From Runella defluvii (lineage in GTDB: Bacteria; Bacteroidota; Bacteroidia; Cytophagales; Spirosomataceae), in contig NZ_JACIBY010000003.1 of NCBI RefSeq assembly GCF_014195535.1, positions 438,440 through 502,439 on the forward strand: DNA of 64,000 bases, given 5' to 3'. The notes beneath the pieces are model-generated. The model was not told where the DNA came from. It saw only the letters and a program-made list of their open reading frames with translations, and did no database searches. This document shows positions 1 through 64,000 of the stretch, one piece after another. Positions within the stretch are counted from its first letter, which is position 1. Every line of letters starts with the position of its first letter. A program made the position numbers and the translations under genes.

Positions 1-1210
1 GTGTGCCGTCGCCGTTGGTGTCTTCTAAAATAAGGATTCGGTCGCGACCTTGTCCTTCGGGAGCAGGAACGGGATAGGTATGGCCTTCCACGACCCACAA
101 ACGGCCACGGTAATCAATTGTAAAACAAATCGGACGAACCACGTCGGGCTCGGCAGCGGCCAACGAAACTTTAAAACCTTTGGGTGGCGTCATGGCAGCG
201 GCGGCTTTTGCCCCCGACAAACCCGCGTTGATAACGGGGTCGAGTGGCGGTAAAATCACAATGTCGCTTTGTTTCAATTCATTGGGAAACTCGGGGCGGG
301 TGCTGTGGAATAAAAAATCGTCAAAATTGAGGTGAGCCCATTTGTCGTGGGGTATGTACGGAATCTGTGAAATACCCGTCTCGTTATCAATGAGTTTGAT
401 ATAAATTTCTTTGTTGAGGTACGCCTGCAAATCCACTACCACGGGTTGCAACGTAGCCCGCCCCTGTCCTGTGATGGAGAAAATAACCACATCGCTGCCC
501 GTTTGACGAATCTCGACGCGGGTATCCTGCAACGCACCACCCGAAACTTTAAAGGAAGCAAAAGGCTGAGTAACTGTAAATGGAACGGAAGTAAGGGTGC
601 CGATTTGCTTGGCATTGGTAATCCCACCACTAGAAACGAAAAACATGCCATCGAACCCAATGCGCATTTCTTTTTCGTGCAGGGGAGAAGGGTCGGCTGA
701 GATGAGGCCGTTTGCGAAAGCATCGCCCGTGGCAGTCCAGTCTTGGAGGGTGCCCGTTTCGAAGTTTAGGTTAAGGGATTGGCCGTTTTTCTGGGGGATT
801 TGTCCCGTAATAACCTTGGCAGTAACGTCATTTTCCGATACTTCCAATTGCCCCACCATGCCAGCCGCGCGGTGACCAGGCACGGAACAGTAGTAAATAT
901 CGTTTTCTTGGGCAACGAAAACCAGCGTAGCACTGGCTCCTTTTTCGAGAATGGTTTTACTTTTAAGTGCCAATTTCTCAAGGGCAATGTCGTGGGTCAT
1001 TAACTCCCCATTGACAATTTTGAGGCGAATCCGTTCGCCTTTTTTGGCACGAAGCGTTGGGTTTTTAGCACCATCGGGCGCAAAGTACCCAAGCATGGTC
1101 GCTTCGAGGGTAAATTCACGGTCGATTTTTTCGGAATCTTGAGAAAAACTGGGGAGAGAGAGGCAAAAGAATGCGCAGTAAATAAATATCAAGAGGCGTG
1201 AGGCGTACAT
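1..1210 (-). CDS. Cupredoxin-fused PVC-type dehydrogenase, N-terminal part
   Basis: The frame opens at an ATG on the minus strand (1210) and stays open to the window edge, so about 403 N-terminal residues are visible and the 3' end is missing. Residues 1-24 are a signal peptide. Residues about 30-125 form a cupredoxin-like domain with a complete type 1 copper ligand set: H73 (in THDIAL), C108, H113 and M118 (YYCSVPGHRAAGM). A beta-rich middle section follows, and from about residue 335 the sequence (PPKGFKVSLAAAEP, then GRLWVVEGHTYP) matches the start of the PVC-type membrane-bound dehydrogenase propeller, whose members usually end in a CxxCH haem domain. A periplasmic redox enzyme is inferred; the substrate is unknown. 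It lies 80 bp downstream of the sugar kinase gene and may be the last gene of that operon. Confidence 0.8.
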   Translation of the reverse strand, partial: MYASRLLIFIYCAFFCLSLPSFSQDSEKIDREFTLEATMLGYFAPDGAKNPTLRAKKGERIRLKIVNGELMTHDIALEKLALKSKTILEKGASATLVFVAQENDIYYCSVPGHRAAGMVGQLEVSENDVTAKVITGQIPQKNGQSLNLNFETGTLQDWTATGDAFANGLISADPSPLHEKEMRIGFDGMFFVSSGGITNAKQIGTLTSVPFTVTQPFASFKVSGGALQDTRVEIRQTGSDVVIFSITGQGRATLQPVVVDLQAYLNKEIYIKLIDNETGISQIPYIPHDKWAHLNFDDFLFHSTRPEFPNELKQSDIVILPPLDPVINAGLSGAKAAAAMTPPKGFKVSLAAAEPDVVRPICFTIDYRGRLWVVEGHTYPVPAPEGQGRDRILILEDTNGDGT

Positions 1211-1290
1211 GAGGAAAGGAAACAGTTAGGTTTTATTTTATCTTTTCTAAAAATAATATAAAAAACAACTGTTCCCTAAAAATTACTCAT

Positions 1291-2373
1291 TTATTGCTTT
1301 TCTATTCTTGTGCCTTCGTCGATGTAGATAATGTAAGGGATACCACCCTCGCTTTTAATGGCTTCGGCAACCGCTTCAGGATTTTCGGGGGCGTACATAA
1401 ACATGCAGCCTCCTCCGCCAGAACCGTTGATTTTGCCACCCAATGCCCCCGCTTTCATGGAAGCTTCTACCATGCGGTTTATTTTATCGGTGGAAGTGCG
1501 CTTGTGGTCGCGCAAATTGGCAAAGTGGCGGTACAATAATTGTCCAAATTGTTGGTCGAAGTGGGGGGCTGTACCGTTTTGGGATGCCAACATCAATTGT
1601 TTTCCCTCAATCAAAATATCACGGTCTTCGAGGTTTGCCTTCAACAACCCCAATTCATCCAAACTCAAATGTGCTTTATAGTCATCGGCTTGGGCAAGGG
1701 GAGTGGTGAAGATGGAAAACGTCGGGTCAACTTGCTTTACTTTGGCAATAATGGCTTCCATTCCATACCGACAGCGGGCAAGGATGCCGAGGGTATCTTT
1801 GGGCTGCAACGAATCGCCAAGAACAAAAGCACCTAATTTGGGCTGAAGACCTTCAACGTGGATTTTTGGAACAGATTCTAAATAAATCACATTTCCGATT
1901 GCGGTCGAATAATGATCCATCATGCCACCAGGCTCGCCAAATTCGAGTACTTCGGCTTCGTTGGCAATTTCTCCCAGTTCTTTTGAGCTTAATTCTTTGG
2001 GATTATCGGCCAATCGGGTCAAAAAGTTGGCCCATGTCACAATCAAAGCCGACGAACTTGACGTACCCGAATTGATGGGAATATTGCCGTGAATAGTCAC
2101 GTCAAAACCTTGTCCAAAGACAAAACCACGGCGACGAAGTACGTTGATGGTACTTCTAAAATAATCACGTTCTTTTACGTAAGGAAGAGGCTCTTTCAAT
2201 AAAAAAGCCTCTTCTTCATTCAAATCGGGGAGGTGTAAGCGAACCATATCGTCGCTACTTTTGCCTCCCTCAATGCTTATTCGCCTTGAAATCGCCGCTG
2301 CCACAACGGGCAACCCAAGGTAATCTTGGTGTTCCCCAAATAAGCAAATTCGGCCTGGTGTTGATATTTTCAA
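1291..2373 (-). CDS. GHMP-family sugar kinase (galactokinase-like)
   Basis: A 360-residue cytoplasmic kinase with all three GHMP motifs. An N-terminal galactokinase-type signature GRICLFGEHQDY spans residues 7-18, the ATP-binding PINSGTSSSSAL spans 99-110, and the C-terminal glycine-rich KINGSGGGGCMF spans 314-325. The GEHQDY signature favours a sugar 1-kinase (galactokinase or related) over mevalonate or homoserine kinase, but the sugar cannot be read from the sequence. The start is 23 bp downstream of a FucP-type sugar transporter on the same strand, so uptake followed by phosphorylation of the same sugar is the simplest reading. Confidence 0.85.
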   Translation of the reverse strand: MKISTPGRICLFGEHQDYLGLPVVAAAISRRISIEGGKSSDDMVRLHLPDLNEEEAFLLKEPLPYVKERDYFRSTINVLRRRGFVFGQGFDVTIHGNIPINSGTSSSSALIVTWANFLTRLADNPKELSSKELGEIANEAEVLEFGEPGGMMDHYSTAIGNVIYLESVPKIHVEGLQPKLGAFVLGDSLQPKDTLGILARCRYGMEAIIAKVKQVDPTFSIFTTPLAQADDYKAHLSLDELGLLKANLEDRDILIEGKQLMLASQNGTAPHFDQQFGQLLYRHFANLRDHKRTSTDKINRMVEASMKAGALGGKINGSGGGGCMFMYAPENPEAVAEAIKSEGGIPYIIYIDEGTRIEKQ

Positions 2374-2396
2374 AATCGTAAATGTTTAATTGAGAA

Positions 2397-3617
2397 TTAC
2401 CAGCTACGTTTTTTGTAACCAATCAATGAATAATACAAAAGGAAAGCGTAGAGCGGTAAAAGCAGCCAGTAAGCTTGCTGTGTGCTGTGGATTGAATCGG
2501 CTAGTTTTCCGTAAACGAGCGGTAGGATTGCACCTCCTGAGATACCCATAATCAACAAGGCTGAACCGATTTTTGTGAATTTGCCAAGGCCATCTAGCGC
2601 AAGTGGCCACATGGCAGGCCAAACAAGGGCGTTGGCAAAACCTAAAATGGCGATGCAAATGACAGACGTAAATCCTGTGGTCATGATGGCCAAAACCGTC
2701 ACAATGAGTCCCAAAATAGCCGATACTTTCAAACACATACCTTGAGAAACGTATTTTGGAATCAAGACAATGCCGAGACCGTAGGCCGCAAGCATGAGCC
2801 AGAGGGTGTAAGTTCCAAAGGTACTTGCCTCGCTTTCGGGAAAACCGAGCGAAACGCCGTAACTAATGATGGTATCACCCGCAATTACTTCGGCACCTAC
2901 GTAGCAAAACAAGGCAATCACCCCTAAAACGAGGTTAGGAAACGCAAAAACACTGTTGTGCTTGGCGGTCGCCGAATTTCCTCCTTCGTCCTCTTGTTCT
3001 TCACTTACTTCTGGAAGACCTTTGGACATTTTGATAACAACCGCCAATACCACAAGCACGGCCGTAAGAATCATGTACGGTACTTCTACTTTTTGGAGTT
3101 CATCGGTTGGTGCGGCTGCGGCGCCACCTGCTAGAAGCAACCCGCCAAAGGTCCATTGGCTGATGATACCTGCCAGTTTGTTGGCAATTCCCAAGAAACT
3201 GATGCGCTGGGCGGCACTTTCACGCGGGCCGAGAATTGTCGCATAAGGGTTTGAAGCCGTTTGGAGCAACGTCAAACCGATACCAATGGTAAATAAACCG
3301 ACCAAAAATAAAGGGTAAGAGGCGATTTGTGCCGCAGGAATAAAAATAGCGGTACCAACGGCCATGATGGCCAATCCCAACGACATTCCATTTTTGAAAC
3401 CTGTACGTTTCAACACTTCCGACGAAGGAATCGCCATCAACGTATAAGAAATGAAAAAGGCGAAGGTAACAAGGTAAGAGCTGGTGTTGTCTAAGCTAAA
3501 GGCTTTCTTGAAGAAGGTGATGAGTGTACCGTTTACCCAAGTAACAAACCCGAACACAAAAAACAATAAACCAATGATAATCAACGGCCCTACGTAGCTT
3601 TGATTTTGTTTTGACAT
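2397..3617 (-). CDS. Sugar:H+ symporter of the FucP/GluP major facilitator family
   Basis: A 406-residue inner-membrane protein with about twelve hydrophobic segments. The first helix region (LLFFVFGFVTWVNGTLI) and the NPYATILGPRESAAQRISFLG stretch after helix 4 are characteristic of the fucose/glucose-galactose permease branch, with a charged central loop (SKGLPEVSEEQEDEGG) between the two halves. Family members import L-fucose, glucose, galactose or related hexoses with protons. It sits between an SDR dehydrogenase (120 bp upstream) and a GHMP sugar kinase (23 bp downstream), all on the minus strand, which suggests a small catabolic operon. Substrate specificity is not resolved. Confidence 0.88.
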   Translation of the reverse strand: MSKQNQSYVGPLIIIGLLFFVFGFVTWVNGTLITFFKKAFSLDNTSSYLVTFAFFISYTLMAIPSSEVLKRTGFKNGMSLGLAIMAVGTAIFIPAAQIASYPLFLVGLFTIGIGLTLLQTASNPYATILGPRESAAQRISFLGIANKLAGIISQWTFGGLLLAGGAAAAPTDELQKVEVPYMILTAVLVVLAVVIKMSKGLPEVSEEQEDEGGNSATAKHNSVFAFPNLVLGVIALFCYVGAEVIAGDTIISYGVSLGFPESEASTFGTYTLWLMLAAYGLGIVLIPKYVSQGMCLKVSAILGLIVTVLAIMTTGFTSVICIAILGFANALVWPAMWPLALDGLGKFTKIGSALLIMGISGGAILPLVYGKLADSIHSTQQAYWLLLPLYAFLLYYSLIGYKKRSW

Positions 3618-3737
3618 GAGAAATAGGAGGTTTAGAAGGTAAATTCAGTCCCGAAAAAATGAAAAAAAACGCGGGATTAAAAATTTATGTTAAGTTATTT
3701 TTAAATTATTTTAAAAAATGGTAAAACTAGAATGCTG

Positions 3738-4502
3738 CTAAAAACCATATACTGTAAAACCACCGTCAACGGCTATTATCTGTCCACTAATATAACTAGC
3801 GGCAGGAAGACATAAAAAAACGATGGCATTGGCTACTTCTTCGGGCTGGCCCACCCGCTGCATGGGCGTTCGGCGTAAAATGTCGCTTAATGCCTCAGGA
3901 TTAGATAGAACCGACTCCGTCAGTGGCGTTGCAATGTACCAAGGTGCAACGGCGTTGACCCGAATATGGTCTTTGGCCCATTCACAAGCCAAATTTCTAG
4001 TAAGTTGGTTCAACGCACCTTTGGTCATTCCGTAAATTGAACCGCTACGCAAGGAGGTTAATCCCGCAACGGAAGTAACGTTAACCACACAGCCTTTGGC
4101 CAATTGCAAAGCAGGATACAAGGCTTGGGTAAGCAGAAAGGCCGAACGGAGATTGGTGTTGAGGATATGGTCGTATTCGTCGTAAGAGTATGAGTCGGTG
4201 GGCTTACGAATGTTTGTGCCTACGTTGTTGATTAGAATATCAAGTTTTTTCCAATGGGTTTGAACAAATTGGCCAAGTGATTCGATGGCCTCCGTGTTTC
4301 CTAAATCCAGCGCCAAGCCCGTCACGGGAAAACCTTGCTCTTGATAATCACCCACTTGTTGGGCTACTTCCTCTGTGTTTCGGGCCACGAGCAAGACCTC
4401 CGCACCCATTTTTAGAAGAAGTTGGACCGTGGCGCGTCCGATACCCTTGGTTCCGCCCGTTACGAGGGCGCGTTTTCCACCTAATTGCCAGTCGTTAAGC
4501 AT
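3738..4502 (-). CDS. Short-chain dehydrogenase/reductase (tropinone-reductase-like)
   Basis: A 254-residue classical SDR with a Rossmann fold. The cofactor motif TGGTKGIG is at residues 15-22, the NNVG motif follows, and the catalytic triad is S144, Y157 and K161 ([19 protein letters not shown]). The C-terminal [17 protein letters not shown] ending is typical of the tropinone-reductase-like/gluconate-5-dehydrogenase branch. The position upstream of a sugar transporter and sugar kinase suggests oxidation or reduction of a sugar or polyol, but this is inference. The gene is divergent from msrB, with 78 bp between the starts. Confidence 0.85.
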
Positions 4503-4580
4503 TTTTGATTTATGTAAAACTTTCGATTAAATTGGTACGTTAATATACATATAAAAAAACAACCAAATCGCCTATCACCT

Positions 4581-5057
4581 ATGAACCGTCGCTCATTCAT
4601 TCACACACTTATTGGTACGTCGTTAGTGAGTCCACTAGCATTTTCGCAACAACAATCCCAAGACCTCAAACGGTTGGTCAAAACTGATGCAGAGTGGAAA
4701 AAAATCCTGACGCCTATTCAGTTTTACGTAACCCGTCAAAAAGGAACGGAACGTGCCTTTACGGGGCCTTATTGGAACAACAAAGAAAAAGGAGTCTATA
4801 AATGCGTTTGTTGCGGAACTCCGTTGTTTGCCTCCGATACCAAATTTGACTCGGGTACGGGTTGGCCTAGTTTCTACGCGCCAATCAATAAAAAAGCTTT
4901 GAAAGACGAAAAGGACAAGAGTTTCGGCATGGAACGTGATGAGGTGATTTGTGCCGTCTGTGATGCGCACCTTGGACACGTTTTCGACGATGGCCCTCGT
5001 CCAACTGGTTTACGCTACTGCATGAACGGCGCAGCGCTGGCGTTTGAAAAAAAATAA
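4581..5057 (+). CDS. msrB: Peptide-methionine (R)-S-oxide reductase, exported
   Basis: A 158-residue MsrB, which reduces methionine-R-sulfoxide in proteins. The zinc site is complete (C75, C78, C124, C127) and the catalytic cysteine is C147 in [10 protein letters not shown]; the GTGWPSF motif is at 92-98. Unlike cytosolic MsrB it carries an N-terminal extension beginning [12 protein letters not shown] with a hydrophobic core ending at AFSQ. This is a signal peptide with a twin-arginine look, so it probably repairs oxidised envelope proteins. Its stop codon is 2 bp from the stop of the convergent VOC gene. Confidence 0.93.
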
Positions 5058-5059
5058 CG

Positions 5060-5431
5060 TTAGGGCCTCGAAAATAACTCAATCCAATACCCATCGGGGT
5101 CTTTGACAAAAAGTTGAAGAAGTCCATCTGGTCGAGGTTTTGGGGGGCGGTAGGTCGCTTGTTGCGCCTTTAAATGCTGTTCCCAAGCGGAGAGGTCTTC
5201 TACTTCGAGCGCAAAGTGATTGCTACGAGAGCCCGAGACAACGTGCTCCGTGCGAATTCCGATTAGGTGTAATTCTTGGTGAGAACCAATTTGAAACCAA
5301 GCCCCAGGGAAATCGAAGTTGGGACGGGCTAATTGGGTCATTTGTAGGGTAATTGAATAAAAATAGCAGCTTTGCGCTACGTCTGCAACGTACAAAGCTA
5401 CGTGGTTGATTTCTTTGATGCGTAAATTCAT
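5060..5431 (-). CDS. VOC (glyoxalase/bleomycin-resistance) superfamily protein
   Basis: A 123-residue vicinal-oxygen-chelate protein with two beta-alpha-beta-beta-beta modules. Likely metal ligands are H10 (INHVAL), H72 (NHFALEV) and E118 (DPDGYWIEL), with E53 or H55 as a possible fourth. DPDGYWIEL near the C-terminus is the standard ending of this family. Members act as glyoxalases, dioxygenases, isomerases or resistance proteins, and the reaction here cannot be assigned. It is convergent with msrB. Confidence 0.8.
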   Translation of the reverse strand: MNLRIKEINHVALYVADVAQSCYFYSITLQMTQLARPNFDFPGAWFQIGSHQELHLIGIRTEHVVSGSRSNHFALEVEDLSAWEQHLKAQQATYRPPKPRPDGLLQLFVKDPDGYWIELFSRP

Positions 5432-5520
5432 GGAGGTCTATTCCAACGTTTTTTGGTCGTTTCTCGTCTTTATCACAGTAGCAAGTAAGGTGCTTGCGTT
5501 GACAAAAATCGAATAAAGTT

Positions 5521-5937
5521 ATGAAAAATGCACTGATTTTGTGCTTGGGCCTGATGGCAGGTTGTAAGTCGGAAAGCGTAGATTCGTTGACGCTAGGAAG
5601 TGATTTTCCTCTGACGACAAAACAACCAGTTCAGGTAGGGGATGTCCAATTGGCACTGACTGGCGTTGAAGATAGTCGTTGCCCGAAAAATGTACAGTGT
5701 GTTCGAGCGGGGGAAGTGGTTGTTGATTTGGCACTAAATGCCCAACAAAACGTAAAGATGTGCTTGGGTGACTGTCAGGTGGTAGGTCGCAAGACGTCTG
5801 TGACGCAGGATTCATTAGAGGTGACGGTCAATCAGCAGAAATATTTGCTTATTTTAAAGCAGGTCAGCCCAGAGTCTAGGACTGAAAAAGTGCCAAATGA
5901 GCAATATCAGCTTCAAATGCAAGTGCTGAAAAAGTAA
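5521..5937 (+). CDS. Small putative lipoprotein with DSRCP...C motif
   Basis: A 138-residue protein with a short signal sequence ending at a lipobox-like LMAGC (C15), so probably an outer- or inner-membrane lipoprotein. The body is a predicted small beta-rich domain holding the segment EDSRCPKNVQCVRAGEVVV, a pattern seen in many small secreted hypothetical proteins, in which the two cysteines probably form a disulfide. A second cysteine pair (MCLGDC) follows. No enzymatic function is known. It stands alone, followed by a perfect hairpin at 5961-5993. Confidence 0.7.
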   Translation: MKNALILCLGLMAGCKSESVDSLTLGSDFPLTTKQPVQVGDVQLALTGVEDSRCPKNVQCVRAGEVVVDLALNAQQNVKMCLGDCQVVGRKTSVTQDSLEVTVNQQKYLLILKQVSPESRTEKVPNEQYQLQMQVLKK

Positions 5938-5960
5938 TTCATTTCTTCAGCTTCGTACCT

Positions 5961-6012
5961 ACCTTCCCGAAAGTTCAAAACTTTCGGGAAGGTGAAAAAC
6001 TTTCGGGAAGGT
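5961..6012. repeat. Inverted plus direct repeat (TTTCGGGAAGGT units), terminator-like
   Basis: A perfect 15-bp inverted repeat (arms 5961-5975 and 5979-5993, 3-nt loop) is followed by a third copy of the right arm (AACTTTCGGGAAGGT) at 5998-6012. It lies between the convergent lipoprotein gene and ssb and could terminate both. The extra direct copy suggests a dispersed repeat element and not only a terminator. Confidence 0.6.
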
Positions 6013-6021
6013 GATGAAATC

Positions 6022-6495
6022 TTAGAACGGCAAGTCATCATCTCCGCCACCTAAGTCTGAGGCGATGGGCGTCGCAGGTTTAGGCTGAGGAGCAGGACGA
6101 GGAGCAGGCGCTGATTGTTGTGGCCCATTGTAACCCGACGAATTATCGTCGTTATTGTTTGAATTACGACCTCCAACGAGCGTCAACGTAGTTCCCCGTA
6201 CCGTTTTTCCTTCGCGTTGTTTTCCTTCTTTGTCCACCCACGTTTCTGTACGAAGTTTTCCTTCAATATAAACAGTGTTTCCTTTGCGTAAATACTGTTC
6301 GGCAATTTTTGCCAAATTGTCCCAAAGTTCAATCCGATGCCACTCTGTTTGTTCTACACGTTCGCCGCTGCGATTGGTGTAACTTTCTGAGGTTGCGATG
6401 TTAAAACGTGCTACTGCTGAGCCATTTTCGAGGTGACGAACCTCTGGGTCACTTCCCAAATTGCCCAATAAAATTACTTTGTTTACTCCAGCCAT
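6022..6495 (-). CDS. ssb: Single-stranded DNA-binding protein
   Basis: A 157-residue SSB that coats single-stranded DNA in replication, repair and recombination. The N-terminal 105 residues form the OB fold ([20 protein letters not shown], then [11 protein letters not shown]). A glycine/asparagine/proline-rich linker follows, and the acidic tail ends in GGDDDLPF, the protein-interaction tip of bacterial SSBs. It lies 66 bp downstream of mutY on the same strand, a common repair-gene pairing. Confidence 0.96.
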
Positions 6496-6561
6496 TGTTA
6501 TAAAAAGAATTGTAAGTTACGAGTCAAAACTGCAAGGTTTGAAGCCATGCGGATGACAAAT

Positions 6562-7650
6562 TTACTCAAAAAACCGCGCTTTCCAATACGTCGAAACCAA
6601 GACGGGCTTGGGGAGTTCGTCAATTTCTTCTTGGGTAAAAAAACGAAGAGAGGAAGGAAGTTCCAAATCAAAACCTGGCGGAAGTGCTACTTGCCAAAAC
6701 CTCGCTTGTATGCGCTGATGGGAGAGTATATGGGTAATTGTTTCGCTGGGTTGGGAGACAACAGACTGAGAAAGTGCTTGTTGTAAAAATGAAGGCAGAG
6801 GAAGCGAATCAAGAGTTGCGTCGGAATGCTCGGTTTCAACCAAATAAAAATCATAGAGTTGCTGCCAAATGTCACGTTCTGTACGCAAGTTCATGGCCAA
6901 TTGTCCATCTTTCATCAAAATAAAATAATGAAAATGCCGCACCCGTACCTTCGTTTTCTTGATTTTAACGGGCAAATGGGCAACTCTACCCGTGAGATTA
7001 GCTGCGCAAACGCCCTGAAACGGACACAACAGACAATCGGGAGAGGTAGGCGTACAGTGCACAGCCCCAAATTCCATAATGGCCTGATTGTACAAGGCTG
7101 GTTGTTCAATAGAGATGAGTTCGGCGGCAAGTTGGGCAAACTTTTTTTGCCCTTGAGAACTGGCAATGTCAAGGTCAACGCCAAATACCCGCGCAAGCAC
7201 CCGATACACATTTCCATCCACGACAGCGACGGCTTCGTCGAAGGCAAAGGAAGCAATGGCAGCGGCAGTGTATGGACCAATTCCTTTGAGTTTTAACAGC
7301 TCATTGTAGGTGCTTGGAAATACTCCATTGAGTTGATATGCAATGTGTTTGGCCGTTTGGTGGAGGTTCCTTGCCCGGGAGTAATACCCTAAGCCCTGCC
7401 ACAGCCGTATTACCTCTTGTTCGGGGGCGTTGGCAAGGTCAGTGATTGTCGGGTATGTGCTAACAAATCGTTCATAATAGGGTAATCCTTGAGCGACGCG
7501 CGTCTGCTGTAGAATGATTTCGGATAACCATATATAATACGGATTTCGTGTTTGTCGCCAGGGCAAATCACGGTGTTGGTGGGTGTACCAACGGATGAGG
7601 GTTTCAGCAAAAAACTTGTTATTCAATGAATTCGGGAGTTTTTTTTTCAA
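6562..7650 (-). CDS. mutY: A/G-specific adenine DNA glycosylase
   Basis: A 362-residue base-excision repair enzyme that removes adenine mispaired with 8-oxoguanine. Catalytic residues are visible: E44 in SEIILQQTRV and D145 in VAVVDGNVYRV, with the helix-hairpin-helix LKGIGPYTA at about 121-129. The 4Fe-4S ligands are C199, C206, C209 and C215 (C-X6-C-X2-C-X5-C). The C-terminal 140 residues are the NUDIX-like 8-oxoG recognition domain. It is divergent from the HU gene and upstream of ssb. Confidence 0.95.
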   Translation of the reverse strand: MKKKLPNSLNNKFFAETLIRWYTHQHRDLPWRQTRNPYYIWLSEIILQQTRVAQGLPYYERFVSTYPTITDLANAPEQEVIRLWQGLGYYSRARNLHQTAKHIAYQLNGVFPSTYNELLKLKGIGPYTAAAIASFAFDEAVAVVDGNVYRVLARVFGVDLDIASSQGQKKFAQLAAELISIEQPALYNQAIMEFGAVHCTPTSPDCLLCPFQGVCAANLTGRVAHLPVKIKKTKVRVRHFHYFILMKDGQLAMNLRTERDIWQQLYDFYLVETEHSDATLDSLPLPSFLQQALSQSVVSQPSETITHILSHQRIQARFWQVALPPGFDLELPSSLRFFTQEEIDELPKPVLVSTYWKARFFE

Positions 7651-7667
7651 ATTAAGACAGAAAACAT

Positions 7668-7699
7668 TTTCAAAATTAGTCGAAAATGTACTACTTTTG
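7668..7699 (+). promoter_or_regulatory. Predicted promoter of the HU gene
   Basis: A Bacteroidota -7 box TACTTTTG (7692-7699) has a TTTC -33 element 20 nt upstream (7668-7671). Transcription would begin near 7705, giving a leader of about 100 nt before the GTG start. Confidence 0.55.
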
Positions 7700-7803
7700 T
7701 GCGCTCAAATTAGGCCGTACGCTTATCAACACATCGGCATGGTAGAATTTTTGAAACTAATTTCCAAAGAATAACAATTTTATAACCTTAAAGTTTAATA
7801 AAA

Positions 7804-8088
7804 GTGACGAAAGCAGATTTAATCGCAGCAGTTGCCGACCAAACCGGCATCGAAAAAGCAAACGTTTCTGAAACAGTTGAAGCGTTTTTCTCAGTAGTAA
7901 AAGATTCATTAGCAAAAGGCGAAAATATTTATGTCCGTGGGTTTGGTAGCTTTGTAAACAAAAAACGTGCAAAGAAAGTAGCTCGTAACATTTCTAAAAA
8001 TACGGCTATTGTTATTGATGAGCATTATGTACCAAGCTTCAAGCCAGCTAAAGTATTTGTAGAGCAAGTAAAAGGCTCTGATTTGTAA
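7804..8088 (+). CDS. HU/IHF-family DNA-binding protein
   Basis: A 94-residue histone-like protein that bends and compacts DNA as a dimer. It starts at GTG (MTKADLIAAVADQTGIEKANV) and has the N-terminal dimerisation helices, then GFGSFVNKKRAKKVARN, the family core leading into the DNA-binding arm, and the closing VPSFKPAKVFVEQVK. Length and motifs are standard. A predicted promoter lies 105-136 bp upstream, and a TPR protein gene follows 44 bp downstream. Confidence 0.93.
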   Translation: MTKADLIAAVADQTGIEKANVSETVEAFFSVVKDSLAKGENIYVRGFGSFVNKKRAKKVARNISKNTAIVIDEHYVPSFKPAKVFVEQVKGSDL

Positions 8089-8132
8089 TCTAAGAAGTAA
8101 AGTATTGTTGAAAGATTTAAAGGTAACGTGCA

Positions 8133-8978
8133 ATGAATCGCTCCATCTTATTAGTAATTGTGTTTGCTACTGTGCTCACTGGCGGGCTCTATAGTCTTCC
8201 AAAAGTTGTGGTAAATACCAAGGAGCGTAAGTTGGTTGAGGGGAAAGAAAGCACTAAAACAAACGAGACTGAAGCGCCTAAAGAGCGTGCTTCGAGTCCG
8301 ACAGAACATAGTGCACCTTTGACATCTGAGCAACAAAGCACTGTCAATAAGTTACTTCAACAATATACCTCAACAGCAGATTCAAAAGCAAAATCGACTG
8401 CGGCACTTCAATTATCAGACTTTTATTCTCAGATTAGAAAGTTTGATAGTGCAGCCAAATACGCCGAAAATGTGGCTCTTTTAGTGCCCACCGAAGCCAA
8501 TTTGTTGCGAGCAGGTGACCGTTATTACGATGCGTTTGGGTTTGCTGTTGACAACCAAAAATTGGCAAAATTGGGGGCGAAAGCCCGCGAGTGGTACCAA
8601 AAAGCCCTCGATAAAAATCCAAATTTGCTAAATGTCAAAGCGAACTTGGCTATGACCTATGTATCGACCGAAACACCGATGCAAGGAATCATGATGCTCA
8701 GAGAAGTTTTGGCTGCCGACCCGACCAACGAAGTTGCGTTGTTTAATTTGGGATTGTTGTCAATGCGTTCAAACCAGTATGAAAAAGCAGTAGAGCGTTT
8801 TCGCCAACTGTTGAAAGTGCGTCCTGAAAATATGAAGGCACGTTTCTACATGGGAGTGTCGTTGGCACAGACAGGCAAAAACAAAGAAGCGTTAGAAGAA
8901 CTTTTAATCGTAAAGGAAAAAGAAAAAGACCCGACCATTCAGGCAGCAATTGCTGAACTAGAAAAAGAGCTAAAGTAG
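8133..8978 (+). CDS. Membrane-anchored TPR-repeat protein
   Basis: A 281-residue protein with an N-terminal hydrophobic segment (residues 4-22) acting as signal anchor, a charged low-complexity linker (to about 75), and TPR helices over about 85-280 (for example AREWYQKALDKNPNLLNVKANLAMTY, then EKAVERFRQLLKVRPENMKARFYMG). TPR proteins are scaffolds and no partner is evident. It lies directly downstream of HU, the usual Bacteroidota arrangement, and 78 bp upstream of a tiny ribosomal-protein gene. Confidence 0.8.
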   Translation: MNRSILLVIVFATVLTGGLYSLPKVVVNTKERKLVEGKESTKTNETEAPKERASSPTEHSAPLTSEQQSTVNKLLQQYTSTADSKAKSTAALQLSDFYSQIRKFDSAAKYAENVALLVPTEANLLRAGDRYYDAFGFAVDNQKLAKLGAKAREWYQKALDKNPNLLNVKANLAMTYVSTETPMQGIMMLREVLAADPTNEVALFNLGLLSMRSNQYEKAVERFRQLLKVRPENMKARFYMGVSLAQTGKNKEALEELLIVKEKEKDPTIQAAIAELEKELK

Positions 8979-9056
8979 TGGTTGTTAGCTATTTACGATA
9001 AAAGCCTTACAACAGAATCATTCAATTTTTCAATAACATTTAAAACATTTACGATT

Positions 9057-9146
9057 ATGCCTTGCGGAAAAAAAAGAAAAAGACATAAGATCGCTACGCA
9101 CAAACGCAAAAAGCGCCTAAGAAAGAATCGTCACAAGAAGAAATAA
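9057..9146 (+). CDS. 29-residue AURKAIP1/COX24-type ribosomal protein
   Basis: An ATG at 9057 opens a 29-codon frame ending in TAA at 9144-9146, too short for most gene finders. The peptide starts MPCGKKRKRHKIATHKRKKR and continues RLRKNRHKKK; more than half of its residues are Lys, Arg or His. This matches the tiny Bacteroidota proteins annotated as AURKAIP1/COX24-domain proteins, related to the C-terminus of mitochondrial ribosomal protein mS38. It is followed at once by a strong hairpin terminator. A ribosomal role is family knowledge, not visible here. Confidence 0.85.
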   Translation: MPCGKKRKRHKIATHKRKKRLRKNRHKKK

Positions 9147-9155
9147 TTTCTGACT

Positions 9156-9189
9156 CCAAAACCAAGGTACTTTTTTACCTTGGTTTTGG
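9156..9189 (+). terminator. Rho-independent-like terminator
   Basis: A perfect 14-bp stem (9156-9169 with 9176-9189, arm CCAAAACCAAGGTA) sits 9 bp after the stop of the 29-residue protein, and a T-rich stretch follows. Confidence 0.75.
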
Positions 9190-9291
9190 GGTTTTATATA
9201 CATCTTCGATTATGTGTCGGACTTTGTAGTTAGTTTTTAACCATTCGCGATTTCACGCGGATTGGTTTTCACCCTCTATCCTTACATAACA

Positions 9292-10851
9292 TTGAGTAGC
9301 GAATTAGTCATTAGTGCCTCACAAAAAGGTACCCGCATCGCTCTCTTGCAGGAGAAGCGACTCGTTGAGTACCAAGTAGAGGAGTCGGAAAGTAGTTTTA
9401 CGGTTGGTGATATTTATTTAGGTACCGTCCGAAAACTCGTGACTGGCTTGAACGCTGCTTTTGTTGACATTGGATACGAAAAAGATGCCTTTCTGCATTA
9501 CCACGACTTAGGCCCTAACGTCCAATCATTAAATAAACTGACCAAAGATGTGATTGCTAAACGCCTCACATCGGGAAAGTTGAATAACTTTAAGATGGAG
9601 CCAGAGATTGATAAGCTCGGCAAAATCGATAAAGTACTCGGAAAAAACCAGCCCATTTTGGTGCAGGTTGTCAAAGAGCCTATTTCTACCAAAGGACCCC
9701 GACTTTCGTGCGATATTTCTATCGCAGGACGGTACGCAGTGCTAGTTCCCTTTTCTAATTCGGTCAATATTTCCAAAAAAATTACGGATAAGACCGAACG
9801 AACACGTCTGCATAAGTTAATGACTTCGGTCAAACCAGCCAATTTCGGCATTATTGTCCGTACTGTGGCTGCCAATAAAGACGTTGAGGAGTTGGATAAA
9901 GACATTCAAAACTCCATTAGAAAGTGGGAGCAAGGAATGAAAGCCTTGAGTGAGGCCAAACCACGCGACCGTATCATTGGCGAAATGAACCGTGCGTCTT
10001 CTATCATGCGTGACATGCTCAACGATACGTTTGATAGCATCACGGTTGATACCAAAGAGATGTACGACGACATCAGGGACTTTATTCATACGATTGCTCC
10101 CGATAAAGAAAAAATTGTAAAACTTTATTCGGGCAAAAGCAAATTATTTGAACAAGTAGGTCTTGAAAAGCAGATTAAGTCATTGTTTGGACGCTCAGTG
10201 AGCCTTCCTGGTGGAGGTTATCTCATTGTAGAACACACAGAAGCGCTCCATGTAATTGATGTCAACAGCGGTAACAAGTCCAACAACGAGGAAAGTCAGG
10301 AAGATACTGCGCTTCATACCAATACTGAAGCCGCCAAAGAAATAGCCCGTCAGCTTCGCCTTCGCGATATGGGCGGTATTATTGTGGTGGATTTTATTGA
10401 TATGCGTAAGCCAGAGCATAAAAAAGAACTGTACGACGTGATGAAAGCCGAAATGAAGGCTGACCGTTCTAAGTTCACGCTCTTGCCACTTACGAAATTT
10501 GGATTAATGCAAATTACGCGTCAACGGGTTCGCCCAGAATTGAACATCGTCACGCGGGAAGTTTGTCCAACTTGTAATGGCGCAGGAACCATTCAACCTA
10601 GTATTTTGATTTCGGATATTATCGAAAACAACCTCGAATATTTGTTGACCAAACAAAACGAAAGAAAGGTGTCGGTAGCCCTTCACCCGTACTTGCACGC
10701 GTACTTTACGGCGGGATTCCCGTCGCCCCGACTCAAATGGTTCTTTAAATATAAATCATGGGTTAAACTCTTAAAAGATAGCTCGCTGCCGATTACTGAG
10801 TTTAAGTTTTATGATAAAGATGGCGAGGAAATTGAAATCGCCACCACTTGA
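9292..10851 (+). CDS. rng: Ribonuclease E/G family endoribonuclease
   Basis: About 519 residues from the TTG at 9292, which gives the family N-terminus (M)SSELVISASQKG; an upstream in-frame TTG at 9262 would add ten unconserved residues. The S1-like segment VGDIYLGTVRKLVTGLNAAF is followed by the catalytic domain with Mg ligands D323 (IDVNSG) and D367 (VVDFIDM) and the zinc-link cysteines C425 and C428 (CPTCNGAG). The enzyme cleaves single-stranded RNA in rRNA maturation and mRNA decay. The length fits RNase G and not RNase E, since there is no long C-terminal scaffold. Confidence 0.93.
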   Translation: MSSELVISASQKGTRIALLQEKRLVEYQVEESESSFTVGDIYLGTVRKLVTGLNAAFVDIGYEKDAFLHYHDLGPNVQSLNKLTKDVIAKRLTSGKLNNFKMEPEIDKLGKIDKVLGKNQPILVQVVKEPISTKGPRLSCDISIAGRYAVLVPFSNSVNISKKITDKTERTRLHKLMTSVKPANFGIIVRTVAANKDVEELDKDIQNSIRKWEQGMKALSEAKPRDRIIGEMNRASSIMRDMLNDTFDSITVDTKEMYDDIRDFIHTIAPDKEKIVKLYSGKSKLFEQVGLEKQIKSLFGRSVSLPGGGYLIVEHTEALHVIDVNSGNKSNNEESQEDTALHTNTEAAKEIARQLRLRDMGGIIVVDFIDMRKPEHKKELYDVMKAEMKADRSKFTLLPLTKFGLMQITRQRVRPELNIVTREVCPTCNGAGTIQPSILISDIIENNLEYLLTKQNERKVSVALHPYLHAYFTAGFPSPRLKWFFKYKSWVKLLKDSSLPITEFKFYDKDGEEIEIATT

Positions 10852-10871
10852 TTCTTTTAAAAACATGTTTA

Positions 10872-10928
10872 AAGGGTTAAGAGTTATTAGTGTAGGAAAT
10901 TAACCGAAACTAATAACTTTTGACCCTT
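10872..10928 (+). terminator. Long imperfect hairpin after rng
   Basis: Arms of 19 nt (10872-10890 and 10910-10928) pair with a few mismatches around a 19-nt loop. It lies 20 bp after the rng stop, so transcript termination or 3'-end protection is likely. Confidence 0.5.
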
Positions 10929-10960
10929 GATAGTTTAAATGGTGTCTCACTGAGTGAAAT

Positions 10961-11467
10961 ATGAAAATTACAACTTTTGCTATTCGCGTTTGGCGGGTAT
11001 TTTCAATGATAACTGTATTTGTTGCTTCAATGTATAGTTATAGTTTGTTTGGGCAAGAAGTGGGAGTGCATTTTAATGCCCTTGGCCAAGCAGACGAGTT
11101 CATGCTCAAATCTGATATATTTTATATTTTGGTAGGTTTGATTTTAACCAACAACGTTTTGCTTCTGTCGGTTGGTCGGGCATTGCTAAAATTGCCTTCA
11201 AACGTGCTGCCGATTCCAAATCAACCACTTTGGGCCGAACACCGCGAAGAGTTGAACGAGCATATTCAGAATTGGATATATAGTTTGGTGGCCATGATAA
11301 ATACGTCGATTGCACTGACAATTTTTGCGTTGGCGACCGTAAACAATGAATTCAAATTTAAAATCGCCGATTTTAATGGATTGTTATACCTAATCGTTGG
11401 ATTCCTTCTGGCGATTGTAGTGGCGTTGCCGATTCGCCTTATGATGAAACCAAGCTCGAATGATTAA
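10961..11467 (+). CDS. Four-helix membrane protein, DUF1648-like
   Basis: A 168-residue integral membrane protein with hydrophobic segments at about 13-30, 52-74, 107-125 and 137-158. The stretch GVHFNALGQADEFMLKSDIF after helix 1 resembles the DUF1648 signature of SdpI-like proteins (V-H-F-x-x-x-G-x-x-D then K). That assignment is tentative. Its TAA stop overlaps the queA ATG by one base (TAATG), so translation of the two is probably coupled, although no functional link to queuosine synthesis is known. Confidence 0.7.
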   Translation: MKITTFAIRVWRVFSMITVFVASMYSYSLFGQEVGVHFNALGQADEFMLKSDIFYILVGLILTNNVLLLSVGRALLKLPSNVLPIPNQPLWAEHREELNEHIQNWIYSLVAMINTSIALTIFALATVNNEFKFKIADFNGLLYLIVGFLLAIVVALPIRLMMKPSSND

Positions 11468-12705
11468 TGACGTTGCCCGAAATTCTTCTAGCCGACTACG
11501 AGTACGATTTGCCCGATGAAAAAATTGCGCGGTATCCCGTTGAGCCACGAGATTCGTCCAAACTAATGGTGTATCGAAAAGGTGAAATCTTACACCGACA
11601 ATTTACGGATGTAGTCAACTATTTGCCATCGCAAAGCTTTTTGGTCTTTAACAATACAAAGGTCATTCCTGCACGGGTGTTTTTTACCAAACCGACAGGA
11701 GCGCTGATTGAAGTATTCTTATTACACCCCGAAGCCCCCACTAGGGTCATCAATGAGGCCATGCAGCAAACCACCCACGCGGTTTGGAGTTGCATGGTGG
11801 GAAATAAAAAAAGATGGAAAGCCCATGAGACGCTTCAGTGTAATTTGTTGATTAATCAGCTTACCGTTACCGTTTTTGCCGATTGGGCAGACATGGATAA
11901 AAACTGGGTGAATTTTCGCTGGCAAGTTGCCGATTCACAGCCCGAACCAATCGAACTTACGTTTGTTGAAATAATTCGTGCTTTGGGGGAAATTCCTTTG
12001 CCACCGTATTTGAACCGAAAAACGGAAGCGCAAGACCTCGAAACGTATCAAACGGTTTATTCAAAAATTGAAGGAGCAGTAGCAGCACCCACGGCTGGAC
12101 TGCATTTTACCGAGCAGGTTTTTGAAAATTTAGCCAATGCAGGAATAACGCATGATTTTGTGACGCTACACGTAGGGGCGGGAACTTTTCAACCCGTAAA
12201 AGTAGCCAATGCCATAGAGCACACTATGCACGCCGAACAAGTGGTTTATCGACGAGCGTTTATTGAAAATCTTCTCGTCCACTTAGAAGGAATCGTTGCC
12301 GTTGGGACTACCTCGATGCGTTCCCTTGAAAGTCTGTATTGGTTTGGGGTAAAACTTTGGCAAAACAAGACCAAAGTTCAGAATGGATTTTTTATTGAAA
12401 AATTGACGCCTTATCAGGTCTATACTTCATTGCCTTCGGCGGAAGAATCTTTGCAGACAATTTTGGCGTACATGGAGCACCATGAATTGAATGAGGTAAT
12501 TGGAGAAACCGAAATTATGATTTTCCCAAGTTATACCTTCAAACTATGCAAAGGGTTGATTACGAACTACCATCAGCCCAAGTCAACGTTAATGTTGCTT
12601 GTTGCCGCTTTTGTCGGGCCGAACTGGCGAACAATTTACGACGAAGCTCTTGCGAACGACTATCGCTTTTTAAGCTATGGCGATTCTTCATTGCTATTGC
12701 CGTGA
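11467..12705 (+). CDS. queA: S-adenosylmethionine:tRNA ribosyltransferase-isomerase
   Basis: A 412-residue enzyme that transfers and isomerises the ribosyl group of SAM onto 7-aminomethyl-7-deazaguanine in tRNA, giving epoxyqueuosine. Family motifs include YDLPDEKIARYPVEPRDSSKLMV at the N-terminus, FNNTKVIPARV, the GEIPLPPYLNR segment, AAPTAGLHFT, HVGAGTFQPVK and the closing ITNYHQPKSTLMLLVAAF. It is longer than the roughly 350-residue proteobacterial enzyme; the extra residues fall mainly around 95-150, as in other Bacteroidota. Two small hairpins follow its stop. Confidence 0.94.
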   Translation: MTLPEILLADYEYDLPDEKIARYPVEPRDSSKLMVYRKGEILHRQFTDVVNYLPSQSFLVFNNTKVIPARVFFTKPTGALIEVFLLHPEAPTRVINEAMQQTTHAVWSCMVGNKKRWKAHETLQCNLLINQLTVTVFADWADMDKNWVNFRWQVADSQPEPIELTFVEIIRALGEIPLPPYLNRKTEAQDLETYQTVYSKIEGAVAAPTAGLHFTEQVFENLANAGITHDFVTLHVGAGTFQPVKVANAIEHTMHAEQVVYRRAFIENLLVHLEGIVAVGTTSMRSLESLYWFGVKLWQNKTKVQNGFFIEKLTPYQVYTSLPSAEESLQTILAYMEHHELNEVIGETEIMIFPSYTFKLCKGLITNYHQPKSTLMLLVAAFVGPNWRTIYDEALANDYRFLSYGDSSLLLP

Positions 12706-12781
12706 CTCAGGTTTCTCAAAACCTGAGCAAACGCAACTCTAAAAAAATCTGAAAGTGCCTCTGGTTTCTCAAAACCAGAGG
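12706..12781. repeat. Paired hairpins with loop CTCA
   Basis: Two short palindromes stand side by side. One has arms CTCAGGTTT/AAACCTGAG (12706-12727) and the other CCTCTGGTTT/AAACCAGAGG (12758-12781). Both have loop CTCA. The arms differ by a substitution that is compensated on the other side, so the fold and not the exact sequence is kept. They lie between convergent genes and may terminate both, or belong to a dispersed REP-like family. Confidence 0.6.
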
Positions 12782-12788
12782 TAAGAAG

Positions 12789-13586
12789 CTACTTGATACG
12801 TGATTGAATGACAAAGTTGTCGTTTCGGGTAATTCCCCAAACGACAACTTCTTTTTTGTAGGTTCGGTCAATGGCGAAGCCCTGTCCTTCACTGGGTGTC
12901 GAAATCGTTTGAAGATACACAAGCGTAGAACCTCTTTCGGGAAGTTGGAGTACATAAAGCTCTGGTTTATCGTGGCCAGTGCAATACAATTTCCCATCAG
13001 GCCCCCACGTTCCTCCCGATGTACTTTTGGGAGCAAATGACTGTAAGAGAAATTCGGGAAAACCCCACGACGCAACTTGCTGCCACTGGGGAGTAAACTT
13101 AACGAGAGTCGTCCAGCGATTGTCGCGGCCCCCGTCAGAATTTTTATCAGAATAGTTGGCAAAAGCCACCCACCAATGCCCTTCGTGAAAATCAATCCAA
13201 GTAGCCGAGCCAGGAAAAAAGCCAAAACTGTGAGAGTCGATATGCGCCAGCGTATTTTTGTCAAATACCTCAATAGAACTACTCATGGGTTTGTTGGGGT
13301 AATTGGAGTGGGCACAATACAGCCGATTACCAATAATCAACCCACTGTTGAGGTGTTTGAGAATTCCCGTGGAGTCACTCCACGTTTTTACTGTTTTCCC
13401 GTCGGTTTTAGTGTGTTTTGAAATGGAGGTATTGTTGATGACGTAAAAAAAGGTCGCATCAACGGCGACTCCTTGCTTGGCTTCTTTGACCTGAAAACGA
13501 GTCACTTCCGTTGCTTTCTGCGTTTGTGCCCAAAGCCCCTGTGCCAATAAGGTAAGAAATAGAAAAAAGTATGTTTTCATTTTCAA
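12789..13586 (-). CDS. Secreted beta-propeller-like protein
   Basis: A 265-residue protein with signal peptide (residues 1-20, cleavage after LWAQ). The rest is repetitive beta structure rich in Trp, Gly and Asp (ATFFYVINNTSISKHTKTDG, GLIIGNRLYCAHSNYP, GTWGPDGKLYCTGHDKPELYV), reading like blades of a small propeller. No catalytic motif is recognised. It is convergent with queA; a periplasmic or surface location is inferred. Confidence 0.7.
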   Translation of the reverse strand: MKMKTYFFLFLTLLAQGLWAQTQKATEVTRFQVKEAKQGVAVDATFFYVINNTSISKHTKTDGKTVKTWSDSTGILKHLNSGLIIGNRLYCAHSNYPNKPMSSSIEVFDKNTLAHIDSHSFGFFPGSATWIDFHEGHWWVAFANYSDKNSDGGRDNRWTTLVKFTPQWQQVASWGFPEFLLQSFAPKSTSGGTWGPDGKLYCTGHDKPELYVLQLPERGSTLVYLQTISTPSEGQGFAIDRTYKKEVVVWGITRNDNFVIQSRIK

Positions 13587-13660
13587 CCGATGTTCTGAAA
13601 GTATTTTTTTAAACCTGCTGCCTTATAAGGGCAATACACATACATTCTAAATAACATTTT

Positions 13661-14158
13661 ATGCGATTTTTTACTTCTTTGCGAGCCGTTTTGTACGTTT
13701 TATTTTTGGGACTTTTAAGTTTTGGTACCCAGGCCCAATCTGGCGCTTTGTCGGATGTTGCCTTTATGAAAGGTCATTGGTTGGGTACGTTTAACGGAGG
13801 CCCAATTGAAGCATTTTGGGCCGCACCTGCGGGCGACAACCTAACGGGCTTCATGCGGATGATGAAAGACAACAAAGTAACGATGTACGAAATGTTGGTT
13901 TTTGAGCAAACGGAACAAGGGCCTATCGTTTTGGTAAAACATTTTAAACCAGGTTTAGTCGCAATGGAAGAAAAAGAGATTTCGGATCGCTACCGTTTTA
14001 TCGAGGCTAAAAAGTACCAAGCTTTGTTTGAAAAGTCGGATGGAGCCGTTCGGATTATTTATGAACTTAGAACCCCTAATCAACTGGTCATTCAGCGGGG
14101 AAAACAAGAAGGTGGCAAATGGGTTTTTGCTGACTTATTTGTTTTTGCGCGTCAATAA
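13661..14158 (+). CDS. DUF6265 domain secreted protein
   Basis: A 165-residue exported protein: signal peptide to about residue 25 (GTQAQ), then a single DUF6265 domain with the pattern FMKGHWLGTFNGGPIEAFWAAP and GDNLTGFMRMMKDNKV. The fold resembles a small lipocalin-like barrel; the function is unknown in the family. The last 24 nt overlap the 3' end of the convergent phosphodiester glycosidase gene. Confidence 0.8.
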   Translation: MRFFTSLRAVLYVLFLGLLSFGTQAQSGALSDVAFMKGHWLGTFNGGPIEAFWAAPAGDNLTGFMRMMKDNKVTMYEMLVFEQTEQGPIVLVKHFKPGLVAMEEKEISDRYRFIEAKKYQALFEKSDGAVRIIYELRTPNQLVIQRGKQEGGKWVFADLFVFARQ

Positions 14159-15028
14159 TTTCAAAATAAGGGCGTTGCTTACGGAACGCTCACCTTCATG
14201 GTCAAATTTTTTGTTATCGCTGGGGTAGTTTACTACCCCTTTTTCTTTGAGCCATAAAGTGGTTGAGCCACCGCCGTCGAGGTTGAGGGCGGATGAGCAG
14301 CCAAGCTGGCGAGTCAAAAAAGTAAGTTCTGATAAATTCATGCCATAGGATTCGGCTGATCGACCATCGACGGTAATCAGGAGTGTTTTGCCCGATTTGG
14401 TTGTACACACACACGAACGAGGGTGGCGGTTGTCGTTGAAAGCATTTTTTGGTAAAACTTCGTCTTTGTTTTCCCACCGCAATAAGGGCCCCGACAGCAT
14501 TATATTATTATAAGGTAGAAGATATTCCCAACCCACCAAAGGTTCCCCCCGTAAAATTTGAAAATTTTTTTTGTCAACGGCAATTCCTGCCTGACCATGA
14601 AAAGCAGCTTTTGACCCTTTTAAAGCACGGGTTGTATCGGGAGTTTGGCCATTTATTTTGATAAAATCGACCGAACCACCGTTTTTAACGTCAAAAAAAC
14701 CTCCGTTGATGGCCAGAAAAGCGTCATTTTCTTGGGCAAGTTGACTTGTTTTTCGCAATTGTCCTCTTTTTTTATCTCGTTTGTTCAACGAATCCGCAGT
14801 AATAATCTCCCAAACAAACTTCCGAGCCTTTCGAGAAACTTCGACTATATTGACACTTTGGTTGGCTTCAAACAACTCTTTTTGCTGAAAATGAGCGTAT
14901 TTCCAAATCACACCTTTGGCGAGGGTTTCTGTTTTCCAAGGAGCATTGGCAAGTGCTAATGAATCTTTTGTGGTTTGCGCCGACGCAAACAGTACATTTA
15001 GGCAGAGCAAAAAAGTTAGCCGTTTCAT
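14135..15028 (-). CDS. Phosphodiester glycosidase (NAGPA domain) protein
   Basis: A 297-residue exported protein with signal peptide (1-17, FASAQ). The NAGPA-type domain is clear: AINGGFFD near 102-110, RHPRSCVCTTKSGKTLLITVDGRS, ALNLDGGGSTTLW with the hallmark DGGGS, and GERSVSNALIL near the end. Relatives cleave GlcNAc-phosphodiesters (human uncovering enzyme, bacterial sporulation and exopolysaccharide proteins). The substrate is unknown. The gene overlaps the convergent DUF6265 gene by 24 nt. Confidence 0.85.
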   Translation of the reverse strand: MKRLTFLLCLNVLFASAQTTKDSLALANAPWKTETLAKGVIWKYAHFQQKELFEANQSVNIVEVSRKARKFVWEIITADSLNKRDKKRGQLRKTSQLAQENDAFLAINGGFFDVKNGGSVDFIKINGQTPDTTRALKGSKAAFHGQAGIAVDKKNFQILRGEPLVGWEYLLPYNNIMLSGPLLRWENKDEVLPKNAFNDNRHPRSCVCTTKSGKTLLITVDGRSAESYGMNLSELTFLTRQLGCSSALNLDGGGSTTLWLKEKGVVNYPSDNKKFDHEGERSVSNALILKLLTRKNK

Positions 15029-15082
15029 TTTATTTTCTAATTTTGCGAGTCTTTAAAATATCAATCGAATTATTCTTCAAAT

Positions 15083-15640
15083 ATGGCAAAAGTTCCGGTT
15101 AATAAGCACCAGCCAATGTATCAAATGCCTACTTCACCATTGTCGGTGAAGACGAAAAAGTTTGCACTGGACAAAAAAGAGTACGTACGTATCGCATTGC
15201 GCCAAACGTGGGAACAACAAAAGATGTGGGTACTCCTTCCATTGGGTCTTTTGTTAGTGAATGCCATTTTGGGAATCACGGGTGTGTATCCCAACATTTG
15301 GGCGTACATCGTTATTGTTCTTGGGGCAGCACTTTACGTCGGTTTTTGGTGGGTTCAATTTACAGGGGTTACTCAGTTAGAACAATATAAACAATTGTTT
15401 GAAAAGTATTTCTATGAAATTGATAGTCGCCAAATTTTGGTGAAAATTAACACCAAAGAAGGTGGTGTGATGCAATGGGACCAAATTCAGAGCGCGTACA
15501 AAGACAAAGAAGCCTATATCTTGGTCATGTCTCGCGGGCAGTTTTTGCATTTCCCAACGTCAGCCTTTAATTCTGAACACGACTTAAAATTATTTGAGCG
15601 TATTTTGAAACAAAAGAATTTGTTGACAGAAACGAAATAA
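15083..15640 (+). CDS. YcxB-like membrane protein
   Basis: A 185-residue protein with two closely spaced transmembrane helices (about 48-66 and 71-92) and a C-terminal cytosolic domain with YcxB-type features: FEKYFYEIDSRQILVKINTKEGGVMQWDQIQSAYKDKEAYILVMSRGQFLHFPTSAF in outline, that is an I-x-W-x-x-I core then a strand with a conserved aromatic. The function of the family is unknown. It is followed by a strong terminator at 15661-15692. Confidence 0.7.
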   Translation: MAKVPVNKHQPMYQMPTSPLSVKTKKFALDKKEYVRIALRQTWEQQKMWVLLPLGLLLVNAILGITGVYPNIWAYIVIVLGAALYVGFWWVQFTGVTQLEQYKQLFEKYFYEIDSRQILVKINTKEGGVMQWDQIQSAYKDKEAYILVMSRGQFLHFPTSAFNSEHDLKLFERILKQKNLLTETK

Positions 15641-15977
15641 AGGTCGTTGACATCGAACAAAAAAAGTGACTGAATTTCCTCAGTCACTTTTTTTGTTTTA
15701 AAAAATGAAAAATTAAAATGCAAAAGGTGAATCAAAAAAGTGCAATTTTGTTATGTTTGCATACCGTAAGATAAATTGTAGTAAAGGCTTTATTTACAAA
15801 CAGTTGACTATTTTGACTTTCGGATAGAAAGTGTGGTACTATTCCTTGTTTCTGAAAATAGTATAAAAACATTGAAAAGAATTATTCTATATTTGCGTTA
15901 TAGACGTCCAAAAGTCAGCCAATTATTTTTATTTTTCCTTTGATTTATCCCATAAAAACGAATCTTATCCTTTGATT
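15641..15977. other. 337-bp intergenic region with terminator and a -7 box
   Basis: Besides the terminator at 15661-15692, the stretch is AT-rich and has no credible frame. One TAnnTTTG box (TATATTTG, 15888-15895) lies 82 bp before the hydrolase start and is its likely promoter, although no convincing -33 element is at the expected distance. Confidence 0.5.
15661..15692 (+). terminator. Rho-independent terminator
   Basis: A 13-bp stem (arms 15661-15673 and 15680-15692, core GTGACTGA/TCAGTCAC) with a U-rich right side, 20 bp after the YcxB-like gene. Confidence 0.85.
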
Positions 15978-16751
15978 ATGAGCTACTTGATTAAAGAATC
16001 CGACGGTTATCGCTACATTGATGAAGGCCAAGGAGATGTGCTATTGCTGTTGCACGGTCTTTTTGGTGCATTGAGTAACTGGGATGGGGTAATCACTCAT
16101 TTTAGCAAAAACTACCGTATTATTATCCCGATGCTCCCCATTTATGAAATGAGCCCGCGCGAAGCAGGTTTGGAAGCACTGGTAACTTTTACGGAAGGAT
16201 TTGTGGCTTCTCAAAAATTGACAGACATGACCCTGATTGGAAATTCACTCGGTGGTCATATTGCTATTTTATATACGCTTACCCACCAAGACCAAGTAAA
16301 GCGTTTGGTGTTGACAGGTAGTTCGGGGCTGTTTGAGAATGGGATGGGAGGTTCGTATCCTAAGCGGGGAAGTTACGAATACATTTCGGAGCGCGTGGCT
16401 TATACTTTCTATGACCCCAAGGTAGCGACGAAAGAATTGATTGATGAAGTGTTTGAAACGACATCCAGCATTCCTAAGTGCATGAGCATTGTCGGAATTG
16501 CCAAATCAGCACAGCGTAACAATGTGGCCAAAGATTTACACAAAATTCAGGTGCCGACCTTGCTCGTATGGGGACTGAATGATACCATCACGCCGCCGCA
16601 CGTAGCACACGAGTTTAATCGACTCATTTCAAAATCGGAATTATACTTCATCGATAAATGTTGCCATGCCCCTATGATGGAACATCCAGAACGTTTTAAC
16701 GAATTGCTGGATCAATTCTTAGTGGAAAATCCCGTGGCTGAGTTAGCCTAA
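15978..16751 (+). CDS. Alpha/beta-fold hydrolase
   Basis: About 257 residues from the ATG at 15978 (a TTG two codons upstream is a poorer start). The alpha/beta hydrolase elements are present: oxyanion HGLFGALSNWD, the nucleophile elbow GNSLGG, the acid in WGLNDTITPP and the catalytic histidine in CCHAPMMEHP. This is an ordinary carboxylesterase/lactonase-type fold without a specificity signature. It lies 74 bp upstream of an acyltransferase gene on the same strand. Confidence 0.85.
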   Translation: MSYLIKESDGYRYIDEGQGDVLLLLHGLFGALSNWDGVITHFSKNYRIIIPMLPIYEMSPREAGLEALVTFTEGFVASQKLTDMTLIGNSLGGHIAILYTLTHQDQVKRLVLTGSSGLFENGMGGSYPKRGSYEYISERVAYTFYDPKVATKELIDEVFETTSSIPKCMSIVGIAKSAQRNNVAKDLHKIQVPTLLVWGLNDTITPPHVAHEFNRLISKSELYFIDKCCHAPMMEHPERFNELLDQFLVENPVAELA

Positions 16752-16825
16752 TTTTTTCTAACTTAGCACAATACAAAGTCGTCAATGGGGTAATAGCTGT
16801 TGGCGACCTTTTACTTTTATTCGAT

Positions 16826-17659
16826 ATGGCTTCCGAACGACCTATTTCTCGGTATAGTTTTTTGCCTAAATGGCTTTCGTGGCTCGATTTTTTGGGGTTT
16901 CTCGAAAAAGACCCTTTTGGCAATTCGTTGTTTATTAAACGATTACTGATTTCAGGAATTGGCTGGTTTACCTATTGGCGATTTACGGTAGTCAACAAAA
17001 CGGTGATTGAAGGCATTGAGCACCTTGAAAACCTTCCCGATAATAATGTCCTTTTTCTGTCGAACCACCAGACGTATTTTGCGGATGTTATTTCGTTTTA
17101 CCATATTTTTTCGAGCGTAAAGTGGGGTTTTAAAAGTACCATTGTTCCCCCTTTGTATTTGTTGGCACCTCGGGCTAGAAGTTATTATGTGGCTGCGAGT
17201 GAAACCATGAAAGCGGGCATAGTTCCCAAACTGTTTGGTTTAGGTGGAGCGCTGACAGTGGAGCGCTCGTGGAGGGCAGAGGGGAAAAACGTAAAAAGAG
17301 AACGTGACTCAAAAGCGGGTGATAAAGTGTATCAAGCATTGGGGCACGGTTGGGTAGTGAGTTTTCCTCAGGGTACAACCAGCCCGTATGCACCCATCCG
17401 AAAAGGAACGGCGCATTTGATTTTAGAAAACAACCCGATTGTTATTCCAGTGGTTATCAATGGTTTTCGACGTGCCTTTGATAAAAAAGGATTGCGTTTT
17501 AAAAAACGTAATACGACTTTGACCGTTCGTTTCAAAGCACCCATTGAGTTTGATCAATCAATGTCGGTAGAGGAAATGGTTGAGCGAATTCGAAAGGAAA
17601 TTGAGCAAGAAATTCCCTACGATAAAATGAAATGGATGCAGGGAGAAGGGGAAGGATAG
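16826..17659 (+). CDS. PlsC-family acyltransferase with variant motifs
   Basis: A 277-residue member of the 1-acyl-sn-glycerol-3-phosphate acyltransferase superfamily, probably membrane-associated through the hydrophobic helix near residues 38-52. Motif I reads NHQTYFAD, which puts five residues between His and Asp instead of the usual four. The motif III block is FPQGTTSPY, with Gln in place of the usual Glu of FPEGTRS. Motif IV (NNPIVIPVVINGF) is normal. A lipid acyl transfer is likely, but the altered motifs argue for a substrate other than lysophosphatidic acid. Confidence 0.8.
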   Translation: MASERPISRYSFLPKWLSWLDFLGFLEKDPFGNSLFIKRLLISGIGWFTYWRFTVVNKTVIEGIEHLENLPDNNVLFLSNHQTYFADVISFYHIFSSVKWGFKSTIVPPLYLLAPRARSYYVAASETMKAGIVPKLFGLGGALTVERSWRAEGKNVKRERDSKAGDKVYQALGHGWVVSFPQGTTSPYAPIRKGTAHLILENNPIVIPVVINGFRRAFDKKGLRFKKRNTTLTVRFKAPIEFDQSMSVEEMVERIRKEIEQEIPYDKMKWMQGEGEG

Positions 17660-17705
17660 CTGCCTACTTCTCAAAATGAGTGAAAAGCAGGCAGCTCGCA
17701 ATGTT

Positions 17706-18086
17706 TTATGTGAATAAATCTTCGATGCGTTCGAGCATCAAAATAGATGCCTGTGGGACAATGACGTATTTCTCATTGTTAAAAACGACATCAATCGCAT
17801 TTCTCTGAAGGTAAATGGCAACATCACCCTCTTGGGCTTGAAGCGGCATATACTTTACTTTTTCTTCAGTTTCTTTCCAAGGCTCATCATCGGTTGGCGT
17901 TGGGATAGGATAGCCAGGGCCTACTTTGATTACATAGCCACTTTGAACTTGTTCTTTTTCGGTAACGGTTGGGGGTAAATACAAACCTGTCGGGGTCTGA
18001 TCGACTGGATTTTTAGGACGAATCAATACGCGGTCGCCTACGACGATGAGGCGTTTTAATTTGTTATCGGAGGTAATTTCGAGCAT
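17706..18086 (-). CDS. Divergent GroES-family co-chaperonin-like protein
   Basis: A 126-residue protein with the chaperonin-10 barrel pattern: VVGDRVLIRPKNPVDQTPTGLYLPPTV (equivalent to the start and mobile loop of GroES), SGYVIKVGPG, then VAIYLQRNAIDVVFNNEKYVIVPQASILM. An insertion of about 20 residues (PIPTPTDDEPWKETEEKVKY) makes it longer than the 95-residue canonical GroES. No groEL is adjacent, so this is likely the lineage-specific second GroES-like protein. It follows a TPR gene by 21 bp, probably in one transcript. Confidence 0.8.
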   Translation of the reverse strand: MLEITSDNKLKRLIVVGDRVLIRPKNPVDQTPTGLYLPPTVTEKEQVQSGYVIKVGPGYPIPTPTDDEPWKETEEKVKYMPLQAQEGDVAIYLQRNAIDVVFNNEKYVIVPQASILMLERIEDLFT

Positions 18087-18107
18087 AGGTCGATTTATAA
18101 AAAGTTG

Positions 18108-18656
18108 TTATATTTTAATACTTCGTCGAAAGGGTGGTTTACTGAGCACAAATGCAGCATCTTCGTCGCCAAGCTTGACGGCTTTTTGGAGGTCTTTCTC
18201 CGCTTGTGAATGTTGGTGTAATTTGAGTCGAGCTAAGGCTCTCCACCGCAGAGACTCTGGCTCTTCTCCCCTTGAAAACCATACGGCTTTGTCAAAAGAC
18301 AAAAACGCATTATCGAATTCTCCCAGTCTAAACTGCGTTATTCCTCGATCAAGGTGAACATCAGGGAGGGTATTGTCAAAACTAATGGCCTCCGAAAAAT
18401 CATACAAGGCCGAATACAAATTGTCTTCTTTCAAATTGCACTTGCCACGGTAGGCATAAGCTACTGCCGATTTTCGGTGGGTCTTTAACGCTTCGTTAAA
18501 AAAATCAAATGCCTTGCTATACTCTTGACGTTGAAAGAGTTCGATACCTTCTGAAAACCGCTTTTTGTCTTTTTCGCTGGGGGTGTCGTGATCGGTGAGA
18601 TGGTACCGCAACACCAAATACGGGATAAAAAGTAAGATAAGCAGTAAGGTTTCCAT
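18108..18656 (-). CDS. Membrane-anchored TPR protein
   Basis: About 182 residues from the ATG at 18656. A single N-terminal transmembrane segment (METLLLILLFIPYLVL) is followed by three to four TPR units (for example FQRQEYSKAFDFFNEALK and NLYSALYDFSEAISFDN). There is no catalytic domain. It is the upstream partner of the GroES-like gene, and a scaffold role near the inner membrane is inferred. Confidence 0.75.
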   Translation of the reverse strand: METLLLILLFIPYLVLRYHLTDHDTPSEKDKKRFSEGIELFQRQEYSKAFDFFNEALKTHRKSAVAYAYRGKCNLKEDNLYSALYDFSEAISFDNTLPDVHLDRGITQFRLGEFDNAFLSFDKAVWFSRGEEPESLRWRALARLKLHQHSQAEKDLQKAVKLGDEDAAFVLSKPPFRRSIKI

Positions 18657-18804
18657 ACGCAATCAAGGTGTCAAGTGTGTATCAAATTTACAATTTATTA
18701 ACGCGTATTTTAGAATTTGGGTTTAAGGAATGTAGAAAAATTCCGCCAAAACTTACAAACCCACTACCTATAAATGACGTTTGTTGCTTGATTATCCTTG
18801 ACGC

Positions 18805-18838
18805 ATTGTGGTTTTGGGTTGATTTTGTGGTATTTTTG
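18805..18838 (+). promoter_or_regulatory. Candidate promoter of the acyl-CoA dehydrogenase gene
   Basis: A TATTTTTG -7 box is at 18831-18838 with an ATTG -33-like element at 18805-18808; the 22-nt gap is slightly long. It lies 62 bp upstream of the ATG. Confidence 0.4.
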
Positions 18839-18900
18839 ATGCCAATTCTTCATTAACAAAGCAACTTAATTTTGTCACGCTAAACACCTGTCCAAAAATC

Positions 18901-20088
18901 ATGAGTACTACTTCCTCAACAACGACAAGCTACACAGATTTTTATCAAATTGATGATTTATTGACCGAAGAACATATTCTTGTCCGTGATGCGGTTCGCC
19001 AAATGATGGCGCGCGACGTGCAACCTATCATCGAAGAGTATGCGCAGAAAGGGACTTTTCCCGCCCATTTGATTAAGAATTTTGCGGAAATTGGTGCGTT
19101 TGGTCCAACCATTCCTGTTGAATACGGTGGTGGAGGGTTAGACTATATTTCGTATGGATTGATTACCCAAGAAATTGAACGTTGCGATTCGGGTATGCGT
19201 TCGACGGTTTCAGTTCAAAGCTCGTTGGTGATGTGGCCGATTTATGCCTATGGCTCAGAAGAACAGCGAACAAAATATTTGCCCAAATTAGCATCGGGTG
19301 AAATGATTGGCTGTTTTGGTTTGACCGAACCCAACCATGGTTCTAATCCTGGCGGAATGCTGACCCGTATTACGGAGGCGGGCGATCACGTGATTCTCAA
19401 CGGGTCAAAAATGTGGATTACCAATTCTCCCGTAGCGGATATTGCGGTGGTATGGGCCAAAAATGAACAAGGACGTATTCAAGGGTTGATTGTAGAACGC
19501 GGTATGGAAGGTTTTACTACGCCCGAAATTCATAATAAATGGTCGTTGAGAGCGAGTGCAACGGGAGAGTTGGTGTTTGATAACGTAAAAGTTCCGAAAG
19601 AAAATATTTTGCCAAACGTCGATGGGCTGCGCGGGCCGTTGGGTTGTTTGGATAATGCCCGTTATGGAATTGCGTGGGGAGCGATTGGGGCAGCCATGGA
19701 TTGTTACGAAACGGCGCGTCTCTACGCGCTTGAGCGGGTTCAGTTTGGAAAGCCCATTGGCGGGTTTCAATTACAGCAGAAAAAATTGGCCGAAATGCTT
19801 ACCGAAATCACCAAAGCGCAATTATTGGCGTGGCGATTGGGAACATTGAAAAATCAAGGCAAAGCAACAACGGCCCAAATTTCGATGGCCAAACGTAACA
19901 ATGTAGAAATGGCTTTAAACATTGCACGGGAGTCTCGGCAAATGCTTGGCGGAATGGGTATTACGGGCGATTTTCCGATGATGCGCCACATGATGAACTT
20001 AGAGTCGGTCATTACCTACGAAGGTACGCATGACATTCATTTGTTGATTCTAGGAAATGAAATAACTGGAATACAGGCGTTTAAGTGA
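18901..20088 (+). CDS. Acyl-CoA dehydrogenase, glutaryl-CoA dehydrogenase type
   Basis: A 395-residue FAD enzyme. The N-terminal helical domain is followed by FGLTEPNHGSNPGGMLTRI and WITNSPVADIAVVWAK (FAD/substrate motifs), and the C-terminal domain has QMLGGMGITGDFPMMRHMMNLESV and the catalytic glutamate E374 in TYEGTHDIH. The RSTVSVQSSLVM and YEGTHDIHLLILG stretches are typical of glutaryl-CoA dehydrogenase, which oxidises and decarboxylates glutaryl-CoA to crotonyl-CoA in lysine/tryptophan breakdown. No electron-transfer flavoprotein gene is nearby. Confidence 0.88.
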   Translation: MSTTSSTTTSYTDFYQIDDLLTEEHILVRDAVRQMMARDVQPIIEEYAQKGTFPAHLIKNFAEIGAFGPTIPVEYGGGGLDYISYGLITQEIERCDSGMRSTVSVQSSLVMWPIYAYGSEEQRTKYLPKLASGEMIGCFGLTEPNHGSNPGGMLTRITEAGDHVILNGSKMWITNSPVADIAVVWAKNEQGRIQGLIVERGMEGFTTPEIHNKWSLRASATGELVFDNVKVPKENILPNVDGLRGPLGCLDNARYGIAWGAIGAAMDCYETARLYALERVQFGKPIGGFQLQQKKLAEMLTEITKAQLLAWRLGTLKNQGKATTAQISMAKRNNVEMALNIARESRQMLGGMGITGDFPMMRHMMNLESVITYEGTHDIHLLILGNEITGIQAFK

Positions 20089-20098
20089 TGATTTTAAA

Positions 20099-20163
20099 AA
20101 CCACATAAGACATATAAGGGATTATAAGAAAACCTTCTATGCTCTTATATGTCTTATATGGTT
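20099..20163. terminator. Long near-perfect inverted repeat
   Basis: Arms of 20 nt (20099-20118 and 20144-20163) match at 19 positions around a 25-nt spacer; each arm contains AAGACATATAAG. It lies just after the dehydrogenase stop and 26 bp before the glycosyltransferase start. It could be a terminator or a small dispersed palindromic repeat. Confidence 0.5.
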
Positions 20164-20188
20164 CAAAAATAACCCACAAATCTAAATT

Positions 20189-21850
20189 ATGAATTACAAT
20201 CGTTTATTGCCATTTGCGGCGTTGCTGGTGGTGTATTTAGTAGGAGCATTTGGTGTTGATATTATGGATATTGATGCCGCCCAATATGCCTCCATTGGTC
20301 GCGAAATGGCCGATAATAACGAATTTTTAGAAGTACAATTTCGAGAAAAAGACTATTACCTCGATAAACCCCCGTTGCTTTTTTGGGTGACAGCGATGAT
20401 TCTCAAAATCTTTGGGGCGACCAATTTTGCGTATCGTTTGGTTCCTATTCTGTCCACCTTGTTGGGAATTTATGCCATTTACCGTTTTACCAAAATATAT
20501 TACTCAGAACAAACGGCCTACATTGCCGCCTTGGTCATGGGGAGTTGTCAGGCGTTTTTTTTGATGAACCACGACGTTCGTTGCGATACTTTGTTGACCA
20601 ACTGCGTGACAGTTGCGATTTGGCAATTGGCAGAATACCTGAAACACCGAAAATGGTCTCATTTTATCGGTGCGTTTGTATTTGTCGGACTGGGAATGTT
20701 GGCCAAAGGGCCCATCAGCGTCATTGTTGTTGGGGCTGGTTTTTTTGTTGATTTTGCGCTAAAACGTCAATGGAAAAATATTTTTGACCCTCGCTGGCTC
20801 ATCGGAATCTTCATTGTCGGCATCGTTTTGGTGCCGTATTGCATTGGATTGCAACGTCAATATGGCTCACACGGCTTGTACTTTTTCTTTTGGGAACAAA
20901 GCTTTGGGCGGATTACGGGCGAGAACGAATGGAACAATAGCCCAGGTTTATTTTTCCAATCGCACAATTTCCTTTGGAGCTTTTTGCCTTGGGTGTTGGC
21001 TTTTATTCCAGGGCTGGTTGATTTTATTCGAGAAATAATCCGCAATAAATTCCGCCTAGACGCCTCACAAGAAGCCATTTCTTTGGGTGGTTTTGTGTTG
21101 CCTTTTATGGCGCTTTCTACTGCCCAATATCAACTGCCGCATTATACATTTGTAGTATTTCCGTTGGGTGCCGTCATCACGGCGCGGTACTTGAGCAAGC
21201 TTATCGAACACCCTTCCATTGGCGCATTTCGTTGGGTGAAAATTGGGTTGATTGTAACAACTTGCGTTATGGGATTGGCCATTTTGATTTTGTCAACCTG
21301 GGCTTTCCCGCTCGAAAATATTTTTTTGATAATCGTTTTTGGGCTGTTGGCAGTACTGATTGTTCAGCTGTATAATAAAAAACGCCCCGCATTTTCGCAG
21401 CTCGTTTTTGCGCCACTACTCACTGCCATCGCCGCCAACTTGGTGATGAATGGACATTTTTATCCATCTCTTTTACGTTATCAAACAGGCTCAGTCGTTG
21501 GGCAAGAAGTGGCAAAAATACACAAAGCCGAACTCCCAAATTTTGTCATTTATGACTTAGCACCCGAGGGAGAATATAACATTTTTCACAGCGCGCTGGA
21601 CTACTACACGAGCCGAATTACTCCCGTGATTCGTACGGCATCTGCCCTTAAAACGGAGACCTCAAAACAGCCGAAACTGGTCTATACAGATGAGCAAGGA
21701 TACACGTCGATCAAGGCTTCTGGTAGCGTTTTTGAGGTAGTAAACCAGTACCAAAATTTTCACGTGACGGGCTTAACTTTACCTTTTTTAAATCCAGCGA
21801 TGCGCTCTACCGAGACTCGCCCGAGGTATTTGATTCGGATAAAATCTTAA
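20189..21850 (+). CDS. GT39/ArnT-like membrane glycosyltransferase
   Basis: A 553-residue polytopic inner-membrane protein of the PMT/ArnT (GT-C) superfamily. The first periplasmic loop carries VDIMDIDAAQYASIGREM, with the acidic residues expected of the catalytic loop, then YYLDKPPLLFW, the classical DKPP segment of ArnT-like enzymes. About ten to eleven further helices follow, and the C-terminal 120 residues are a soluble periplasmic portion. Such enzymes move sugars from polyprenyl-phosphate to lipid A, proteins or glycans; the acceptor is unknown. Its stop overlaps the stop of the convergent folA gene within TTAA. Confidence 0.85.
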   Translation: MNYNRLLPFAALLVVYLVGAFGVDIMDIDAAQYASIGREMADNNEFLEVQFREKDYYLDKPPLLFWVTAMILKIFGATNFAYRLVPILSTLLGIYAIYRFTKIYYSEQTAYIAALVMGSCQAFFLMNHDVRCDTLLTNCVTVAIWQLAEYLKHRKWSHFIGAFVFVGLGMLAKGPISVIVVGAGFFVDFALKRQWKNIFDPRWLIGIFIVGIVLVPYCIGLQRQYGSHGLYFFFWEQSFGRITGENEWNNSPGLFFQSHNFLWSFLPWVLAFIPGLVDFIREIIRNKFRLDASQEAISLGGFVLPFMALSTAQYQLPHYTFVVFPLGAVITARYLSKLIEHPSIGAFRWVKIGLIVTTCVMGLAILILSTWAFPLENIFLIIVFGLLAVLIVQLYNKKRPAFSQLVFAPLLTAIAANLVMNGHFYPSLLRYQTGSVVGQEVAKIHKAELPNFVIYDLAPEGEYNIFHSALDYYTSRITPVIRTASALKTETSKQPKLVYTDEQGYTSIKASGSVFEVVNQYQNFHVTGLTLPFLNPAMRSTETRPRYLIRIKS

Positions 21851-22341
21851 TGCTTTCGTTCGTAAACTAAAAATTCATACGAATATAAATGTGACGAGTC
21901 GGCAGGAAATTCTTGCCGACTTTTTATATGGAAATCGGTTTCATTGAACGCAGGGAAAAACGCATCTCCTTCAAAAACGCCGTGTACCAAAGTGAGGTGG
22001 ATGCAGTCGGCGAGCGGGAGAGCTTGACGGAATATTTCTTCACCACCAATGACAAAAACTTCCTTATCTTCCTTGCAAAGTTCCAGTGCTTCTTCCAAAC
22101 TACTAGCCCTTTCAAAGCCTTCATCAAGGGGGAAATCTGCTTGGCGAGTAATGACAAAATTCCCTGCTTTGGACCAAAGTCGGTCGGGTGTATCATAACT
22201 TTTTCGGCCCATAATCATTCGACAACCTTCCGTAACCTTAAAAAAATTAGCCCAGTCATTGGGTAAATGAGGCCAAGGAAGTCGGCCTTTTAATCCGATA
22301 GCACGGTTTTCGGACATGGCAGCAATGAGTGAAATTCGCAT
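21847..22341 (-). CDS. folA: Dihydrofolate reductase
   Basis: About 164 residues from the ATG at 22341, giving the family start MRISLIAAMSENRAIG; the 15 extra residues of the longer frame are not DHFR-like. Motifs are LIAAMSENRAIGLKGRLPWPHLPNDW (active-site loop with the conserved Trp and Asp), MIMGRKSYDT (NADPH) and VFVIGGEEIFRQALPLAD. It reduces dihydrofolate to tetrahydrofolate. No thymidylate synthase gene is adjacent. Confidence 0.93.
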   Translation of the reverse strand: MRISLIAAMSENRAIGLKGRLPWPHLPNDWANFFKVTEGCRMIMGRKSYDTPDRLWSKAGNFVITRQADFPLDEGFERASSLEEALELCKEDKEVFVIGGEEIFRQALPLADCIHLTLVHGVFEGDAFFPAFNETDFHIKSRQEFPADSSHLYSYEFLVYERKH

Positions 22342-22484
22342 CGAAAGTAAGTTTAAAATCGTTTGGTAAAACTCAGTAAAATACAAAAACTAACAGTGTT
22401 AGAAAATAGAATACTTGTAAAATAAAATAGGGTAATAAGCTGATAATAAAACAAATGATGTTTAGCGCCTATATATAAACAAAA

Positions 22485-22510
22485 CGGCGAGGCAAAATGT
22501 TGCCCCGCCG
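22485..22510 (-). terminator. GC-rich hairpin after the OmpA-family gene
   Basis: Arms of 11 nt (22485-22495 and 22500-22510) pair with one mismatch around a 4-nt loop, about 55 bp beyond the stop of the minus-strand OmpA-family gene. Confidence 0.5.
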
Positions 22511-22564
22511 CTTGCTTCCTGTACTTAACTAACACTTTTTTATCTTTGTGTCGCTATTGAGCGC

Positions 22565-24889
22565 TTATTTACCAATGGCTTCTTCGCCTGTTCCTTTTAC
22601 TGACAGAATCTTAAATTCGGTACGGCGGTTGAGGCGGTGGTCAGACTCAGCACAATCAACTCCGTTGCTGCAATCATTGACAAGTTCTGACTCTCCGTAG
22701 CCGCGTGCTTCCAAGCGTGAAGGAGTAATTCCTTTGCGAACCAAGTAATCAAAAGCAGCTCTGGCACGGCGTTCCGACAAGCGCAAATTGTAGGTGTCAC
22801 TTGCGCGGCTATCGGTAAACGAACGTAATTCAATCATCATTGTTGGGTACTTTTTCATCAGCGCAACTACCTTGTCAAGTTCGCGGGCAGCTTCTGGTCG
22901 GATGAAGAATTTGTCGAGATCATAGTAGATGTTATCAAGCGTAAAAACGTCGCCCGTTCCATACATACTCAAATCGCTTTCTACTACTTTGCGTTTGTTT
23001 TTCTTGTTTTTATTAATCGGTTGTTCGTTGGTTGCCAACTCATCACCTTCGGCGCGAAGGGCGTAGTTACGGTTAGGGTCAACCTCAAATTCGTAACCCC
23101 CATCTGGCCCCGTTACGACTGTTTTTTCTTTGCCTGTTTTCTCATCACGGAGTGTCACTTTTACCCCTTCTTGCGGTGACTGATTTACCTCGCGTTTTAC
23201 CGTACCACGAAGGATTGTATTCTCACTTTTGTTAAGATAAATCGAAACGCTCATCTGTGGTTTTGACGACTGCGTCATGGTTGAAAACAACACATTGTTG
23301 GTGGCGTATCCTTCCTTAATGGCTTTGAAGTCATAATCTGTTTGGGCTTCTAAGCAGATTTTAGTTGAGCCATCAATCCCCGTTTGTTGAATGTCTTGGT
23401 TCGAGCCATTTTTTACAATTCGTACGTCAGCACCTTCAATGGGAGCACCCGTTTTGGCATCATACACTAGGATGTCGAGTGGGCGGCAAGTACGACGGAA
23501 ACTGTAAAGGTTGTCATCCGAAACACCTTTGGCACGGTTTGAACTAAAGTAGCCTGTGCCACGGTCTTTGTCGGTAATAAGACCAAAGTCGTCTTTCTCA
23601 GAATTGATGGGAGCACCTAGGTTTTGAACACCTTTGTAGGCAATTCCGTCCTTCAATTCGGCGTAGAAAATATCAAGTCCACCCAAGCCTTCGTGGCCAT
23701 CAGAAGCAAAATAAAGATTACCACCACTATCAATGAACGGGAACATTTCGTTACCTTCGGTATTCACTTCTTTTCCAAGGTTGACAGGCGTACTCCACTG
23801 ACCTCCGTTGTATTCTACCACGTAAATATCGGTACCGCCGTAGCCACCTGGCATGTCAGAAACAAAATACAACTTAGTGTCGTCGGGAGAAAGCGCAGGG
23901 TGGCCGCATGAGAAGTCGTTGTTGTTGAAAGGCAATTCTTTTACATTTCCCCAATCTTTGTTCTTTTGGTCAGCGATGTAAAGTTTCAATTTATTTACGC
24001 CATCGCTACTTTTCTTTGCTTTACCGCTGTTATAGTTGTTGCGGGTAAATACCACTTTTGTATAATCTTTGAAAAAAGAGGCGGGGCCTTCGTGGTATTT
24101 CGTGTTGAGCGTACGGCTAAATTTCTCTGCTTTTGTTGTGGGCAAAGGTAAATCCTCACTTGTCGAGGCCGCTTCCGAGAGCGTACCAGAATTGCCATCT
24201 TTGGCAGCACCACTCAACGAGGCCGTTGAATTGCGATATACTTCGCGAACGCCCTTGAGGGCTGAAGTATCGGGTGCAAAATACAAATCCAAGAAAGGTG
24301 TTTGGTTCCAGTTGAAAACGCGTTTGATCACGCCTGATTCGGCACGGGCAGAAACAAACACCAAACCACCTTTGTAATACATGGGGCTAAAATCAGCCTG
24401 ACGTGAGTTCACGGGGAGGTATTCTACCCGATACATGGCCGAATCTTTGTAAAAACGATTCATGTCCATGTACGTGACCGTAAACTTGCGTCCTCGTAAG
24501 TCGGCCGATTGTGCCTCCGCGTATTTGCTGTACATACGCTGCGACTCGCGGTATTTGCTGTTGCTGGCGAGGGCTTGTGCGTAGTAGAGATAATTGCGGC
24601 TGTCGGCGTCAGGGAATTTTTCGACCAATTCCGCATAAATACGTTCAGCATTTCGGGTGTCTTGAAGACGTCGATAGCTGTAAGCTAATTTTTCGAGCGC
24701 TTCTTTTCGCTCGACGGGGTCAGCTTTTTTGTCGTTTCGAATAAACTCTTCATACCCACGCACCGCGTCGGCATAACTGTAGTCGTCGAATGCTCTGTTG
24801 GCCGAGCGTAGTCGGGCACTTTGGGCGAATAAATTGAGCGTTAGCAGGGTTAGAGCAAATCCCAACGCCATTTTAACTACGGTTTTCAT
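22565..24889 (-). CDS. PorE-like OmpA-family protein (TPR, propeller, CRD, OmpA)
   Basis: A 774-residue exported protein with signal peptide to LFAQ (residue 23). Domains in order: TPR region (about 25-145), WD40-like/PD40 propeller (about 165-460, with blades such as HPALSPDDTKLYFVSDMPGGYGGTDIYVV read in outline), carboxypeptidase-regulatory-like repeats (about 475-630), and a C-terminal OmpA peptidoglycan-binding domain (about 650-765; SFTDSRASDTYNLRLSERRARAAF). This four-part layout matches PorE of the type IX secretion system, which links the machinery to peptidoglycan. Paralogues with the same layout exist, so the T9SS role is a strong possibility and not proven. Confidence 0.82.
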   Translation of the reverse strand: MKTVVKMALGFALTLLTLNLFAQSARLRSANRAFDDYSYADAVRGYEEFIRNDKKADPVERKEALEKLAYSYRRLQDTRNAERIYAELVEKFPDADSRNYLYYAQALASNSKYRESQRMYSKYAEAQSADLRGRKFTVTYMDMNRFYKDSAMYRVEYLPVNSRQADFSPMYYKGGLVFVSARAESGVIKRVFNWNQTPFLDLYFAPDTSALKGVREVYRNSTASLSGAAKDGNSGTLSEAASTSEDLPLPTTKAEKFSRTLNTKYHEGPASFFKDYTKVVFTRNNYNSGKAKKSSDGVNKLKLYIADQKNKDWGNVKELPFNNNDFSCGHPALSPDDTKLYFVSDMPGGYGGTDIYVVEYNGGQWSTPVNLGKEVNTEGNEMFPFIDSGGNLYFASDGHEGLGGLDIFYAELKDGIAYKGVQNLGAPINSEKDDFGLITDKDRGTGYFSSNRAKGVSDDNLYSFRRTCRPLDILVYDAKTGAPIEGADVRIVKNGSNQDIQQTGIDGSTKICLEAQTDYDFKAIKEGYATNNVLFSTMTQSSKPQMSVSIYLNKSENTILRGTVKREVNQSPQEGVKVTLRDEKTGKEKTVVTGPDGGYEFEVDPNRNYALRAEGDELATNEQPINKNKKNKRKVVESDLSMYGTGDVFTLDNIYYDLDKFFIRPEAARELDKVVALMKKYPTMMIELRSFTDSRASDTYNLRLSERRARAAFDYLVRKGITPSRLEARGYGESELVNDCSNGVDCAESDHRLNRRTEFKILSVKGTGEEAIGK

Positions 24890-25033
24890 TGTGTGTTATT
24901 AGTGTTACAGTAGCAGGAAAACAGGATTTCGCAAAGGGTACTCCAAATACTGTGCCAAAAGAAGTGAGCGTAGGGGCTAAGTTACAAAAAAATAAAAAAA
25001 TATTTTTAGATAGCACTTGTAAATAGTTGTTTG

Positions 25034-26368
25034 TTAGGTGGTTGTGTCAAACTGAAATGCGCAAATTGTTAAACTGTTTTCCGTTGCTTTGTACCGCTCA
25101 TCAACGCGATGACCCACCAGCCACACAATGTCATTGGCCGATTCCAGTACCCATACCTTTGATTTTAGGCTGCGGGGAATTTTAGAATCTATCAAAAAAT
25201 CACTCACTTTCTTTCGTTTTCCCTGCATCCCCGACGGACAAAACCAATCGCCGTTTCCCCACGGTCTGAGCCGCAAAGGGAAGGTTAGTTTGTCAAAATC
25301 AAGGTAGGCGCTTTGTGCAGAACCAAGAGAAATTGTTGCAAGCGAGTTCAATTTATGCCATTGTAGTTTTCCTTCCTGAAACGCCACTTCACCCGAATCA
25401 GCGGGAAGCAAAATAGGAGAGGGGGCCGCAGAAGGTCGTGGGGTAAGGAGCCAATGGAGGCGGTCATTGACCAATTGATGCGAAGCAGATAAAAATTGTT
25501 TTCCAACCGACTGATTTCTTTGTTGCCAAATGAGGACAGCCTGGGTGTAAGAAAAGCCATATTCTGTTAAATGATAATTCAAGTGCTCCGTCGGGCTACT
25601 TACATTTTCAAGAACCGCTTTGTTCAGCCACACGGCGTCGTTTTTTGTTGAAACAAAGAGGCGACTGGTAGCGTCGATACTTTGGGCCACTATTTTTTCT
25701 ACATCTTGGATTCTTTCGGCCATTTGAAAAGCCGCCGCCGCTACTTGTGGATTAAGGTCACGAAGAACTGGTATCACATCATGCCGTAGCCGATTGCGCA
25801 CATAATCGACCGACGTATTGGAGCTGTCTTCCCGCCACGTAAGTTGTTTGTTAGTTAGAAAAGCGTTGATTTCTTTTCTAGTGGCAAACAATAAAGGTCG
25901 GACGATGACGCCATTTTTGGGAAGAATACCATGAAGACCCGCCAAACCTGTCCCACGGGTAAGGTTGAGTAAAATTGTTTCTAGCACATCGTCTTGGTGG
26001 TGCGCGGTCAGAATAAAGTCATATTGGTGTTGAGCTCTTATTTTTTCAAACCAATCATACCGCAAATCACGGGCGGCCATTTGGGTCGAAATTCCGTTGT
26101 CATCGGCGTATTTTTTGGTTTGAAAGCGTGTAGTATAAAAAGGTACTTGATAGGTTTGGGCAAGGGTTTTGACAAAATGCTCGTCTTGTTCGGATTCTTC
26201 GCCGCGCAACTGAAAATTGCAATGAGCAATGGCGAATGAATAACCAACATCGTGACAAAGCTGGGCAAGTACGACGGAGTCTATGCCACCGCTCACCGTC
26301 AACAACAGCCGATTTTCGTGGGTAAAAAGTGCTTTGTCCTGAATAAATTGTTCAAAGGCTTGTTGCAT
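25034..26368 (-). CDS. tilS: tRNA(Ile)-lysidine synthase
   Basis: 444 residues from the ATG at 26368. The longer frame opening at 26560 adds 64 residues with no TilS similarity that overlap the divergent gene. The PP-loop SGGIDS (26-31) binds ATP, AHHQDDVLET follows, and the C-terminal TilS domain (LRLRPWGNGDWFCPSGMQGKRKKVSDFLIDSKIPR) is intact. The enzyme makes lysidine at the wobble position of the CAU tRNA-Ile. A minus-strand -7 box (CAAAGGTA on the plus strand) lies at 26395-26402. Confidence 0.93.
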   Translation of the reverse strand: MQQAFEQFIQDKALFTHENRLLLTVSGGIDSVVLAQLCHDVGYSFAIAHCNFQLRGEESEQDEHFVKTLAQTYQVPFYTTRFQTKKYADDNGISTQMAARDLRYDWFEKIRAQHQYDFILTAHHQDDVLETILLNLTRGTGLAGLHGILPKNGVIVRPLLFATRKEINAFLTNKQLTWREDSSNTSVDYVRNRLRHDVIPVLRDLNPQVAAAAFQMAERIQDVEKIVAQSIDATSRLFVSTKNDAVWLNKAVLENVSSPTEHLNYHLTEYGFSYTQAVLIWQQRNQSVGKQFLSASHQLVNDRLHWLLTPRPSAAPSPILLPADSGEVAFQEGKLQWHKLNSLATISLGSAQSAYLDFDKLTFPLRLRPWGNGDWFCPSGMQGKRKKVSDFLIDSKIPRSLKSKVWVLESANDIVWLVGHRVDERYKATENSLTICAFQFDTTT

Positions 26369-26394
26369 ACAGCAAATGATTAGAATGACGGTGG

Positions 26395-26402
26395 CAAAGG
26401 TA
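26395..26402 (-). promoter_or_regulatory. Candidate -7 box for tilS
   Basis: On the minus strand this reads TACCTTTG, matching TAnnTTTG, 27 bp before the tilS ATG. No clear -33 element was found. Confidence 0.35.
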
Positions 26403-26464
26403 AATGAGATTTGGCTAGGAATCTTCTTTGTACCTAAACGCTCATTTATTATTACTTGATACAA

Positions 26465-27640
26465 ATGGAACCACTGGCCCGTGAAGCATTGACCGAATGG
26501 AAACGAATTCTTGCCTATTGGGAAAAATACGCTCCCGATTACGAACGTGGTGGGTTTCATGGCAGGGTCAATTATGACAACAAACCTGTGGTGGATGCCG
26601 CTCGCTCAGTCATTCTTACTAGCCGTATTTTGTGGACTTTCTCGTCGGCGTACCGTTATTTTCACCGTCGCAAGTATTTGGTATTGGCTGACAGGGCATA
26701 CCATTACCTGTACAATCATTTTCGGGATGTGCAAAACGGCGGTGTTTATTGGTCAGTTACTGCAACGGGCGCTCCCCTTGATACCCGCAAACAACTTTAT
26801 GCCCAAGCGTTTGCCATTTATGGAATCAGTGAGTATTACGCTGCTTCAAAATTTCAGCCTGCGCTAGATTTTGCCAAAGAGCTTTTTCAGGTGGTTGACA
26901 AGCACGGGTACGATGAAGAATTTGGCGGGTATTTTGAATCATTTGGCACAAAATGGGAAGCTGTTGATGACTTGATTCTCAGTAAGATGCCTTGGAATAA
27001 ATCTCAAAACACGCATTTGCACCTCATCGAAGCCTTTACCAACTTGTATCGGGTTTGGCCCGATGTAGTATTAAAACAACGTGTCGGACACTTGCTCGAT
27101 ATGTTTCTCGAAAAGCTCATTGATTCTGACACCCACCGACTACGGCTTTTTTTTGACCAACGGTGGTCACCCCAAGCGCAAACGATTTCATACGGCCACA
27201 ACATTGAAGCGTCATGGTTGCTGTGGGAAACTGCTGAAGTATTGCATGACCCATCTCGCACGGAATTGGTAAAACAAAAGTGTATCAAAGTAGCCACGGC
27301 AGCCTGTACAGGACTGGGAGCGGATGGGGCTTTGCATTACGAATTTGACCCTGCAACCAATCACCTCAATCAAGAGCGTAGTTGGTGGGTATTGGCAGAA
27401 CAAATGGTGGGTTTTTATAATGCGTATCAGTTAACAAAAGAAACTCATTATAAAGAGAAAGCTGAAAAAAGCTGGACGTTTATTAAAAAGTACTTCATTG
27501 ATAGTCAGCGAGGAGAATGGTATGGGTCGGTGACGCCCGAATTGACATCAATCAAAGGAGATAAAATAAACTTCTGGAAATGTCCCTATCATAACAGTCG
27601 GGCTTGTTATGAAATGGTAAGAAGGTTGAGCGAAAAATAG
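26465..27640 (+). CDS. AGE-family epimerase, cellobiose 2-epimerase-like
   Basis: 391 residues from the ATG at 26465 (a TTG three codons upstream is less likely). It is an (alpha/alpha)6 barrel of the N-acylglucosamine 2-epimerase family. The three histidines of cellobiose 2-epimerases fall at H184 (NTHLHLIEAF), H245 (YGHNIEASW) and H376 (KCPYHNSRACYEM), and WWVLAEQMVGFYNAY is also characteristic. The enzyme would interconvert the reducing-end glucose and mannose of beta-1,4-disaccharides. There is no signal peptide, so it is cytoplasmic. No mannobiose-pathway genes are adjacent. Confidence 0.87.
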   Translation: MEPLAREALTEWKRILAYWEKYAPDYERGGFHGRVNYDNKPVVDAARSVILTSRILWTFSSAYRYFHRRKYLVLADRAYHYLYNHFRDVQNGGVYWSVTATGAPLDTRKQLYAQAFAIYGISEYYAASKFQPALDFAKELFQVVDKHGYDEEFGGYFESFGTKWEAVDDLILSKMPWNKSQNTHLHLIEAFTNLYRVWPDVVLKQRVGHLLDMFLEKLIDSDTHRLRLFFDQRWSPQAQTISYGHNIEASWLLWETAEVLHDPSRTELVKQKCIKVATAACTGLGADGALHYEFDPATNHLNQERSWWVLAEQMVGFYNAYQLTKETHYKEKAEKSWTFIKKYFIDSQRGEWYGSVTPELTSIKGDKINFWKCPYHNSRACYEMVRRLSEK

Positions 27641-27651
27641 CCTAAAATAAG

Positions 27652-27678
27652 CGCCCGAAACTAGAAAAGTCTCGGGCG
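27652..27678. terminator. Bidirectional terminator hairpin
   Basis: Arms of 11 nt (27652-27662 and 27668-27678; core CGCCCGA/TCGGGCG) with one mismatch and loop AGAAA, placed between the convergent epimerase and NYN-protein genes. Confidence 0.7.
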
Positions 27679-27695
27679 TTTGGTAAGTAAAAAAA

Positions 27696-28706
27696 TTAGC
27701 TACCCAATGGATGAAGATGTTTGAATGCCTCTAAGACAAAAACGTCATAACCCACCGCACGTCCACCTTCTTTTTCTTCAAGGGTAAACTGTACGCGGTC
27801 GCCGACAGTGAGGTCATTAAAATCAAATTCACGAAGACTTGTATAATGAAAAAATACATTGTTAGGAGGGTATTTGATAAACCCAAAACCATCTTTTAAT
27901 GATAAGATGGTGCTTTCTTGGCGTTGCTCAGGGTCAAATTCTAGTGCTTCGGAAGTTTCTCTGATTCCTTCATCGGAAGCACCATCGTGTTCATTCCCCT
28001 GCTCGCCATCTACGGTGGAGTTTTCTTCTTGTTTCGGGAAAAACTTGATTTTGTTTCGAGGTACAAACAGCTGATTGGTGAGGGCTTCGTTGCGGCCATT
28101 GATGATGTCGTGCATCGCAATAGGGTAGGTAACTTCCGAGAGGAGGTCTTGGGAGGTACGCGTAAAAAAGCGATTGCCTTCTTCATCGGTATATTCAAAA
28201 TCCCAACCCAATACCAAAACGCGCGTACCAAGCGTATTTAGTTTACGGACCAAAGGAACGTAATCGCCATCAGCAGCAATAAGCACCAAAATGTCAAAAC
28301 GTTTGTAAAAAGCCATCTCGAACGCTTCGAGAGCCAACCAAACATCAATGCCTTTTTCGTATTTTTTGCCAAGTACACTTCTGACGGGCAAGTAATGGGT
28401 CGTAACCCCTTCAGACATAAGAATATCGTCAAAAACCCGCTCATAGTACAGCAAATCACCACGTTGGCTGGCTTCTCCTGCCGTCAGACGACCTCTAAAA
28501 TAGTGAGCATCAACAATCTGGCAGAGTCTTGGAGTACTTCCTTCTAAATCCGCTACTTTTTGTCGAATAAAATCGTGTAAGCCATTAATACTAATACGAC
28601 TGCGGCGTTCGTGCGTGTAGTTATAATAATTACTTACGTGTAAAAAATAATTTCCGTCATAAAAGACTCCGATTCTAGTGAGGTCTTTAGGAGTTTTGTA
28701 AGGCAT
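27696..28706 (-). CDS. NYN-domain nuclease fused to a cold-shock domain
   Basis: A 336-residue protein. Residues about 10-200 are a NYN/PIN-like ribonuclease domain: IGVFYDGNYF with the first acidic residue, KGIDVWLALEAF, and DILVLIAADGDYVPLVRKLN carrying the DGD cluster expected for metal binding. An acidic linker (about 228-265) leads to a C-terminal cold-shock OB fold (SLKDGFGFIKYPPNNVFFHYTSLREFDFNDLTVGDRVQF in outline) with the GFGFI and VFFHY RNA-binding strands. An RNA endonuclease guided by single-stranded RNA binding is inferred. It is 42 bp downstream of pdxH. Confidence 0.82.
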   Translation of the reverse strand: MPYKTPKDLTRIGVFYDGNYFLHVSNYYNYTHERRSRISINGLHDFIRQKVADLEGSTPRLCQIVDAHYFRGRLTAGEASQRGDLLYYERVFDDILMSEGVTTHYLPVRSVLGKKYEKGIDVWLALEAFEMAFYKRFDILVLIAADGDYVPLVRKLNTLGTRVLVLGWDFEYTDEEGNRFFTRTSQDLLSEVTYPIAMHDIINGRNEALTNQLFVPRNKIKFFPKQEENSTVDGEQGNEHDGASDEGIRETSEALEFDPEQRQESTILSLKDGFGFIKYPPNNVFFHYTSLREFDFNDLTVGDRVQFTLEEKEGGRAVGYDVFVLEAFKHLHPLGS

Positions 28707-28748
28707 ACTTTTTAGTGATTAAATAGGTATAATTGATACATTTTTTTG

Positions 28749-29393
28749 CTAAGGAGAAAGTCTTTCTAGTTTCCATTCGTTTGATTCATAAGTATAGCAT
28801 AAACGGTCGTGAAGACGACTAGGGCGTCCTTGCCAAAATTCAATTTGATGAGGAAGCACACGATACCCACCCCAATGTGGTGGACGAACAACGGCTTGGT
28901 TTGCAAATTGAGCTTCTAACTCCGCCCATTTTTCTTCTAACACCTTACGGTCGGCGATTGTTTGGCTTTGTTCCGATACCCAAGCACCGATTTGACTCCC
29001 ACGTGGCCGAACGGCAAAATAAGCATCAGACTCCGCCGTTTCTACTTTTTCAACCTTTCCAATAATCCGAACTTGTCGTTCTAGTTCGGGCCACCAAAAA
29101 GTAAGAGAAGCGACAGGGTGCTGGGCCAAATCATCGCCTTTGTGGCTAAGATAATTGGTATAAAAACTAAAACCGCGTGCGTCCACATCTTTTAATAAGA
29201 CAACACGACCGTGGGGATACCCATCCCGACCAATGGTACTTAACACCATTCCGTTTGGCTCAAGGACTTGAGAAGCTAGAGCTTCGGCAAACCAACGCTT
29301 AAATTGATCAATTGGGTTTTCTAAAACATCTTCTTTACGCAATCCGTTTAGCGTATAATCTTTGCGAAGATGAGCAATTGTTGAACTATCCAT
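28749..29393 (-). CDS. pdxH: Pyridoxamine 5'-phosphate oxidase
   Basis: A 214-residue FMN flavoprotein that oxidises pyridoxine/pyridoxamine phosphate to pyridoxal phosphate. Visible motifs are DGYPHGRVVLLKDVDARGFSFYTNYLSHKG (FMN/PLP binding), RPRGSQIGAWVSEQSQ, and the C-terminal HQIEFWQGRPSRLHDRLCY, the family signature. Length is standard. The downstream NYN gene is close enough to be cotranscribed. Confidence 0.95.
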   Translation of the reverse strand: MDSSTIAHLRKDYTLNGLRKEDVLENPIDQFKRWFAEALASQVLEPNGMVLSTIGRDGYPHGRVVLLKDVDARGFSFYTNYLSHKGDDLAQHPVASLTFWWPELERQVRIIGKVEKVETAESDAYFAVRPRGSQIGAWVSEQSQTIADRKVLEEKWAELEAQFANQAVVRPPHWGGYRVLPHQIEFWQGRPSRLHDRLCYTYESNEWKLERLSP

Positions 29394-29457
29394 TTGGAAG
29401 AAAAATAACTATAAATGAAAAACAGGCTTTAAAACACCGAAAAACGGCTATAATTAT

Positions 29458-29465
29458 TATTTTTG
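29458..29465 (+). promoter_or_regulatory. Candidate -7 box for the DUF349 gene
   Basis: TATTTTTG matches TAnnTTTG and lies 31 bp before the ATG; no good -33 element is at the expected distance. Confidence 0.4.
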
Positions 29466-29495
29466 CAAATCTAAGCGATTACGACCAAATTTACG

Positions 29496-31352
29496 ATGAT
29501 TAACGACGGAGCAGAACTTAGCGAAAGCGAACAACTCACTCAAGCGAGTGTAGAGGCCATGGAAGCGTTAGAAGTGGCTGATGAACAGGTAGTTGACTAT
29601 GGTCAACTAAGCAGAAAAGACTTTGTTAGTTTGTTGGAAAGTCAGCTTGCATTGGCCAAAGGCGAAAATGCAAAACCTGCTGACTTTAAACGTACCGATG
29701 AGGTATTGAAAGAAGCGAAGGTCCATTTTGACCAAAGTAAAAAAACAGAGCGTGAGGAAGCCTTAAAAAAATATTTGGCTGAAAACGAGTCTGAAGATGG
29801 CTTCGAATTCAAACCTGACGAACTGACGTTGCAATTTGATGCGCTGTATCGCCAAATTAAGGACGTAAAAAATCATTACTTTCAGGACCTCGAAAAATCA
29901 AAGGATAAAAACTTTGCCTCAAAAACTCAGTTGCTCCAACGCTTGCGCGAATTGGTAGAAAACGATGAGAGCAATACTACGAATCCTGGGTCAAGCTGGC
30001 AAGAGTTTAAAAAAATTCAGGACGAATGGAAAGCTGCTGGAAACATTGCGTCGCCACACAACAGCACGCTTTGGGCAACCTTCCACGCGTTAATTGACCG
30101 ATACTACAGTAATCGTAATATTTACTACGAGTTGAAGGAGCTTGACCGTAAGAAAAACTTACAGCAAAAAACCGAACTGGTAGAAAAAGTAGAGTCTTTG
30201 GCGAAGTCGCTCGAAAATGCGACCTTGTCTAAAGCCGTATTAGAAGAGGCAAATGCGCACTTTGACGAATACAAGCACATTGGCCCTGGCCCTAAGGCGG
30301 AGCAAGAGGTGTTATGGCAACGTTTAAAGTTGGCCTTGGATGCTATTCATGATGCTCGTCGTGCCCAAGCGGATGCTCAGAAACACGTATTGGCTCAGAA
30401 TTATGAAGTAAAATCGAAAATATACGAAACGCTCGTTCCTTATACTTCATTCACATCAAGCAGCATCAACGAATGGAATGAAAAGACCAAAGAAGTGGTG
30501 GCTTTGCAAGAACAGTGGGTGAACACTAAAGGGCAAATGCTTCGTGAAGAAGGACGTGAGTTGAGTAAAAAATTCTGGGCAACGCTCAAAACTTTTTTCC
30601 ACAATAAAGGCGAGTTTTTCCGTCAGTTAGAAGCTAAGCGGGAGCAAAACTTAAAATTAAAAACCGAGTTGTGCGAAGCAGTTGAGGCTATCTTAGAAAC
30701 TTCAGAAGATTCGTCGGCAAATACGGATAAGGTAATTGCGTTACAAAAACAATGGAAGCAAATTGGGCAAGTTCCTGAGAAATTCAAAGATTCAATCTTT
30801 GAACGCTTCAAAAAAGCATGTGATGCGTATTTTGACCGTAAGCGTGCCAAAAACTCTGAGATTGAGCGTGAGTTTACCGAAAACTTGAGCTCGAAGCAGG
30901 CGTTGTGCGAAAAGATAGAGGCGGGTGCCAAAATCGAAGGCGCTAACTTGAAAGAATTGAACGCATTCAAGTCAGAATGGTCAAGCATCGGATTTGTGCC
31001 TAAGAAAGACATGCAAGCCATTAACAAACGTTACATCGACGCGGTTAATTCGTATGTAAGCGCTATTGGTAAACTTTCACCAAAAGAGCGCGACCAAGTG
31101 ATGATTGATAATGATTCTTCAAACTCGAACGAAGGAGACTCGCGTAGCCTTCAGCGCAAAGAATCAGATATTCGTCGCCGCATGACCCAAATTGAAAACG
31201 ATTTGACCATCTGGCAAAATAACATCGAATTCTTCGGCCGCTCTAAAAACGGTGAAAAAGTTCGTGCAGAATTTGAGAAAAAAATCATTGTTGCCCAAAA
31301 GCAACTCGCTGATTTAAAGCAACAACTAAAAATTGTTCGTGAAGCACTCTAA
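29496..31352 (+). CDS. DUF349-repeat coiled-coil protein
   Basis: A 618-residue acidic, highly helical cytoplasmic protein. It contains about five DUF349 units, each built around a W-x-x-G/A turn and an F-x-x-x-C/L-x-x-Y-F/Y motif (WKAAGNIASPHNSTLWATFHALIDRYYSNR and WKQIGQVPEKFKDSIFERFKKACDAYFDRKRAK in outline), and a C-terminal coiled coil (DIRRRMTQIENDLTIWQNNIEFFGRSKNGEK). DUF349 occurs in stress and RNA/nucleoid-linked proteins but has no established activity. The tRNA array starts 69 bp downstream. Confidence 0.85.
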   Translation: MINDGAELSESEQLTQASVEAMEALEVADEQVVDYGQLSRKDFVSLLESQLALAKGENAKPADFKRTDEVLKEAKVHFDQSKKTEREEALKKYLAENESEDGFEFKPDELTLQFDALYRQIKDVKNHYFQDLEKSKDKNFASKTQLLQRLRELVENDESNTTNPGSSWQEFKKIQDEWKAAGNIASPHNSTLWATFHALIDRYYSNRNIYYELKELDRKKNLQQKTELVEKVESLAKSLENATLSKAVLEEANAHFDEYKHIGPGPKAEQEVLWQRLKLALDAIHDARRAQADAQKHVLAQNYEVKSKIYETLVPYTSFTSSSINEWNEKTKEVVALQEQWVNTKGQMLREEGRELSKKFWATLKTFFHNKGEFFRQLEAKREQNLKLKTELCEAVEAILETSEDSSANTDKVIALQKQWKQIGQVPEKFKDSIFERFKKACDAYFDRKRAKNSEIEREFTENLSSKQALCEKIEAGAKIEGANLKELNAFKSEWSSIGFVPKKDMQAINKRYIDAVNSYVSAIGKLSPKERDQVMIDNDSSNSNEGDSRSLQRKESDIRRRMTQIENDLTIWQNNIEFFGRSKNGEKVRAEFEKKIIVAQKQLADLKQQLKIVREAL

Positions 31353-31365
31353 AATATTTTAGAAA

Positions 31366-31399
31366 AAAGTAGCGTTGTATTATTAAAAACGCTACTTTT
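31366..31399 (+). terminator. Hairpin overlapping the tRNA promoter
   Basis: A perfect 12-bp stem (31366-31377 with 31388-31399, core AGTAGCGTT/AACGCTACT) lies 14 bp after the DUF349 stop. Its right arm contains the TACTTTTG box used as the -7 element for the tRNA array. Confidence 0.65.
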
Positions 31400-31400
31400 G
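31393..31400 (+). promoter_or_regulatory. -7 promoter box for the tRNA-Thr array
   Basis: TACTTTTG matches TAnnTTTG and lies 21 bp before the first tRNA, so transcription would start about 15 nt upstream of the mature 5' end. A clear -33 element was not found. Confidence 0.5.
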
Positions 31401-31420
31401 CACCACGAAAAAAATGGAAC

Positions 31421-31493
31421 GCCTCCATAGCTCAGCTGATAGAGCAACTGACTTGTAATCAGTAGGTCGCTGGTTTGATCCCGGCTGGGGGCT
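31421..31493 (+). tRNA. tRNA-Thr (anticodon UGU), copy 1
   Basis: A complete 73-nt cloverleaf without encoded CCA. The acceptor arm pairs GCCTCCA with TGGGGGC (one G-U), the D stem is GCTC/GAGC, the anticodon stem is ACTGA/TCAGT around loop CTTGTAA (anticodon TGT), and the T stem is GCTGG/CCGGC around TTTGATC. It is identical to copies 2 and 3 and decodes ACA (and probably other ACN) threonine codons. A hairpin with A-A mismatch follows at about 31497-31521. Confidence 0.95.
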
Positions 31494-31551
31494 CTAAAGA
31501 GAATATCAACGAGATAATCTCTCTTGGGTAATACCAAATTTTTAATACAAT

Positions 31552-31624
31552 GCCTCCATAGCTCAGCTGATAGAGCAACTGACTTGTAATCAGTAGGTCG
31601 CTGGTTTGATCCCGGCTGGGGGCT
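31552..31624 (+). tRNA. tRNA-Thr (anticodon UGU), copy 2
   Basis: Identical over all 73 nt to copy 1. The 58-bp spacer before it carries a weak hairpin, and the trailer after it (to 31655) holds a related imperfect hairpin followed by T's. Confidence 0.95.
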
Positions 31625-31672
31625 CTTTAAAGATTTTCGACGAGACTATCTTTTTTCAATTTTTAAGGTAAT

Positions 31673-31745
31673 GCCTCCATAGCTCAGCTGATAGAGCAAC
31701 TGACTTGTAATCAGTAGGTCGCTGGTTTGATCCCGGCTGGGGGCT
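31673..31745 (+). tRNA. tRNA-Thr (anticodon UGU), copy 3
   Basis: Identical over all 73 nt to copies 1 and 2. It is the first copy followed by the GGCTACGAA hairpin terminator that recurs after copies 4-7, which suggests that this tRNA-plus-terminator cassette seeded the degenerate part of the array. Confidence 0.95.
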
Positions 31746-31748
31746 CGC

Positions 31749-31775
31749 AAAGGCTACGAATTTCGTAGCCTTTTT
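31749..31775 (+). terminator. Terminator of tRNA copy 3; recurs after copies 4-7
   Basis: The hairpin AAAGGCTACG-AATT-CGTAGCCTTT is followed by T's. Near-identical copies follow at about 31911-31937, 32074-32100, 32236-32262 and 32398-32425. The last has one arm change (GGCTACAAA), which weakens the stem. Confidence 0.8.
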
Positions 31776-31804
31776 CTTTTTAAAATTGATTCGATGAAAT
31801 AAAC

Positions 31805-31907
31805 GCCTCATAGCTCAACTGATAGAGCAACTGCCAGGAACGCCTGCCGCTTGTAATCAGTAGGTCGCTGCGGGGTCGCCCCTGCGATTTGATCCCGGCT
31901 GGGGGCT
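31805..31907 (+). pseudogene. Interrupted tRNA-Thr, copy 4
   Basis: A tRNA-Thr(UGU) copy carrying two insertions. CCAGGAACGCCTGCCG (31834-31849) replaces the last base of the 5' anticodon-stem strand, directly before loop CTTGTAA. CGGGGTCGCCCCTGCGA (31871-31887) replaces the last base of the 5' T-stem strand, directly before the T loop. One C of the acceptor 5' strand is also missing. Both inserts can fold as hairpins. It is unlikely to mature into a normal tRNA. Confidence 0.85.
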
Positions 31908-31966
31908 CGTAAAGGCTACGAATTTCGTAGCCTTTTTTGTTTTAAAATTGATTTGATGAAATAAAC

Positions 31967-32070
31967 GCCTCCACAGCTCAGCTGATAGAGCAACTGCCAG
32001 GAACGCCTGCCGCTTGTAATCAGTAGGTCGCTGCGGAGCCGCCCCTGCGATTTGATCCTGGCTGGGGGCT
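31967..32070 (+). pseudogene. Interrupted tRNA-Thr, copy 5
   Basis: It has the same two insertions at the same places (31997-32012; 32034-32050, the latter now CGGAGCCGCCCCTGCGA). The acceptor and D arm are otherwise close to the intact tRNA (CCACAG in place of CCATAG), and the T stem has CCTGGC in place of CCCGGC. Confidence 0.85.
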
Positions 32071-32129
32071 CGCAAAGGCTACGAACTTCGTAGCCTTTTT
32101 TGTTTTAAAATTGATTTGATGAAATAAAC

Positions 32130-32232
32130 GCCTCCAAGCTCAACTGATAGAGTAACTGCCAGGAACGCCTGCCGCTTGTAATCAGTAGGTCGCTGCGGAG
32201 TCGCCCCTGCGATTTGATCCTGGCTGGGGGCT
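32130..32232 (+). pseudogene. Interrupted tRNA-Thr, copy 6
   Basis: It has insertions at 32159-32174 and 32196-32212 (CGGAGTCGCCCCTGCGA). A base is lost at the acceptor/D junction (CCAAGC), the D stem is weakened (GAGT) and the T stem is altered (CCTGGC). These point to decay without selection for tRNA function. Confidence 0.85.
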
Positions 32233-32291
32233 CGCAAAGGCTACGAACTTCGTAGCCTTTTTTGTTTTAAAATTGATTTGAAGAAATAAAT

Positions 32292-32394
32292 GCCTCCAAG
32301 CTCAACTGATAGAGCAACTGTCAGGAACGCCTGCCGCTTGTAATCAGTAGGTCGCTGCGGGGTCGCCCCTGCGATTTGATCCCGGCTGGGGGCT
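32292..32394 (+). pseudogene. Interrupted tRNA-Thr, copy 7
   Basis: It has insertions at 32321-32336 (TCAGGAACGCCTGCCG, one change) and 32358-32374 (identical to that of copy 4). It shares the CCAAGC deletion of copy 6, while its T stem is intact. Confidence 0.85.
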
Positions 32395-32453
32395 CGCAAA
32401 GGCTACAAAATTCGTAGCCTTTTTTGTTTTAAAATTGATTTGATGAAATAAAC

Positions 32454-32484
32454 GCCTCTATAGCTCAACTGTTAGAGCAACTGA
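32454..32484 (+). pseudogene. Truncated tRNA-Thr, copy 8
   Basis: Only the 5' part survives (acceptor strand, D arm, 5' anticodon strand through AACTGA). Similarity ends exactly at the anticodon loop and runs into a T-rich stretch. This breakpoint is the same place where copies 4-7 carry their first insertion. Confidence 0.75.
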
Positions 32485-32542
32485 ACTTTTTGTTTTTTGT
32501 ACATCTCCTCACTATCTTGGTCTTCTTGATGAAAAAGATTCC

Positions 32543-32773
32543 ATGAAACGTGTCGCTTTAGTTATCTTAATGTTTGCTGTAGCACTCACATTTGAAGGGT
32601 GTTGGTACCGTCAGTGCCCTATCAAAGGATGCAAAGTGAAATACAATCACAGTCATGGAAAGCGGGTGGTGCGCGGTAGAGGCACATTACCCAAACCTTA
32701 CCTGTTTGGAATGCCAAGAACAAAAGCTGAAAAGCGCAGCCAAGCCTCCGAAAAACGGGGTAAACGTCGCTAA
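32543..32773 (+). CDS. Small His/Lys-rich putative lipoprotein
   Basis: A 76-residue protein with signal peptide and possible lipobox (ALTFEGC, C20). The mature part starts WYRQCPIKGCKVKYNHSHG, a compact segment with two cysteines and two histidines that could bind metal, and ends in a basic tail (AEKRSQASEKRGKRR). Short proteins with a CPIKGC-then-H-x-H pattern occur in related Cytophagales. Function is unknown. It begins 59 bp after the truncated tRNA and lies just upstream of the gyrA promoter. Confidence 0.65.
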   Translation: MKRVALVILMFAVALTFEGCWYRQCPIKGCKVKYNHSHGKRVVRGRGTLPKPYLFGMPRTKAEKRSQASEKRGKRR

Positions 32774-32774
32774 T

Positions 32775-32806
32775 TTTGCCTATCTAAAGTATTTGGTGTA
32801 TTTTTG
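32775..32806 (+). promoter_or_regulatory. Predicted gyrA promoter
   Basis: A textbook Bacteroidota promoter: TTTG (32775-32778), a 20-nt gap, TATTTTTG (32799-32806). Transcription would start near 32812, about 20 nt before the gyrA ATG. Confidence 0.75.
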
Positions 32807-32832
32807 TACATATAAGCATTTAAATTTAATTT

Positions 32833-35352
32833 ATGTCAGAAAACACCAGCAACATTATCCCAATTAACATCGAGGAGGAGATGCGGACGGCCTACATTGA
32901 CTATTCAATGTCGGTAATTATCTCGCGTGCCCTTCCCGATGCCCGCGACGGACTCAAGCCCGTCCACCGACGGGTGCTTTATGCTATGTTTGAATCGGGC
33001 TTCCTGCACAATCGCCCCTACAAAAAATCGGCACGTACGGTCGGGGACGTAATGGCGAAGTATCACCCACACGGGGATTCGTCCATTTACGATACCATGG
33101 TTCGTATGGCGCAACCTTGGTCGTTACGCTATCCATTGATTGATGGTCAAGGAAACTTTGGTTCGTTAGATGGAGATTCGCCCGCAGCGATGCGTTATAC
33201 CGAGTCACGTCTCAAGCGCATTGCAGAAGAAATGCTGGTGGATATCAACAAAGATACCGTCAATTTTCAACCAAACTACGACGATTCGGACGAAGAGCCA
33301 AGTGTTCTTCCTGCCAAACTTCCCAACTTGCTCCTCAATGGTTCATCAGGGATTGCGGTAGGTATGGCGACTAACATGGCACCTCACAACCTCACCGAGG
33401 TTCTTGATGGTACCATCGCCTACATTGATAACAACGATATTACCGTTTCTGAATTAATCCAGTACGTCAAAGCGCCAGATTTCCCAACAGGTGCGATTAT
33501 TTACGGATACCAGGGGGTTCGTTCTGCTTACGAAACAGGGCGTGGGCGCGTAGTGATGCGTGCAGTGGCAACTTTTGAACAAACCAAAACGGGACGCGAG
33601 CAAATCGTAGTGACTGAAATTCCGTACATGGTCAATAAAGCAGATATGATTAAACGTATCGCTGATTTGGTCAATGAGAAAAAATTAGAGGGAATTTCAG
33701 CCATTCGCGATGAATCTGACCGCGAAGGTGTTCGTATCGTATTTGAGTTGAAAAAAGACAGTATCCCAAATATTGTTTTAAACCACTTGTACAAATACAC
33801 CCCATTGCAGTCTTCGTTTAGCATCAATAACGTTGCGCTTGTAAAAGGACGTCCTGCACTGCTCAATCTCAAAGACCTAATCAAATACTACGTTGAACAC
33901 CGTTTAGAGGTTGTGACGCGTCGTACGCAATTTGAACTCAAAGAGGCAGAGAAACGGGCACACATTTTACAAGGTTTGTTGATTGCCTTAGACAATTTAG
34001 ATGCGGTCATCAGCCTTATCCGTAGTGCCCGTGACCCAGAAACCGCCCGTAATGGTTTGATTGAGCAATTCAGTTTAAGCGAAGCCCAAGCTAGAGCCAT
34101 TCTCGATATGCGTCTTCAACGTTTGACGGGTATGGAGCGTGATAAAATCATTCTTGAGTACGATGAGTTGATGAAGTTAATTGCTGATTTACTGGATATT
34201 TTGGCAAATGAACCTCGTAAATTCCAAGTTATCAAGGACGAGCTTGCCGAGCTTCGGGCACGATACGGCGACGAAAGACGCTCAAAAATTGAGTACGCTG
34301 CCGAAGAGTTTGCCGATGAGGACATGATTGCGGACGAAGAAATGTTGATTACCATTTCGCACCAAGGTTACGTTAAGCGTACCCCTTTGAGTGAGTACCG
34401 TACCCAGGGCAGGGGAGGAGTGGGGTCTCGTGGAGTTACTACCAAAGACGATGACTTTACCGAACATTTGTTTTCGGCAACTATGTTGAACTACCTTTTG
34501 ATTTTTACTGAGTTTGGTCGTTTATATTGGCTAAAAGTGTATGAAATCCCCGAAGGTTCAAAAGTATCAAAAGGCCGACCTATTCAAAATCTTATCAACA
34601 TTGAATCGGGTGATAAAGTACGTGCCGTAATCAACGTGCGTACGTTAAGTGATGCAGATTACATCAATAACAATTACTTGATTATGTGTACCGAATCGGG
34701 TACCATCAAGAAAACCCTCCTAGAGGCCTATTCACGTCCACGGGTTAATGGAATCATCGCCATCTCAATCAATGAGGGAGATCGCTTGTTGGATGTAGCC
34801 CTAACCAATGGTGATAACGAAATTGTCATTGCCTCAAAAGAAGGTAAAGCCGTTCGATTCCACGAAAGCCGCGTTCGTCCGATGGGTCGTACCGCAGCTG
34901 GAGTAAAAGGGATAGAATTGGGTGAAGAAGGAAACAACAAAGCGATTGGTATGCTTTGCGTGAGTGGTACTGATAAGCAACTTTTGGTAGTTTCAGAAAA
35001 TGGGTACGGAAAACGTTCGCCAATCGAAGATTATCGGGTTACCAACCGTGGAGCAAAAGGGGTAACTACCCTCAACATCACTGATAAAGTTGGAAACCTT
35101 GTTGCCATCAAAGAAGTGAGCGAAACCGATGATTTGATGATTATCAACCGTTCTGGCATTGCCATTCGGATGTCGGTTCAAGAAATTCGGGTGGCAGGTC
35201 GCAATACCCAAGGGGTTCGCCTTATCAAACTCAGCGACAGTGACGAAATTTCGTCGGTTACTCGGATTGAAAAAGATGAATTGGAGGAAGAAGAAGGGTT
35301 GATAGCGGACAACACCACTGAAGCACCTGAATCAACCGAAACGACTGAATAA
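32833..35352 (+). CDS. gyrA: DNA gyrase subunit A
   Basis: An 839-residue type IIA topoisomerase subunit that cuts and rejoins DNA during negative supercoiling. The catalytic tyrosine is Y122 ([10 protein letters not shown]). The quinolone-determining region reads [11 protein letters not shown] with S83 and D87, the same residues and numbers as sensitive E. coli GyrA. The C-terminal half has the six-bladed pinwheel, including the GyrA-box-like segment [10 protein letters not shown] near 517-526, and an acidic tail. The promoter at 32775-32806 drives it, and a TPR gene follows 70 bp downstream. Confidence 0.97.
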
Positions 35353-35422
35353 CAATAAACCTAACGAGTATCCGTTTTTTGCACAAATTTTCAACTTAAC
35401 ACTTAACACAACGAATCCAAAA

Positions 35423-36862
35423 ATGAAGAAGCTGTTTTTAATGTCTGCTTTCGGATTGTTTACCGTTTCTGCCTCGGCTCAGGTGGACAAACTTTTGTTA
35501 GAGCAAAAGAAAAAAGACAAAGAGAAAAGTGATAAAGCAATTGCAGATCCAAAAGCGGCTGCAAAATCTTCAACCTGGTTAGATCGCGGTAAGCTCTATG
35601 ATGAAATCGCTCGCTTATACACAGAAATGGACTCAAGTGCTGCAATGGTGGCCTATGATTCTTTCAAAAAAGCAGTAGAGGTGGATGCGACAAAGCCAGG
35701 AAAAGTAACCAAAGAAGCCCAAAAGTTTTTAACAGGTGGTACAGATGACTCTGGTGTGAACTTGGGGCAAGCGCTTGTTAAACAAGGAGCTGAGAAGTTT
35801 CAAGTGAAGAATTATGCAGGTGCTATTAAATTTTTTACGGTAGCCCAAGAAGTTAATCCAAAAGATACCTTAGCACCATTATACGGAGCTTATAGCGCCA
35901 TGCAAAGCCAAAAAAATGATGTGGCGGCTACAATGATGGAAAGCTATATCGACAAAGGAGGTAAAGATGCCAGCAACTATTCGTTATTGGCTCAGTTATA
36001 CCGGGTAGAAAAGCAAAACGATAAGGCGCTCAAAATCCTTGAAAGAGGAATGACAGCGCTTCCAGCAAGTAAGGCTGCTTTTAAGTCAGAGCAAGTAAAT
36101 GTGTACTTGGATATGAATAAAATGACAGAAGCTAAGGCTGGTTTGAAAGAATTGATTGAGCTTGATCCTAAAAATGCCCAATATCCGTTGAACTTGGGTA
36201 TCATCAATGACAACGAAGGCGCAGTCATTGCCGCTGAAATTCGTAAATTGAAAGATGGCGCAAAAAAGACGACTAGTGTAGAACGTAAAATCAAAGATGC
36301 AGAAGAGACTGATAAGGTTTTTGCGGATGAAATTAAGCGTATTGCTGGTTTAATTGCAAAACAACCTAAAAATGCGGATTTAAAGCGCCAAAAAACTGAA
36401 GCTGAAACCAAGCAGAAGGAAAACAAAGTAGAGTGGGAAGCCGCTAAAGCAGAGTTAGCAAAAGCAAAAGAAGAAGCGGCTGCTTTGGGGGATGTAAGTG
36501 CAAAATTAGCGGATTTGACAGCCAAGCAAAATGTATCACGTGCGGCAGCTAAAGAAGCCTACGACAAAGCATTGAGCATTGATGGCAACAATTATGACGC
36601 ACTTTTCAATTTAGGCGTATTTTATTTCAACGAAGCAGTTGAAATGAAAGCTGTGGTTGATGCGATGGACATGAAAGACTACAACACGAAAGGTAAAGAA
36701 GTAGAAGCCAAAGTGTGTGGTAAATTTAAGCAAGCACAACCTTACTTCGTGAAGGCAAAAGCCATCAAAGAAGAAGAGCAAGTGGTAGAGATTATGAAGC
36801 AATTGGATACTATTTTGAAGCAATTTGAAGAGAAAAAAGTTGTTTGTGAAGAAGCAAAATAA
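35423..36862 (+). CDS. Exported TPR/coiled-coil protein
   Basis: A 479-residue protein with signal peptide (to SASAQ, residue 20). The N-terminal and central parts contain TPR-type helices (GAEKFQVKNYAGAIKFFTVAQEVNPKDTLA in outline). Residues about 280-375 are a lysine/glutamate-rich coiled coil (KQKENKVEWEAAKAELAKAKEEAAAL), and the C-terminal TPRs contain a cysteine pair (VCGKF, VVCEEAK). A periplasmic scaffold is inferred. The gyrA-TPR order is common in this phylum. A strong terminator follows. Confidence 0.8.
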   Translation: MKKLFLMSAFGLFTVSASAQVDKLLLEQKKKDKEKSDKAIADPKAAAKSSTWLDRGKLYDEIARLYTEMDSSAAMVAYDSFKKAVEVDATKPGKVTKEAQKFLTGGTDDSGVNLGQALVKQGAEKFQVKNYAGAIKFFTVAQEVNPKDTLAPLYGAYSAMQSQKNDVAATMMESYIDKGGKDASNYSLLAQLYRVEKQNDKALKILERGMTALPASKAAFKSEQVNVYLDMNKMTEAKAGLKELIELDPKNAQYPLNLGIINDNEGAVIAAEIRKLKDGAKKTTSVERKIKDAEETDKVFADEIKRIAGLIAKQPKNADLKRQKTEAETKQKENKVEWEAAKAELAKAKEEAAALGDVSAKLADLTAKQNVSRAAAKEAYDKALSIDGNNYDALFNLGVFYFNEAVEMKAVVDAMDMKDYNTKGKEVEAKVCGKFKQAQPYFVKAKAIKEEEQVVEIMKQLDTILKQFEEKKVVCEEAK

Positions 36863-36885
36863 CCAAAATTAACTTCATTAAAATT

Positions 36886-36916
36886 AAAAAGCAGCATCTG
36901 AACGATGCTGCTTTTT
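36886..36916 (+). terminator. Rho-independent terminator
   Basis: A perfect 13-bp stem (36886-36898 with 36904-36916, core GCAGCATC/GATGCTGC) ending in a T run, 23 bp after the TPR gene. The A run on the other side lets it serve the convergent gene too. Confidence 0.88.
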
Positions 36917-36938
36917 TTGTGCGTGGGAGGGGAGGGGG

Positions 36939-37298
36939 CTAATGTAAAACCTTGATTTCTTGGATATTAATCTCGTCAAATTCGGGAGTTTTACCCCAGC
37001 CACACGTGACTTTTTTCTTCTTCCCAGTGAGTTCAAAGCTCATTTCGACTTCCAGAACGTAAATACCATATTGATCTTTTGCTTGCGAGATTAAGGCGTT
37101 TACTTTCTCATTAGAAGCATCGTTGGCAACATAGGAGCCAATTTCATCGGTCAAATTTACTTCAAAGTGCCAGCCACAGCCATCAACTGCGAGTGCATTG
37201 ACAAGTTTTGCTTTTGTCAAAACATGGTTAGGATTTACATCAGACTGACAAGCCGTTATCAAAATGCCTAAAAATAAGGTGATTATGATGGTTTTCAT
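36939..37298 (-). CDS. Unrecognised small lipoprotein
   Basis: A 119-residue protein with lipoprotein signal (LITAC, C17). Two further cysteines sit in similar settings, DGCGWHFEV and VTCGWGKTP, and probably form a disulfide. The remainder is beta-rich. No family was recognised. A minus-strand -7-like box (CAAAATTA on the plus strand, 37316-37323) lies 18 bp before its start. It is convergent with the TPR gene. Confidence 0.65.
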   Translation of the reverse strand: MKTIIITLFLGILITACQSDVNPNHVLTKAKLVNALAVDGCGWHFEVNLTDEIGSYVANDASNEKVNALISQAKDQYGIYVLEVEMSFELTGKKKKVTCGWGKTPEFDEINIQEIKVLH

Positions 37299-37528
37299 GG
37301 GAATATGTAATGGTTCAAAATTAGTTTATACAAAGTAAGAGAAAGACGTGTTTTTGTATAAAAAGGTTGTAAATACAGTGCATTTAAGGCAGAGGTTAGA
37401 ATAGTAAATGTTTTATTTAACATAATGTAAATTATAATACATTTATTTCTTTCTCTTTACAGGTAACTATAGGATAAAATAACAATATATAGGTACAATA
37501 GAATAGAGATAATGGTGTAAAAACTTAT

Positions 37529-38137
37529 TTGAAAAAAACGACCAAGAATGTCAAGAAGCGTCGTCAGCAAATGCCGATGCCAACGGATATTCAGGATTAT
37601 TTTTTTAATAGCGACTCAGCGAGCGCTTATGAAAAAGCCCAAGAACATTTTCCCGTTGAGCAAAACCAGAGCATTCGACATCTTCATGGAAAGTACGAAC
37701 GGTATTACTTAGATGAAGAGCGAAAATTAATTATCAAGGATTTGGTAAGTATAGGCTCCGACGGTAAAGTGATTGTACGGTCGTTGAACGGGATTTATAA
37801 AGGAACGGGAACGTATTTTATGAATGCGACGCTCTCCATCAATTTGGTATCGATTAATGACGCGGAATCTTTCTGCGCCCAGCTACTGGCCTACGTAGGT
37901 CGGTTTAGCTACGATGACATTGAGTGCCTTTATACCATTTGTTCGACCATTGATGGGCATAATGTTCCTATTGCTCGAATGGAGGTTTTGCTGCCTGCCG
38001 ATACTTTTGGATTGTTACCCGAGCACATCAAACTTGATTCGCAAGGTTTTTATAAATTGAACTTTAAATACCCGCATCTCTTAAAAATTTTACAAGCGCG
38101 GCAGTTGCGTTCTCAAGGGCGTGTTACCTGGCCCTAA
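37529..38137 (+). CDS. Unrecognised 202-residue cytoplasmic protein
   Basis: The frame starts with TTG at 37529 (MKKTTKNVKKRRQQ), and the first ATG is at 37571 (MPMPTDIQDYFF); either is possible. There is no signal peptide and no membrane segment. The N-terminus is very basic in the longer form, and the body mixes helices and strands (IRHLHGKYERYYLDEERKLIIKDLVSIGSDGKVIVRSLNGIYKG in outline). No family or catalytic motif was recognised. Both flanks are AT-rich with no close neighbours. Confidence 0.6.
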   Translation: MKKTTKNVKKRRQQMPMPTDIQDYFFNSDSASAYEKAQEHFPVEQNQSIRHLHGKYERYYLDEERKLIIKDLVSIGSDGKVIVRSLNGIYKGTGTYFMNATLSINLVSINDAESFCAQLLAYVGRFSYDDIECLYTICSTIDGHNVPIARMEVLLPADTFGLLPEHIKLDSQGFYKLNFKYPHLLKILQARQLRSQGRVTWP

Positions 38138-38205
38138 ACCCCACTCTTCTACCCTTTTGAAGTGAAAAAAATAAGCTATTGATAATGAGATAGTTATGTA
38201 TTCAC

Positions 38206-38238
38206 GTGGAACATTTGTGAAACATGTGTGAAACTATT
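38206..38238 (+). repeat. Three 11-bp tandem iterons
   Basis: GTGGAACATTT, GTGAAACATGT and GTGAAACTATT follow one another without gap, one helical turn apart. The spacing suits a protein binding repeatedly to one DNA face. Confidence 0.55.
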
Positions 38239-38535
38239 ATTTGTAATAGTCTGATAGCTAGTGTATTATGAAGTATTTGTACTGTTTCATGAACATAAAG
38301 TCTATTTAGTCTGCATATTAATATTTTTTAATAATTTGATGATAGAATGCTCCCCCATTGAGGATAAAAGCAAACACATTTTTTAGCAAAGCAATGCGGT
38401 TTGATAACTTTCAAATAATCAATAAAGAGCCACCTAAGCGATTTAATCATAAAAGGAATCCATTTTTATATCTTGATATTTTTAACCGTTTTATGGGCTT
38501 AAAAAGTTAAATAAAACTGATTCCAAATCAAGATT

Positions 38536-38586
38536 CGCAAGCGCTTTTGGTAGATACTTTTAAAGTTAAAATCAAAAGCGCTTGCG
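38536..38586. terminator. Perfect 14-bp inverted repeat after the XRE gene
   Basis: Arms CGCAAGCGCTTTTG (38536-38549) and its complement (38573-38586) with a 23-nt loop, 28 bp beyond the XRE-protein stop. There is no T run, so it may be a terminator, a transcript-stabilising hairpin or a binding site. Confidence 0.45.
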
Positions 38587-38614
38587 TGATAAACAGGGTA
38601 AATTGAAGCGGAAA

Positions 38615-39139
38615 CTACTGACCAAGTAATTGATTTATCTTAGAGTTAGGATCGACGGGAATTACTTGGGAACTTCCATCGTCATAAACAATGGTTATAA
38701 GCACCGCCTTGCGAGGTTTTGAAACTTCACTGGAAAACGAAGTTGCGACAGGTTCTTGCTTGATTTGTGAAGAACGAGAATCCACTGTAGCTGTAATCTT
38801 GTTCGACTTCTCTTTTTCACGCAATTCTGACGCCGTTTGTGCTTGAAGTTTTGCACCTCCATAGCCCTGATTTTCAATGAGTTTAGCTATTATTTTGTCC
38901 TCTTCAGGGGTCTGGGTTTTAAACCAATCGAAGCTGTATTTTGGGTTCCAAGCCACTATTTTCTCCAAAATGTCCTGACTTGGGCGATTTCGGTAGGCTA
39001 AGATGTGAGAAATGGTAGAACGTTGCACATCGATAGCGTCCGCAAACTGGGAAGCGTTCAAATGGTTTTCATCAAGGATTACCCGTATTTTATTATTTTT
39101 TAGAAAGCGAGTGTCGGTAAAATCGGAATAGATTGCCAT
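38615..39139 (-). CDS. XRE-type helix-turn-helix regulator
   Basis: A 174-residue DNA-binding protein. Residues about 14-70 are a Cro/CI-type HTH (NKIRVILDENHLNASQFADAIDVQRSTISHILAYRNRPSQDILEKI in outline) with recognition helix around VQRSTISHILAYR. A low-complexity Ser/Lys/Glu linker leads to a short C-terminal strand-rich tail (KAVLITIVYDDGSSQVIPVD). The promoter at 39166-39196 is overlapped by repeated TGTAAACA sites, which suggests autoregulation. The target genes are unknown. Confidence 0.85.
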   Translation of the reverse strand: MAIYSDFTDTRFLKNNKIRVILDENHLNASQFADAIDVQRSTISHILAYRNRPSQDILEKIVAWNPKYSFDWFKTQTPEEDKIIAKLIENQGYGGAKLQAQTASELREKEKSNKITATVDSRSSQIKQEPVATSFSSEVSKPRKAVLITIVYDDGSSQVIPVDPNSKINQLLGQ

Positions 39140-39143
39140 AGAA

Positions 39144-39420
39144 TTGTAAATAGTTATTATTTACACAAATGTAATAATATGTAAACAATAAACAAATATA
39201 TGTTTACATGAGTAATATAATGTTTACTAAAGTTAATTGATTTGTGGTTACAGGATGTTTACATATTTGATTTTGCGCATTTTTGTAAACACTTGTAAAT
39301 GAATGCAACTATCTCATTTATAGGCAGTTGATTTTTGTTTACGGCAATACCTTGTGTAATTGCCGTAAAATGGCCTTTTCGAGCAATTGAAAAAAATTTA
39401 CCATAATTTACTTGTAAACA
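39144..39420. promoter_or_regulatory. Cluster of TGTAAACA/TGTTTACA operator-like sites
   Basis: Sites are seen at 39179-39187 and 39201-39209 (a perfect inverted pair ATGTAAACA...TGTTTACAT), 39221-39228, 39256-39264, 39284-39291, 39294-39300, 39336-39342 and 39413-39420. There is also an imperfect palindrome TTGTAAATA...TATTTAC at 39144-39168. They are most likely targets of the adjacent XRE protein. Confidence 0.65.
39166..39196 (-). promoter_or_regulatory. Predicted promoter of the XRE gene
   Basis: Read on the minus strand: TTTG (39193-39196), a 19-nt gap, TACATTTG (39166-39173), an exact Bacteroidota promoter 27 bp before the ATG. One operator-like site lies between the two boxes and another overlaps the -7 box. 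Confidence 0.7.
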
Positions 39421-39530
39421 TTGTAATTTGGATTTATGTTTGCATCAACAATTGCTGAAGATAGCAGAGGTAATTCTCACTATTGGAAGAGTTTGCTGAC
39501 ACGACAGTAATTTTTATGGGGTAATAGCAC

Positions 39531-39563
39531 AAAAAAAGAGACACTTATAGTGTCTCTTTTTTT
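39531..39563. terminator. Bidirectional terminator by dapD
   Basis: A perfect 15-bp stem (39531-39545 with 39549-39563, core GAGACACT/AGTGTCTC) with A and T runs on both sides, 33 bp beyond the dapD stop. Confidence 0.85.
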
Positions 39564-39596
39564 ATAATGCATAATAGTCCCTCTCTCCTCGCCTGC

Positions 39597-40409
39597 TTAA
39601 ACAGCAACGTTATTTTCTCTGAGAGCATCATTAAGCGATGTTTTTAAGTCGGTACTGGCCTTTCTTTTGCCTATAATTAAAGCACATGGCACGTGATAAG
39701 TGCCCGCTGGAAAGGTTTTTGGATAACTTCCTGGAATAACCACGCAATCGTCAGGAACGTATCCTTTGTATTCGATGACGGTATCACCAGTCACATCCAA
39801 AATTTTTGAGCTACCAGTAATGGTTACTCCCGCTCCTAGAACTGCACGCTTTCCAATGTGAGCACCTTCTACTACGATACAGCGTGATCCAATAAAAGCA
39901 CCATCTTCTATAATGACAGGCGCTGCTTGTGGTGGTTCCAATACGCCACCTATTCCTACGCCTCCACTAAGGTGCACGTGCTTTCCAATTTGGGCACAAC
40001 TACCAACAGTTGCCCAAGTATCGACCATCGTGCCTTCGTCAACGTAGGCGCCGATATTAACATAAGAAGGCATGAGAATAACCCCCTTTGCTAAATACGC
40101 TCCAAAGCGTGCTACAGCTGGTGGTACGACCCGTACGGCTAAAGCGTCGTAGCCAGTTTTTAGTTTCATCTTGTCGTGGTATTCGAATATACCAACTTCC
40201 TTTAGCTCCATTTGACGGATGGGGAAATAAAGGAGGATTGCTTTCTTAATCCAGTCGTTTACTTGCCATCCTTCTGCTGTTGGTTCTGCAACTCTGATGT
40301 TTCCATCGTTTAAGGCGGTGATAACTGTTTCTACTGCCTTGATGATTTCTGGGTCTTTGGTGAGTTCTCTGTTCTCCCAAGCAGCTTCAATTTGTACTTT
40401 TTCTTTCAT
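39597..40409 (-). CDS. dapD: Tetrahydrodipicolinate N-succinyltransferase
   Basis: A 270-residue left-handed beta-helix enzyme that succinylates tetrahydrodipicolinate in the diaminopimelate/lysine pathway, using succinyl-CoA. The N-terminal helical domain is followed by hexapeptide repeats from about residue 110 to 215 (VNIGAYVDEGTMVDTWATVGSCAQIGKHVHLSGGVGIGGVLEP in outline), a stretch nearly invariant in DapD. A lone gene; the other dap genes are elsewhere. Confidence 0.95.
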   Translation of the reverse strand: MKEKVQIEAAWENRELTKDPEIIKAVETVITALNDGNIRVAEPTAEGWQVNDWIKKAILLYFPIRQMELKEVGIFEYHDKMKLKTGYDALAVRVVPPAVARFGAYLAKGVILMPSYVNIGAYVDEGTMVDTWATVGSCAQIGKHVHLSGGVGIGGVLEPPQAAPVIIEDGAFIGSRCIVVEGAHIGKRAVLGAGVTITGSSKILDVTGDTVIEYKGYVPDDCVVIPGSYPKTFPAGTYHVPCALIIGKRKASTDLKTSLNDALRENNVAV

Positions 40410-40740
40410 TCTTGATTAAAGTTGTACTTCAATTAAATTAATCTAACCTTCTGATATAGGTTTATTTAAGGTTATAACACTCTTAATTTCTTTAATATGC
40501 AAAAATGTACTTTTCTATAGGATTATATTATTTCGTTGCTTGTAAATGTGTCTTGTGGCTTTTATGTCCTTGTTCAGCGTTTCTTGCACTGTAGTTTCTG
40601 TGATACGTATGTTTCAATGCTTTTACCTTCTTTTGGGTTTATACTGTAATTTACTAATAAATACACTCTTTTCCAACTTTACGTCTGTTTTACTCTCCTA
40701 CTCTATTGTCTATTTGTATCCATTCGTTTTGGTTTATATT

Positions 40741-40925
40741 TACTAATGCTTGTTATAATCCTTTTTAGCCAAATTGTAGGTTTAGTATTTAATTTAGCAC
40801 CATTATCGACTAATTAGTAGGATTATTAGCAGTATACTAAGCGTTATGCTAAGTATTTAGCAATAATACTGCATAAATACTAAAAATACGTCTATTTGTT
40901 AGTAAAAAATACTAATATCTACTAA
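40741..40925. repeat. Cluster of TACTAA/TTAGTA motifs
   Basis: Copies at 40741-40746, 40782-40787, 40814-40819, 40835-40840, 40878-40883, 40899-40904, 40910-40915 and 40920-40925, in both orientations. The run ends about 45 bp before the gapA -33 element. Confidence 0.5.
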
Positions 40926-40969
40926 AGTGAGGTAAGCTGTTTTATCATCATATTGCTAAAAAATAATCC

Positions 40970-41001
40970 TTTAACAAATAAAAAAGAAATAAGTATCTTT
41001 G
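40970..41001 (+). promoter_or_regulatory. Predicted gapA promoter
   Basis: TTTA (40970-40973, one off TTTG), a 20-nt gap, TATCTTTG (40994-41001). Transcription would start near 41007, about 42 nt before the ATG. Confidence 0.65.
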
Positions 41002-41048
41002 CCCATGAAAGTAAATAAAGATGTCCCATTAAACCACCAAAAAGCAAA

Positions 41049-42062
41049 ATGACAAAAGTAAAAGTAGCAATCAACGGCTTTGGACGTATTGGAAGATTAG
41101 CATACCGTCAGATTTACAACATGCCAGGCATTGACGTAGTAGCTATTAATGACCTTACTAGCCCTTCTGTACTAGCCCATTTGCTAAAATACGACACAGC
41201 TCAAGGTAAATTCAACGAAACTGTTACATCTACAGATAATAGTATTATCGTTAATGGTGAAGAAGTTACTATCTATGCTCAAAGAAACCCCGCAGAAATT
41301 CCTTGGGGAGCACACGACGTGGATGTAGTATTAGAATGTACTGGTTTCTTTACTGATAAAGCCAAAGCAGAAGCACACATTACTGCTGGTGCAAAACGCG
41401 TTGTTATCAGCGCCCCTGCTACTGGTGACCTTAAAACGATTGTTTTCAACGTTAACCACTCTATCTTGGATGGTTCTGAAACAATTATTAGCTGCGCAAG
41501 CTGTACAACCAACTGCCTTGCTCCGATGGCAAAAGCATTAAACGACAACTTTGGCATCGAAATTGGTAGCATGACCACTGTTCACGCTTATACAAACGAC
41601 CAAAATACCCTTGATGCTCCTCACCCTAAAGGCGATTTGAGACGTGCTAGAGCTGCTGCCTCTAACATTGTTCCTAATAGCACAGGTGCCGCTAAAGCAA
41701 TAGGCTTAGTATTGCCTGAACTAAAAGGAAAATTGGACGGCGGTGCGCAACGTGTACCAACAATCACTGGTAGCTTAACAGAATTGACTGTTATTTTGAA
41801 TAAGAAAGTAACGCTTGAAGAAGTAAATGCTGCAATGAAAGCCGCTAGCAACGAAAGTTTCGGATACAACGAGGACGAAATCGTAAGCAGCGACATCATC
41901 GGTACTTCATTCGGTAGCTTGTTTGATGCAACGCAAACAAAAGTTGTTACAGTTGGTGACAAACAATTGGTGAAAACAGTAAGCTGGTACGATAACGAAA
42001 TGAGCTACGTAAGCCAGCTTGTTCGTACAGTTAAGTTTTTTGCACAATTGATTTCTCAATAA
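41049..42062 (+). CDS. gapA: Glyceraldehyde-3-phosphate dehydrogenase
   Basis: A 337-residue NAD-dependent glycolytic enzyme. The Rossmann motif INGFGRIGR is at 8-16, the active-site block [17 protein letters not shown] carries the catalytic cysteine (first Cys of CTTN), HAYTNDQ and [12 protein letters not shown] bind phosphates, and WYDNEMSY closes the C-terminal domain. The codon choice is strongly biased, as expected of a highly expressed gene. A 15-codon upstream frame (41005-41052) ends in an ATGA overlap with its start. Confidence 0.97.
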
Positions 42063-42134
42063 TTCGAAAAATCCTCTCATTACATTGAGAAAAATCAGCT
42101 TTTGATTTCTATTGTAATAAGGGTTCCCTCATTT

Positions 42135-42168
42135 AAAAGGGCTTTCTCATGATTGAGAAAGCCCTTTT
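42135..42168 (+). terminator. gapA terminator
   Basis: A perfect 15-bp stem (42135-42149 with 42154-42168, core GGGCTTTCTCA/TGAGAAAGCCC) followed by a T run, 72 bp after the gapA stop. Confidence 0.9.
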
Positions 42169-42329
42169 TTTATGGCCCTCTCCTATTCCTTTCCTCAAAA
42201 CACATTCAGTTAACTAGTTGATAATAAGATACTTATTTTTATAATGAAAATTTATTCATATTTGAATATTTATTCATTTATGGAGAAAGAAAAAAGGTGC
42301 ATTCAATGAAGAAGCACCTTTAGATCCAT

Positions 42330-42992
42330 TTAATTTCTCAAAAAACGTCCCCTCAAATAGTGAACAGGAAAGCCTTTTTCTGTAAAAATTTTCTCAAAAC
42401 GGGTCTTAATTCCGAAGTGCTCGGCGTGTAATTCTGACTGATAAAGGTCAAAAGTGGCGACCAAATCATAAAACCCAAACTGCCCAAGCTCCTCTAATGT
42501 AAAGTCAAAAAGCTCTCTATTATCTGTTTTTAAATGCAAAAGCCCATCTTTTTTAATAACAGCCACGTATTTCTCCAGGAAGTGAGGATGCGTTAATCGA
42601 CGCCTCAGGCTCTTTTTAATATTGAACGGGTCAGGAAAAGTTATCCAAATTTCGGCAACCTCCCCTGCTTCAAAAAAGTTTTGGAGAAACTCAACATTCG
42701 TTCTTAAAAAGGCCACGTTTTTTAAACCAAGTTCCATAGCCTGCTGACTGCCTATCGCCAAGCGGTCTCCTTTGACATCAATGCCAATAAAATTCTTATC
42801 TAGAAAAACTTGGGCCAATCCGACCGTATATTCACCTTTTCCACACGCCAATTCAAGCACAATGGGATTATTGTTCAAAAAGTAGGTTTCGTTCCATTTT
42901 CCTTTAATGGTTTCAAACAAGGGCTTCCCTACCTCTAATACATTGGTAGCCAGCGCATTTGCAGCAAAACGTATAAGTTTCTGACGGCTCAA
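42330..42992 (-). CDS. trmB: tRNA (guanine-N7)-methyltransferase
   Basis: A 220-residue SAM-dependent enzyme that makes m7G46 in tRNA variable loops. The SAM motif VLELACGKGEYTVGLA (about 45-60), the NFIGIDVKGDR second motif, EIWITFPDPFNIKKSLRRRLTHPHFL (substrate motif with PDP and the Arg/His cluster) and the C-terminal KTRFEKIF element are all present. The canonical PDPWPK is PDPFNIK here, as in other Bacteroidota. Confidence 0.94.
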   Translation of the reverse strand: MSRQKLIRFAANALATNVLEVGKPLFETIKGKWNETYFLNNNPIVLELACGKGEYTVGLAQVFLDKNFIGIDVKGDRLAIGSQQAMELGLKNVAFLRTNVEFLQNFFEAGEVAEIWITFPDPFNIKKSLRRRLTHPHFLEKYVAVIKKDGLLHLKTDNRELFDFTLEELGQFGFYDLVATFDLYQSELHAEHFGIKTRFEKIFTEKGFPVHYLRGRFLRN

Positions 42993-43144
42993 GATTTTAA
43001 TATTTAAAAGTTAACTGTAATCTGGTACTGTATAATCAATTCTCAACGAATTGTAAAAGTACAAAAAACCACATTTTGAATAAAAACATTTAAACCTATT
43101 TATATGACATATATAGTAATATGAATAGGTTTTATAGACTACTA

Positions 43145-44425
43145 TTACACCTCAGCAACTACGAATGTACTACCACCAATATAAATAATATCGGTAGGTA
43201 AGGTTTCACTAAGAGCTGCGTTGAAAGCTTCCGTTACCGAGGGATACGTCTCCCCCAATAAACCTAAAGTGGCCGCAACGGTTTGTAGTTCGATTGCAGG
43301 CAAAGACCTTGGTAAATCAGCCGCGCAAAAATAGTAAGTGGCCTCTTTTGGAAATAACCCCAGAACGCCAGCTACGTCTTTGTCTTTGACAAAACCAAGT
43401 ACAAAACGTAATCCCGTGTAATCGTAGTAATGGAGTTGGTTCAGGGTTTCTTTGAGTCCTCCCTCATTGTGAGCGACATCAGCCACCACCATTGGTATTT
43501 GTTGTAAAACTTGCCAACGACCTTTCAATTGGCTGAGTTGCGTAGCCTGGGATAAACCTGCTTCTAGCTGTGCCTCGCTTATCTCCCACCCTTGCATTCT
43601 TAATTCTTCTACCGCCTGCAAAACACCCAAGACATTTTTAGCCTGATAACTACCAAGTAAGTCTAGTTTGTAGGTTTTAATTACCGAAGTAATAGACTTA
43701 ATAGTAATTTCTCGATACCCAGCAGATAGCGAAGTATCCATGATTTGGAAGCGTTGATCAGCAAAGACAATGGACGCATGACATTCCTGAGCTTTGGCCC
43801 GAAAAACGGGTTCCGTCTCAGGCTGAGTTTCTGAAATCACAACGGGCACATGGGGTTTAATAATTCCCGCCTTCTCTCCCGCAATTTTTTCTAAGGTATC
43901 TCCCAATAAATCAGTATGGTCGAAACTGATGTTGGTGATGACCGACAAAAGGGGCGTAATGATGTTTGTAGAGTCCAGCCGTCCGCCCAAACCCACTTCT
44001 ATGATGGCAATGTCCACCCGTTGGTGGGCAAAGTAATCAAACGCCAACGCCACACTTATTTCAAAAAATGAAGGTTGTATGCGCTCAATAAGGCCTTGGT
44101 GGTTGGCGACAAAGTCCACAATCGTTTGCGTCGGGCACGGCTGTCCATTGATTTTGAAGCGTTCGGTAAACGACTTTAAATGCGGTGAGGTGTGTAATCC
44201 GACAGTATAGCCCGCAGATTGTAACACCGCCGAAAGCAAATGTGAAGTACTCCCCTTGCCATTTGTGCCTGCCACGTGAATGCTTTTAAACTGAGTATGT
44301 GGGTTTCCCAAAGCTTCACACAAGGCCGTAATGTTGGTCAATCCTGCTTTCATCGCCGCTGCTCCTACGCGATGAAAAGCGGGCAAGCGGCTGTACAAAT
44401 AGGAGATGGTTTGTTCGTAGTTCAT
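43145..44425 (-). CDS. folC: Folylpolyglutamate/dihydrofolate synthase
   Basis: 426 residues from the ATG at 44425 (MNYEQTISYLYSRLPAFHRVGAAA); the eight residues of the longer frame are not conserved. The Mur-ligase-type P-loop GTNGKGST is at 53-60, then HTSPHL, the E-I-S-V-A-L segment, IEVGLGGRLDSTN, and NISFDHTDLLGDTLEKIAGEKAGI (metal and folate contacts). It adds glutamate to dihydropteroate and folates. It is 69 bp downstream of a TonB-like gene on the same strand. Confidence 0.94.
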   Translation of the reverse strand: MNYEQTISYLYSRLPAFHRVGAAAMKAGLTNITALCEALGNPHTQFKSIHVAGTNGKGSTSHLLSAVLQSAGYTVGLHTSPHLKSFTERFKINGQPCPTQTIVDFVANHQGLIERIQPSFFEISVALAFDYFAHQRVDIAIIEVGLGGRLDSTNIITPLLSVITNISFDHTDLLGDTLEKIAGEKAGIIKPHVPVVISETQPETEPVFRAKAQECHASIVFADQRFQIMDTSLSAGYREITIKSITSVIKTYKLDLLGSYQAKNVLGVLQAVEELRMQGWEISEAQLEAGLSQATQLSQLKGRWQVLQQIPMVVADVAHNEGGLKETLNQLHYYDYTGLRFVLGFVKDKDVAGVLGLFPKEATYYFCAADLPRSLPAIELQTVAATLGLLGETYPSVTEAFNAALSETLPTDIIYIGGSTFVVAEV

Positions 44426-44494
44426 GGGATAACAAAAATAAAGGGGCAATTTAGCCCCCTTATTCCCTTTTCAGGGATTTTTTTATGGAAAGAA

Positions 44495-45427
44495 TTATCT
44501 ACTCTTGATGTTAAAAGTAATGGTTCCTTTGGACGTGGACGGCACATTTTCTGACTTTGGCACCAATTTCATTCGGCTAACTGCACGTTTATAGACTTCT
44601 ACCACCGACTGGCTAACGGTTGATTCTTTCACCCGTACGCCGATGATGTCACCCGTATCGTCCACCGTAATTTCAAAAACAATCCGCCCCGATTCGTCAG
44701 AGTCGTCATTCACTTGCGGACGAGCTCCCATTCCCCACCCAGATACGTTGAGGGCCAGGCCTGTTTTAGCCCCTCCTGGCTTACCATAGAGACTTCCAGC
44801 GTCGATACTTCCTTTGGGGTTTCCTTGGTCTCCTACCGTTCCAGGTTTGTCTCCATTGTTATTACCGCCCGTTCCCGAGGCTGTTCCGTTGGTTCCATTG
44901 CTTCCTTTTGAGCTACCCGATGATTTTTTAAACAAAGCATCTTCATCCACTTTTTTGGGCTCAGGGGCAGGTTTTGTAGGAGCAGGTGGCGCGGGGGTCG
45001 TTGCTTTTGACTCCGTTTTGGTAGGTTTGGTTTCTGCCTTTGTCTCGACGGGACTTTCCAATTTACTCGTAATTGGCGGTTTTACGGGCGCCGTTTTTAC
45101 TGGTTTAGGCGTTTCAACTTTGGGCGTGGGTGGCGGCGTTACTTTGGGGGTGGGCGTAGCTTTAACCTTGGGCGTATCATCCGATTTTTTTACGTTTTCA
45201 GCCCGAGGTGAATCACTCGCTTTGTTATAGGTCTGGATTTTTCCGTAACCCGCATCATCCGTTCCGAAATTCACTTCCACGTACTCAATAGCTTCTGTTT
45301 TGGGAAGCGCATGATAAATTTTCACAAAAAGTGTAATCGTAATAAGCGCAGAGGTAATGATAGTCGCACCCGCTAATCCTATCATTTGGTGCTCTCTGTC
45401 TTCTTTCGTATTGACAAGTATCGACAT
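44495..45427 (-). CDS. TonB-like energy-transducer protein
   Basis: A 310-residue protein with one N-terminal transmembrane helix (about 17-36). A long proline/lysine/threonine-rich periplasm-spanning region (about 80-160) is followed by a Gly/Ser/Asn-rich linker and a C-terminal domain of about 80 residues (GRIVFEITVDDTGDIIGVRVKESTVSQSVVEVYKRAVSRM in outline) with the TonB/TolA C-terminal pattern. It would pass proton-motive energy from an ExbB/ExbD pair, not seen here, to outer-membrane receptors. Confidence 0.82.
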   Translation of the reverse strand: MSILVNTKEDREHQMIGLAGATIITSALITITLFVKIYHALPKTEAIEYVEVNFGTDDAGYGKIQTYNKASDSPRAENVKKSDDTPKVKATPTPKVTPPPTPKVETPKPVKTAPVKPPITSKLESPVETKAETKPTKTESKATTPAPPAPTKPAPEPKKVDEDALFKKSSGSSKGSNGTNGTASGTGGNNNGDKPGTVGDQGNPKGSIDAGSLYGKPGGAKTGLALNVSGWGMGARPQVNDDSDESGRIVFEITVDDTGDIIGVRVKESTVSQSVVEVYKRAVSRMKLVPKSENVPSTSKGTITFNIKSR

Positions 45428-45486
45428 GGGTGAATGTGTGTAATTTTTGAATTAACGCAAAATAAGGGTAAAATATATACGAGCAC

Positions 45487-45514
45487 AAAAAAAAGGGGCT
45501 TTTGCCCCTTTTTT
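45487..45514 (-). terminator. Terminator of the HU-CCDC81/SPOR gene
   Basis: The stem AAGGGGC/GCCCCTT with loop TTTT is flanked by A and T runs, 19 bp beyond the gene's stop on the minus strand. Confidence 0.85.
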
Positions 45515-45532
45515 AATTATTTACTACCTAAG

Positions 45533-46660
45533 TTATTTATGAATCACGTACGCTTTTGCGCCTGCCAAGCGACTGATTTGCGCAACTTGTGATTTGGCTT
45601 TGGCCGATGATTCACAGGCGATGGCCGATACAATGATAAGCTTACCATCGTTTGGCTCTGGATTCAAAATCGTGGCATCGTTATAGCCATGGCTCTGGAG
45701 TTTGGCGGTCAGGTTACGGGCGTTTTCAATTTTAGAAAATCCACCTGCAATCACCAAAAACTCGCCATTTACATCCGAACTTGGCGCGGGGGCTACCACC
45801 GTTGCTTCGTTTGAAACGGGGATAACTTGTTTTGCCTCCACTTTCGCCGTTTCTTTTGTAACGGCTGCTGGCTGCTCCTCTTTTTGAACCGCTACCACGG
45901 GCTCATCTTGAGCAACTACCTCACTAACAACCTCTTCCTTCGGTGCAACCACATTTTCAGTCGCTACAACCTCTTCTTTTTTAACAGTGTTAGTTTTTTT
46001 ATCAGTTGCTAACCAGCCCTTTACCGTCGTCACCAATTCAAAAGGATTGAGGCTTGACTTTAAACTTTCGGATGGAAACTGGGTGATGCTGGCAAAAAGC
46101 ACCGTACCAATCAATAGCACTCCACCAATGTACATCACAATTCGGGTACGGCGACGGCGCGGGATTTCTAGTTCTAGTTCTTCCGCAGGACGGTCGTCAG
46201 AAGTCCAATCCTCATTGGCTTTTCCAGCGACGTCAATGGAAGCAGCAGGGGCCAGTGATACTGACTTTAAGCCAAAGCCTTCGGCGTAGAAATTAGTATC
46301 AACTGTTGGTTCAAATTGAAGTTTACCTTCGTCGTTGGTATCAAGGATACCGATACCCTCCAACGTATAGTTTCCTTTTTCTTTGATGGTATTTTTGATC
46401 TCCTCCACAAACTGACGAATGCGCGTTTGGGCTTCCTCCCGCGTAATTTGTTCGTTGATGGTCATGTAGTGAGTCAGCAATCCGTCGTCTAGTTTCAACG
46501 CCTCATTGAACGCTACTCGCTTCTGCGGTGCATGGTAAAGGGCGTTTTGCTCGCTGTAAAACGCATGACTAAAATACGCCAAAAAACCACCCAAATCGGG
46601 GAGCACGACGCAGTCATGTTCATACAATAGTTTACGGGTGTAATCTAGGACAGAAATCAT
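45533..46660 (-). CDS. HU-CCDC81 and SPOR domain membrane protein
   Basis: A 375-residue single-pass membrane protein. Residues about 1-130 are two HU-like subdomains of the HU-CCDC81 type (LLYEHDCVVLPDLGGFLAYF; GKLQFEPTVDTNF). A transmembrane helix lies at about 171-191 after RRRRTR, then a Val/Glu/Lys-rich linker. The C-terminal 75 residues are a SPOR domain (EFLVIAGGFSKIENARNLTAKLQSHGY) that binds denuded peptidoglycan at division sites. The HU-like part faces the cytoplasm, so it could link cell-wall sites to DNA or cytoplasmic partners. Confidence 0.88.
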   Translation of the reverse strand: MISVLDYTRKLLYEHDCVVLPDLGGFLAYFSHAFYSEQNALYHAPQKRVAFNEALKLDDGLLTHYMTINEQITREEAQTRIRQFVEEIKNTIKEKGNYTLEGIGILDTNDEGKLQFEPTVDTNFYAEGFGLKSVSLAPAASIDVAGKANEDWTSDDRPAEELELEIPRRRRTRIVMYIGGVLLIGTVLFASITQFPSESLKSSLNPFELVTTVKGWLATDKKTNTVKKEEVVATENVVAPKEEVVSEVVAQDEPVVAVQKEEQPAAVTKETAKVEAKQVIPVSNEATVVAPAPSSDVNGEFLVIAGGFSKIENARNLTAKLQSHGYNDATILNPEPNDGKLIIVSAIACESSAKAKSQVAQISRLAGAKAYVIHK

Positions 46661-46717
46661 GTTTGTTATGTAACCTGTTTATGGGGATTTGGGTACTAAG
46701 GTACAGAGAAGATAAAA

Positions 46718-46748
46718 AAAAAGCAATAGCCGCGTGGGCTATTGCTTT
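46718..46748 (-). terminator. Terminator of the outer-membrane barrel gene
   Basis: A perfect 12-bp stem (46720-46731 with 46737-46748, core AGCAATAGCC) preceded on the plus strand by an A run, which is a T run after the stem on the minus strand. Confidence 0.85.
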
Positions 46749-46813
46749 GAATTAGGTCGAATAAAGTGCCTTAATTGCTTAGATTAGAACGGTATGGCGT
46801 CCAAAAAAATAAT

Positions 46814-48481
46814 CTAAAACTGAAACGACAATCCCGCTAAGAAGTTGAGGCCCTGTTGCGGATAATACAAGTAACGTTCGTAGTTCTTACCTAATAGGTT
46901 ATTGATGGAAGCGAATGCTGAAAAATTACGCGTCAACAAATAATCTATTTTTAGGTTTAAATCGACGATGGACTTGAGGTTGTGCGTTGTGCCTGTTTGA
47001 AAGTTTTTGTTTTTTAACCCACCAATGTAATAGGCATCGATGGTTGCAAACATTTTTTTACTAAAGACAAAAGAGTTATTCCAAGTCACGGTCGAACGGG
47101 GACGGCCCCAAGGTGCTTCTAGGCGTTTGACGTTGTAATCATAAAAATCTCCCCGAAGTGTTGAGCGAACAATGTTTTGATATTGGTACCCCACTTGGGC
47201 CGACACGGTCAAGACTTTGATGTAGTCGGCATCATACACAACCGCAAATTTGGTGCTATCCAACCAATCGTTGTTGAAGCCGTAGAAGTTTTTGAACGTT
47301 GCGTACGACACTTTTCCTTCAAACTGAAAACTAGGCCCTAATTCGCCCTTAAAACCTCCGTAAATATCACGGCTACGCTCGGTATTGGCGATGGTAACAT
47401 TAGGGCCTAGCCAACGATTTTCGCCCAATAAGGAGCGCAATGTATTACGGTTGAGGTCGCCACCGTAGCCTGCAAATACGTGTACTCCCGCCAATGGAAC
47501 GGCATCCACTTCTACTTGTGGGAAGCCAACCGTACGGTTGATTTTGAGGCGATCGTCGGTTTCGTTGACGGCTTTGAAAGCTGCCGTTACCGTAAAGGCA
47601 TCGTACGAAAATTTAAAAGCAGGTTTAACACTAAACAAGTTCCGTTTGAACGTTTCGGCATCGGTGCGTTGGGAAACGTAAGCATCGGCATTCAACAACG
47701 CAAAAATGTTTTCAGTAATGGGAACTGAACCCGAGAAATTGGTTCCCCAATCGGTCTCTGATGCACTGTAACGGTCGCTGAGTCGGTACAATGAGGTCTT
47801 AATGGAATAATCGATAAACTTGTTGTTATCAATGTTATCCAGCCCCACTTGAAGGCCAAAGGTGTTGATTGTTTGGCGGATATTTCCTTTCAAAATTTCG
47901 GCGTTGGGTGCCGAGCGATTGGCGTAAAAATAGTAGTTGTCGCGGTCGTAAAAGGCCGTTCCACCCAATTTAAACGAATTACCAATGTACTGTCCGTTGA
48001 GTTTTAGGCGGTTTTCGCTGTTGGCCGAGTTTTGACCGTCAACGGGTCCTGTTTGGTTAGACAAATGTTTGAAATGAATGTCGTAGGCTAAATCTTCGGT
48101 ATTGTTTCCAATAAATGTTTCTCCGTAAATTTTACCGTAATTACCTCCCCCTACTTTGACGTAATTATTGAGGTTGCCGCCTTCGTCTTCCTTATTTTCC
48201 CCGTTGACAGGCAATACCGTAGGCGTGATTTTGGGCGTTCCGAGCGTTAATTTGGGCGTACGAAACTCATAATTCAGCTTTCGGTTGTCTTCTTCACTGG
48301 TAAAAGGTTGCAGTTTGTTGTAAAGACGGTTGGCGGGGGGCAGCTCAATTTTTTTCTTTTTCTCAATCTCAAAGGTTTGGCTGTCAATTTCTCCCGATTG
48401 TTTTTGTGCCAACGCAGGCAGCGAAAAACAACTTGCTACCACCAGCAAGCGGAGAGGTTTTATCGATGGGACTTTCTTCAT
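46814..48481 (-). CDS. Outer-membrane beta-barrel protein, TonB-receptor-like
   Basis: A 555-residue protein with signal peptide (to PALAQ, residue 26). After a charged N-terminal region it consists of about fourteen or more amphipathic strand pairs rich in alternating aromatics (for example NRLKLNGQYIGNSFKLGGTAFYDRDNYYF in outline) and ends in LSFQF, with the terminal aromatic of outer-membrane barrels. LRTRNFSAFASINNLLGKNYERYLYYP-like text near the end is typical of TonB-dependent receptors, but no plug domain is present. It is 18 bp downstream of a 1000-residue TPR gene, presumably a partner. Confidence 0.8.
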   Translation of the reverse strand: MKKVPSIKPLRLLVVASCFSLPALAQKQSGEIDSQTFEIEKKKKIELPPANRLYNKLQPFTSEEDNRKLNYEFRTPKLTLGTPKITPTVLPVNGENKEDEGGNLNNYVKVGGGNYGKIYGETFIGNNTEDLAYDIHFKHLSNQTGPVDGQNSANSENRLKLNGQYIGNSFKLGGTAFYDRDNYYFYANRSAPNAEILKGNIRQTINTFGLQVGLDNIDNNKFIDYSIKTSLYRLSDRYSASETDWGTNFSGSVPITENIFALLNADAYVSQRTDAETFKRNLFSVKPAFKFSYDAFTVTAAFKAVNETDDRLKINRTVGFPQVEVDAVPLAGVHVFAGYGGDLNRNTLRSLLGENRWLGPNVTIANTERSRDIYGGFKGELGPSFQFEGKVSYATFKNFYGFNNDWLDSTKFAVVYDADYIKVLTVSAQVGYQYQNIVRSTLRGDFYDYNVKRLEAPWGRPRSTVTWNNSFVFSKKMFATIDAYYIGGLKNKNFQTGTTHNLKSIVDLNLKIDYLLTRNFSAFASINNLLGKNYERYLYYPQQGLNFLAGLSFQF

Positions 48482-48499
48482 TCTTTTTAAGTGCTAAGG

Positions 48500-51400
48500 T
48501 TATTGTAAAGCGGCTAGTTTTGATTTGGCCAACTCAATGGCGTCTTTGTCCTCGGCGTTTTCAATGACCGATTGTAAAGTGGCTTTGGCTTGGTCGGGGT
48601 CTTTTAGCCCTACATACACATCGGCCAATAAAATAAAGGCACGAACCCGCCAACGCTCATAATCGGCGTATTGTTTGTTGAGTTCCATCACCGACGCCTG
48701 TGCTTCTTTCAATTTGCCCTGACGAAACAACGACTCTGACGCCCAGTATTTTGCCTCAGCCCCAAATTCGTCTTTGTTGGCAGCCACTATTTTTTTCAAT
48801 TCTGCATCCGCCGTTTTGTAATCTGCTTTTTCGATATACACCTTGGCAATTTGCATCTGTGCTTTTTTGGTCGAACCAGGGATAACGTCTCCTGCATTCA
48901 TCACTTCCCGCGCGTAGTAAGCGGTTGAATCGTATTTTTTCATCGAAAAATACGTATCCATCAAACGCATCAAGCCCGTCACGCGGTCGGTTTTGCTATC
49001 TGATTGGGCATAGAGCAAGTTAAAGTTGCGAACCGCTTGCGGGTAGTTTTGGTTTTGCACTTCAATGTCTCCCGCCCGCAAGGCTGCTTTGGGTGAAAAC
49101 CGCTGATCACCTTCCGAAATAACCAAGCTAAAGAGTTTGAGCGCATTGGCGTTATCGTTGTTGCGGTAATAGCTTTCTCCCCCCAAATAACGTGCTTCCG
49201 TCGCTAGCTTACTGTTGGGATAATCGCGGATAAAGCTTTGGAGTGCCTTGATGGCTTGTGGGTACTTGCCGTCGCCGTACAACCCTTTGGCCGTTTCAAA
49301 TTCCAATTTTTCGGTTTCGGTACTTTGTGGATTTTTCTTCTTATAATCAGCCAATACGTTCGACATTTCTTCGGTACGGCCTGCGTTTTCCAACGTCGCT
49401 TGTAACCCTAGCAGGGCTTCTTTGGCCGCTGGAGCATCCGAATACTCCGACAAAATCTGTTTATAGTCGCGAATGGCTTCTTCATATACCTGAATGTTGT
49501 TATAAGCCAAGGCGCGCTTCAACAACGCAGGCGGAATCAAATAACTGCGTGGTTTGTCTTTGACCAAACGCGTATAAGCACGAATGGATGCTTGGTAATT
49601 CCCTTTTTCTAAATCAATGTTGGCCGACTGGAACAAGGCGTCATCGGCATAGCGTGAAGTAGGGAATTGTGCAATTACCTTATCAAACTGCGCTTTTGCC
49701 TCCGTGTCTTTTTCTTGGTATGTTAAAATCAACCCTTTTTGATACAAGGCATAGTCACGATCCAAACGGCCATCATTGATGGCTTTGTCGTACATGGCGG
49801 TGGCCTGCGCGTAGTTTTTATCGGTCAAATAACAATCTGCGATGCGGATAGTAGCATCCTCAATCGTTTGCGGCTCTCCCACCCCTTTTCCTTTTGTGAT
49901 ATACTGTTGGAAATTCGTCACCGCCGCTTTGTAGTCTTTGGTATTGTAATAGGCGTAGCCTAATGCATACAAACTACGAATGCCGTAAGGTGACGTGGGG
50001 TTGCTCCGAATCAACTGCTGATACATCGGGATGGCTTCTCCGTAGCGGTTTAAGGCCGAGAACGCTTCTCCTTTTTGGTAGGTAGCCGCCAACGCAATTT
50101 CAGAATCGGGGGTATATTTGAGCGACTTGTCAAAATTTACAATTGCTTGGGCGTAGCGTTCGGCGTTAAAATCAGCAATTCCCAAATTCATCGTTTGGCG
50201 CTGATACGCCGCTTTGGTTGCCTCGTCAATTTTCTTCAATTTTTCGATGTAGGCCACGGCAGCTGCACTGTTGTTGGATTTGGTCAACGCTAGGATTGAC
50301 AGCTTGGTGGCTTCCTCTTCGTATTCACTGTTCGGGAAGTTTTTGATAAACTCCTGAAATTCCGTAAAAGCCGCCGATTGGTTGTTGAGCTCTAACTGCA
50401 CTTTGGCGTGATTAAAAGACGCTTCTTCCTGAATCACTTTGTTAAATTTCAACTTGGCCGCATTGTCAAAGCCCGTCAAGGCCGCTTGGGGGTTCTTGGT
50501 TTGAAGGTGGCTGATGGCCAAAATATACGACCCAAACTGCCCCGTCGTGTCCTTGCGGGTTGCCACACCTTTTAATTGATCGACCGCTCCTGGATAATTG
50601 CCCGTTTTGAACAAGGAATGTCCATAACGAAACTGAATGGGCGCTGGCATGGGGGTTTCACGTCCCTTCAATTGAACATACTGGGCATAATATTTGGCCG
50701 CATCGGCGTAGTTACCCCGATTATAAAATACTTCGGCAGCGTACAAGGCAACGTCATTCAGTTTAACTCCTCCTCCTTGCGAACGGCGCAACAACGGCTC
50801 GGCGTAGGCAATCAAATCGTCGTAGCGCTCGGCTTGGTACAAAGAAGACACAATCCAGTTGGGGGCGTCCATTTTATACTGTGGATGCGCTTCGATGTTT
50901 TTGAAATTACGGTAAGCATCGTCGTATTTGCCGTTTTGATAACTGATGACCCCCGCATAATATGCCGCTGGCGCAAAATAATCGCTGGTGGCGTCTTGTT
51001 GTACTTCCGCAAAATAACGGAGTGCGGGCGCAAACTGCTTCGTGCTGTAATACGACAACCCTAATTTGTAGCGGGTTTCGGTGGCAGCGTAGTAGTTTGA
51101 ACTGCGGTCCAATGCTTTGGTAAGGTACGTAATGGCGTTGGCATAATCTCCCCGATCAAAATAATACTTTCCCAAATCGCTGTAGATAAGCGCTGCTTTG
51201 GGGTGTTCGGGGTGATTGCGAACAAACCGATCGACGGCCAACTCTGCTTCGGGCGCATCGGCATACAACGCACACAGGGTGGTGTAGTACTCGGCATTTA
51301 CGGCGGTGTAATCGTTGGTATTGAGCAACGCTGGGCGTTTTTCCAAATAATAACGAAACTCCTGTTTGGCCGCCGAATAGTTCGATTTTTCAAAAAGTTC

Positions 51401-51517
51401 GACCCCATTTCGGTAGTGAACATCGGCCTCAGTATAACCGAGGGTGTTTTGGGCGTGAATCGCCTCCCACGAAAGGGCACAAAGGGACAGGGATAGAAGG
51501 CTGCGTTTGAGAAACAT
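48500..51517 (-). CDS. Large exported TPR-repeat protein (about 1005 residues)
   Basis: Start chosen at the ATG at 51517, which gives a proper signal peptide (MFLKRSLLSLSLCALSWEAIHAQ); the 17 residues upstream in the frame are unlikely. The whole mature protein is a chain of some twenty or more TPR units of the YbgF/BamD-like type, spaced about 36 residues (GDYANAITYLTKALDRSSNYYAATETRYKLGLSYY in outline). A periplasmic scaffold working with the barrel protein encoded 18 bp downstream is the likely role; a conserved TPR-barrel pair of unknown cargo. Confidence 0.85.
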   Translation of the reverse strand: MFLKRSLLSLSLCALSWEAIHAQNTLGYTEADVHYRNGVELFEKSNYSAAKQEFRYYLEKRPALLNTNDYTAVNAEYYTTLCALYADAPEAELAVDRFVRNHPEHPKAALIYSDLGKYYFDRGDYANAITYLTKALDRSSNYYAATETRYKLGLSYYSTKQFAPALRYFAEVQQDATSDYFAPAAYYAGVISYQNGKYDDAYRNFKNIEAHPQYKMDAPNWIVSSLYQAERYDDLIAYAEPLLRRSQGGGVKLNDVALYAAEVFYNRGNYADAAKYYAQYVQLKGRETPMPAPIQFRYGHSLFKTGNYPGAVDQLKGVATRKDTTGQFGSYILAISHLQTKNPQAALTGFDNAAKLKFNKVIQEEASFNHAKVQLELNNQSAAFTEFQEFIKNFPNSEYEEEATKLSILALTKSNNSAAAVAYIEKLKKIDEATKAAYQRQTMNLGIADFNAERYAQAIVNFDKSLKYTPDSEIALAATYQKGEAFSALNRYGEAIPMYQQLIRSNPTSPYGIRSLYALGYAYYNTKDYKAAVTNFQQYITKGKGVGEPQTIEDATIRIADCYLTDKNYAQATAMYDKAINDGRLDRDYALYQKGLILTYQEKDTEAKAQFDKVIAQFPTSRYADDALFQSANIDLEKGNYQASIRAYTRLVKDKPRSYLIPPALLKRALAYNNIQVYEEAIRDYKQILSEYSDAPAAKEALLGLQATLENAGRTEEMSNVLADYKKKNPQSTETEKLEFETAKGLYGDGKYPQAIKALQSFIRDYPNSKLATEARYLGGESYYRNNDNANALKLFSLVISEGDQRFSPKAALRAGDIEVQNQNYPQAVRNFNLLYAQSDSKTDRVTGLMRLMDTYFSMKKYDSTAYYAREVMNAGDVIPGSTKKAQMQIAKVYIEKADYKTADAELKKIVAANKDEFGAEAKYWASESLFRQGKLKEAQASVMELNKQYADYERWRVRAFILLADVYVGLKDPDQAKATLQSVIENAEDKDAIELAKSKLAALQ

Positions 51518-51718
51518 GTGGTAAATAAGGATGTAAAAATCGAAAAGTACGATAAAATTTCCGTACAAGATTTATTTTTGCGAAAGAACGAAAAACAAAC
51601 TTTAAAACGTATAAATTCCTTGGTTCATTGCCCATAAATTGTTCTTCCTTCTTACAAAACACGAATTAGGGTCGTTTCTAACGTTGTCAAATATTTGCTA
51701 TAATTTTCCTTCAAAAAA

Positions 51719-51750
51719 ATTGCATCTCTAGTAAATAAGGACTATTTTTG
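51719..51750 (+). promoter_or_regulatory. Predicted rpsT promoter
   Basis: ATTG (51719-51722), a 20-nt gap, TATTTTTG (51743-51750). Transcription would start near 51756, 40 nt before the ATG. Confidence 0.65.
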
Positions 51751-51795
51751 CACTCCTTTTATAGAACAGAAATACATTATTTTTTTATAAAACCA

Positions 51796-52062
51796 ATGGC
51801 AAATCATAAGTCAGCATTAAAAAGAATCCGGGCCAACGAAACAAAACGCCTTAGAAATCGCTACCAACACAAAACTACGCGTACAATGGTACGTAAGTTG
51901 CGTGACACCAAAGACCAAATTGTTGCATCAGAATTGTACAAAACTGTATCTTCTATGCTTGACAGATTGGCAAAAAAGAATGTCATTCACAAAAACAAAG
52001 CTAGTAACCTCAAGTCTAAATTGGCGAAACACGTTAATCGTCTTGCGGTAGCGACTGCATAA
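51796..52062 (+). CDS. rpsT: 30S ribosomal protein S20
   Basis: 88 residues from the ATG at 51796 ([24 protein letters not shown]). The upstream part of the frame overlaps the promoter and is not coding. It is a three-helix, lysine/arginine-rich protein that binds 16S rRNA. The [18 protein letters not shown]-terminus is typical. It is a single-gene transcript between its own promoter and a strong terminator. Confidence 0.96.
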
Positions 52063-52081
52063 ATTTTACTTTTTTGCAAAG

Positions 52082-52116
52082 AAAAACCTTTAAAGCTCCG
52101 TGCTTTAAAGGTTTTT
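52082..52116 (+). terminator. rpsT terminator
   Basis: A perfect 15-bp stem (52082-52096 with 52102-52116, core CCTTTAAAGC/GCTTTAAAGG) ending in a T run. Confidence 0.9.
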
Positions 52117-52184
52117 TTCGTATTATGCGCTTTCATACTTAGTAGTAATAGATTGTATAACCTGTTAACCATTACAAAAAACTC

Positions 52185-53447
52185 ATGAAAAGAATGCGTT
52201 TGACATTGGGAATGGCGTTGTTAAGTGCGAGCGCAGCCATTGCCCAAAAACCCACCATTGAATTTAATGCCCGCGGAATCTTGGCCCTTTCAGACGGCGA
52301 CATGGCGGCTTCGGCGGTAGTTGACGGAAAATTGATGAAAGAAGTTGGGGTAAAGGATGCTTTGAGCGTCTATCCGCTTCCTTTGAAATTGGGACAAGAA
52401 ATTGGAAGTGCCCCCCTTCCGAACTCTGCCATTGGCTGGTCGCGCAGTGCCGCTGTGATGTCTGACGGACGTTACGCTTACGTCATTGAAACGCGTGGTC
52501 AAACTACCGACAGTGTGAAAACGGTTAAAAATGTAGCCACTGATTTCCCTGCGGGAAGTACCATGTACATTGTTGACATTTCAAACATGGCCAAGCCTTC
52601 GACGCGTAAAGTTACCGTGGGTAAAAATCCTTTGGCCGTCGATATGTTGGGAAGCAATATGCTCATTACCTCGGAAGAAGCCGCCAAAGAGTTGCGCATG
52701 TTCGAGATTGGTGCTGGCGGATTGCCAACGCGTAACGTACCTATCGCCCTCAATCTTCAAAATGCCCGTGCTACTGACGTCACTTGGCATCCAGAAGGCG
52801 AATTTATCGCCATTACGGTGGAAGAAACCAAAGAAATTTGGCTCTACAAAGCAAAACGCAACCCACAAGGAAAAATCGCTACGTTTGAAGCTTTCGGAAC
52901 TCCCGCAAAATTGACGGGCAAACCTGGCCCTGGTTCGTTTACCCCTGATGGTAGTTTGTTTATCGTTTCTGACTTAAAAGACGGTGCAGCGGGTGAACTC
53001 GTAGCTATCCAGTTTAATACCACCGCCGCTGATCCTAAAACAGCCGAACATAAAGTAGTGGCTCAAACCCCCGTAGCGGCTGGCGTTGAAAGTTTTGCCA
53101 TTAGCCCAGACGGTGCGTTGATCGTAACGGCTAACAAAGCCAATTCCGCCCAACCTTGGGAAGGTAGCGTAGGCAAAGCGGGTGTCTCACTTTTGTCTTT
53201 GGCAAAAGATGGCAAAGCAACCAAAGTGGCCGATTATGAAATTGAAGGCATTGCTCCTGAAAGCATTATCTTCGACAAATCAGGCGACAACGTGGCGGTA
53301 TCGGTCTTTGAATACTTCGACTACGGTCGCCGTGACGGTGGCGTCGAATTTTTTAAAGTCAACAAAGGTGGTACGCCCTCGTTAACCAAACAAATGGCAA
53401 AAATTAGCGCCCCTAAAGGTTGCCATACCGTGAAATTGATTCCTTAA
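52185..53447 (+). CDS. Exported beta-propeller protein (lactonase-like)
   Basis: A 420-residue protein with signal peptide (to AIAQ, about residue 21). Seven or so propeller blades are visible, with repeated S-x-D-G-x-x-x-x-V units (MSDGRYAYVIETRG, FTPDGSLFIVSDLKDG, ISPDGALIVTANKANS, FDKSGDNVAVSVFEYFDYG). This resembles YVTN/lactonase-type and choice-of-anchor propellers, but no lactonase catalytic residues can be assigned. It is probably periplasmic. A strong terminator follows. Confidence 0.75.
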   Translation: MKRMRLTLGMALLSASAAIAQKPTIEFNARGILALSDGDMAASAVVDGKLMKEVGVKDALSVYPLPLKLGQEIGSAPLPNSAIGWSRSAAVMSDGRYAYVIETRGQTTDSVKTVKNVATDFPAGSTMYIVDISNMAKPSTRKVTVGKNPLAVDMLGSNMLITSEEAAKELRMFEIGAGGLPTRNVPIALNLQNARATDVTWHPEGEFIAITVEETKEIWLYKAKRNPQGKIATFEAFGTPAKLTGKPGPGSFTPDGSLFIVSDLKDGAAGELVAIQFNTTAADPKTAEHKVVAQTPVAAGVESFAISPDGALIVTANKANSAQPWEGSVGKAGVSLLSLAKDGKATKVADYEIEGIAPESIIFDKSGDNVAVSVFEYFDYGRRDGGVEFFKVNKGGTPSLTKQMAKISAPKGCHTVKLIP

Positions 53448-53462
53448 CAATAATCATTTGAC

Positions 53463-53500
53463 AAAAAAAGCCGATGCCTGAGTAGGTATCGGCTTTTTTT
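53463..53500 (+). terminator. Rho-independent terminator
   Basis: A 17-bp stem with one G-U pair (53463-53479 with 53484-53500, core GCCGATGCC/GGTATCGGC) and loop GAGT, ending in a T run. Confidence 0.9.
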
Positions 53501-53554
53501 GTAATCACAGAAATTTTATCGACCTTCACCCATCATTTATTTTTCATTTTACGC

Positions 53555-54370
53555 ATGGAATTTTCACACATTCAAGAGGCTGTTGACTTTCTTAAAAACC
53601 AAACGCAGGATTTTCAACCTCAAGTGGGTATTATTTTAGGAACTGGCCTTGGTAGCCTCGTCGATGACATTACAATTCAAGCAAGTATTTCGTACGAGAC
53701 TATCCCTCACTTCCCCGTATCTACCGTTGAGTCTCACAAGGGAAAACTATTGTTTGGAACCCTTTCGGGCAAAAAAGTCGTGTGTATGCAAGGTCGTTTT
53801 CATTATTACGAAGGATACTCGATGCAACAAGTGTCGTTTCCTGTTCGGGTGATGAAACTGTTGGGAATTGAGCAACTGATTGTTTCCAATGCCGCAGGAG
53901 GTCTGAACCCTGCCTACCAAACCAGCGATTTGATGCTGATTCAAGACCACATCAGTTTGTTTTTGCCCGAAAACCCGCTCCGTGGTACCAACCTCCACGA
54001 ATTAGGCGACCGTTTTCCCGACATGAGCGAAGTTTATGATGCCTCTATGCTCGAAAAAGCGGCCCAAATTGCCGAATTACACCAAATTCGTGCGCATAAA
54101 GGTGTTTACGTGAGTGTGACAGGCCCACAACTCGAAACCCGTTCGGAGTACCGACTGCTTCGCCAACTTGGTGCCGATGCCGTGGGCATGAGTACCGTTC
54201 CCGAAGTGATTGTGGCCCGCCACATGAATCTCCCCGTTTTTGGCATTTCGGTCATTACTGACATGTGCATTCCCGAAACTCTTGAAAAGGCCGAATTGAG
54301 CAAAATTTTAGCGGCCGCTTACCAAGCAGAGCCGCTTATGACATTGATTATTAAAGAATTGCTGAAGTAA
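53555..54370 (+). CDS. Purine-nucleoside phosphorylase, trimeric type
   Basis: A 271-residue enzyme that splits inosine or guanosine with phosphate in purine salvage. Family motifs are [12 protein letters not shown] (phosphate loop, 27-38), [48 protein letters not shown], and the specificity block [34 protein letters not shown]. The GMSTVPE segment fits the low-molecular-mass (human-like) class. It stands alone between a terminator and a repeat-rich spacer. Confidence 0.93.
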
Positions 54371-54491
54371 GTGTTAGCTGTTATTGGTTAACGGTTACTC
54401 GTTATTGGTTACTGGTTAATAGATAACGGTTAACCGATAACAGGTAACGGATAACGGTTAACAGATAACAGATAACCAATAACGGCTAACG
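54371..54491. repeat. Palindromic low-complexity repeat of GTTAAC/ATAACGG units
   Basis: About 120 bp built from variants of GGTTAACGG, GTTATTGG and their complements GATAACGG and CAATAACGG. The left half (GTTATTGG, GGTTACT) is largely complementary to the right half (AGATAACC, CCAATAAC), so the whole can fold into one long imperfect hairpin. It lies between the PNP gene and a convergent receptor gene. Confidence 0.7.
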
Positions 54492-54500
54492 CATTTAAAA

Positions 54501-56900
54501 CTAATTCACGCTTTTTTCCAAAGATTCGAAGTTCATCATATTCGTTCGCTCTTCTTTTTTACGAATCCCAAAATTATACACCAAGTTGAGCCCAAAACGG
54601 CGCGTATCTCCCTGACGCATTCCCGAAGCCGTTACACTTCCCTGCTTCAACGTAAATTCATTTCGTAAGGTGTAAAAAATATCATTCATCGACATCGTTA
54701 CGGTCATTTTTCGGTTAAAAAACCGTCGGTTGATGTTCATATTCAACCCGCCAAAATTGCTCAACTCATAAAACTGCAACTGCCCATTAAGTCGAACAAA
54801 GCCGTTGAGACTTAGGGTTGAGCGATTGTCTAGTTTGAGCTGGTGAAAGGTAAAAATGGACCACGAACCGCGCTGAAAAGTCAAGGGTTTCCCTTCGTAC
54901 AAACCTTCATATTTGTTGTGATTGTACTGGGTTCCTACGACAAAAAAGTACTTACCCCCTGGTGGAATGGCCCCCATCAACCGAAAATAGGTTTCTTCGT
55001 TCTTGCCTAGATTATCGTAAGTACGAAACGCAACGCTTGGGTTTTTGGGGTCTTGGTAAACCACGTTGGTAAAAATATCGCTCGTATAATTTTTCCCAAT
55101 GGCAAAAATAGGCCGCTCTTCGACACTAATGTTGGCTTCGATGTTTTGGGTAAACTGCGGGCGCAGGGTCGGATTGCCCGTTTCAAACAAATACTGATCC
55201 AAATACCGCTGCGAAGGATTGAGGTATTCATAAACGGGGCGCGTAATCGAGCGCCGATAAACCAGGTAACCACGCATTTCATACCCCGCAATTTTGGCCA
55301 ATCGACGACTTAAATACACATAAGGAAACACATCTGCCCGTTTCAATCGAAAAGAAGTATCGGTAGGAATCCGTTGACGTCCGTCCATGGAAGTGGTTTC
55401 CAACCGTACGCCTGCTTTTAACGTAAAAGCACTAAACGTTTTTGAACCTTGGACATACGCTGCGTTGATGTTTTCGTGATAATCGAACTGACGGGTACGA
55501 ACCACATCGGCACGACGAATGTCCGAAATAACGTTAAAATACTTGGTATCATTCTCAAACCACTGAAAAGCTGTTTTCAACCCTGCTTCCACCACCAATT
55601 TTTGCGGGAAAAGGTATTTAAAGTCTGTGCGGGCACTAAAAGCGTGGCGATTGTTGCCAATGTCTCCATCACCACTCGTACCAAAACGCGCGGGCAACAA
55701 ATAATCAGTTGAAAAAAGTTGAGTACTTTGATTCGTTGAAAAACTATACGATGCCTCCGCCGTCACTTCCGACCCGAGCGTATCTATTTTGTACTTGGCC
55801 GATACATCTTGGTTAAATAGAAACGCTTTGGTTTTACTTGCTAACTGATTGACGTTTTCTACCACCAATTTATCGACACTTAGTCGCGTAATTTCATTGT
55901 GGTTTTCGGCCGACGAACGGTATTGGTTCCACGAGATGCGGTCGTCAAAGTTAAACTCCCATTTTTTGGAAGGGGTAAAGCCCATTCCAAAACCTGTATA
56001 AAAGGTCTGACTCGGGGTGGTGGTATAGGAACGCTGACGCAAGAGCGAATCTAAGGTAAACGGACGGTCGGTCTCAACTTGGTCGTAGGAATTACGGCGG
56101 TTGTAGTTCACCACGACGTACGATGTTTTTTTACCGTCGTTATTATTCACCGTCACACCCAGTAACTGATTTCCAAAGCGGCCTTGGTTCATACCTGCGT
56201 TCACGCTACCCGTCACCCCAATTTTTACCCCTTTTTTCAAAATCACGTTGACCACCCCTCCGCTGCCACTGGCGTCAAACCTTGCCGAGGGAGTTCGCAA
56301 AATTTCGATTTTGGCAATGCTGTTTGGCGGGAGATTTTTCAGCAAGGAGGCAATGTCGGCCGTACTTAGTTTTTGCTCACGGCCATTGATATAGACCGTG
56401 GCGGGCGTCGTACTGCTCAAATAAATGTTTCCGTCGGGATCCATAAAAACGCCAGGAATTTTTTCCATGACTTCCATTGCACTGGTGCTGCTGTTGGCCA
56501 AAGGCTCGGGATCAACGATTGTTTTATCATCCTCTTGTTGAATCAACGGTTTAGGCGCCGTGACCACCACTTCATTGAGGGTAGTTTTGTCGGCCTCCAT
56601 CAAAAATGTAAAAGAAGATTGGTTCTCCGTAGGAGAAAGTAGTTTCCGAAAGGGCTTAAAACCAATGGAAGTTGCTTCCAACAAATACTGTTTCCCAAAC
56701 GTCACCTTAAATTGAGCTGCACCCGCCGTGTCTGCCACCGCGTACATTTTTTTGGTAGAGTCGGCACGATCGGCCAAGCGAAGCGTTGCTCCGATGACCG
56801 CGGCCTTTGAACCATCTTGTAAGCGGATTTGGAGGTTTTGGGCAACTAGGCCGCAAAAAGGCATACAAAAAAAGAAAGAACAAAAAAGTTTACGATTCAT
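54501..56900 (-). CDS. TonB-dependent receptor-like outer-membrane protein (OMP_b-brl_3)
   Basis: A 799-residue outer-membrane protein: signal peptide to VAQ (about 20), a carboxypeptidase-regulatory-like domain (about 22-105), a plug-type region (LNEVVVTAPKPLIQQEDDKTIVDPEPLANSSTSAMEVMEKIPGV in outline, then VYINGREQKL and IEILRTPSARFDASGSGGVVNVILKK), and a C-terminal 14- to 22-stranded barrel. This is the outer-membrane-protein-beta-barrel family common in Bacteroidota. No SusD partner is adjacent, so the ligand is unknown. Confidence 0.87.
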   Translation of the reverse strand: MNRKLFCSFFFCMPFCGLVAQNLQIRLQDGSKAAVIGATLRLADRADSTKKMYAVADTAGAAQFKVTFGKQYLLEATSIGFKPFRKLLSPTENQSSFTFLMEADKTTLNEVVVTAPKPLIQQEDDKTIVDPEPLANSSTSAMEVMEKIPGVFMDPDGNIYLSSTTPATVYINGREQKLSTADIASLLKNLPPNSIAKIEILRTPSARFDASGSGGVVNVILKKGVKIGVTGSVNAGMNQGRFGNQLLGVTVNNNDGKKTSYVVVNYNRRNSYDQVETDRPFTLDSLLRQRSYTTTPSQTFYTGFGMGFTPSKKWEFNFDDRISWNQYRSSAENHNEITRLSVDKLVVENVNQLASKTKAFLFNQDVSAKYKIDTLGSEVTAEASYSFSTNQSTQLFSTDYLLPARFGTSGDGDIGNNRHAFSARTDFKYLFPQKLVVEAGLKTAFQWFENDTKYFNVISDIRRADVVRTRQFDYHENINAAYVQGSKTFSAFTLKAGVRLETTSMDGRQRIPTDTSFRLKRADVFPYVYLSRRLAKIAGYEMRGYLVYRRSITRPVYEYLNPSQRYLDQYLFETGNPTLRPQFTQNIEANISVEERPIFAIGKNYTSDIFTNVVYQDPKNPSVAFRTYDNLGKNEETYFRLMGAIPPGGKYFFVVGTQYNHNKYEGLYEGKPLTFQRGSWSIFTFHQLKLDNRSTLSLNGFVRLNGQLQFYELSNFGGLNMNINRRFFNRKMTVTMSMNDIFYTLRNEFTLKQGSVTASGMRQGDTRRFGLNLVYNFGIRKKEERTNMMNFESLEKSVN

Positions 56901-57016
56901 AAATAACTGACAATTAGGCTGTTTGCTAATTATTGGTGTATAGTGATTAAAATTGACCCTACATAGTTACTCCTTTCGAGGCAACAAAGCCTATTTTCAA
57001 TACTTAATTTCTAATT

Positions 57017-57050
57017 AAAAATCCCCGCTCATTCAAGGGCGGGGATTCTT
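57017..57050 (-). terminator. Terminator of the GT39-TPR gene
   Basis: The stem AATCCCCGC/GCGGGGATT (57020-57028 with 57039-57047) preceded by an A run on the plus strand, about 30 bp beyond the stop. Confidence 0.75.
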
Positions 57051-57077
57051 CTATTTTCTAAAATAACGGTGATTCTA

Positions 57078-59201
57078 TCATTGTTGTTGTTGCAACTGCG
57101 CCCTGATTTGGTTGGCGGCGGCGGTATTGCCTTGTCGTTCGTAAGCGATGGCCAAGTACTGCGCCGCATCGCGGTTGGTAGGATCTTGACTTAGTACCTC
57201 GTTCAACATAAATACCGCATTGTCATTTTGATTAAGATTAATATACGCAATGGCCATGGTAGTCATCGCACCCAAATATTCAGGGAAAATTTCCAAGGCT
57301 TTTTGACATTCCTGCAACGATTCATTAAACTTACCCACGTTCACATACGCATTGGCCAAGTACAAGCGAACCACCTCGTTGTTGGGGTCAAGTTGACGGG
57401 CTTTTTCCAAATACGGAATAGACTCCGCAATTTTTCCTCGCTTAATCAACTGAATACCCATAAAATCGTCTTTGCTGATGCGTTTTATTACCAACCCAAT
57501 CGTAGCACCGTTGACCTCAATCTTATGTATAGTTCCCGCAGGTGGAAATACCCCAGCATTTCGGAAGTGACTTGGGTTGAGGTGTCCCGTTAAAAACACA
57601 CCATAATCCCAATCAAACTCAGAACGCTGATAATAACGGCGATAAGCCATTTTCAACTTGGGATAATCGGTAAAATAATCTTTCAAAGGCACAAAATAAT
57701 CGCTGGCAATGACCACCGTATCTTTTTGGATGTTTGGAATATTGGTCTTCATCCAATCGGCGATTTCTCGGGTACTTACCCCAAAATAATCCGTTTCGTA
57801 ATTGGCAAAAGCTCCTTTGGTACCCCCCGTCAATTCGTTGTAATAAGTATATTGGTAAGGATGGTTTTTAATCATAAACCACAAAGGCAACGCCACCAAC
57901 ACGGCCAATACGCCCGCGAGCGCTTTTTGACCTACACCTCCCAATCGACGGAAGAAATATTCAAAACCTACCGCCGTTAGCGCCAACAAAGGTGGGTAAA
58001 TAAAGGTGGTATGGCGCCAGCCGTTGTAAAAGGCCGAATGTTTTGATACCCCATACAACCACGGAAAAAGGGCAACAAACAACACCAAAAACAAATACCG
58101 CTGGTTGAAATACCGCCGCGCCAACGGAAAAGCAACCAAAAACACCAACACTCCCAGTAAGAAATACAAAGGTGTAGATACCATCATGTATTTAGGGACG
58201 TAGTACCAAGGAAGCGACGTTGAGTATATTTTTGTCCCTTCAAATAAGGTTTTTATACTGATAGGAAAATTAGTCAAGGTTTCTAAAGCCGTCAAGGGGT
58301 TTTTCAACGGATTGGACAAAGCAAACGGCCAGAACAAAATACCGAGCAAATAGCCACCCAACGTCGCTACACCCGTTTTGAGGGCCACATTTTTTAACAC
58401 TGCACTGTCTCCAAACACAGCTTGACGCACTTGCTTACGAAAAAGGACTTCGACCCCAACAAAAAATGGAACGTAGGCTACCAATGCCAACCCTGGTGCG
58501 CGACTTCCCAAACCGATACCAATACCTGCAATGGCCAACAGGGTTGTTTTCCACGAAGGTTGGGGAAGTTCTTGAATAAACTTAATCAATGCACAAATGG
58601 TCAGAATATAGCCAGCCGCAAAAGTGATGTCCTTCGGGTTGTTCATCGAATCGCCAAACAAACGCGGAGAGAAAAGCGCAAAAATCAAGGCCAATAGACC
58701 CGTGCGCCAATTTCCACCGAGTAACCGCCCCGTCAAGCCCGTTGCCACAAAAATAAGGACACCCATGAGCGAGAGTAACATGTGACGAATCAGGTACGGA
58801 TCGGCGCCAGTCGTACGGTAAATAGCCGCCGAAATTAAATCAAGCGTAGGGCCATAACAATACATGACCTCTCCTCCGCGAGGCGCATAAGTAAGTGCTT
58901 CTTTTTTATCACCAAAACTGGTAAAATAATCCAAACACAGTTCGCCATAGGCTTTGTTTCCCCATTCATCGGCCGTTATTCCGTACTGCGTACTAAGAAT
59001 TGGCATACCAATGAGTAAAACTAAGGCCAATCCCCAAAAAATTTTACGAAAAAGTTCGTCCTTAATTGGGGGATTTACGGGCGTTTTTGCTTCTACTCCA
59101 GTGAAGCTTTCTGTCGATAAAACGGAAGAAGAATCTGATTCAACTTGCTGTTTCTGAGGTGTTTTTATGGGTTGAGGTACTCCTTTTTTAGATTTTGACA
59201 T
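57078..59201 (-). CDS. GT39-like membrane protein with C-terminal TPR domain
   Basis: A 707-residue protein. A charged N-terminal tail (1-48) is followed by about eleven transmembrane helices (about 50-445) of GT-C/PMT type, with ADEWGNKAYGELCLDYF in the first large loop and NNPKDITFAAGYI near helix 4. The C-terminal part has a soluble domain (about 460-590) and three to four TPRs (about 595-705, for example KFNESLQECQKALEIFPEYLGAM). It is probably a polyprenyl-phosphate-dependent glycosyltransferase with its own interaction module; the substrate is unknown. Confidence 0.82.
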   Translation of the reverse strand: MSKSKKGVPQPIKTPQKQQVESDSSSVLSTESFTGVEAKTPVNPPIKDELFRKIFWGLALVLLIGMPILSTQYGITADEWGNKAYGELCLDYFTSFGDKKEALTYAPRGGEVMYCYGPTLDLISAAIYRTTGADPYLIRHMLLSLMGVLIFVATGLTGRLLGGNWRTGLLALIFALFSPRLFGDSMNNPKDITFAAGYILTICALIKFIQELPQPSWKTTLLAIAGIGIGLGSRAPGLALVAYVPFFVGVEVLFRKQVRQAVFGDSAVLKNVALKTGVATLGGYLLGILFWPFALSNPLKNPLTALETLTNFPISIKTLFEGTKIYSTSLPWYYVPKYMMVSTPLYFLLGVLVFLVAFPLARRYFNQRYLFLVLFVALFPWLYGVSKHSAFYNGWRHTTFIYPPLLALTAVGFEYFFRRLGGVGQKALAGVLAVLVALPLWFMIKNHPYQYTYYNELTGGTKGAFANYETDYFGVSTREIADWMKTNIPNIQKDTVVIASDYFVPLKDYFTDYPKLKMAYRRYYQRSEFDWDYGVFLTGHLNPSHFRNAGVFPPAGTIHKIEVNGATIGLVIKRISKDDFMGIQLIKRGKIAESIPYLEKARQLDPNNEVVRLYLANAYVNVGKFNESLQECQKALEIFPEYLGAMTTMAIAYINLNQNDNAVFMLNEVLSQDPTNRDAAQYLAIAYERQGNTAAANQIRAQLQQQQ

Positions 59202-59225
59202 AACCGCTCAAATTGGAAAACGAAT

Positions 59226-59258
59226 CAAATGTAAGGCGATATGTCCAATATCTCCAAA
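59226..59258 (-). promoter_or_regulatory. Predicted promoter of the GT39-TPR gene
   Basis: Minus strand: TTTG (59255-59258), a 21-nt gap, TACATTTG (59226-59233), 25 bp before the ATG. Confidence 0.5.
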
Positions 59259-59282
59259 ACTGTGCCAAAAATTAAAAAACGT

Positions 59283-59290
59283 TATCTTTG
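59283..59290 (+). promoter_or_regulatory. -7 box for the BatC-like gene
   Basis: TATCTTTG matches TAnnTTTG and lies 26 bp before the ATG at 59316, inside the longer open frame, so it supports the shorter start. Confidence 0.5.
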
Positions 59291-59315
59291 CACCGCCTTA
59301 CTAGACCAACCACCG

Positions 59316-60008
59316 ATGATTGAGTCGTTGCTTTTTTCATTACTGCTTTGGATTTGGGACAATCGTTCGTTTGACACGATTTCACGGAGTAACCGCGCAA
59401 AAATTGAGGGACAACAAGCCTACAATGAGAAAGACTATCAACATGCGCTGGAAGCCTATCAGAATGTTTCGACGGCTTCGCTTTTTGCCGAACCAGAATC
59501 TCGGCTCAATTTAGCGCATACGTATTTTCAGTTGAAACAGCTTCGCAACGCCCAAAAATACTACGCCAAGCTCTCCTTGGTGTCTAATCCATTTTTGGCA
59601 TCAAGGGCCTTGAACCAACTGGGGGTTATCGAAACCATGCAGAAGGATACGGCGCAGGCCTTGTTTTATTTTCGGCAAAGTTTACGGCTTAATCCCGATA
59701 ATGATAAAGCGCAGTACAACTATGAACTACTGAAAAAACGCTATCATGGCAAAGAAAAAGAAGCCAAAGCACCTCCGCAGACGCCTCCCGACCTAGCTCC
59801 GAAAAAAAATGCGCCCCAGCCCCAAACGGAGCAAGTGGCCAAACAAACGGAGGAGAAGAAAAATCTATTGAACCAGCTCAAAAATTTAAAAATGAGCGAA
59901 GAACAAGCCATGATTATTCTGGAATCTTTGAAAGCATCCGAAATTCAGTACTTACAACAACAACGCCACCGAACGACCGCCAACGACGACGCCAAAGGAA
60001 AGTGGTAG
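59316..60008 (+). CDS. TPR protein resembling BatC
   Basis: 230 residues from the ATG at 59316 (MIESLLFSLLLWIWDN); the longer frame from 59241 runs through the promoter. It has an N-terminal hydrophobic stretch, two to three TPRs (YNEKDYQHALEAYQNV; ASRALNQLGVIETMQKDTAQALFYFRQSL in outline), then a proline/lysine/glutamine-rich region and a charged helix (MSEEQAMIILESLKASEIQYLQQQ). This resembles the C-terminus of BatC in Bacteroides aerotolerance operons, but no batA/B/D/E is adjacent. The assignment is tentative. Confidence 0.7.
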   Translation: MIESLLFSLLLWIWDNRSFDTISRSNRAKIEGQQAYNEKDYQHALEAYQNVSTASLFAEPESRLNLAHTYFQLKQLRNAQKYYAKLSLVSNPFLASRALNQLGVIETMQKDTAQALFYFRQSLRLNPDNDKAQYNYELLKKRYHGKEKEAKAPPQTPPDLAPKKNAPQPQTEQVAKQTEEKKNLLNQLKNLKMSEEQAMIILESLKASEIQYLQQQRHRTTANDDAKGKW

Positions 60009-60056
60009 TATATATAATATATAAGGTAGAAAAATCCACCAAAAACTACGCATAGC

Positions 60057-60998
60057 GTGCAAACTCTCACTCAAACCAATTTTCAGTTTCCCAACCAAAC
60101 GGGATTTTACCGCGGCAAAGTCCGTGATGTATATAGTTTTGAACACTGCGTGGTCATGATTGCCAGCGACCGAATTTCGGCTTTTGACGTCATTTTACCC
60201 CGCGCTATTCCGTTCAAAGGGCAAGTGTTGAACCAAATTGCGGAGCATTTTCTGCGGGCAACGGCCGACATCGTCCCGAATTGGCTTCTTGAGGTTCCCG
60301 ACCCCAACGCCAGCCTTGGCAAAAAATGCGAAACCTATCCCGTAGAAATGGTCGTTCGCGGTTATTTGGCGGGTCATGCCGCGCGGGAGTACAAAGCGGG
60401 CAAACGTACGTTGTGCGGAGTAACGCTTCCTGAAGGTTTGAAAGAAAACGACAAACTTCCAACGCCCATCATTACACCCACTACCAAAGCCCACGAAGGC
60501 CACGACGAAGATATTTCGCGCGAAGATATTCTTGCCAAAGGCATTGTGTCGGAAGCAGAATATACGCAGCTCGAAAAATACGCCTTAGCGCTGTTTGCTC
60601 GTGGTACCGAAATGGCCGCCCAGCAAGGGTTGATTCTGGTGGATACCAAATACGAGTTTGGGTCTAACAACGGCACCATTTACCTCATCGACGAGGTACA
60701 CACGCCCGATTCATCTCGTTATTTCTACGCGGATGTTTATGCAGAAAACCAACAAAAAGGGATTCAACAAAAGCAACTTTCCAAAGAGTTTGTTCGCGAA
60801 TGGCTGATTGCCAACGGTTTTCAGGGAAAAGAAGGCCAAGTAGTTCCCGAAATGTCAGACGAATGGATTCTTCAAATTTCGGCGCGGTACATTGAACTTT
60901 ACGAAAAAGTAACGGGAAAACCCTTTATTAAGTCAGAATCGCAAGATATTTTGAGTCGGATTGAAGAAAATGTTACGCGTTCGCTAACTTTGTCTTAA
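60057..60998 (+). CDS. purC: SAICAR synthetase
   Basis: A 313-residue purine biosynthesis enzyme joining aspartate to CAIR with ATP; GTG start. Motifs are [11 protein letters not shown] (ATP loop), [59 protein letters not shown], and [11 protein letters not shown]...[14 protein letters not shown]. It is of the long (about 300-residue) type. It begins 48 bp after the BatC-like gene and is followed by the STAS and rnz genes in the same direction. Confidence 0.95.
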
Positions 60999-61049
60999 TC
61001 GTTCACTCAACGAGCTTACCTATTTTTAGTTTTTATTCGTTATAGACTT

Positions 61050-61478
61050 ATGACACATACCATTCAAAAACACGAACAATACGCCCTAGTTAATATTCAC
61101 GAGTCTGCCTTTGACGATGCCATGGCGACTGAGTTAGAAACCGTCGCTCGTGGACTGTTTCGTGAAGGGTTCCATAACTTGATTCTCAATTTTGCCACAG
61201 CAACGAGTATTACCTCAGCGGGAATCAGCATTCTCAAAAAAATCAACATGCTTTGTTCACGTGAACTTGGGTTGATGGTTTTGGTTTCTGACAACGACGA
61301 CTTTGTGGATTTGCTCATCGACGGCAAAATACGCGACGTCACCATTCTCCCAAGTGTAGAAGAAGGCATCGACGCCGTATTTATGAATGACTTGGAAAAT
61401 GAGTTCAGCGCCGAAAGTGATGATTTCAACGACGACGACATGGACGAGGACGGTTATACCCAGAGCGAAAAACCGTAA
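61050..61478 (+). CDS. STAS-domain protein (anti-sigma-antagonist-like)
   Basis: A 142-residue protein. Residues 1-110 form a STAS fold (YALVNIHESAFDDAMATELETVARGLF; LILNFATATSITSAGISILKKINML with the conserved segment where SpoIIAA is phosphorylated, here SITSAGIS). The C-terminal 30 residues are very acidic (SDDFNDDDMDEDG). Such proteins bind anti-sigma kinases or transporters, but no partner kinase is nearby. Its stop overlaps the rnz ATG by one base (TAATG), so the two are translationally coupled, a pairing that recurs in Bacteroidota. Confidence 0.82.
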   Translation: MTHTIQKHEQYALVNIHESAFDDAMATELETVARGLFREGFHNLILNFATATSITSAGISILKKINMLCSRELGLMVLVSDNDDFVDLLIDGKIRDVTILPSVEEGIDAVFMNDLENEFSAESDDFNDDDMDEDGYTQSEKP

Positions 61479-62431
61479 TGCCATTCTCTGTTCTTATTTT
61501 GGGGGCTGGCTCAGCTACCCCCACCCTCAACCGCCACCCTTCTTCGCAGTTACTCACCTACGAAAGTGACCACTTTCTGATTGACTGCGGAGAAGGTACG
61601 CAGTTTCGCCTGCTCGACTACAAAGTACGTCCTGGCCGACTCAAGGGAGTTTTTATTAGTCATTTGCACGGAGATCATTACTTCGGGCTGATTGGTTTGT
61701 TGTCGAGTCTCAACCTCGGTGGGCGTACCGACGATTTATTGTTGTTTGGCCCCCAAGGGCTGGACGAAGTACTCACGCTCCAGTTTAAGTACTCTCAGAC
61801 ACCGTTGCAGTTTCGGATTATTTTTACGCAGACCAACACAACTACCTCTACACTTCTTTACGAACATCCGTGTTTCACCGTCTTTACCATTCCATTGAGT
61901 CACCGCATTCCTTGTGCTGGATTTTTGTTTCAAGAAAAACCCCACAAACGCAAACTCATTAAAGAGAAAATTACGGACGGGATTCCGTTTGATTATTTAC
62001 GTCAACTCAAAAACGGGGAAGACATTTACGACGAAGGTGGCAACCTCCTCTACAGTGTAGCCGAATATACCTTGCCAGCTCCGCCACCCCGCAGCTATGC
62101 CTATTGTTCGGACACCCGCTACGACGAGGCAATTATTCCCATCATTCGTGGGGCTTCGCTTTTGTACCACGAAGCTACTTTTCAAAATGATTTGGCACAC
62201 CAAGCCTCGGCACGTTTTCACGCGACCGCCAGTGAAGCCGCGACCATTGCAAAAAAAGCCAATGTGGGCAAATTACTGATTGGGCATTTTTCGTCGCGCT
62301 ACAAAGAAGTGGATTCGTTTTTAACCGAAGCACAAGCCGTTTTCCTCAATTCACACATAGCCGAAGAAGGCACGACTTTTAATATACTTTCAGTACCTTC
62401 AACTGATGCTTCCCTCCTACCCGATACTTAG
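61478..62431 (+). CDS. rnz: Ribonuclease Z
   Basis: A 317-residue zinc endonuclease that trims the 3' ends of pre-tRNAs. The metallo-beta-lactamase motif SHLHGDHYFG places metal ligands at H62, H64, D66 and H67. LIDCGEGTQFRLLDY precedes it, later motifs include PLSHRIPCAGFLFQE, YCSDTRYDE and the HFSSRY element, and there is a short exosite-type insert around 165-200. It matters for the CCA-less tRNA-Thr genes of this window, which need 3' processing. The 3' end overlaps a convergent gene by 53 nt. Confidence 0.94.
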   Translation: MPFSVLILGAGSATPTLNRHPSSQLLTYESDHFLIDCGEGTQFRLLDYKVRPGRLKGVFISHLHGDHYFGLIGLLSSLNLGGRTDDLLLFGPQGLDEVLTLQFKYSQTPLQFRIIFTQTNTTTSTLLYEHPCFTVFTIPLSHRIPCAGFLFQEKPHKRKLIKEKITDGIPFDYLRQLKNGEDIYDEGGNLLYSVAEYTLPAPPPRSYAYCSDTRYDEAIIPIIRGASLLYHEATFQNDLAHQASARFHATASEAATIAKKANVGKLLIGHFSSRYKEVDSFLTEAQAVFLNSHIAEEGTTFNILSVPSTDASLLPDT

Positions 62432-62984
62432 GAAAACTAGCCCTGGCACATAAAATTCCCAACGAAGCGATTCCTCCCGCGATTAAGGCAGTTTTGGGGT
62501 CAAATTGAACCAAAAAATCGACCCCGCCCTTTGTAATAAAAGTATCTGTCAATAACAAAACGCCCCCTGCCAGAGGCAACATGACCGCGCCTTGGGTAAC
62601 AAAAGGAATGTTTCGACTAAGCCTGATTTTATGAACATCAGCAATCAGGACTTCCGTATGTTCATACTCTCCCAAGATGTCGTTGTACGTAGAATACGTA
62701 AAAGAGCTATCCGAAACCGCCACGATGGTTTGCTTGCTTCTTTTCCGTTTATTTTTGGTTGAAAATATCAGTTCATCCCCCACAAAAAAACGGTGCCGAC
62801 GAATTTTGCCCATTCGATACACATCCAGCACTAAGTACCTTCCACCATCTTTGGTAAAGGTAGAACGGTATTGGGGATTTTGTTTGAGAAACAACTCATT
62901 CGCATCAAGCGTTTGTTGCGGTTGGGCATAGGCACATCCCATACTAGCGATAAAAAGTAAAATTAGGTAGATTGTTTTTCGCAT
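62379..62984 (-). CDS. Unrecognised exported protein
   Basis: About 201 residues from the ATG at 62984, which gives a good signal peptide (MRKTIYLILLFIASMGCAYAQ). The mature part has a beta-rich region (GGRYLVLDVYRMGKIRRHRFFVGDELIFSTK; SSFTYSTYNDILGEYEHTEVLIADVHKIRL in outline) and two hydrophobic helices near the C-terminus (about 132-150 and 165-183), so it may be membrane-bound. No family was recognised. It overlaps rnz by 53 nt at the 3' ends. Confidence 0.65.
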   Translation of the reverse strand: MRKTIYLILLFIASMGCAYAQPQQTLDANELFLKQNPQYRSTFTKDGGRYLVLDVYRMGKIRRHRFFVGDELIFSTKNKRKRSKQTIVAVSDSSFTYSTYNDILGEYEHTEVLIADVHKIRLSRNIPFVTQGAVMLPLAGGVLLLTDTFITKGGVDFLVQFDPKTALIAGGIASLGILCARASFPKYRVGGKHQLKVLKVY

Positions 62985-63125
62985 GGCTATTTCAGTAGTG
63001 AGGAACGATTTAGAACATTTTATAATGTAACGCAAGAATCCTTCATTTCAGTACTAAAGTACTCATCTTACGAAACAAATGTCATTAGAATTTAATTAGT
63101 TTTTCGCGAGACTCAACCTTAGCAC

Positions 63126-63170
63126 AAAAAAAGAGCCTCTAAACCCAGAAGGGCAAGAAGCTCTTTTTTT
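63126..63170 (-). terminator. thrS terminator
   Basis: Arms AAAAAAAGAGC (63126-63136) and GCTCTTTTTTT (63160-63170) enclose a 23-nt loop, 25 bp beyond the thrS stop. Confidence 0.7.
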
Positions 63171-63194
63171 GTGGTACTTTTACCAACGACTATT

Positions 63195-64000
63195 TTAAGA
63201 ACCAAACGTGGCGATTGTTCCTTGCACTTCTGACTTAAAGTGAGCGATAAATTCTTCCAAAGGCATTTGACCCAAATCGCCTTGGCCTTTGCGACGTACC
63301 GACACTTTGCGTTCTTCTTGCTCTTTTTCCCCAACAATCAACATGTACGGCAATTTGTTCACTTCCGCGTCGCGGATTTTGCGACCAATTTTTTCATCGC
63401 GGTGATCCACGTACCCACGAATGTCGGCTTCTTGCAACTGCAAGAACACATCGTTGGCAAAATCTTGGTATTTCTCCGAAATTGGCAATACCGCAATTTG
63501 ATCAGGCGACAACCAAAGTGGGAAGTTGCCCGCCGTGTTTTCAATCAAAATGGCGATAAAACGCTCCAACGAACCAAACGGCGCGCGGTGAATCATCACG
63601 GGGCGGTGCTTGCCTCCGTCTGACCCCATGTATTCGAGATCAAAACGTTGTGGCAACTGATAATCGACTTGGATAGTCCCCAACTGCCATTTGCGTCCCA
63701 ACGCGTCTTTCACCATGAAGTCGAGCTTAGGGCCGTAGAAGGCTGCCTCGCCCAATTCAGTCACGGTATTCAACCCTTTCTCGGCTGCGGCTTCGATGAT
63801 GGCACTTTCCGCTTTGTTCCAATCGTCGTCGCTACCAAAATACTTTTCTGGTTTTTCGGGATCACGCAACGAAATTTGGGCACTGTAATTTTCAAAACCT
63901 AACGAACGAAAAACGTATTGAACCAAATCAATCACCCGCTTAAATTCGTCCTTCACTTGGTCGGCTCGACAGAAAATGTGGGCGTCATCTTGGGTAAAGC
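63195..64000 (-). CDS. thrS: Threonyl-tRNA synthetase, C-terminal part
   Basis: The gene enters from the right edge and only about 268 C-terminal residues are visible. The catalytic core ([11 protein letters not shown], then [32 protein letters not shown], and class II motif 3 [15 protein letters not shown]) is followed by the anticodon-binding domain ([43 protein letters not shown]). It charges tRNA-Thr, the species encoded by the array at 31.4-32.5 kb. The ATG and editing domains lie outside the window. Confidence 0.95.

Follow-up and report, generated by a model that had tools for sequence, protein, structure and literature searches.

The four interrupted tRNA-Thr(UGU) copies of the Runella array are very probably pseudogenes that arose when two hairpin elements inserted into a tRNA copy, which was then amplified in steps of 162 bp, and the element found in their T arm very probably belongs to a dispersed mobile family. 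The inserts are members of dispersed repeat families, which is beyond what can be seen from the window alone (the window being the whole stretch of 64,000 nucleotides that was analyzed, within contig C3 of an 8.0-Mb Runella genome, referred to below as the source genome or G000). The family of the T-arm element, roughly (N)CGGNYCGCCGNNGCGR, is present in Spirosomataceae and in some other families of the same order, which we take to be Cytophagales.

Organization of the tRNA-Thr array

The array begins with three intact tRNA-Thr(UGU) genes of identical sequence, continues with four copies that are each interrupted by two GC-rich inserts, and ends in a 5' stub (Table 1). Both ARAGORN and RF00005 agree with the original prediction on the three intact copies, and the two inserts of 16 and 17 nt that it described in each of copies 4-7 can be read directly from the sequence. 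Insert 1 (16 nt) replaces base 31, for a net gain of 15 nt, and insert 2 (17 nt) replaces G53, for a net gain of 16 nt. The period of about 162 bp, with a terminator in each unit, was also well described: the repeats follow one another at 162-163 bp with 94% matches, and a nearly identical hairpin resembling an intrinsic terminator is present in each of units 3-7 (five found, against a shuffle mean of 1.5). Copy 8 is indeed truncated, but its end lies in the anticodon stem (ACTGA), slightly before the anticodon loop where it had been placed.

Table 1. Features of the tRNA-Thr array, in positions of the window.
Feature	Position	Strand	Basis
Intact tRNA-Thr(UGU), copy 1	31421..31494	+	ARAGORN; RF00005, 63.3 bits
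Intact tRNA-Thr(UGU), copy 2	31552..31625	+	ARAGORN; RF00005, 63.3 bits
Intact tRNA-Thr(UGU), copy 3	31673..31746	+	ARAGORN; RF00005, 63.3 bits
Terminator-like hairpin after copy 3	31749..31773	+	Sequence nearly identical to hairpins of copies 4-7
Probable interrupted tRNA-Thr pseudogene, copy 4	31805..31908	+	Sequence; not reported by ARAGORN or RF00005
Insert 1 of copy 4 (candidate second mini-palindrome class, anticodon arm)	31834..31849	+	
Insert 2 of copy 4 (CGGGGYCGCCCNNGCGR element, T arm)	31871..31887	+	
Terminator-like hairpin of copy 4	31911..31935	+	
Probable interrupted tRNA-Thr pseudogene, copy 5	31967..32071	+	
Insert 1 of copy 5	31997..32012	+	
Insert 2 of copy 5	32034..32050	+	
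Terminator-like hairpin of copy 5	32074..32098	+	
Probable interrupted tRNA-Thr pseudogene, copy 6	32130..32233	+	
Insert 1 of copy 6	32159..32174	+	
Insert 2 of copy 6	32196..32212	+	
Terminator-like hairpin of copy 6	32236..32260	+	
Probable interrupted tRNA-Thr pseudogene, copy 7	32292..32395	+	
Insert 1 of copy 7	32321..32336	+	
Insert 2 of copy 7	32358..32374	+	
Terminator-like hairpin of copy 7	32398..32422	+	
Copy 8, tRNA-Thr reduced to its 5' part, stopping in the anticodon stem	32454..~32484	+	

Downstream of the array, in the window and in most relatives examined, is a coding sequence that we take to be gyrA-like. Between the two, at 32543-32773, a short ORF encodes a small protein that contains cysteine and is probably lipoprotein-like; most relatives examined have a similar ORF following their tRNA-Thr. 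Elsewhere in the window, short tandem repeats with the units GGTTAAC and GATAAC occupy 54380-54491.

Copies 4-7 as probable tRNA pseudogenes

From their sequence, copies 4-7 are best read as tRNA-Thr pseudogenes and not as a new RNA family. ARAGORN reported no tRNA at these copies, and a covariance search with RF00005 up to E=1, which is the Infernal check that the original prediction had proposed, found the three intact copies and gave no match at copies 4-7. Compared with the consensus of the four copies, the tRNA part differs in 12 of 292 cells (4.1%), the terminator and spacer in 5 of 228 (2.2%), insert 1 in 1 of 64, and insert 2 in 3 of 68; this comparison of regions, over four copies only, gave no sign of purifying selection on the tRNA part. 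Copies 4, 6, and 7 have each lost one base within the first eight positions.

A DNA search of 13 Runella genomes found interrupted copies in the source genome (four), G002 (Runella limosa) and G005 (two each), and G001 and G008 (one each). Full-length copies are present in both G002 and G005; one of the copies in G002, the first in its array (an array that contains a run of N), has a deletion in insert 2. The copy in G001 is decayed, and that in G008 is cut by a contig end and lies at a different locus, upstream of a gene that we take to be electron-transfer-flavoprotein-like. In the remaining 8 of the 13 genomes all copies found are intact, though two of these genomes (G009 and G010) have contig ends at the locus. 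An assembly error, which the original prediction named as a possible refutation, is unlikely because G001, G002, and G005 carry the interrupted form at the same place as the source genome.

Of the two readings that the original prediction offered, amplified tRNA-pseudogene DNA is the one supported, by a tRNA part no less variable than the spacer, by the lost bases, and by the 8 of 13 Runella genomes in which no interrupted copy was found. Its other reading, a separate structured RNA family (tRNA-like with extra hairpins, serving as a decoy or regulator), could draw on the persistence of interrupted copies at one locus in four genomes (G000, G001, G002, and G005), the terminator-like hairpins that copies 4-7 retain, and the tandem groups of interrupted copies in other genera (G112, G120, G092, and G440). 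We nevertheless consider it very unlikely, given that variation in the tRNA part is as high as in the spacer, that the 5' half is missing from many copies elsewhere, and that the same inserts are also found away from RNA genes, within ORFs and between genes. For seven interrupted copies, the folding z-scores ranged from -0.14 to -2.11, which is a weak test as the intact tRNA itself reached just -1.62, and no sigma-70-like promoter was found in the array by a scan that does not cover Bacteroidota promoters. A structured RNA thus found no support from folding, from low-threshold Rfam searches, or from variation by region, and sub-threshold Rfam matches to other families were dismissed as chance.

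Dispersal of the T-arm element

In Runella, the T-arm insert has the form CGGGGYCGCCCNNGCGR. This pattern is present in all 13 Runella genomes with 1 to 108 copies, and the reversed-pattern control gave 0 in each; the source genome contains 14 copies, two of which are in the array, and G009 contains 108. Only three of the 30 distinct CGGGGYCGCCCNNGCGR flanks examined are tRNA-Thr copies. The element was found in intergenic palindromes, in other intergenic DNA, in transposase-family ORFs, and in tRNA T arms, with L287-L291 (from matches of model R3, described below) as examples of palindromes that carry it outside tRNAs. A REP-like palindrome with TTGTTGGTGTTATCACCAACAA is also present in Runella (L290, L291, L292, L307, and L319), and some of its copies carry the element.

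Across 390 genomes of the order, a broader pattern was far above its control in many Spirosomataceae genera and, outside this family, in a few genomes. High counts include 69 vs. 3 in the control (G126), 107 vs. 2 (G124), and 111 vs. 0 (G197), and, in other families, 86 vs. 0 (G348), 77 vs. 4 (G237), and 27 vs. 0 (G267); the source genome has 20 vs. 3. Elsewhere the pattern is low or absent, e.g., 0 in the seven genus g2 genomes listed, and matches in genus g47 were set aside as chance, being roughly at or below the control. In a class survey of 395 genomes, a narrower pattern that is biased to the non-Runella form matched 14 genomes, five of them in Spirosomataceae with 1-39 copies, and showed no enrichment outside the order (nine genomes, with one or two copies each). 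Both the models and the patterns of these surveys derive from the inserts and are biased toward them. A search of viral contigs found nothing.

Ten open pieces beside inserts were chosen, of which eight had a Pfam match (integrase core, DDE_3, PDDEXK_2, and one IS110-type below the curated cut-off) and two had none; as these are chosen loci, the counts give no measure of transposase enrichment. Two integrase-core ORFs from two species (L351 in G001 and L354 in G009) have the element at apparently the same CTTG^GTCTG site. G009 also contains stretches of about 1 kb (L345 and L343) with at least four related elements in both orientations, L345 including an IS110-type piece.

Insert 1, a candidate second class of element

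Insert 1 is represented by the 15-mer CAGGAACGCCTGCCG. We treat it as a candidate second and rarer class of such dispersed elements, supported by less evidence than the T-arm element. Outside the array, exact CAGGAACGCCTGCCG occurs in 12 copies in 6 of the 13 Runella genomes (four in G009, three in G001, two in G010, and one each in G003, G006, and G008). When one mismatch was allowed, the 13 genomes gave 57 matches vs. 6 for the reversed control, and 8 of the 57 are exact copies in tRNA arrays. At L410 and L419 it lies in the context CCA^CAG, and in the R. limosa tRNA copy the insert 1 site is likewise A^C. L410 places it in one arm of a long palindrome, the opposite arm of which is without it. 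Other exact matches (L413, L416, L417, L418, and L422) are in repetitive, possibly coding sequence, and their origin is less clear.

These settings also bear on whether the inserts could be excision scars of integrative elements (phage or ICE) that use tRNA 3' ends as attachment sites. Many interrupted copies are tRNA 3' fragments with a terminator-like tail, and such fragments are a usual result of this kind of integration in the portion of the account that we draw on (PMC9897764). However, the same inserts are found far from tRNA genes between unrelated flanks, in one arm of a palindrome, and in transposase-family ORFs, which makes an origin as excision scars highly improbable; insertion of dispersed hairpin elements remains the preferred reading.

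Interrupted tRNAs in other genera

A model of the T arm with its insert (R2) was searched against 222 Spirosomataceae genomes at E up to 0.01. It matched in 108 of them, mostly intact tRNAs without an insert, and full-length matches with the insert were found in genera beyond Runella; at the R2 loci, the inserts interrupt tRNA-Thr, tRNA-Met, and tRNA-Arg(UCU), and these copies often form tandem groups and often lack the 5' half. A further model (R3) was run over the order (390 genomes, E up to 0.05) and matched in 44 genomes from 12 of 129 genera; the weak end of its list includes chance matches (probably G249, for example). A match from another search, L192, was set aside as chance, the surrounding sequence being unlike tRNA. 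The interrupted species, assigned from intact neighbors, from ARAGORN, or from the anticodon-loop sequence, include Thr(UGU), Met(CAU), Arg(UCU), Arg(ACG), Pro(CGG), Pro(GGG), Asp(GUC), and probably Pro(UGG). Outside Runella, related elements interrupt copies of at least seven tRNA species, in most cases at the 52/53 junction; at L347 the element is in the T loop instead. The original prediction of an interrupted cassette with a single origin and later multiplication agrees with this array, but equivalent inserts are also present in other kinds of tRNA and in other genera.

A regular-expression search with filters, run on 41 selected sources, gave 29 distinct T-arm inserts, in which the 52/53 position is given by construction. 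The filter required four T-stem pairs, and copies with fewer pairs (e.g., G112), inserts below 70% GC, other insert ends, and duplicates were left out of the 29 rows. Some copies show inserts at further places: a tRNA-Pro copy in G208 (L402) has a second GC-rich insert near its 3' end, and tRNA-Thr copies in G452 (L261) have a D-arm insert besides that in the T arm. Inserts of other types are present in the 5' parts of tRNA-Met-like copies in G072 (L248; GCGTTT-type, in the D arm, repeated) and in G098 (L251; GC-rich).

Filled and empty sites at tRNA-Pro(CGG)

Among matches with E up to 0.001, tRNA-Pro(CGG) is intact in G125 and G126 (genus g10) and in G186 and G208 (genus g33), and is present only in interrupted form in G123 and G124 (g10) and in G194 and G216 (g33). 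In G186 and G208 the intact gene is followed by an interrupted copy. The sole difference between the gene of G124 and the intact gene of G125 is the 16-nt insert, and the gene of G123 has the insert and several further changes relative to the intact gene. Two other Pro-tRNA-like genes, probably other isoacceptors, are also present (81% identity in 7 of 8 genomes, and 80% in 8 of 8).

Six full-length interrupted copies in other genomes (L207, L265, L268, L269, L278, and L279) are still reported as tRNA by ARAGORN, so that a T-arm insert by itself is not enough for a tRNA to escape this program, and its silence on copies 4-7 does not hold in general. Together with the four genomes that have tRNA-Pro(CGG) only in interrupted form, these reports would be in keeping with inserts that are introns, either removed or tolerated, the sole interrupted tRNA-Pro(CGG) genes being functional. 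Yet the interrupted gene of G123 is altered at several more positions, the probable other isoacceptors are at hand, the same insert is present in copies without a 5' half, and inserts in ORFs cannot be tRNA introns, all of which renders this explanation extremely improbable. Read as an insertion into a gene, the Pro(CGG) case suggests a route by which dispensable tRNAs may be lost.

Downstream of tRNA-Pro(CGG) in L265, L268, and L269 (in G216, G123, and G124) is a short leader ORF with three consecutive tryptophan codons and a terminator-like hairpin, which resembles a trp attenuator. In L265 and L268, this hairpin is followed by the start of what is presumably an anthranilate-synthase-like ORF.

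Target site and internal pairing of the T-arm element

Of 77 distinct copies of the element (tRNA copies included), 70 are preceded by a purine and 57 have T directly after position 17. The preferred target is R^RT (purine^purine-T), and tRNA T arms offer such a site with their conserved G53-T54. Weaker biases in the flanks (37-41 of 77) are found at -8, -6, +23, and +25. The flanks diverge at the ends of the element in the 77 copies, and the net gain at the orthologous tRNA gene is 16 nt. At tRNA-Pro(CGG), comparison of G124 with G125 revealed no target-site duplication, where a one-base duplication would be possible since the site is GG.

The conserved positions of the 77-copy table are partly fixed by the search pattern. 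Positions 6 and 17 are C-G in 60 copies, T-A in 12, T-G in 2, and other combinations in 3; the Fisher p of 4e-11 for their covariation (C/T by G/A table) is too small, as inherited copies are not independent. Position 17 is A in 12 of the 29 T-arm rows (from nine genomes), compared with G53 in intact tRNAs, and position 6 in these 12 rows is T in 8, G in 3, and C in 1. Base 17 thus probably comes with the element, at the cost of one base of the target, although later base changes might also explain this pattern.

Two internal hairpins were compared on an alignment (A3) of 14 sequences. For positions 6-9 with 14-17, 94.6% of the cells are paired, and the covariation score was reached by 10 of 500 shuffles and by no slid version; for positions 1-4 with 9-12, 86.3% are paired, 33 of 500 shuffles reached the score, and the version slid by +2 scored higher (0.184 vs. 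0.110). Support is thus fair for the former hairpin alone, and may be inflated by relatedness among the sequences. An earlier covariation count that included the T stem was discarded, as it mostly reflects the differing tRNA stems. The rule that the element always lies one pair before a hairpin loop was also dropped, given copies that lie in the T loop at L347, inside ORFs, or between flanks that have no hairpin.

A possible mechanism of insertion and spread

We propose that a spare tRNA-Thr copy took up a 17-bp hairpin element (net gain of 16) in its T arm between bases 52 and 53, and that the same copy took up a hairpin element of 15-16 bp in its anticodon arm at base 31. The broken copy and its terminator would then have been multiplied in 162-bp steps by unequal crossing-over, a mode of growth that we infer from the constant period. 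The dispersal of the T-arm element, its site preference, and its presence or absence at an orthologous tRNA gene were observed directly, and the dispersal together with the presence/absence difference suggests that the element is mobile. It would insert at purine^purine-T without visible target duplication, and may move as single-stranded DNA folded into a short hairpin, which an enzyme supplied in trans would cut and join.

More tentatively, and with somewhat less than even confidence, we suggest that the hairpin of 15-17 bp is the whole mobile unit, which would be among the smallest in bacteria, and that the enzyme inserting it at R^RT recognizes the folded strand. The pairing of bases 6 and 17 at the right junction might then reflect how this site is chosen or made (as a guide-like pair or by hairpin fill-in), and more than one such class may be spreading in the order, repeatedly silencing tRNA copies and transposases.

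Comparison with known small elements

We found no description of these elements in the open-access literature, most subscription journals being outside the search. In the excerpts of PMC3733652, REPs are defined as sequences of 20-40 bp with an unpaired GTAG or CGTC motif at one end, and those of the CGTC type have no known dedicated transposase. The T-arm element resembles REPs in being a small dispersed bacterial palindrome, sometimes located in genes, with several kinds per genome, and differs from those described there in its length of 15-17 bp, its recurrence in tRNA T arms, and the lack of a RAYT (REP-associated tyrosine transposase) beside the copies examined. The hairpin might accordingly be thought a REP-type element moved by a RAYT, as it is a small dispersed palindrome without visible duplication, and as Y1-type transposases are present in all six Runella genomes searched (27 loci). 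We consider this unlikely: the element is shorter than a REP, neither GTAG nor CGTC is present in any of the 77 tabulated copies, and an element was found near only 1 of the 27 Y1_Tnp loci (six genomes, flanks to about 1.5 kb), and in that case it stands where the Y1 match ends.

The GC clusters of yeast mitochondria, such as GC42 and GC18, are likewise very short GC-rich palindromes that vary in presence and absence; they include an 18-nt form, and their mechanism is described as unsettled (excerpts of PMC4478555). Unlike our element, they are mitochondrial and, in the same excerpts, flanked by direct repeats of AG or ACT resembling target duplications. Such repeats were not seen at the ends of the element in the 77 copies or between G124 and G125, nor did the latter comparison reveal at tRNA-Pro(CGG) the target-site duplication looked for as a mark of MITEs.

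Rickettsia palindromic elements (RPE), RUP, and Correia elements are also small dispersed repeats that enter genes, with RUP and Correia inserting in transposase genes and RPE reported in RNA genes (in the sections of PMC2229807 used here). They are about 105-168 bp where a length is given in these sections, most repeats of this type having terminal inverted repeats and several having target duplications, whereas our element is far shorter. The palindromes of Volvox carteri organelles are short, are thought to be selfish, and include a stretch inside an rRNA-coding module (as described in part of PMC2670323); they reside in algal organelle DNA, and the likeness to them is one of description.

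The element was assigned to no known class because it has neither the tag nor the length of REPs, nor the duplication of MITEs and GC clusters. It resembles REPs and GC clusters and, to the extent that can be judged, works like all of these kinds, yet fits none of the classes. With its near-exact length, target preference, covariation at two positions, orthologous sites both with and without the element, and a copy number of 1 to 108 among Runella genomes, this family makes testable how very short palindromes spread, including GC clusters and the REPs without a transposase.
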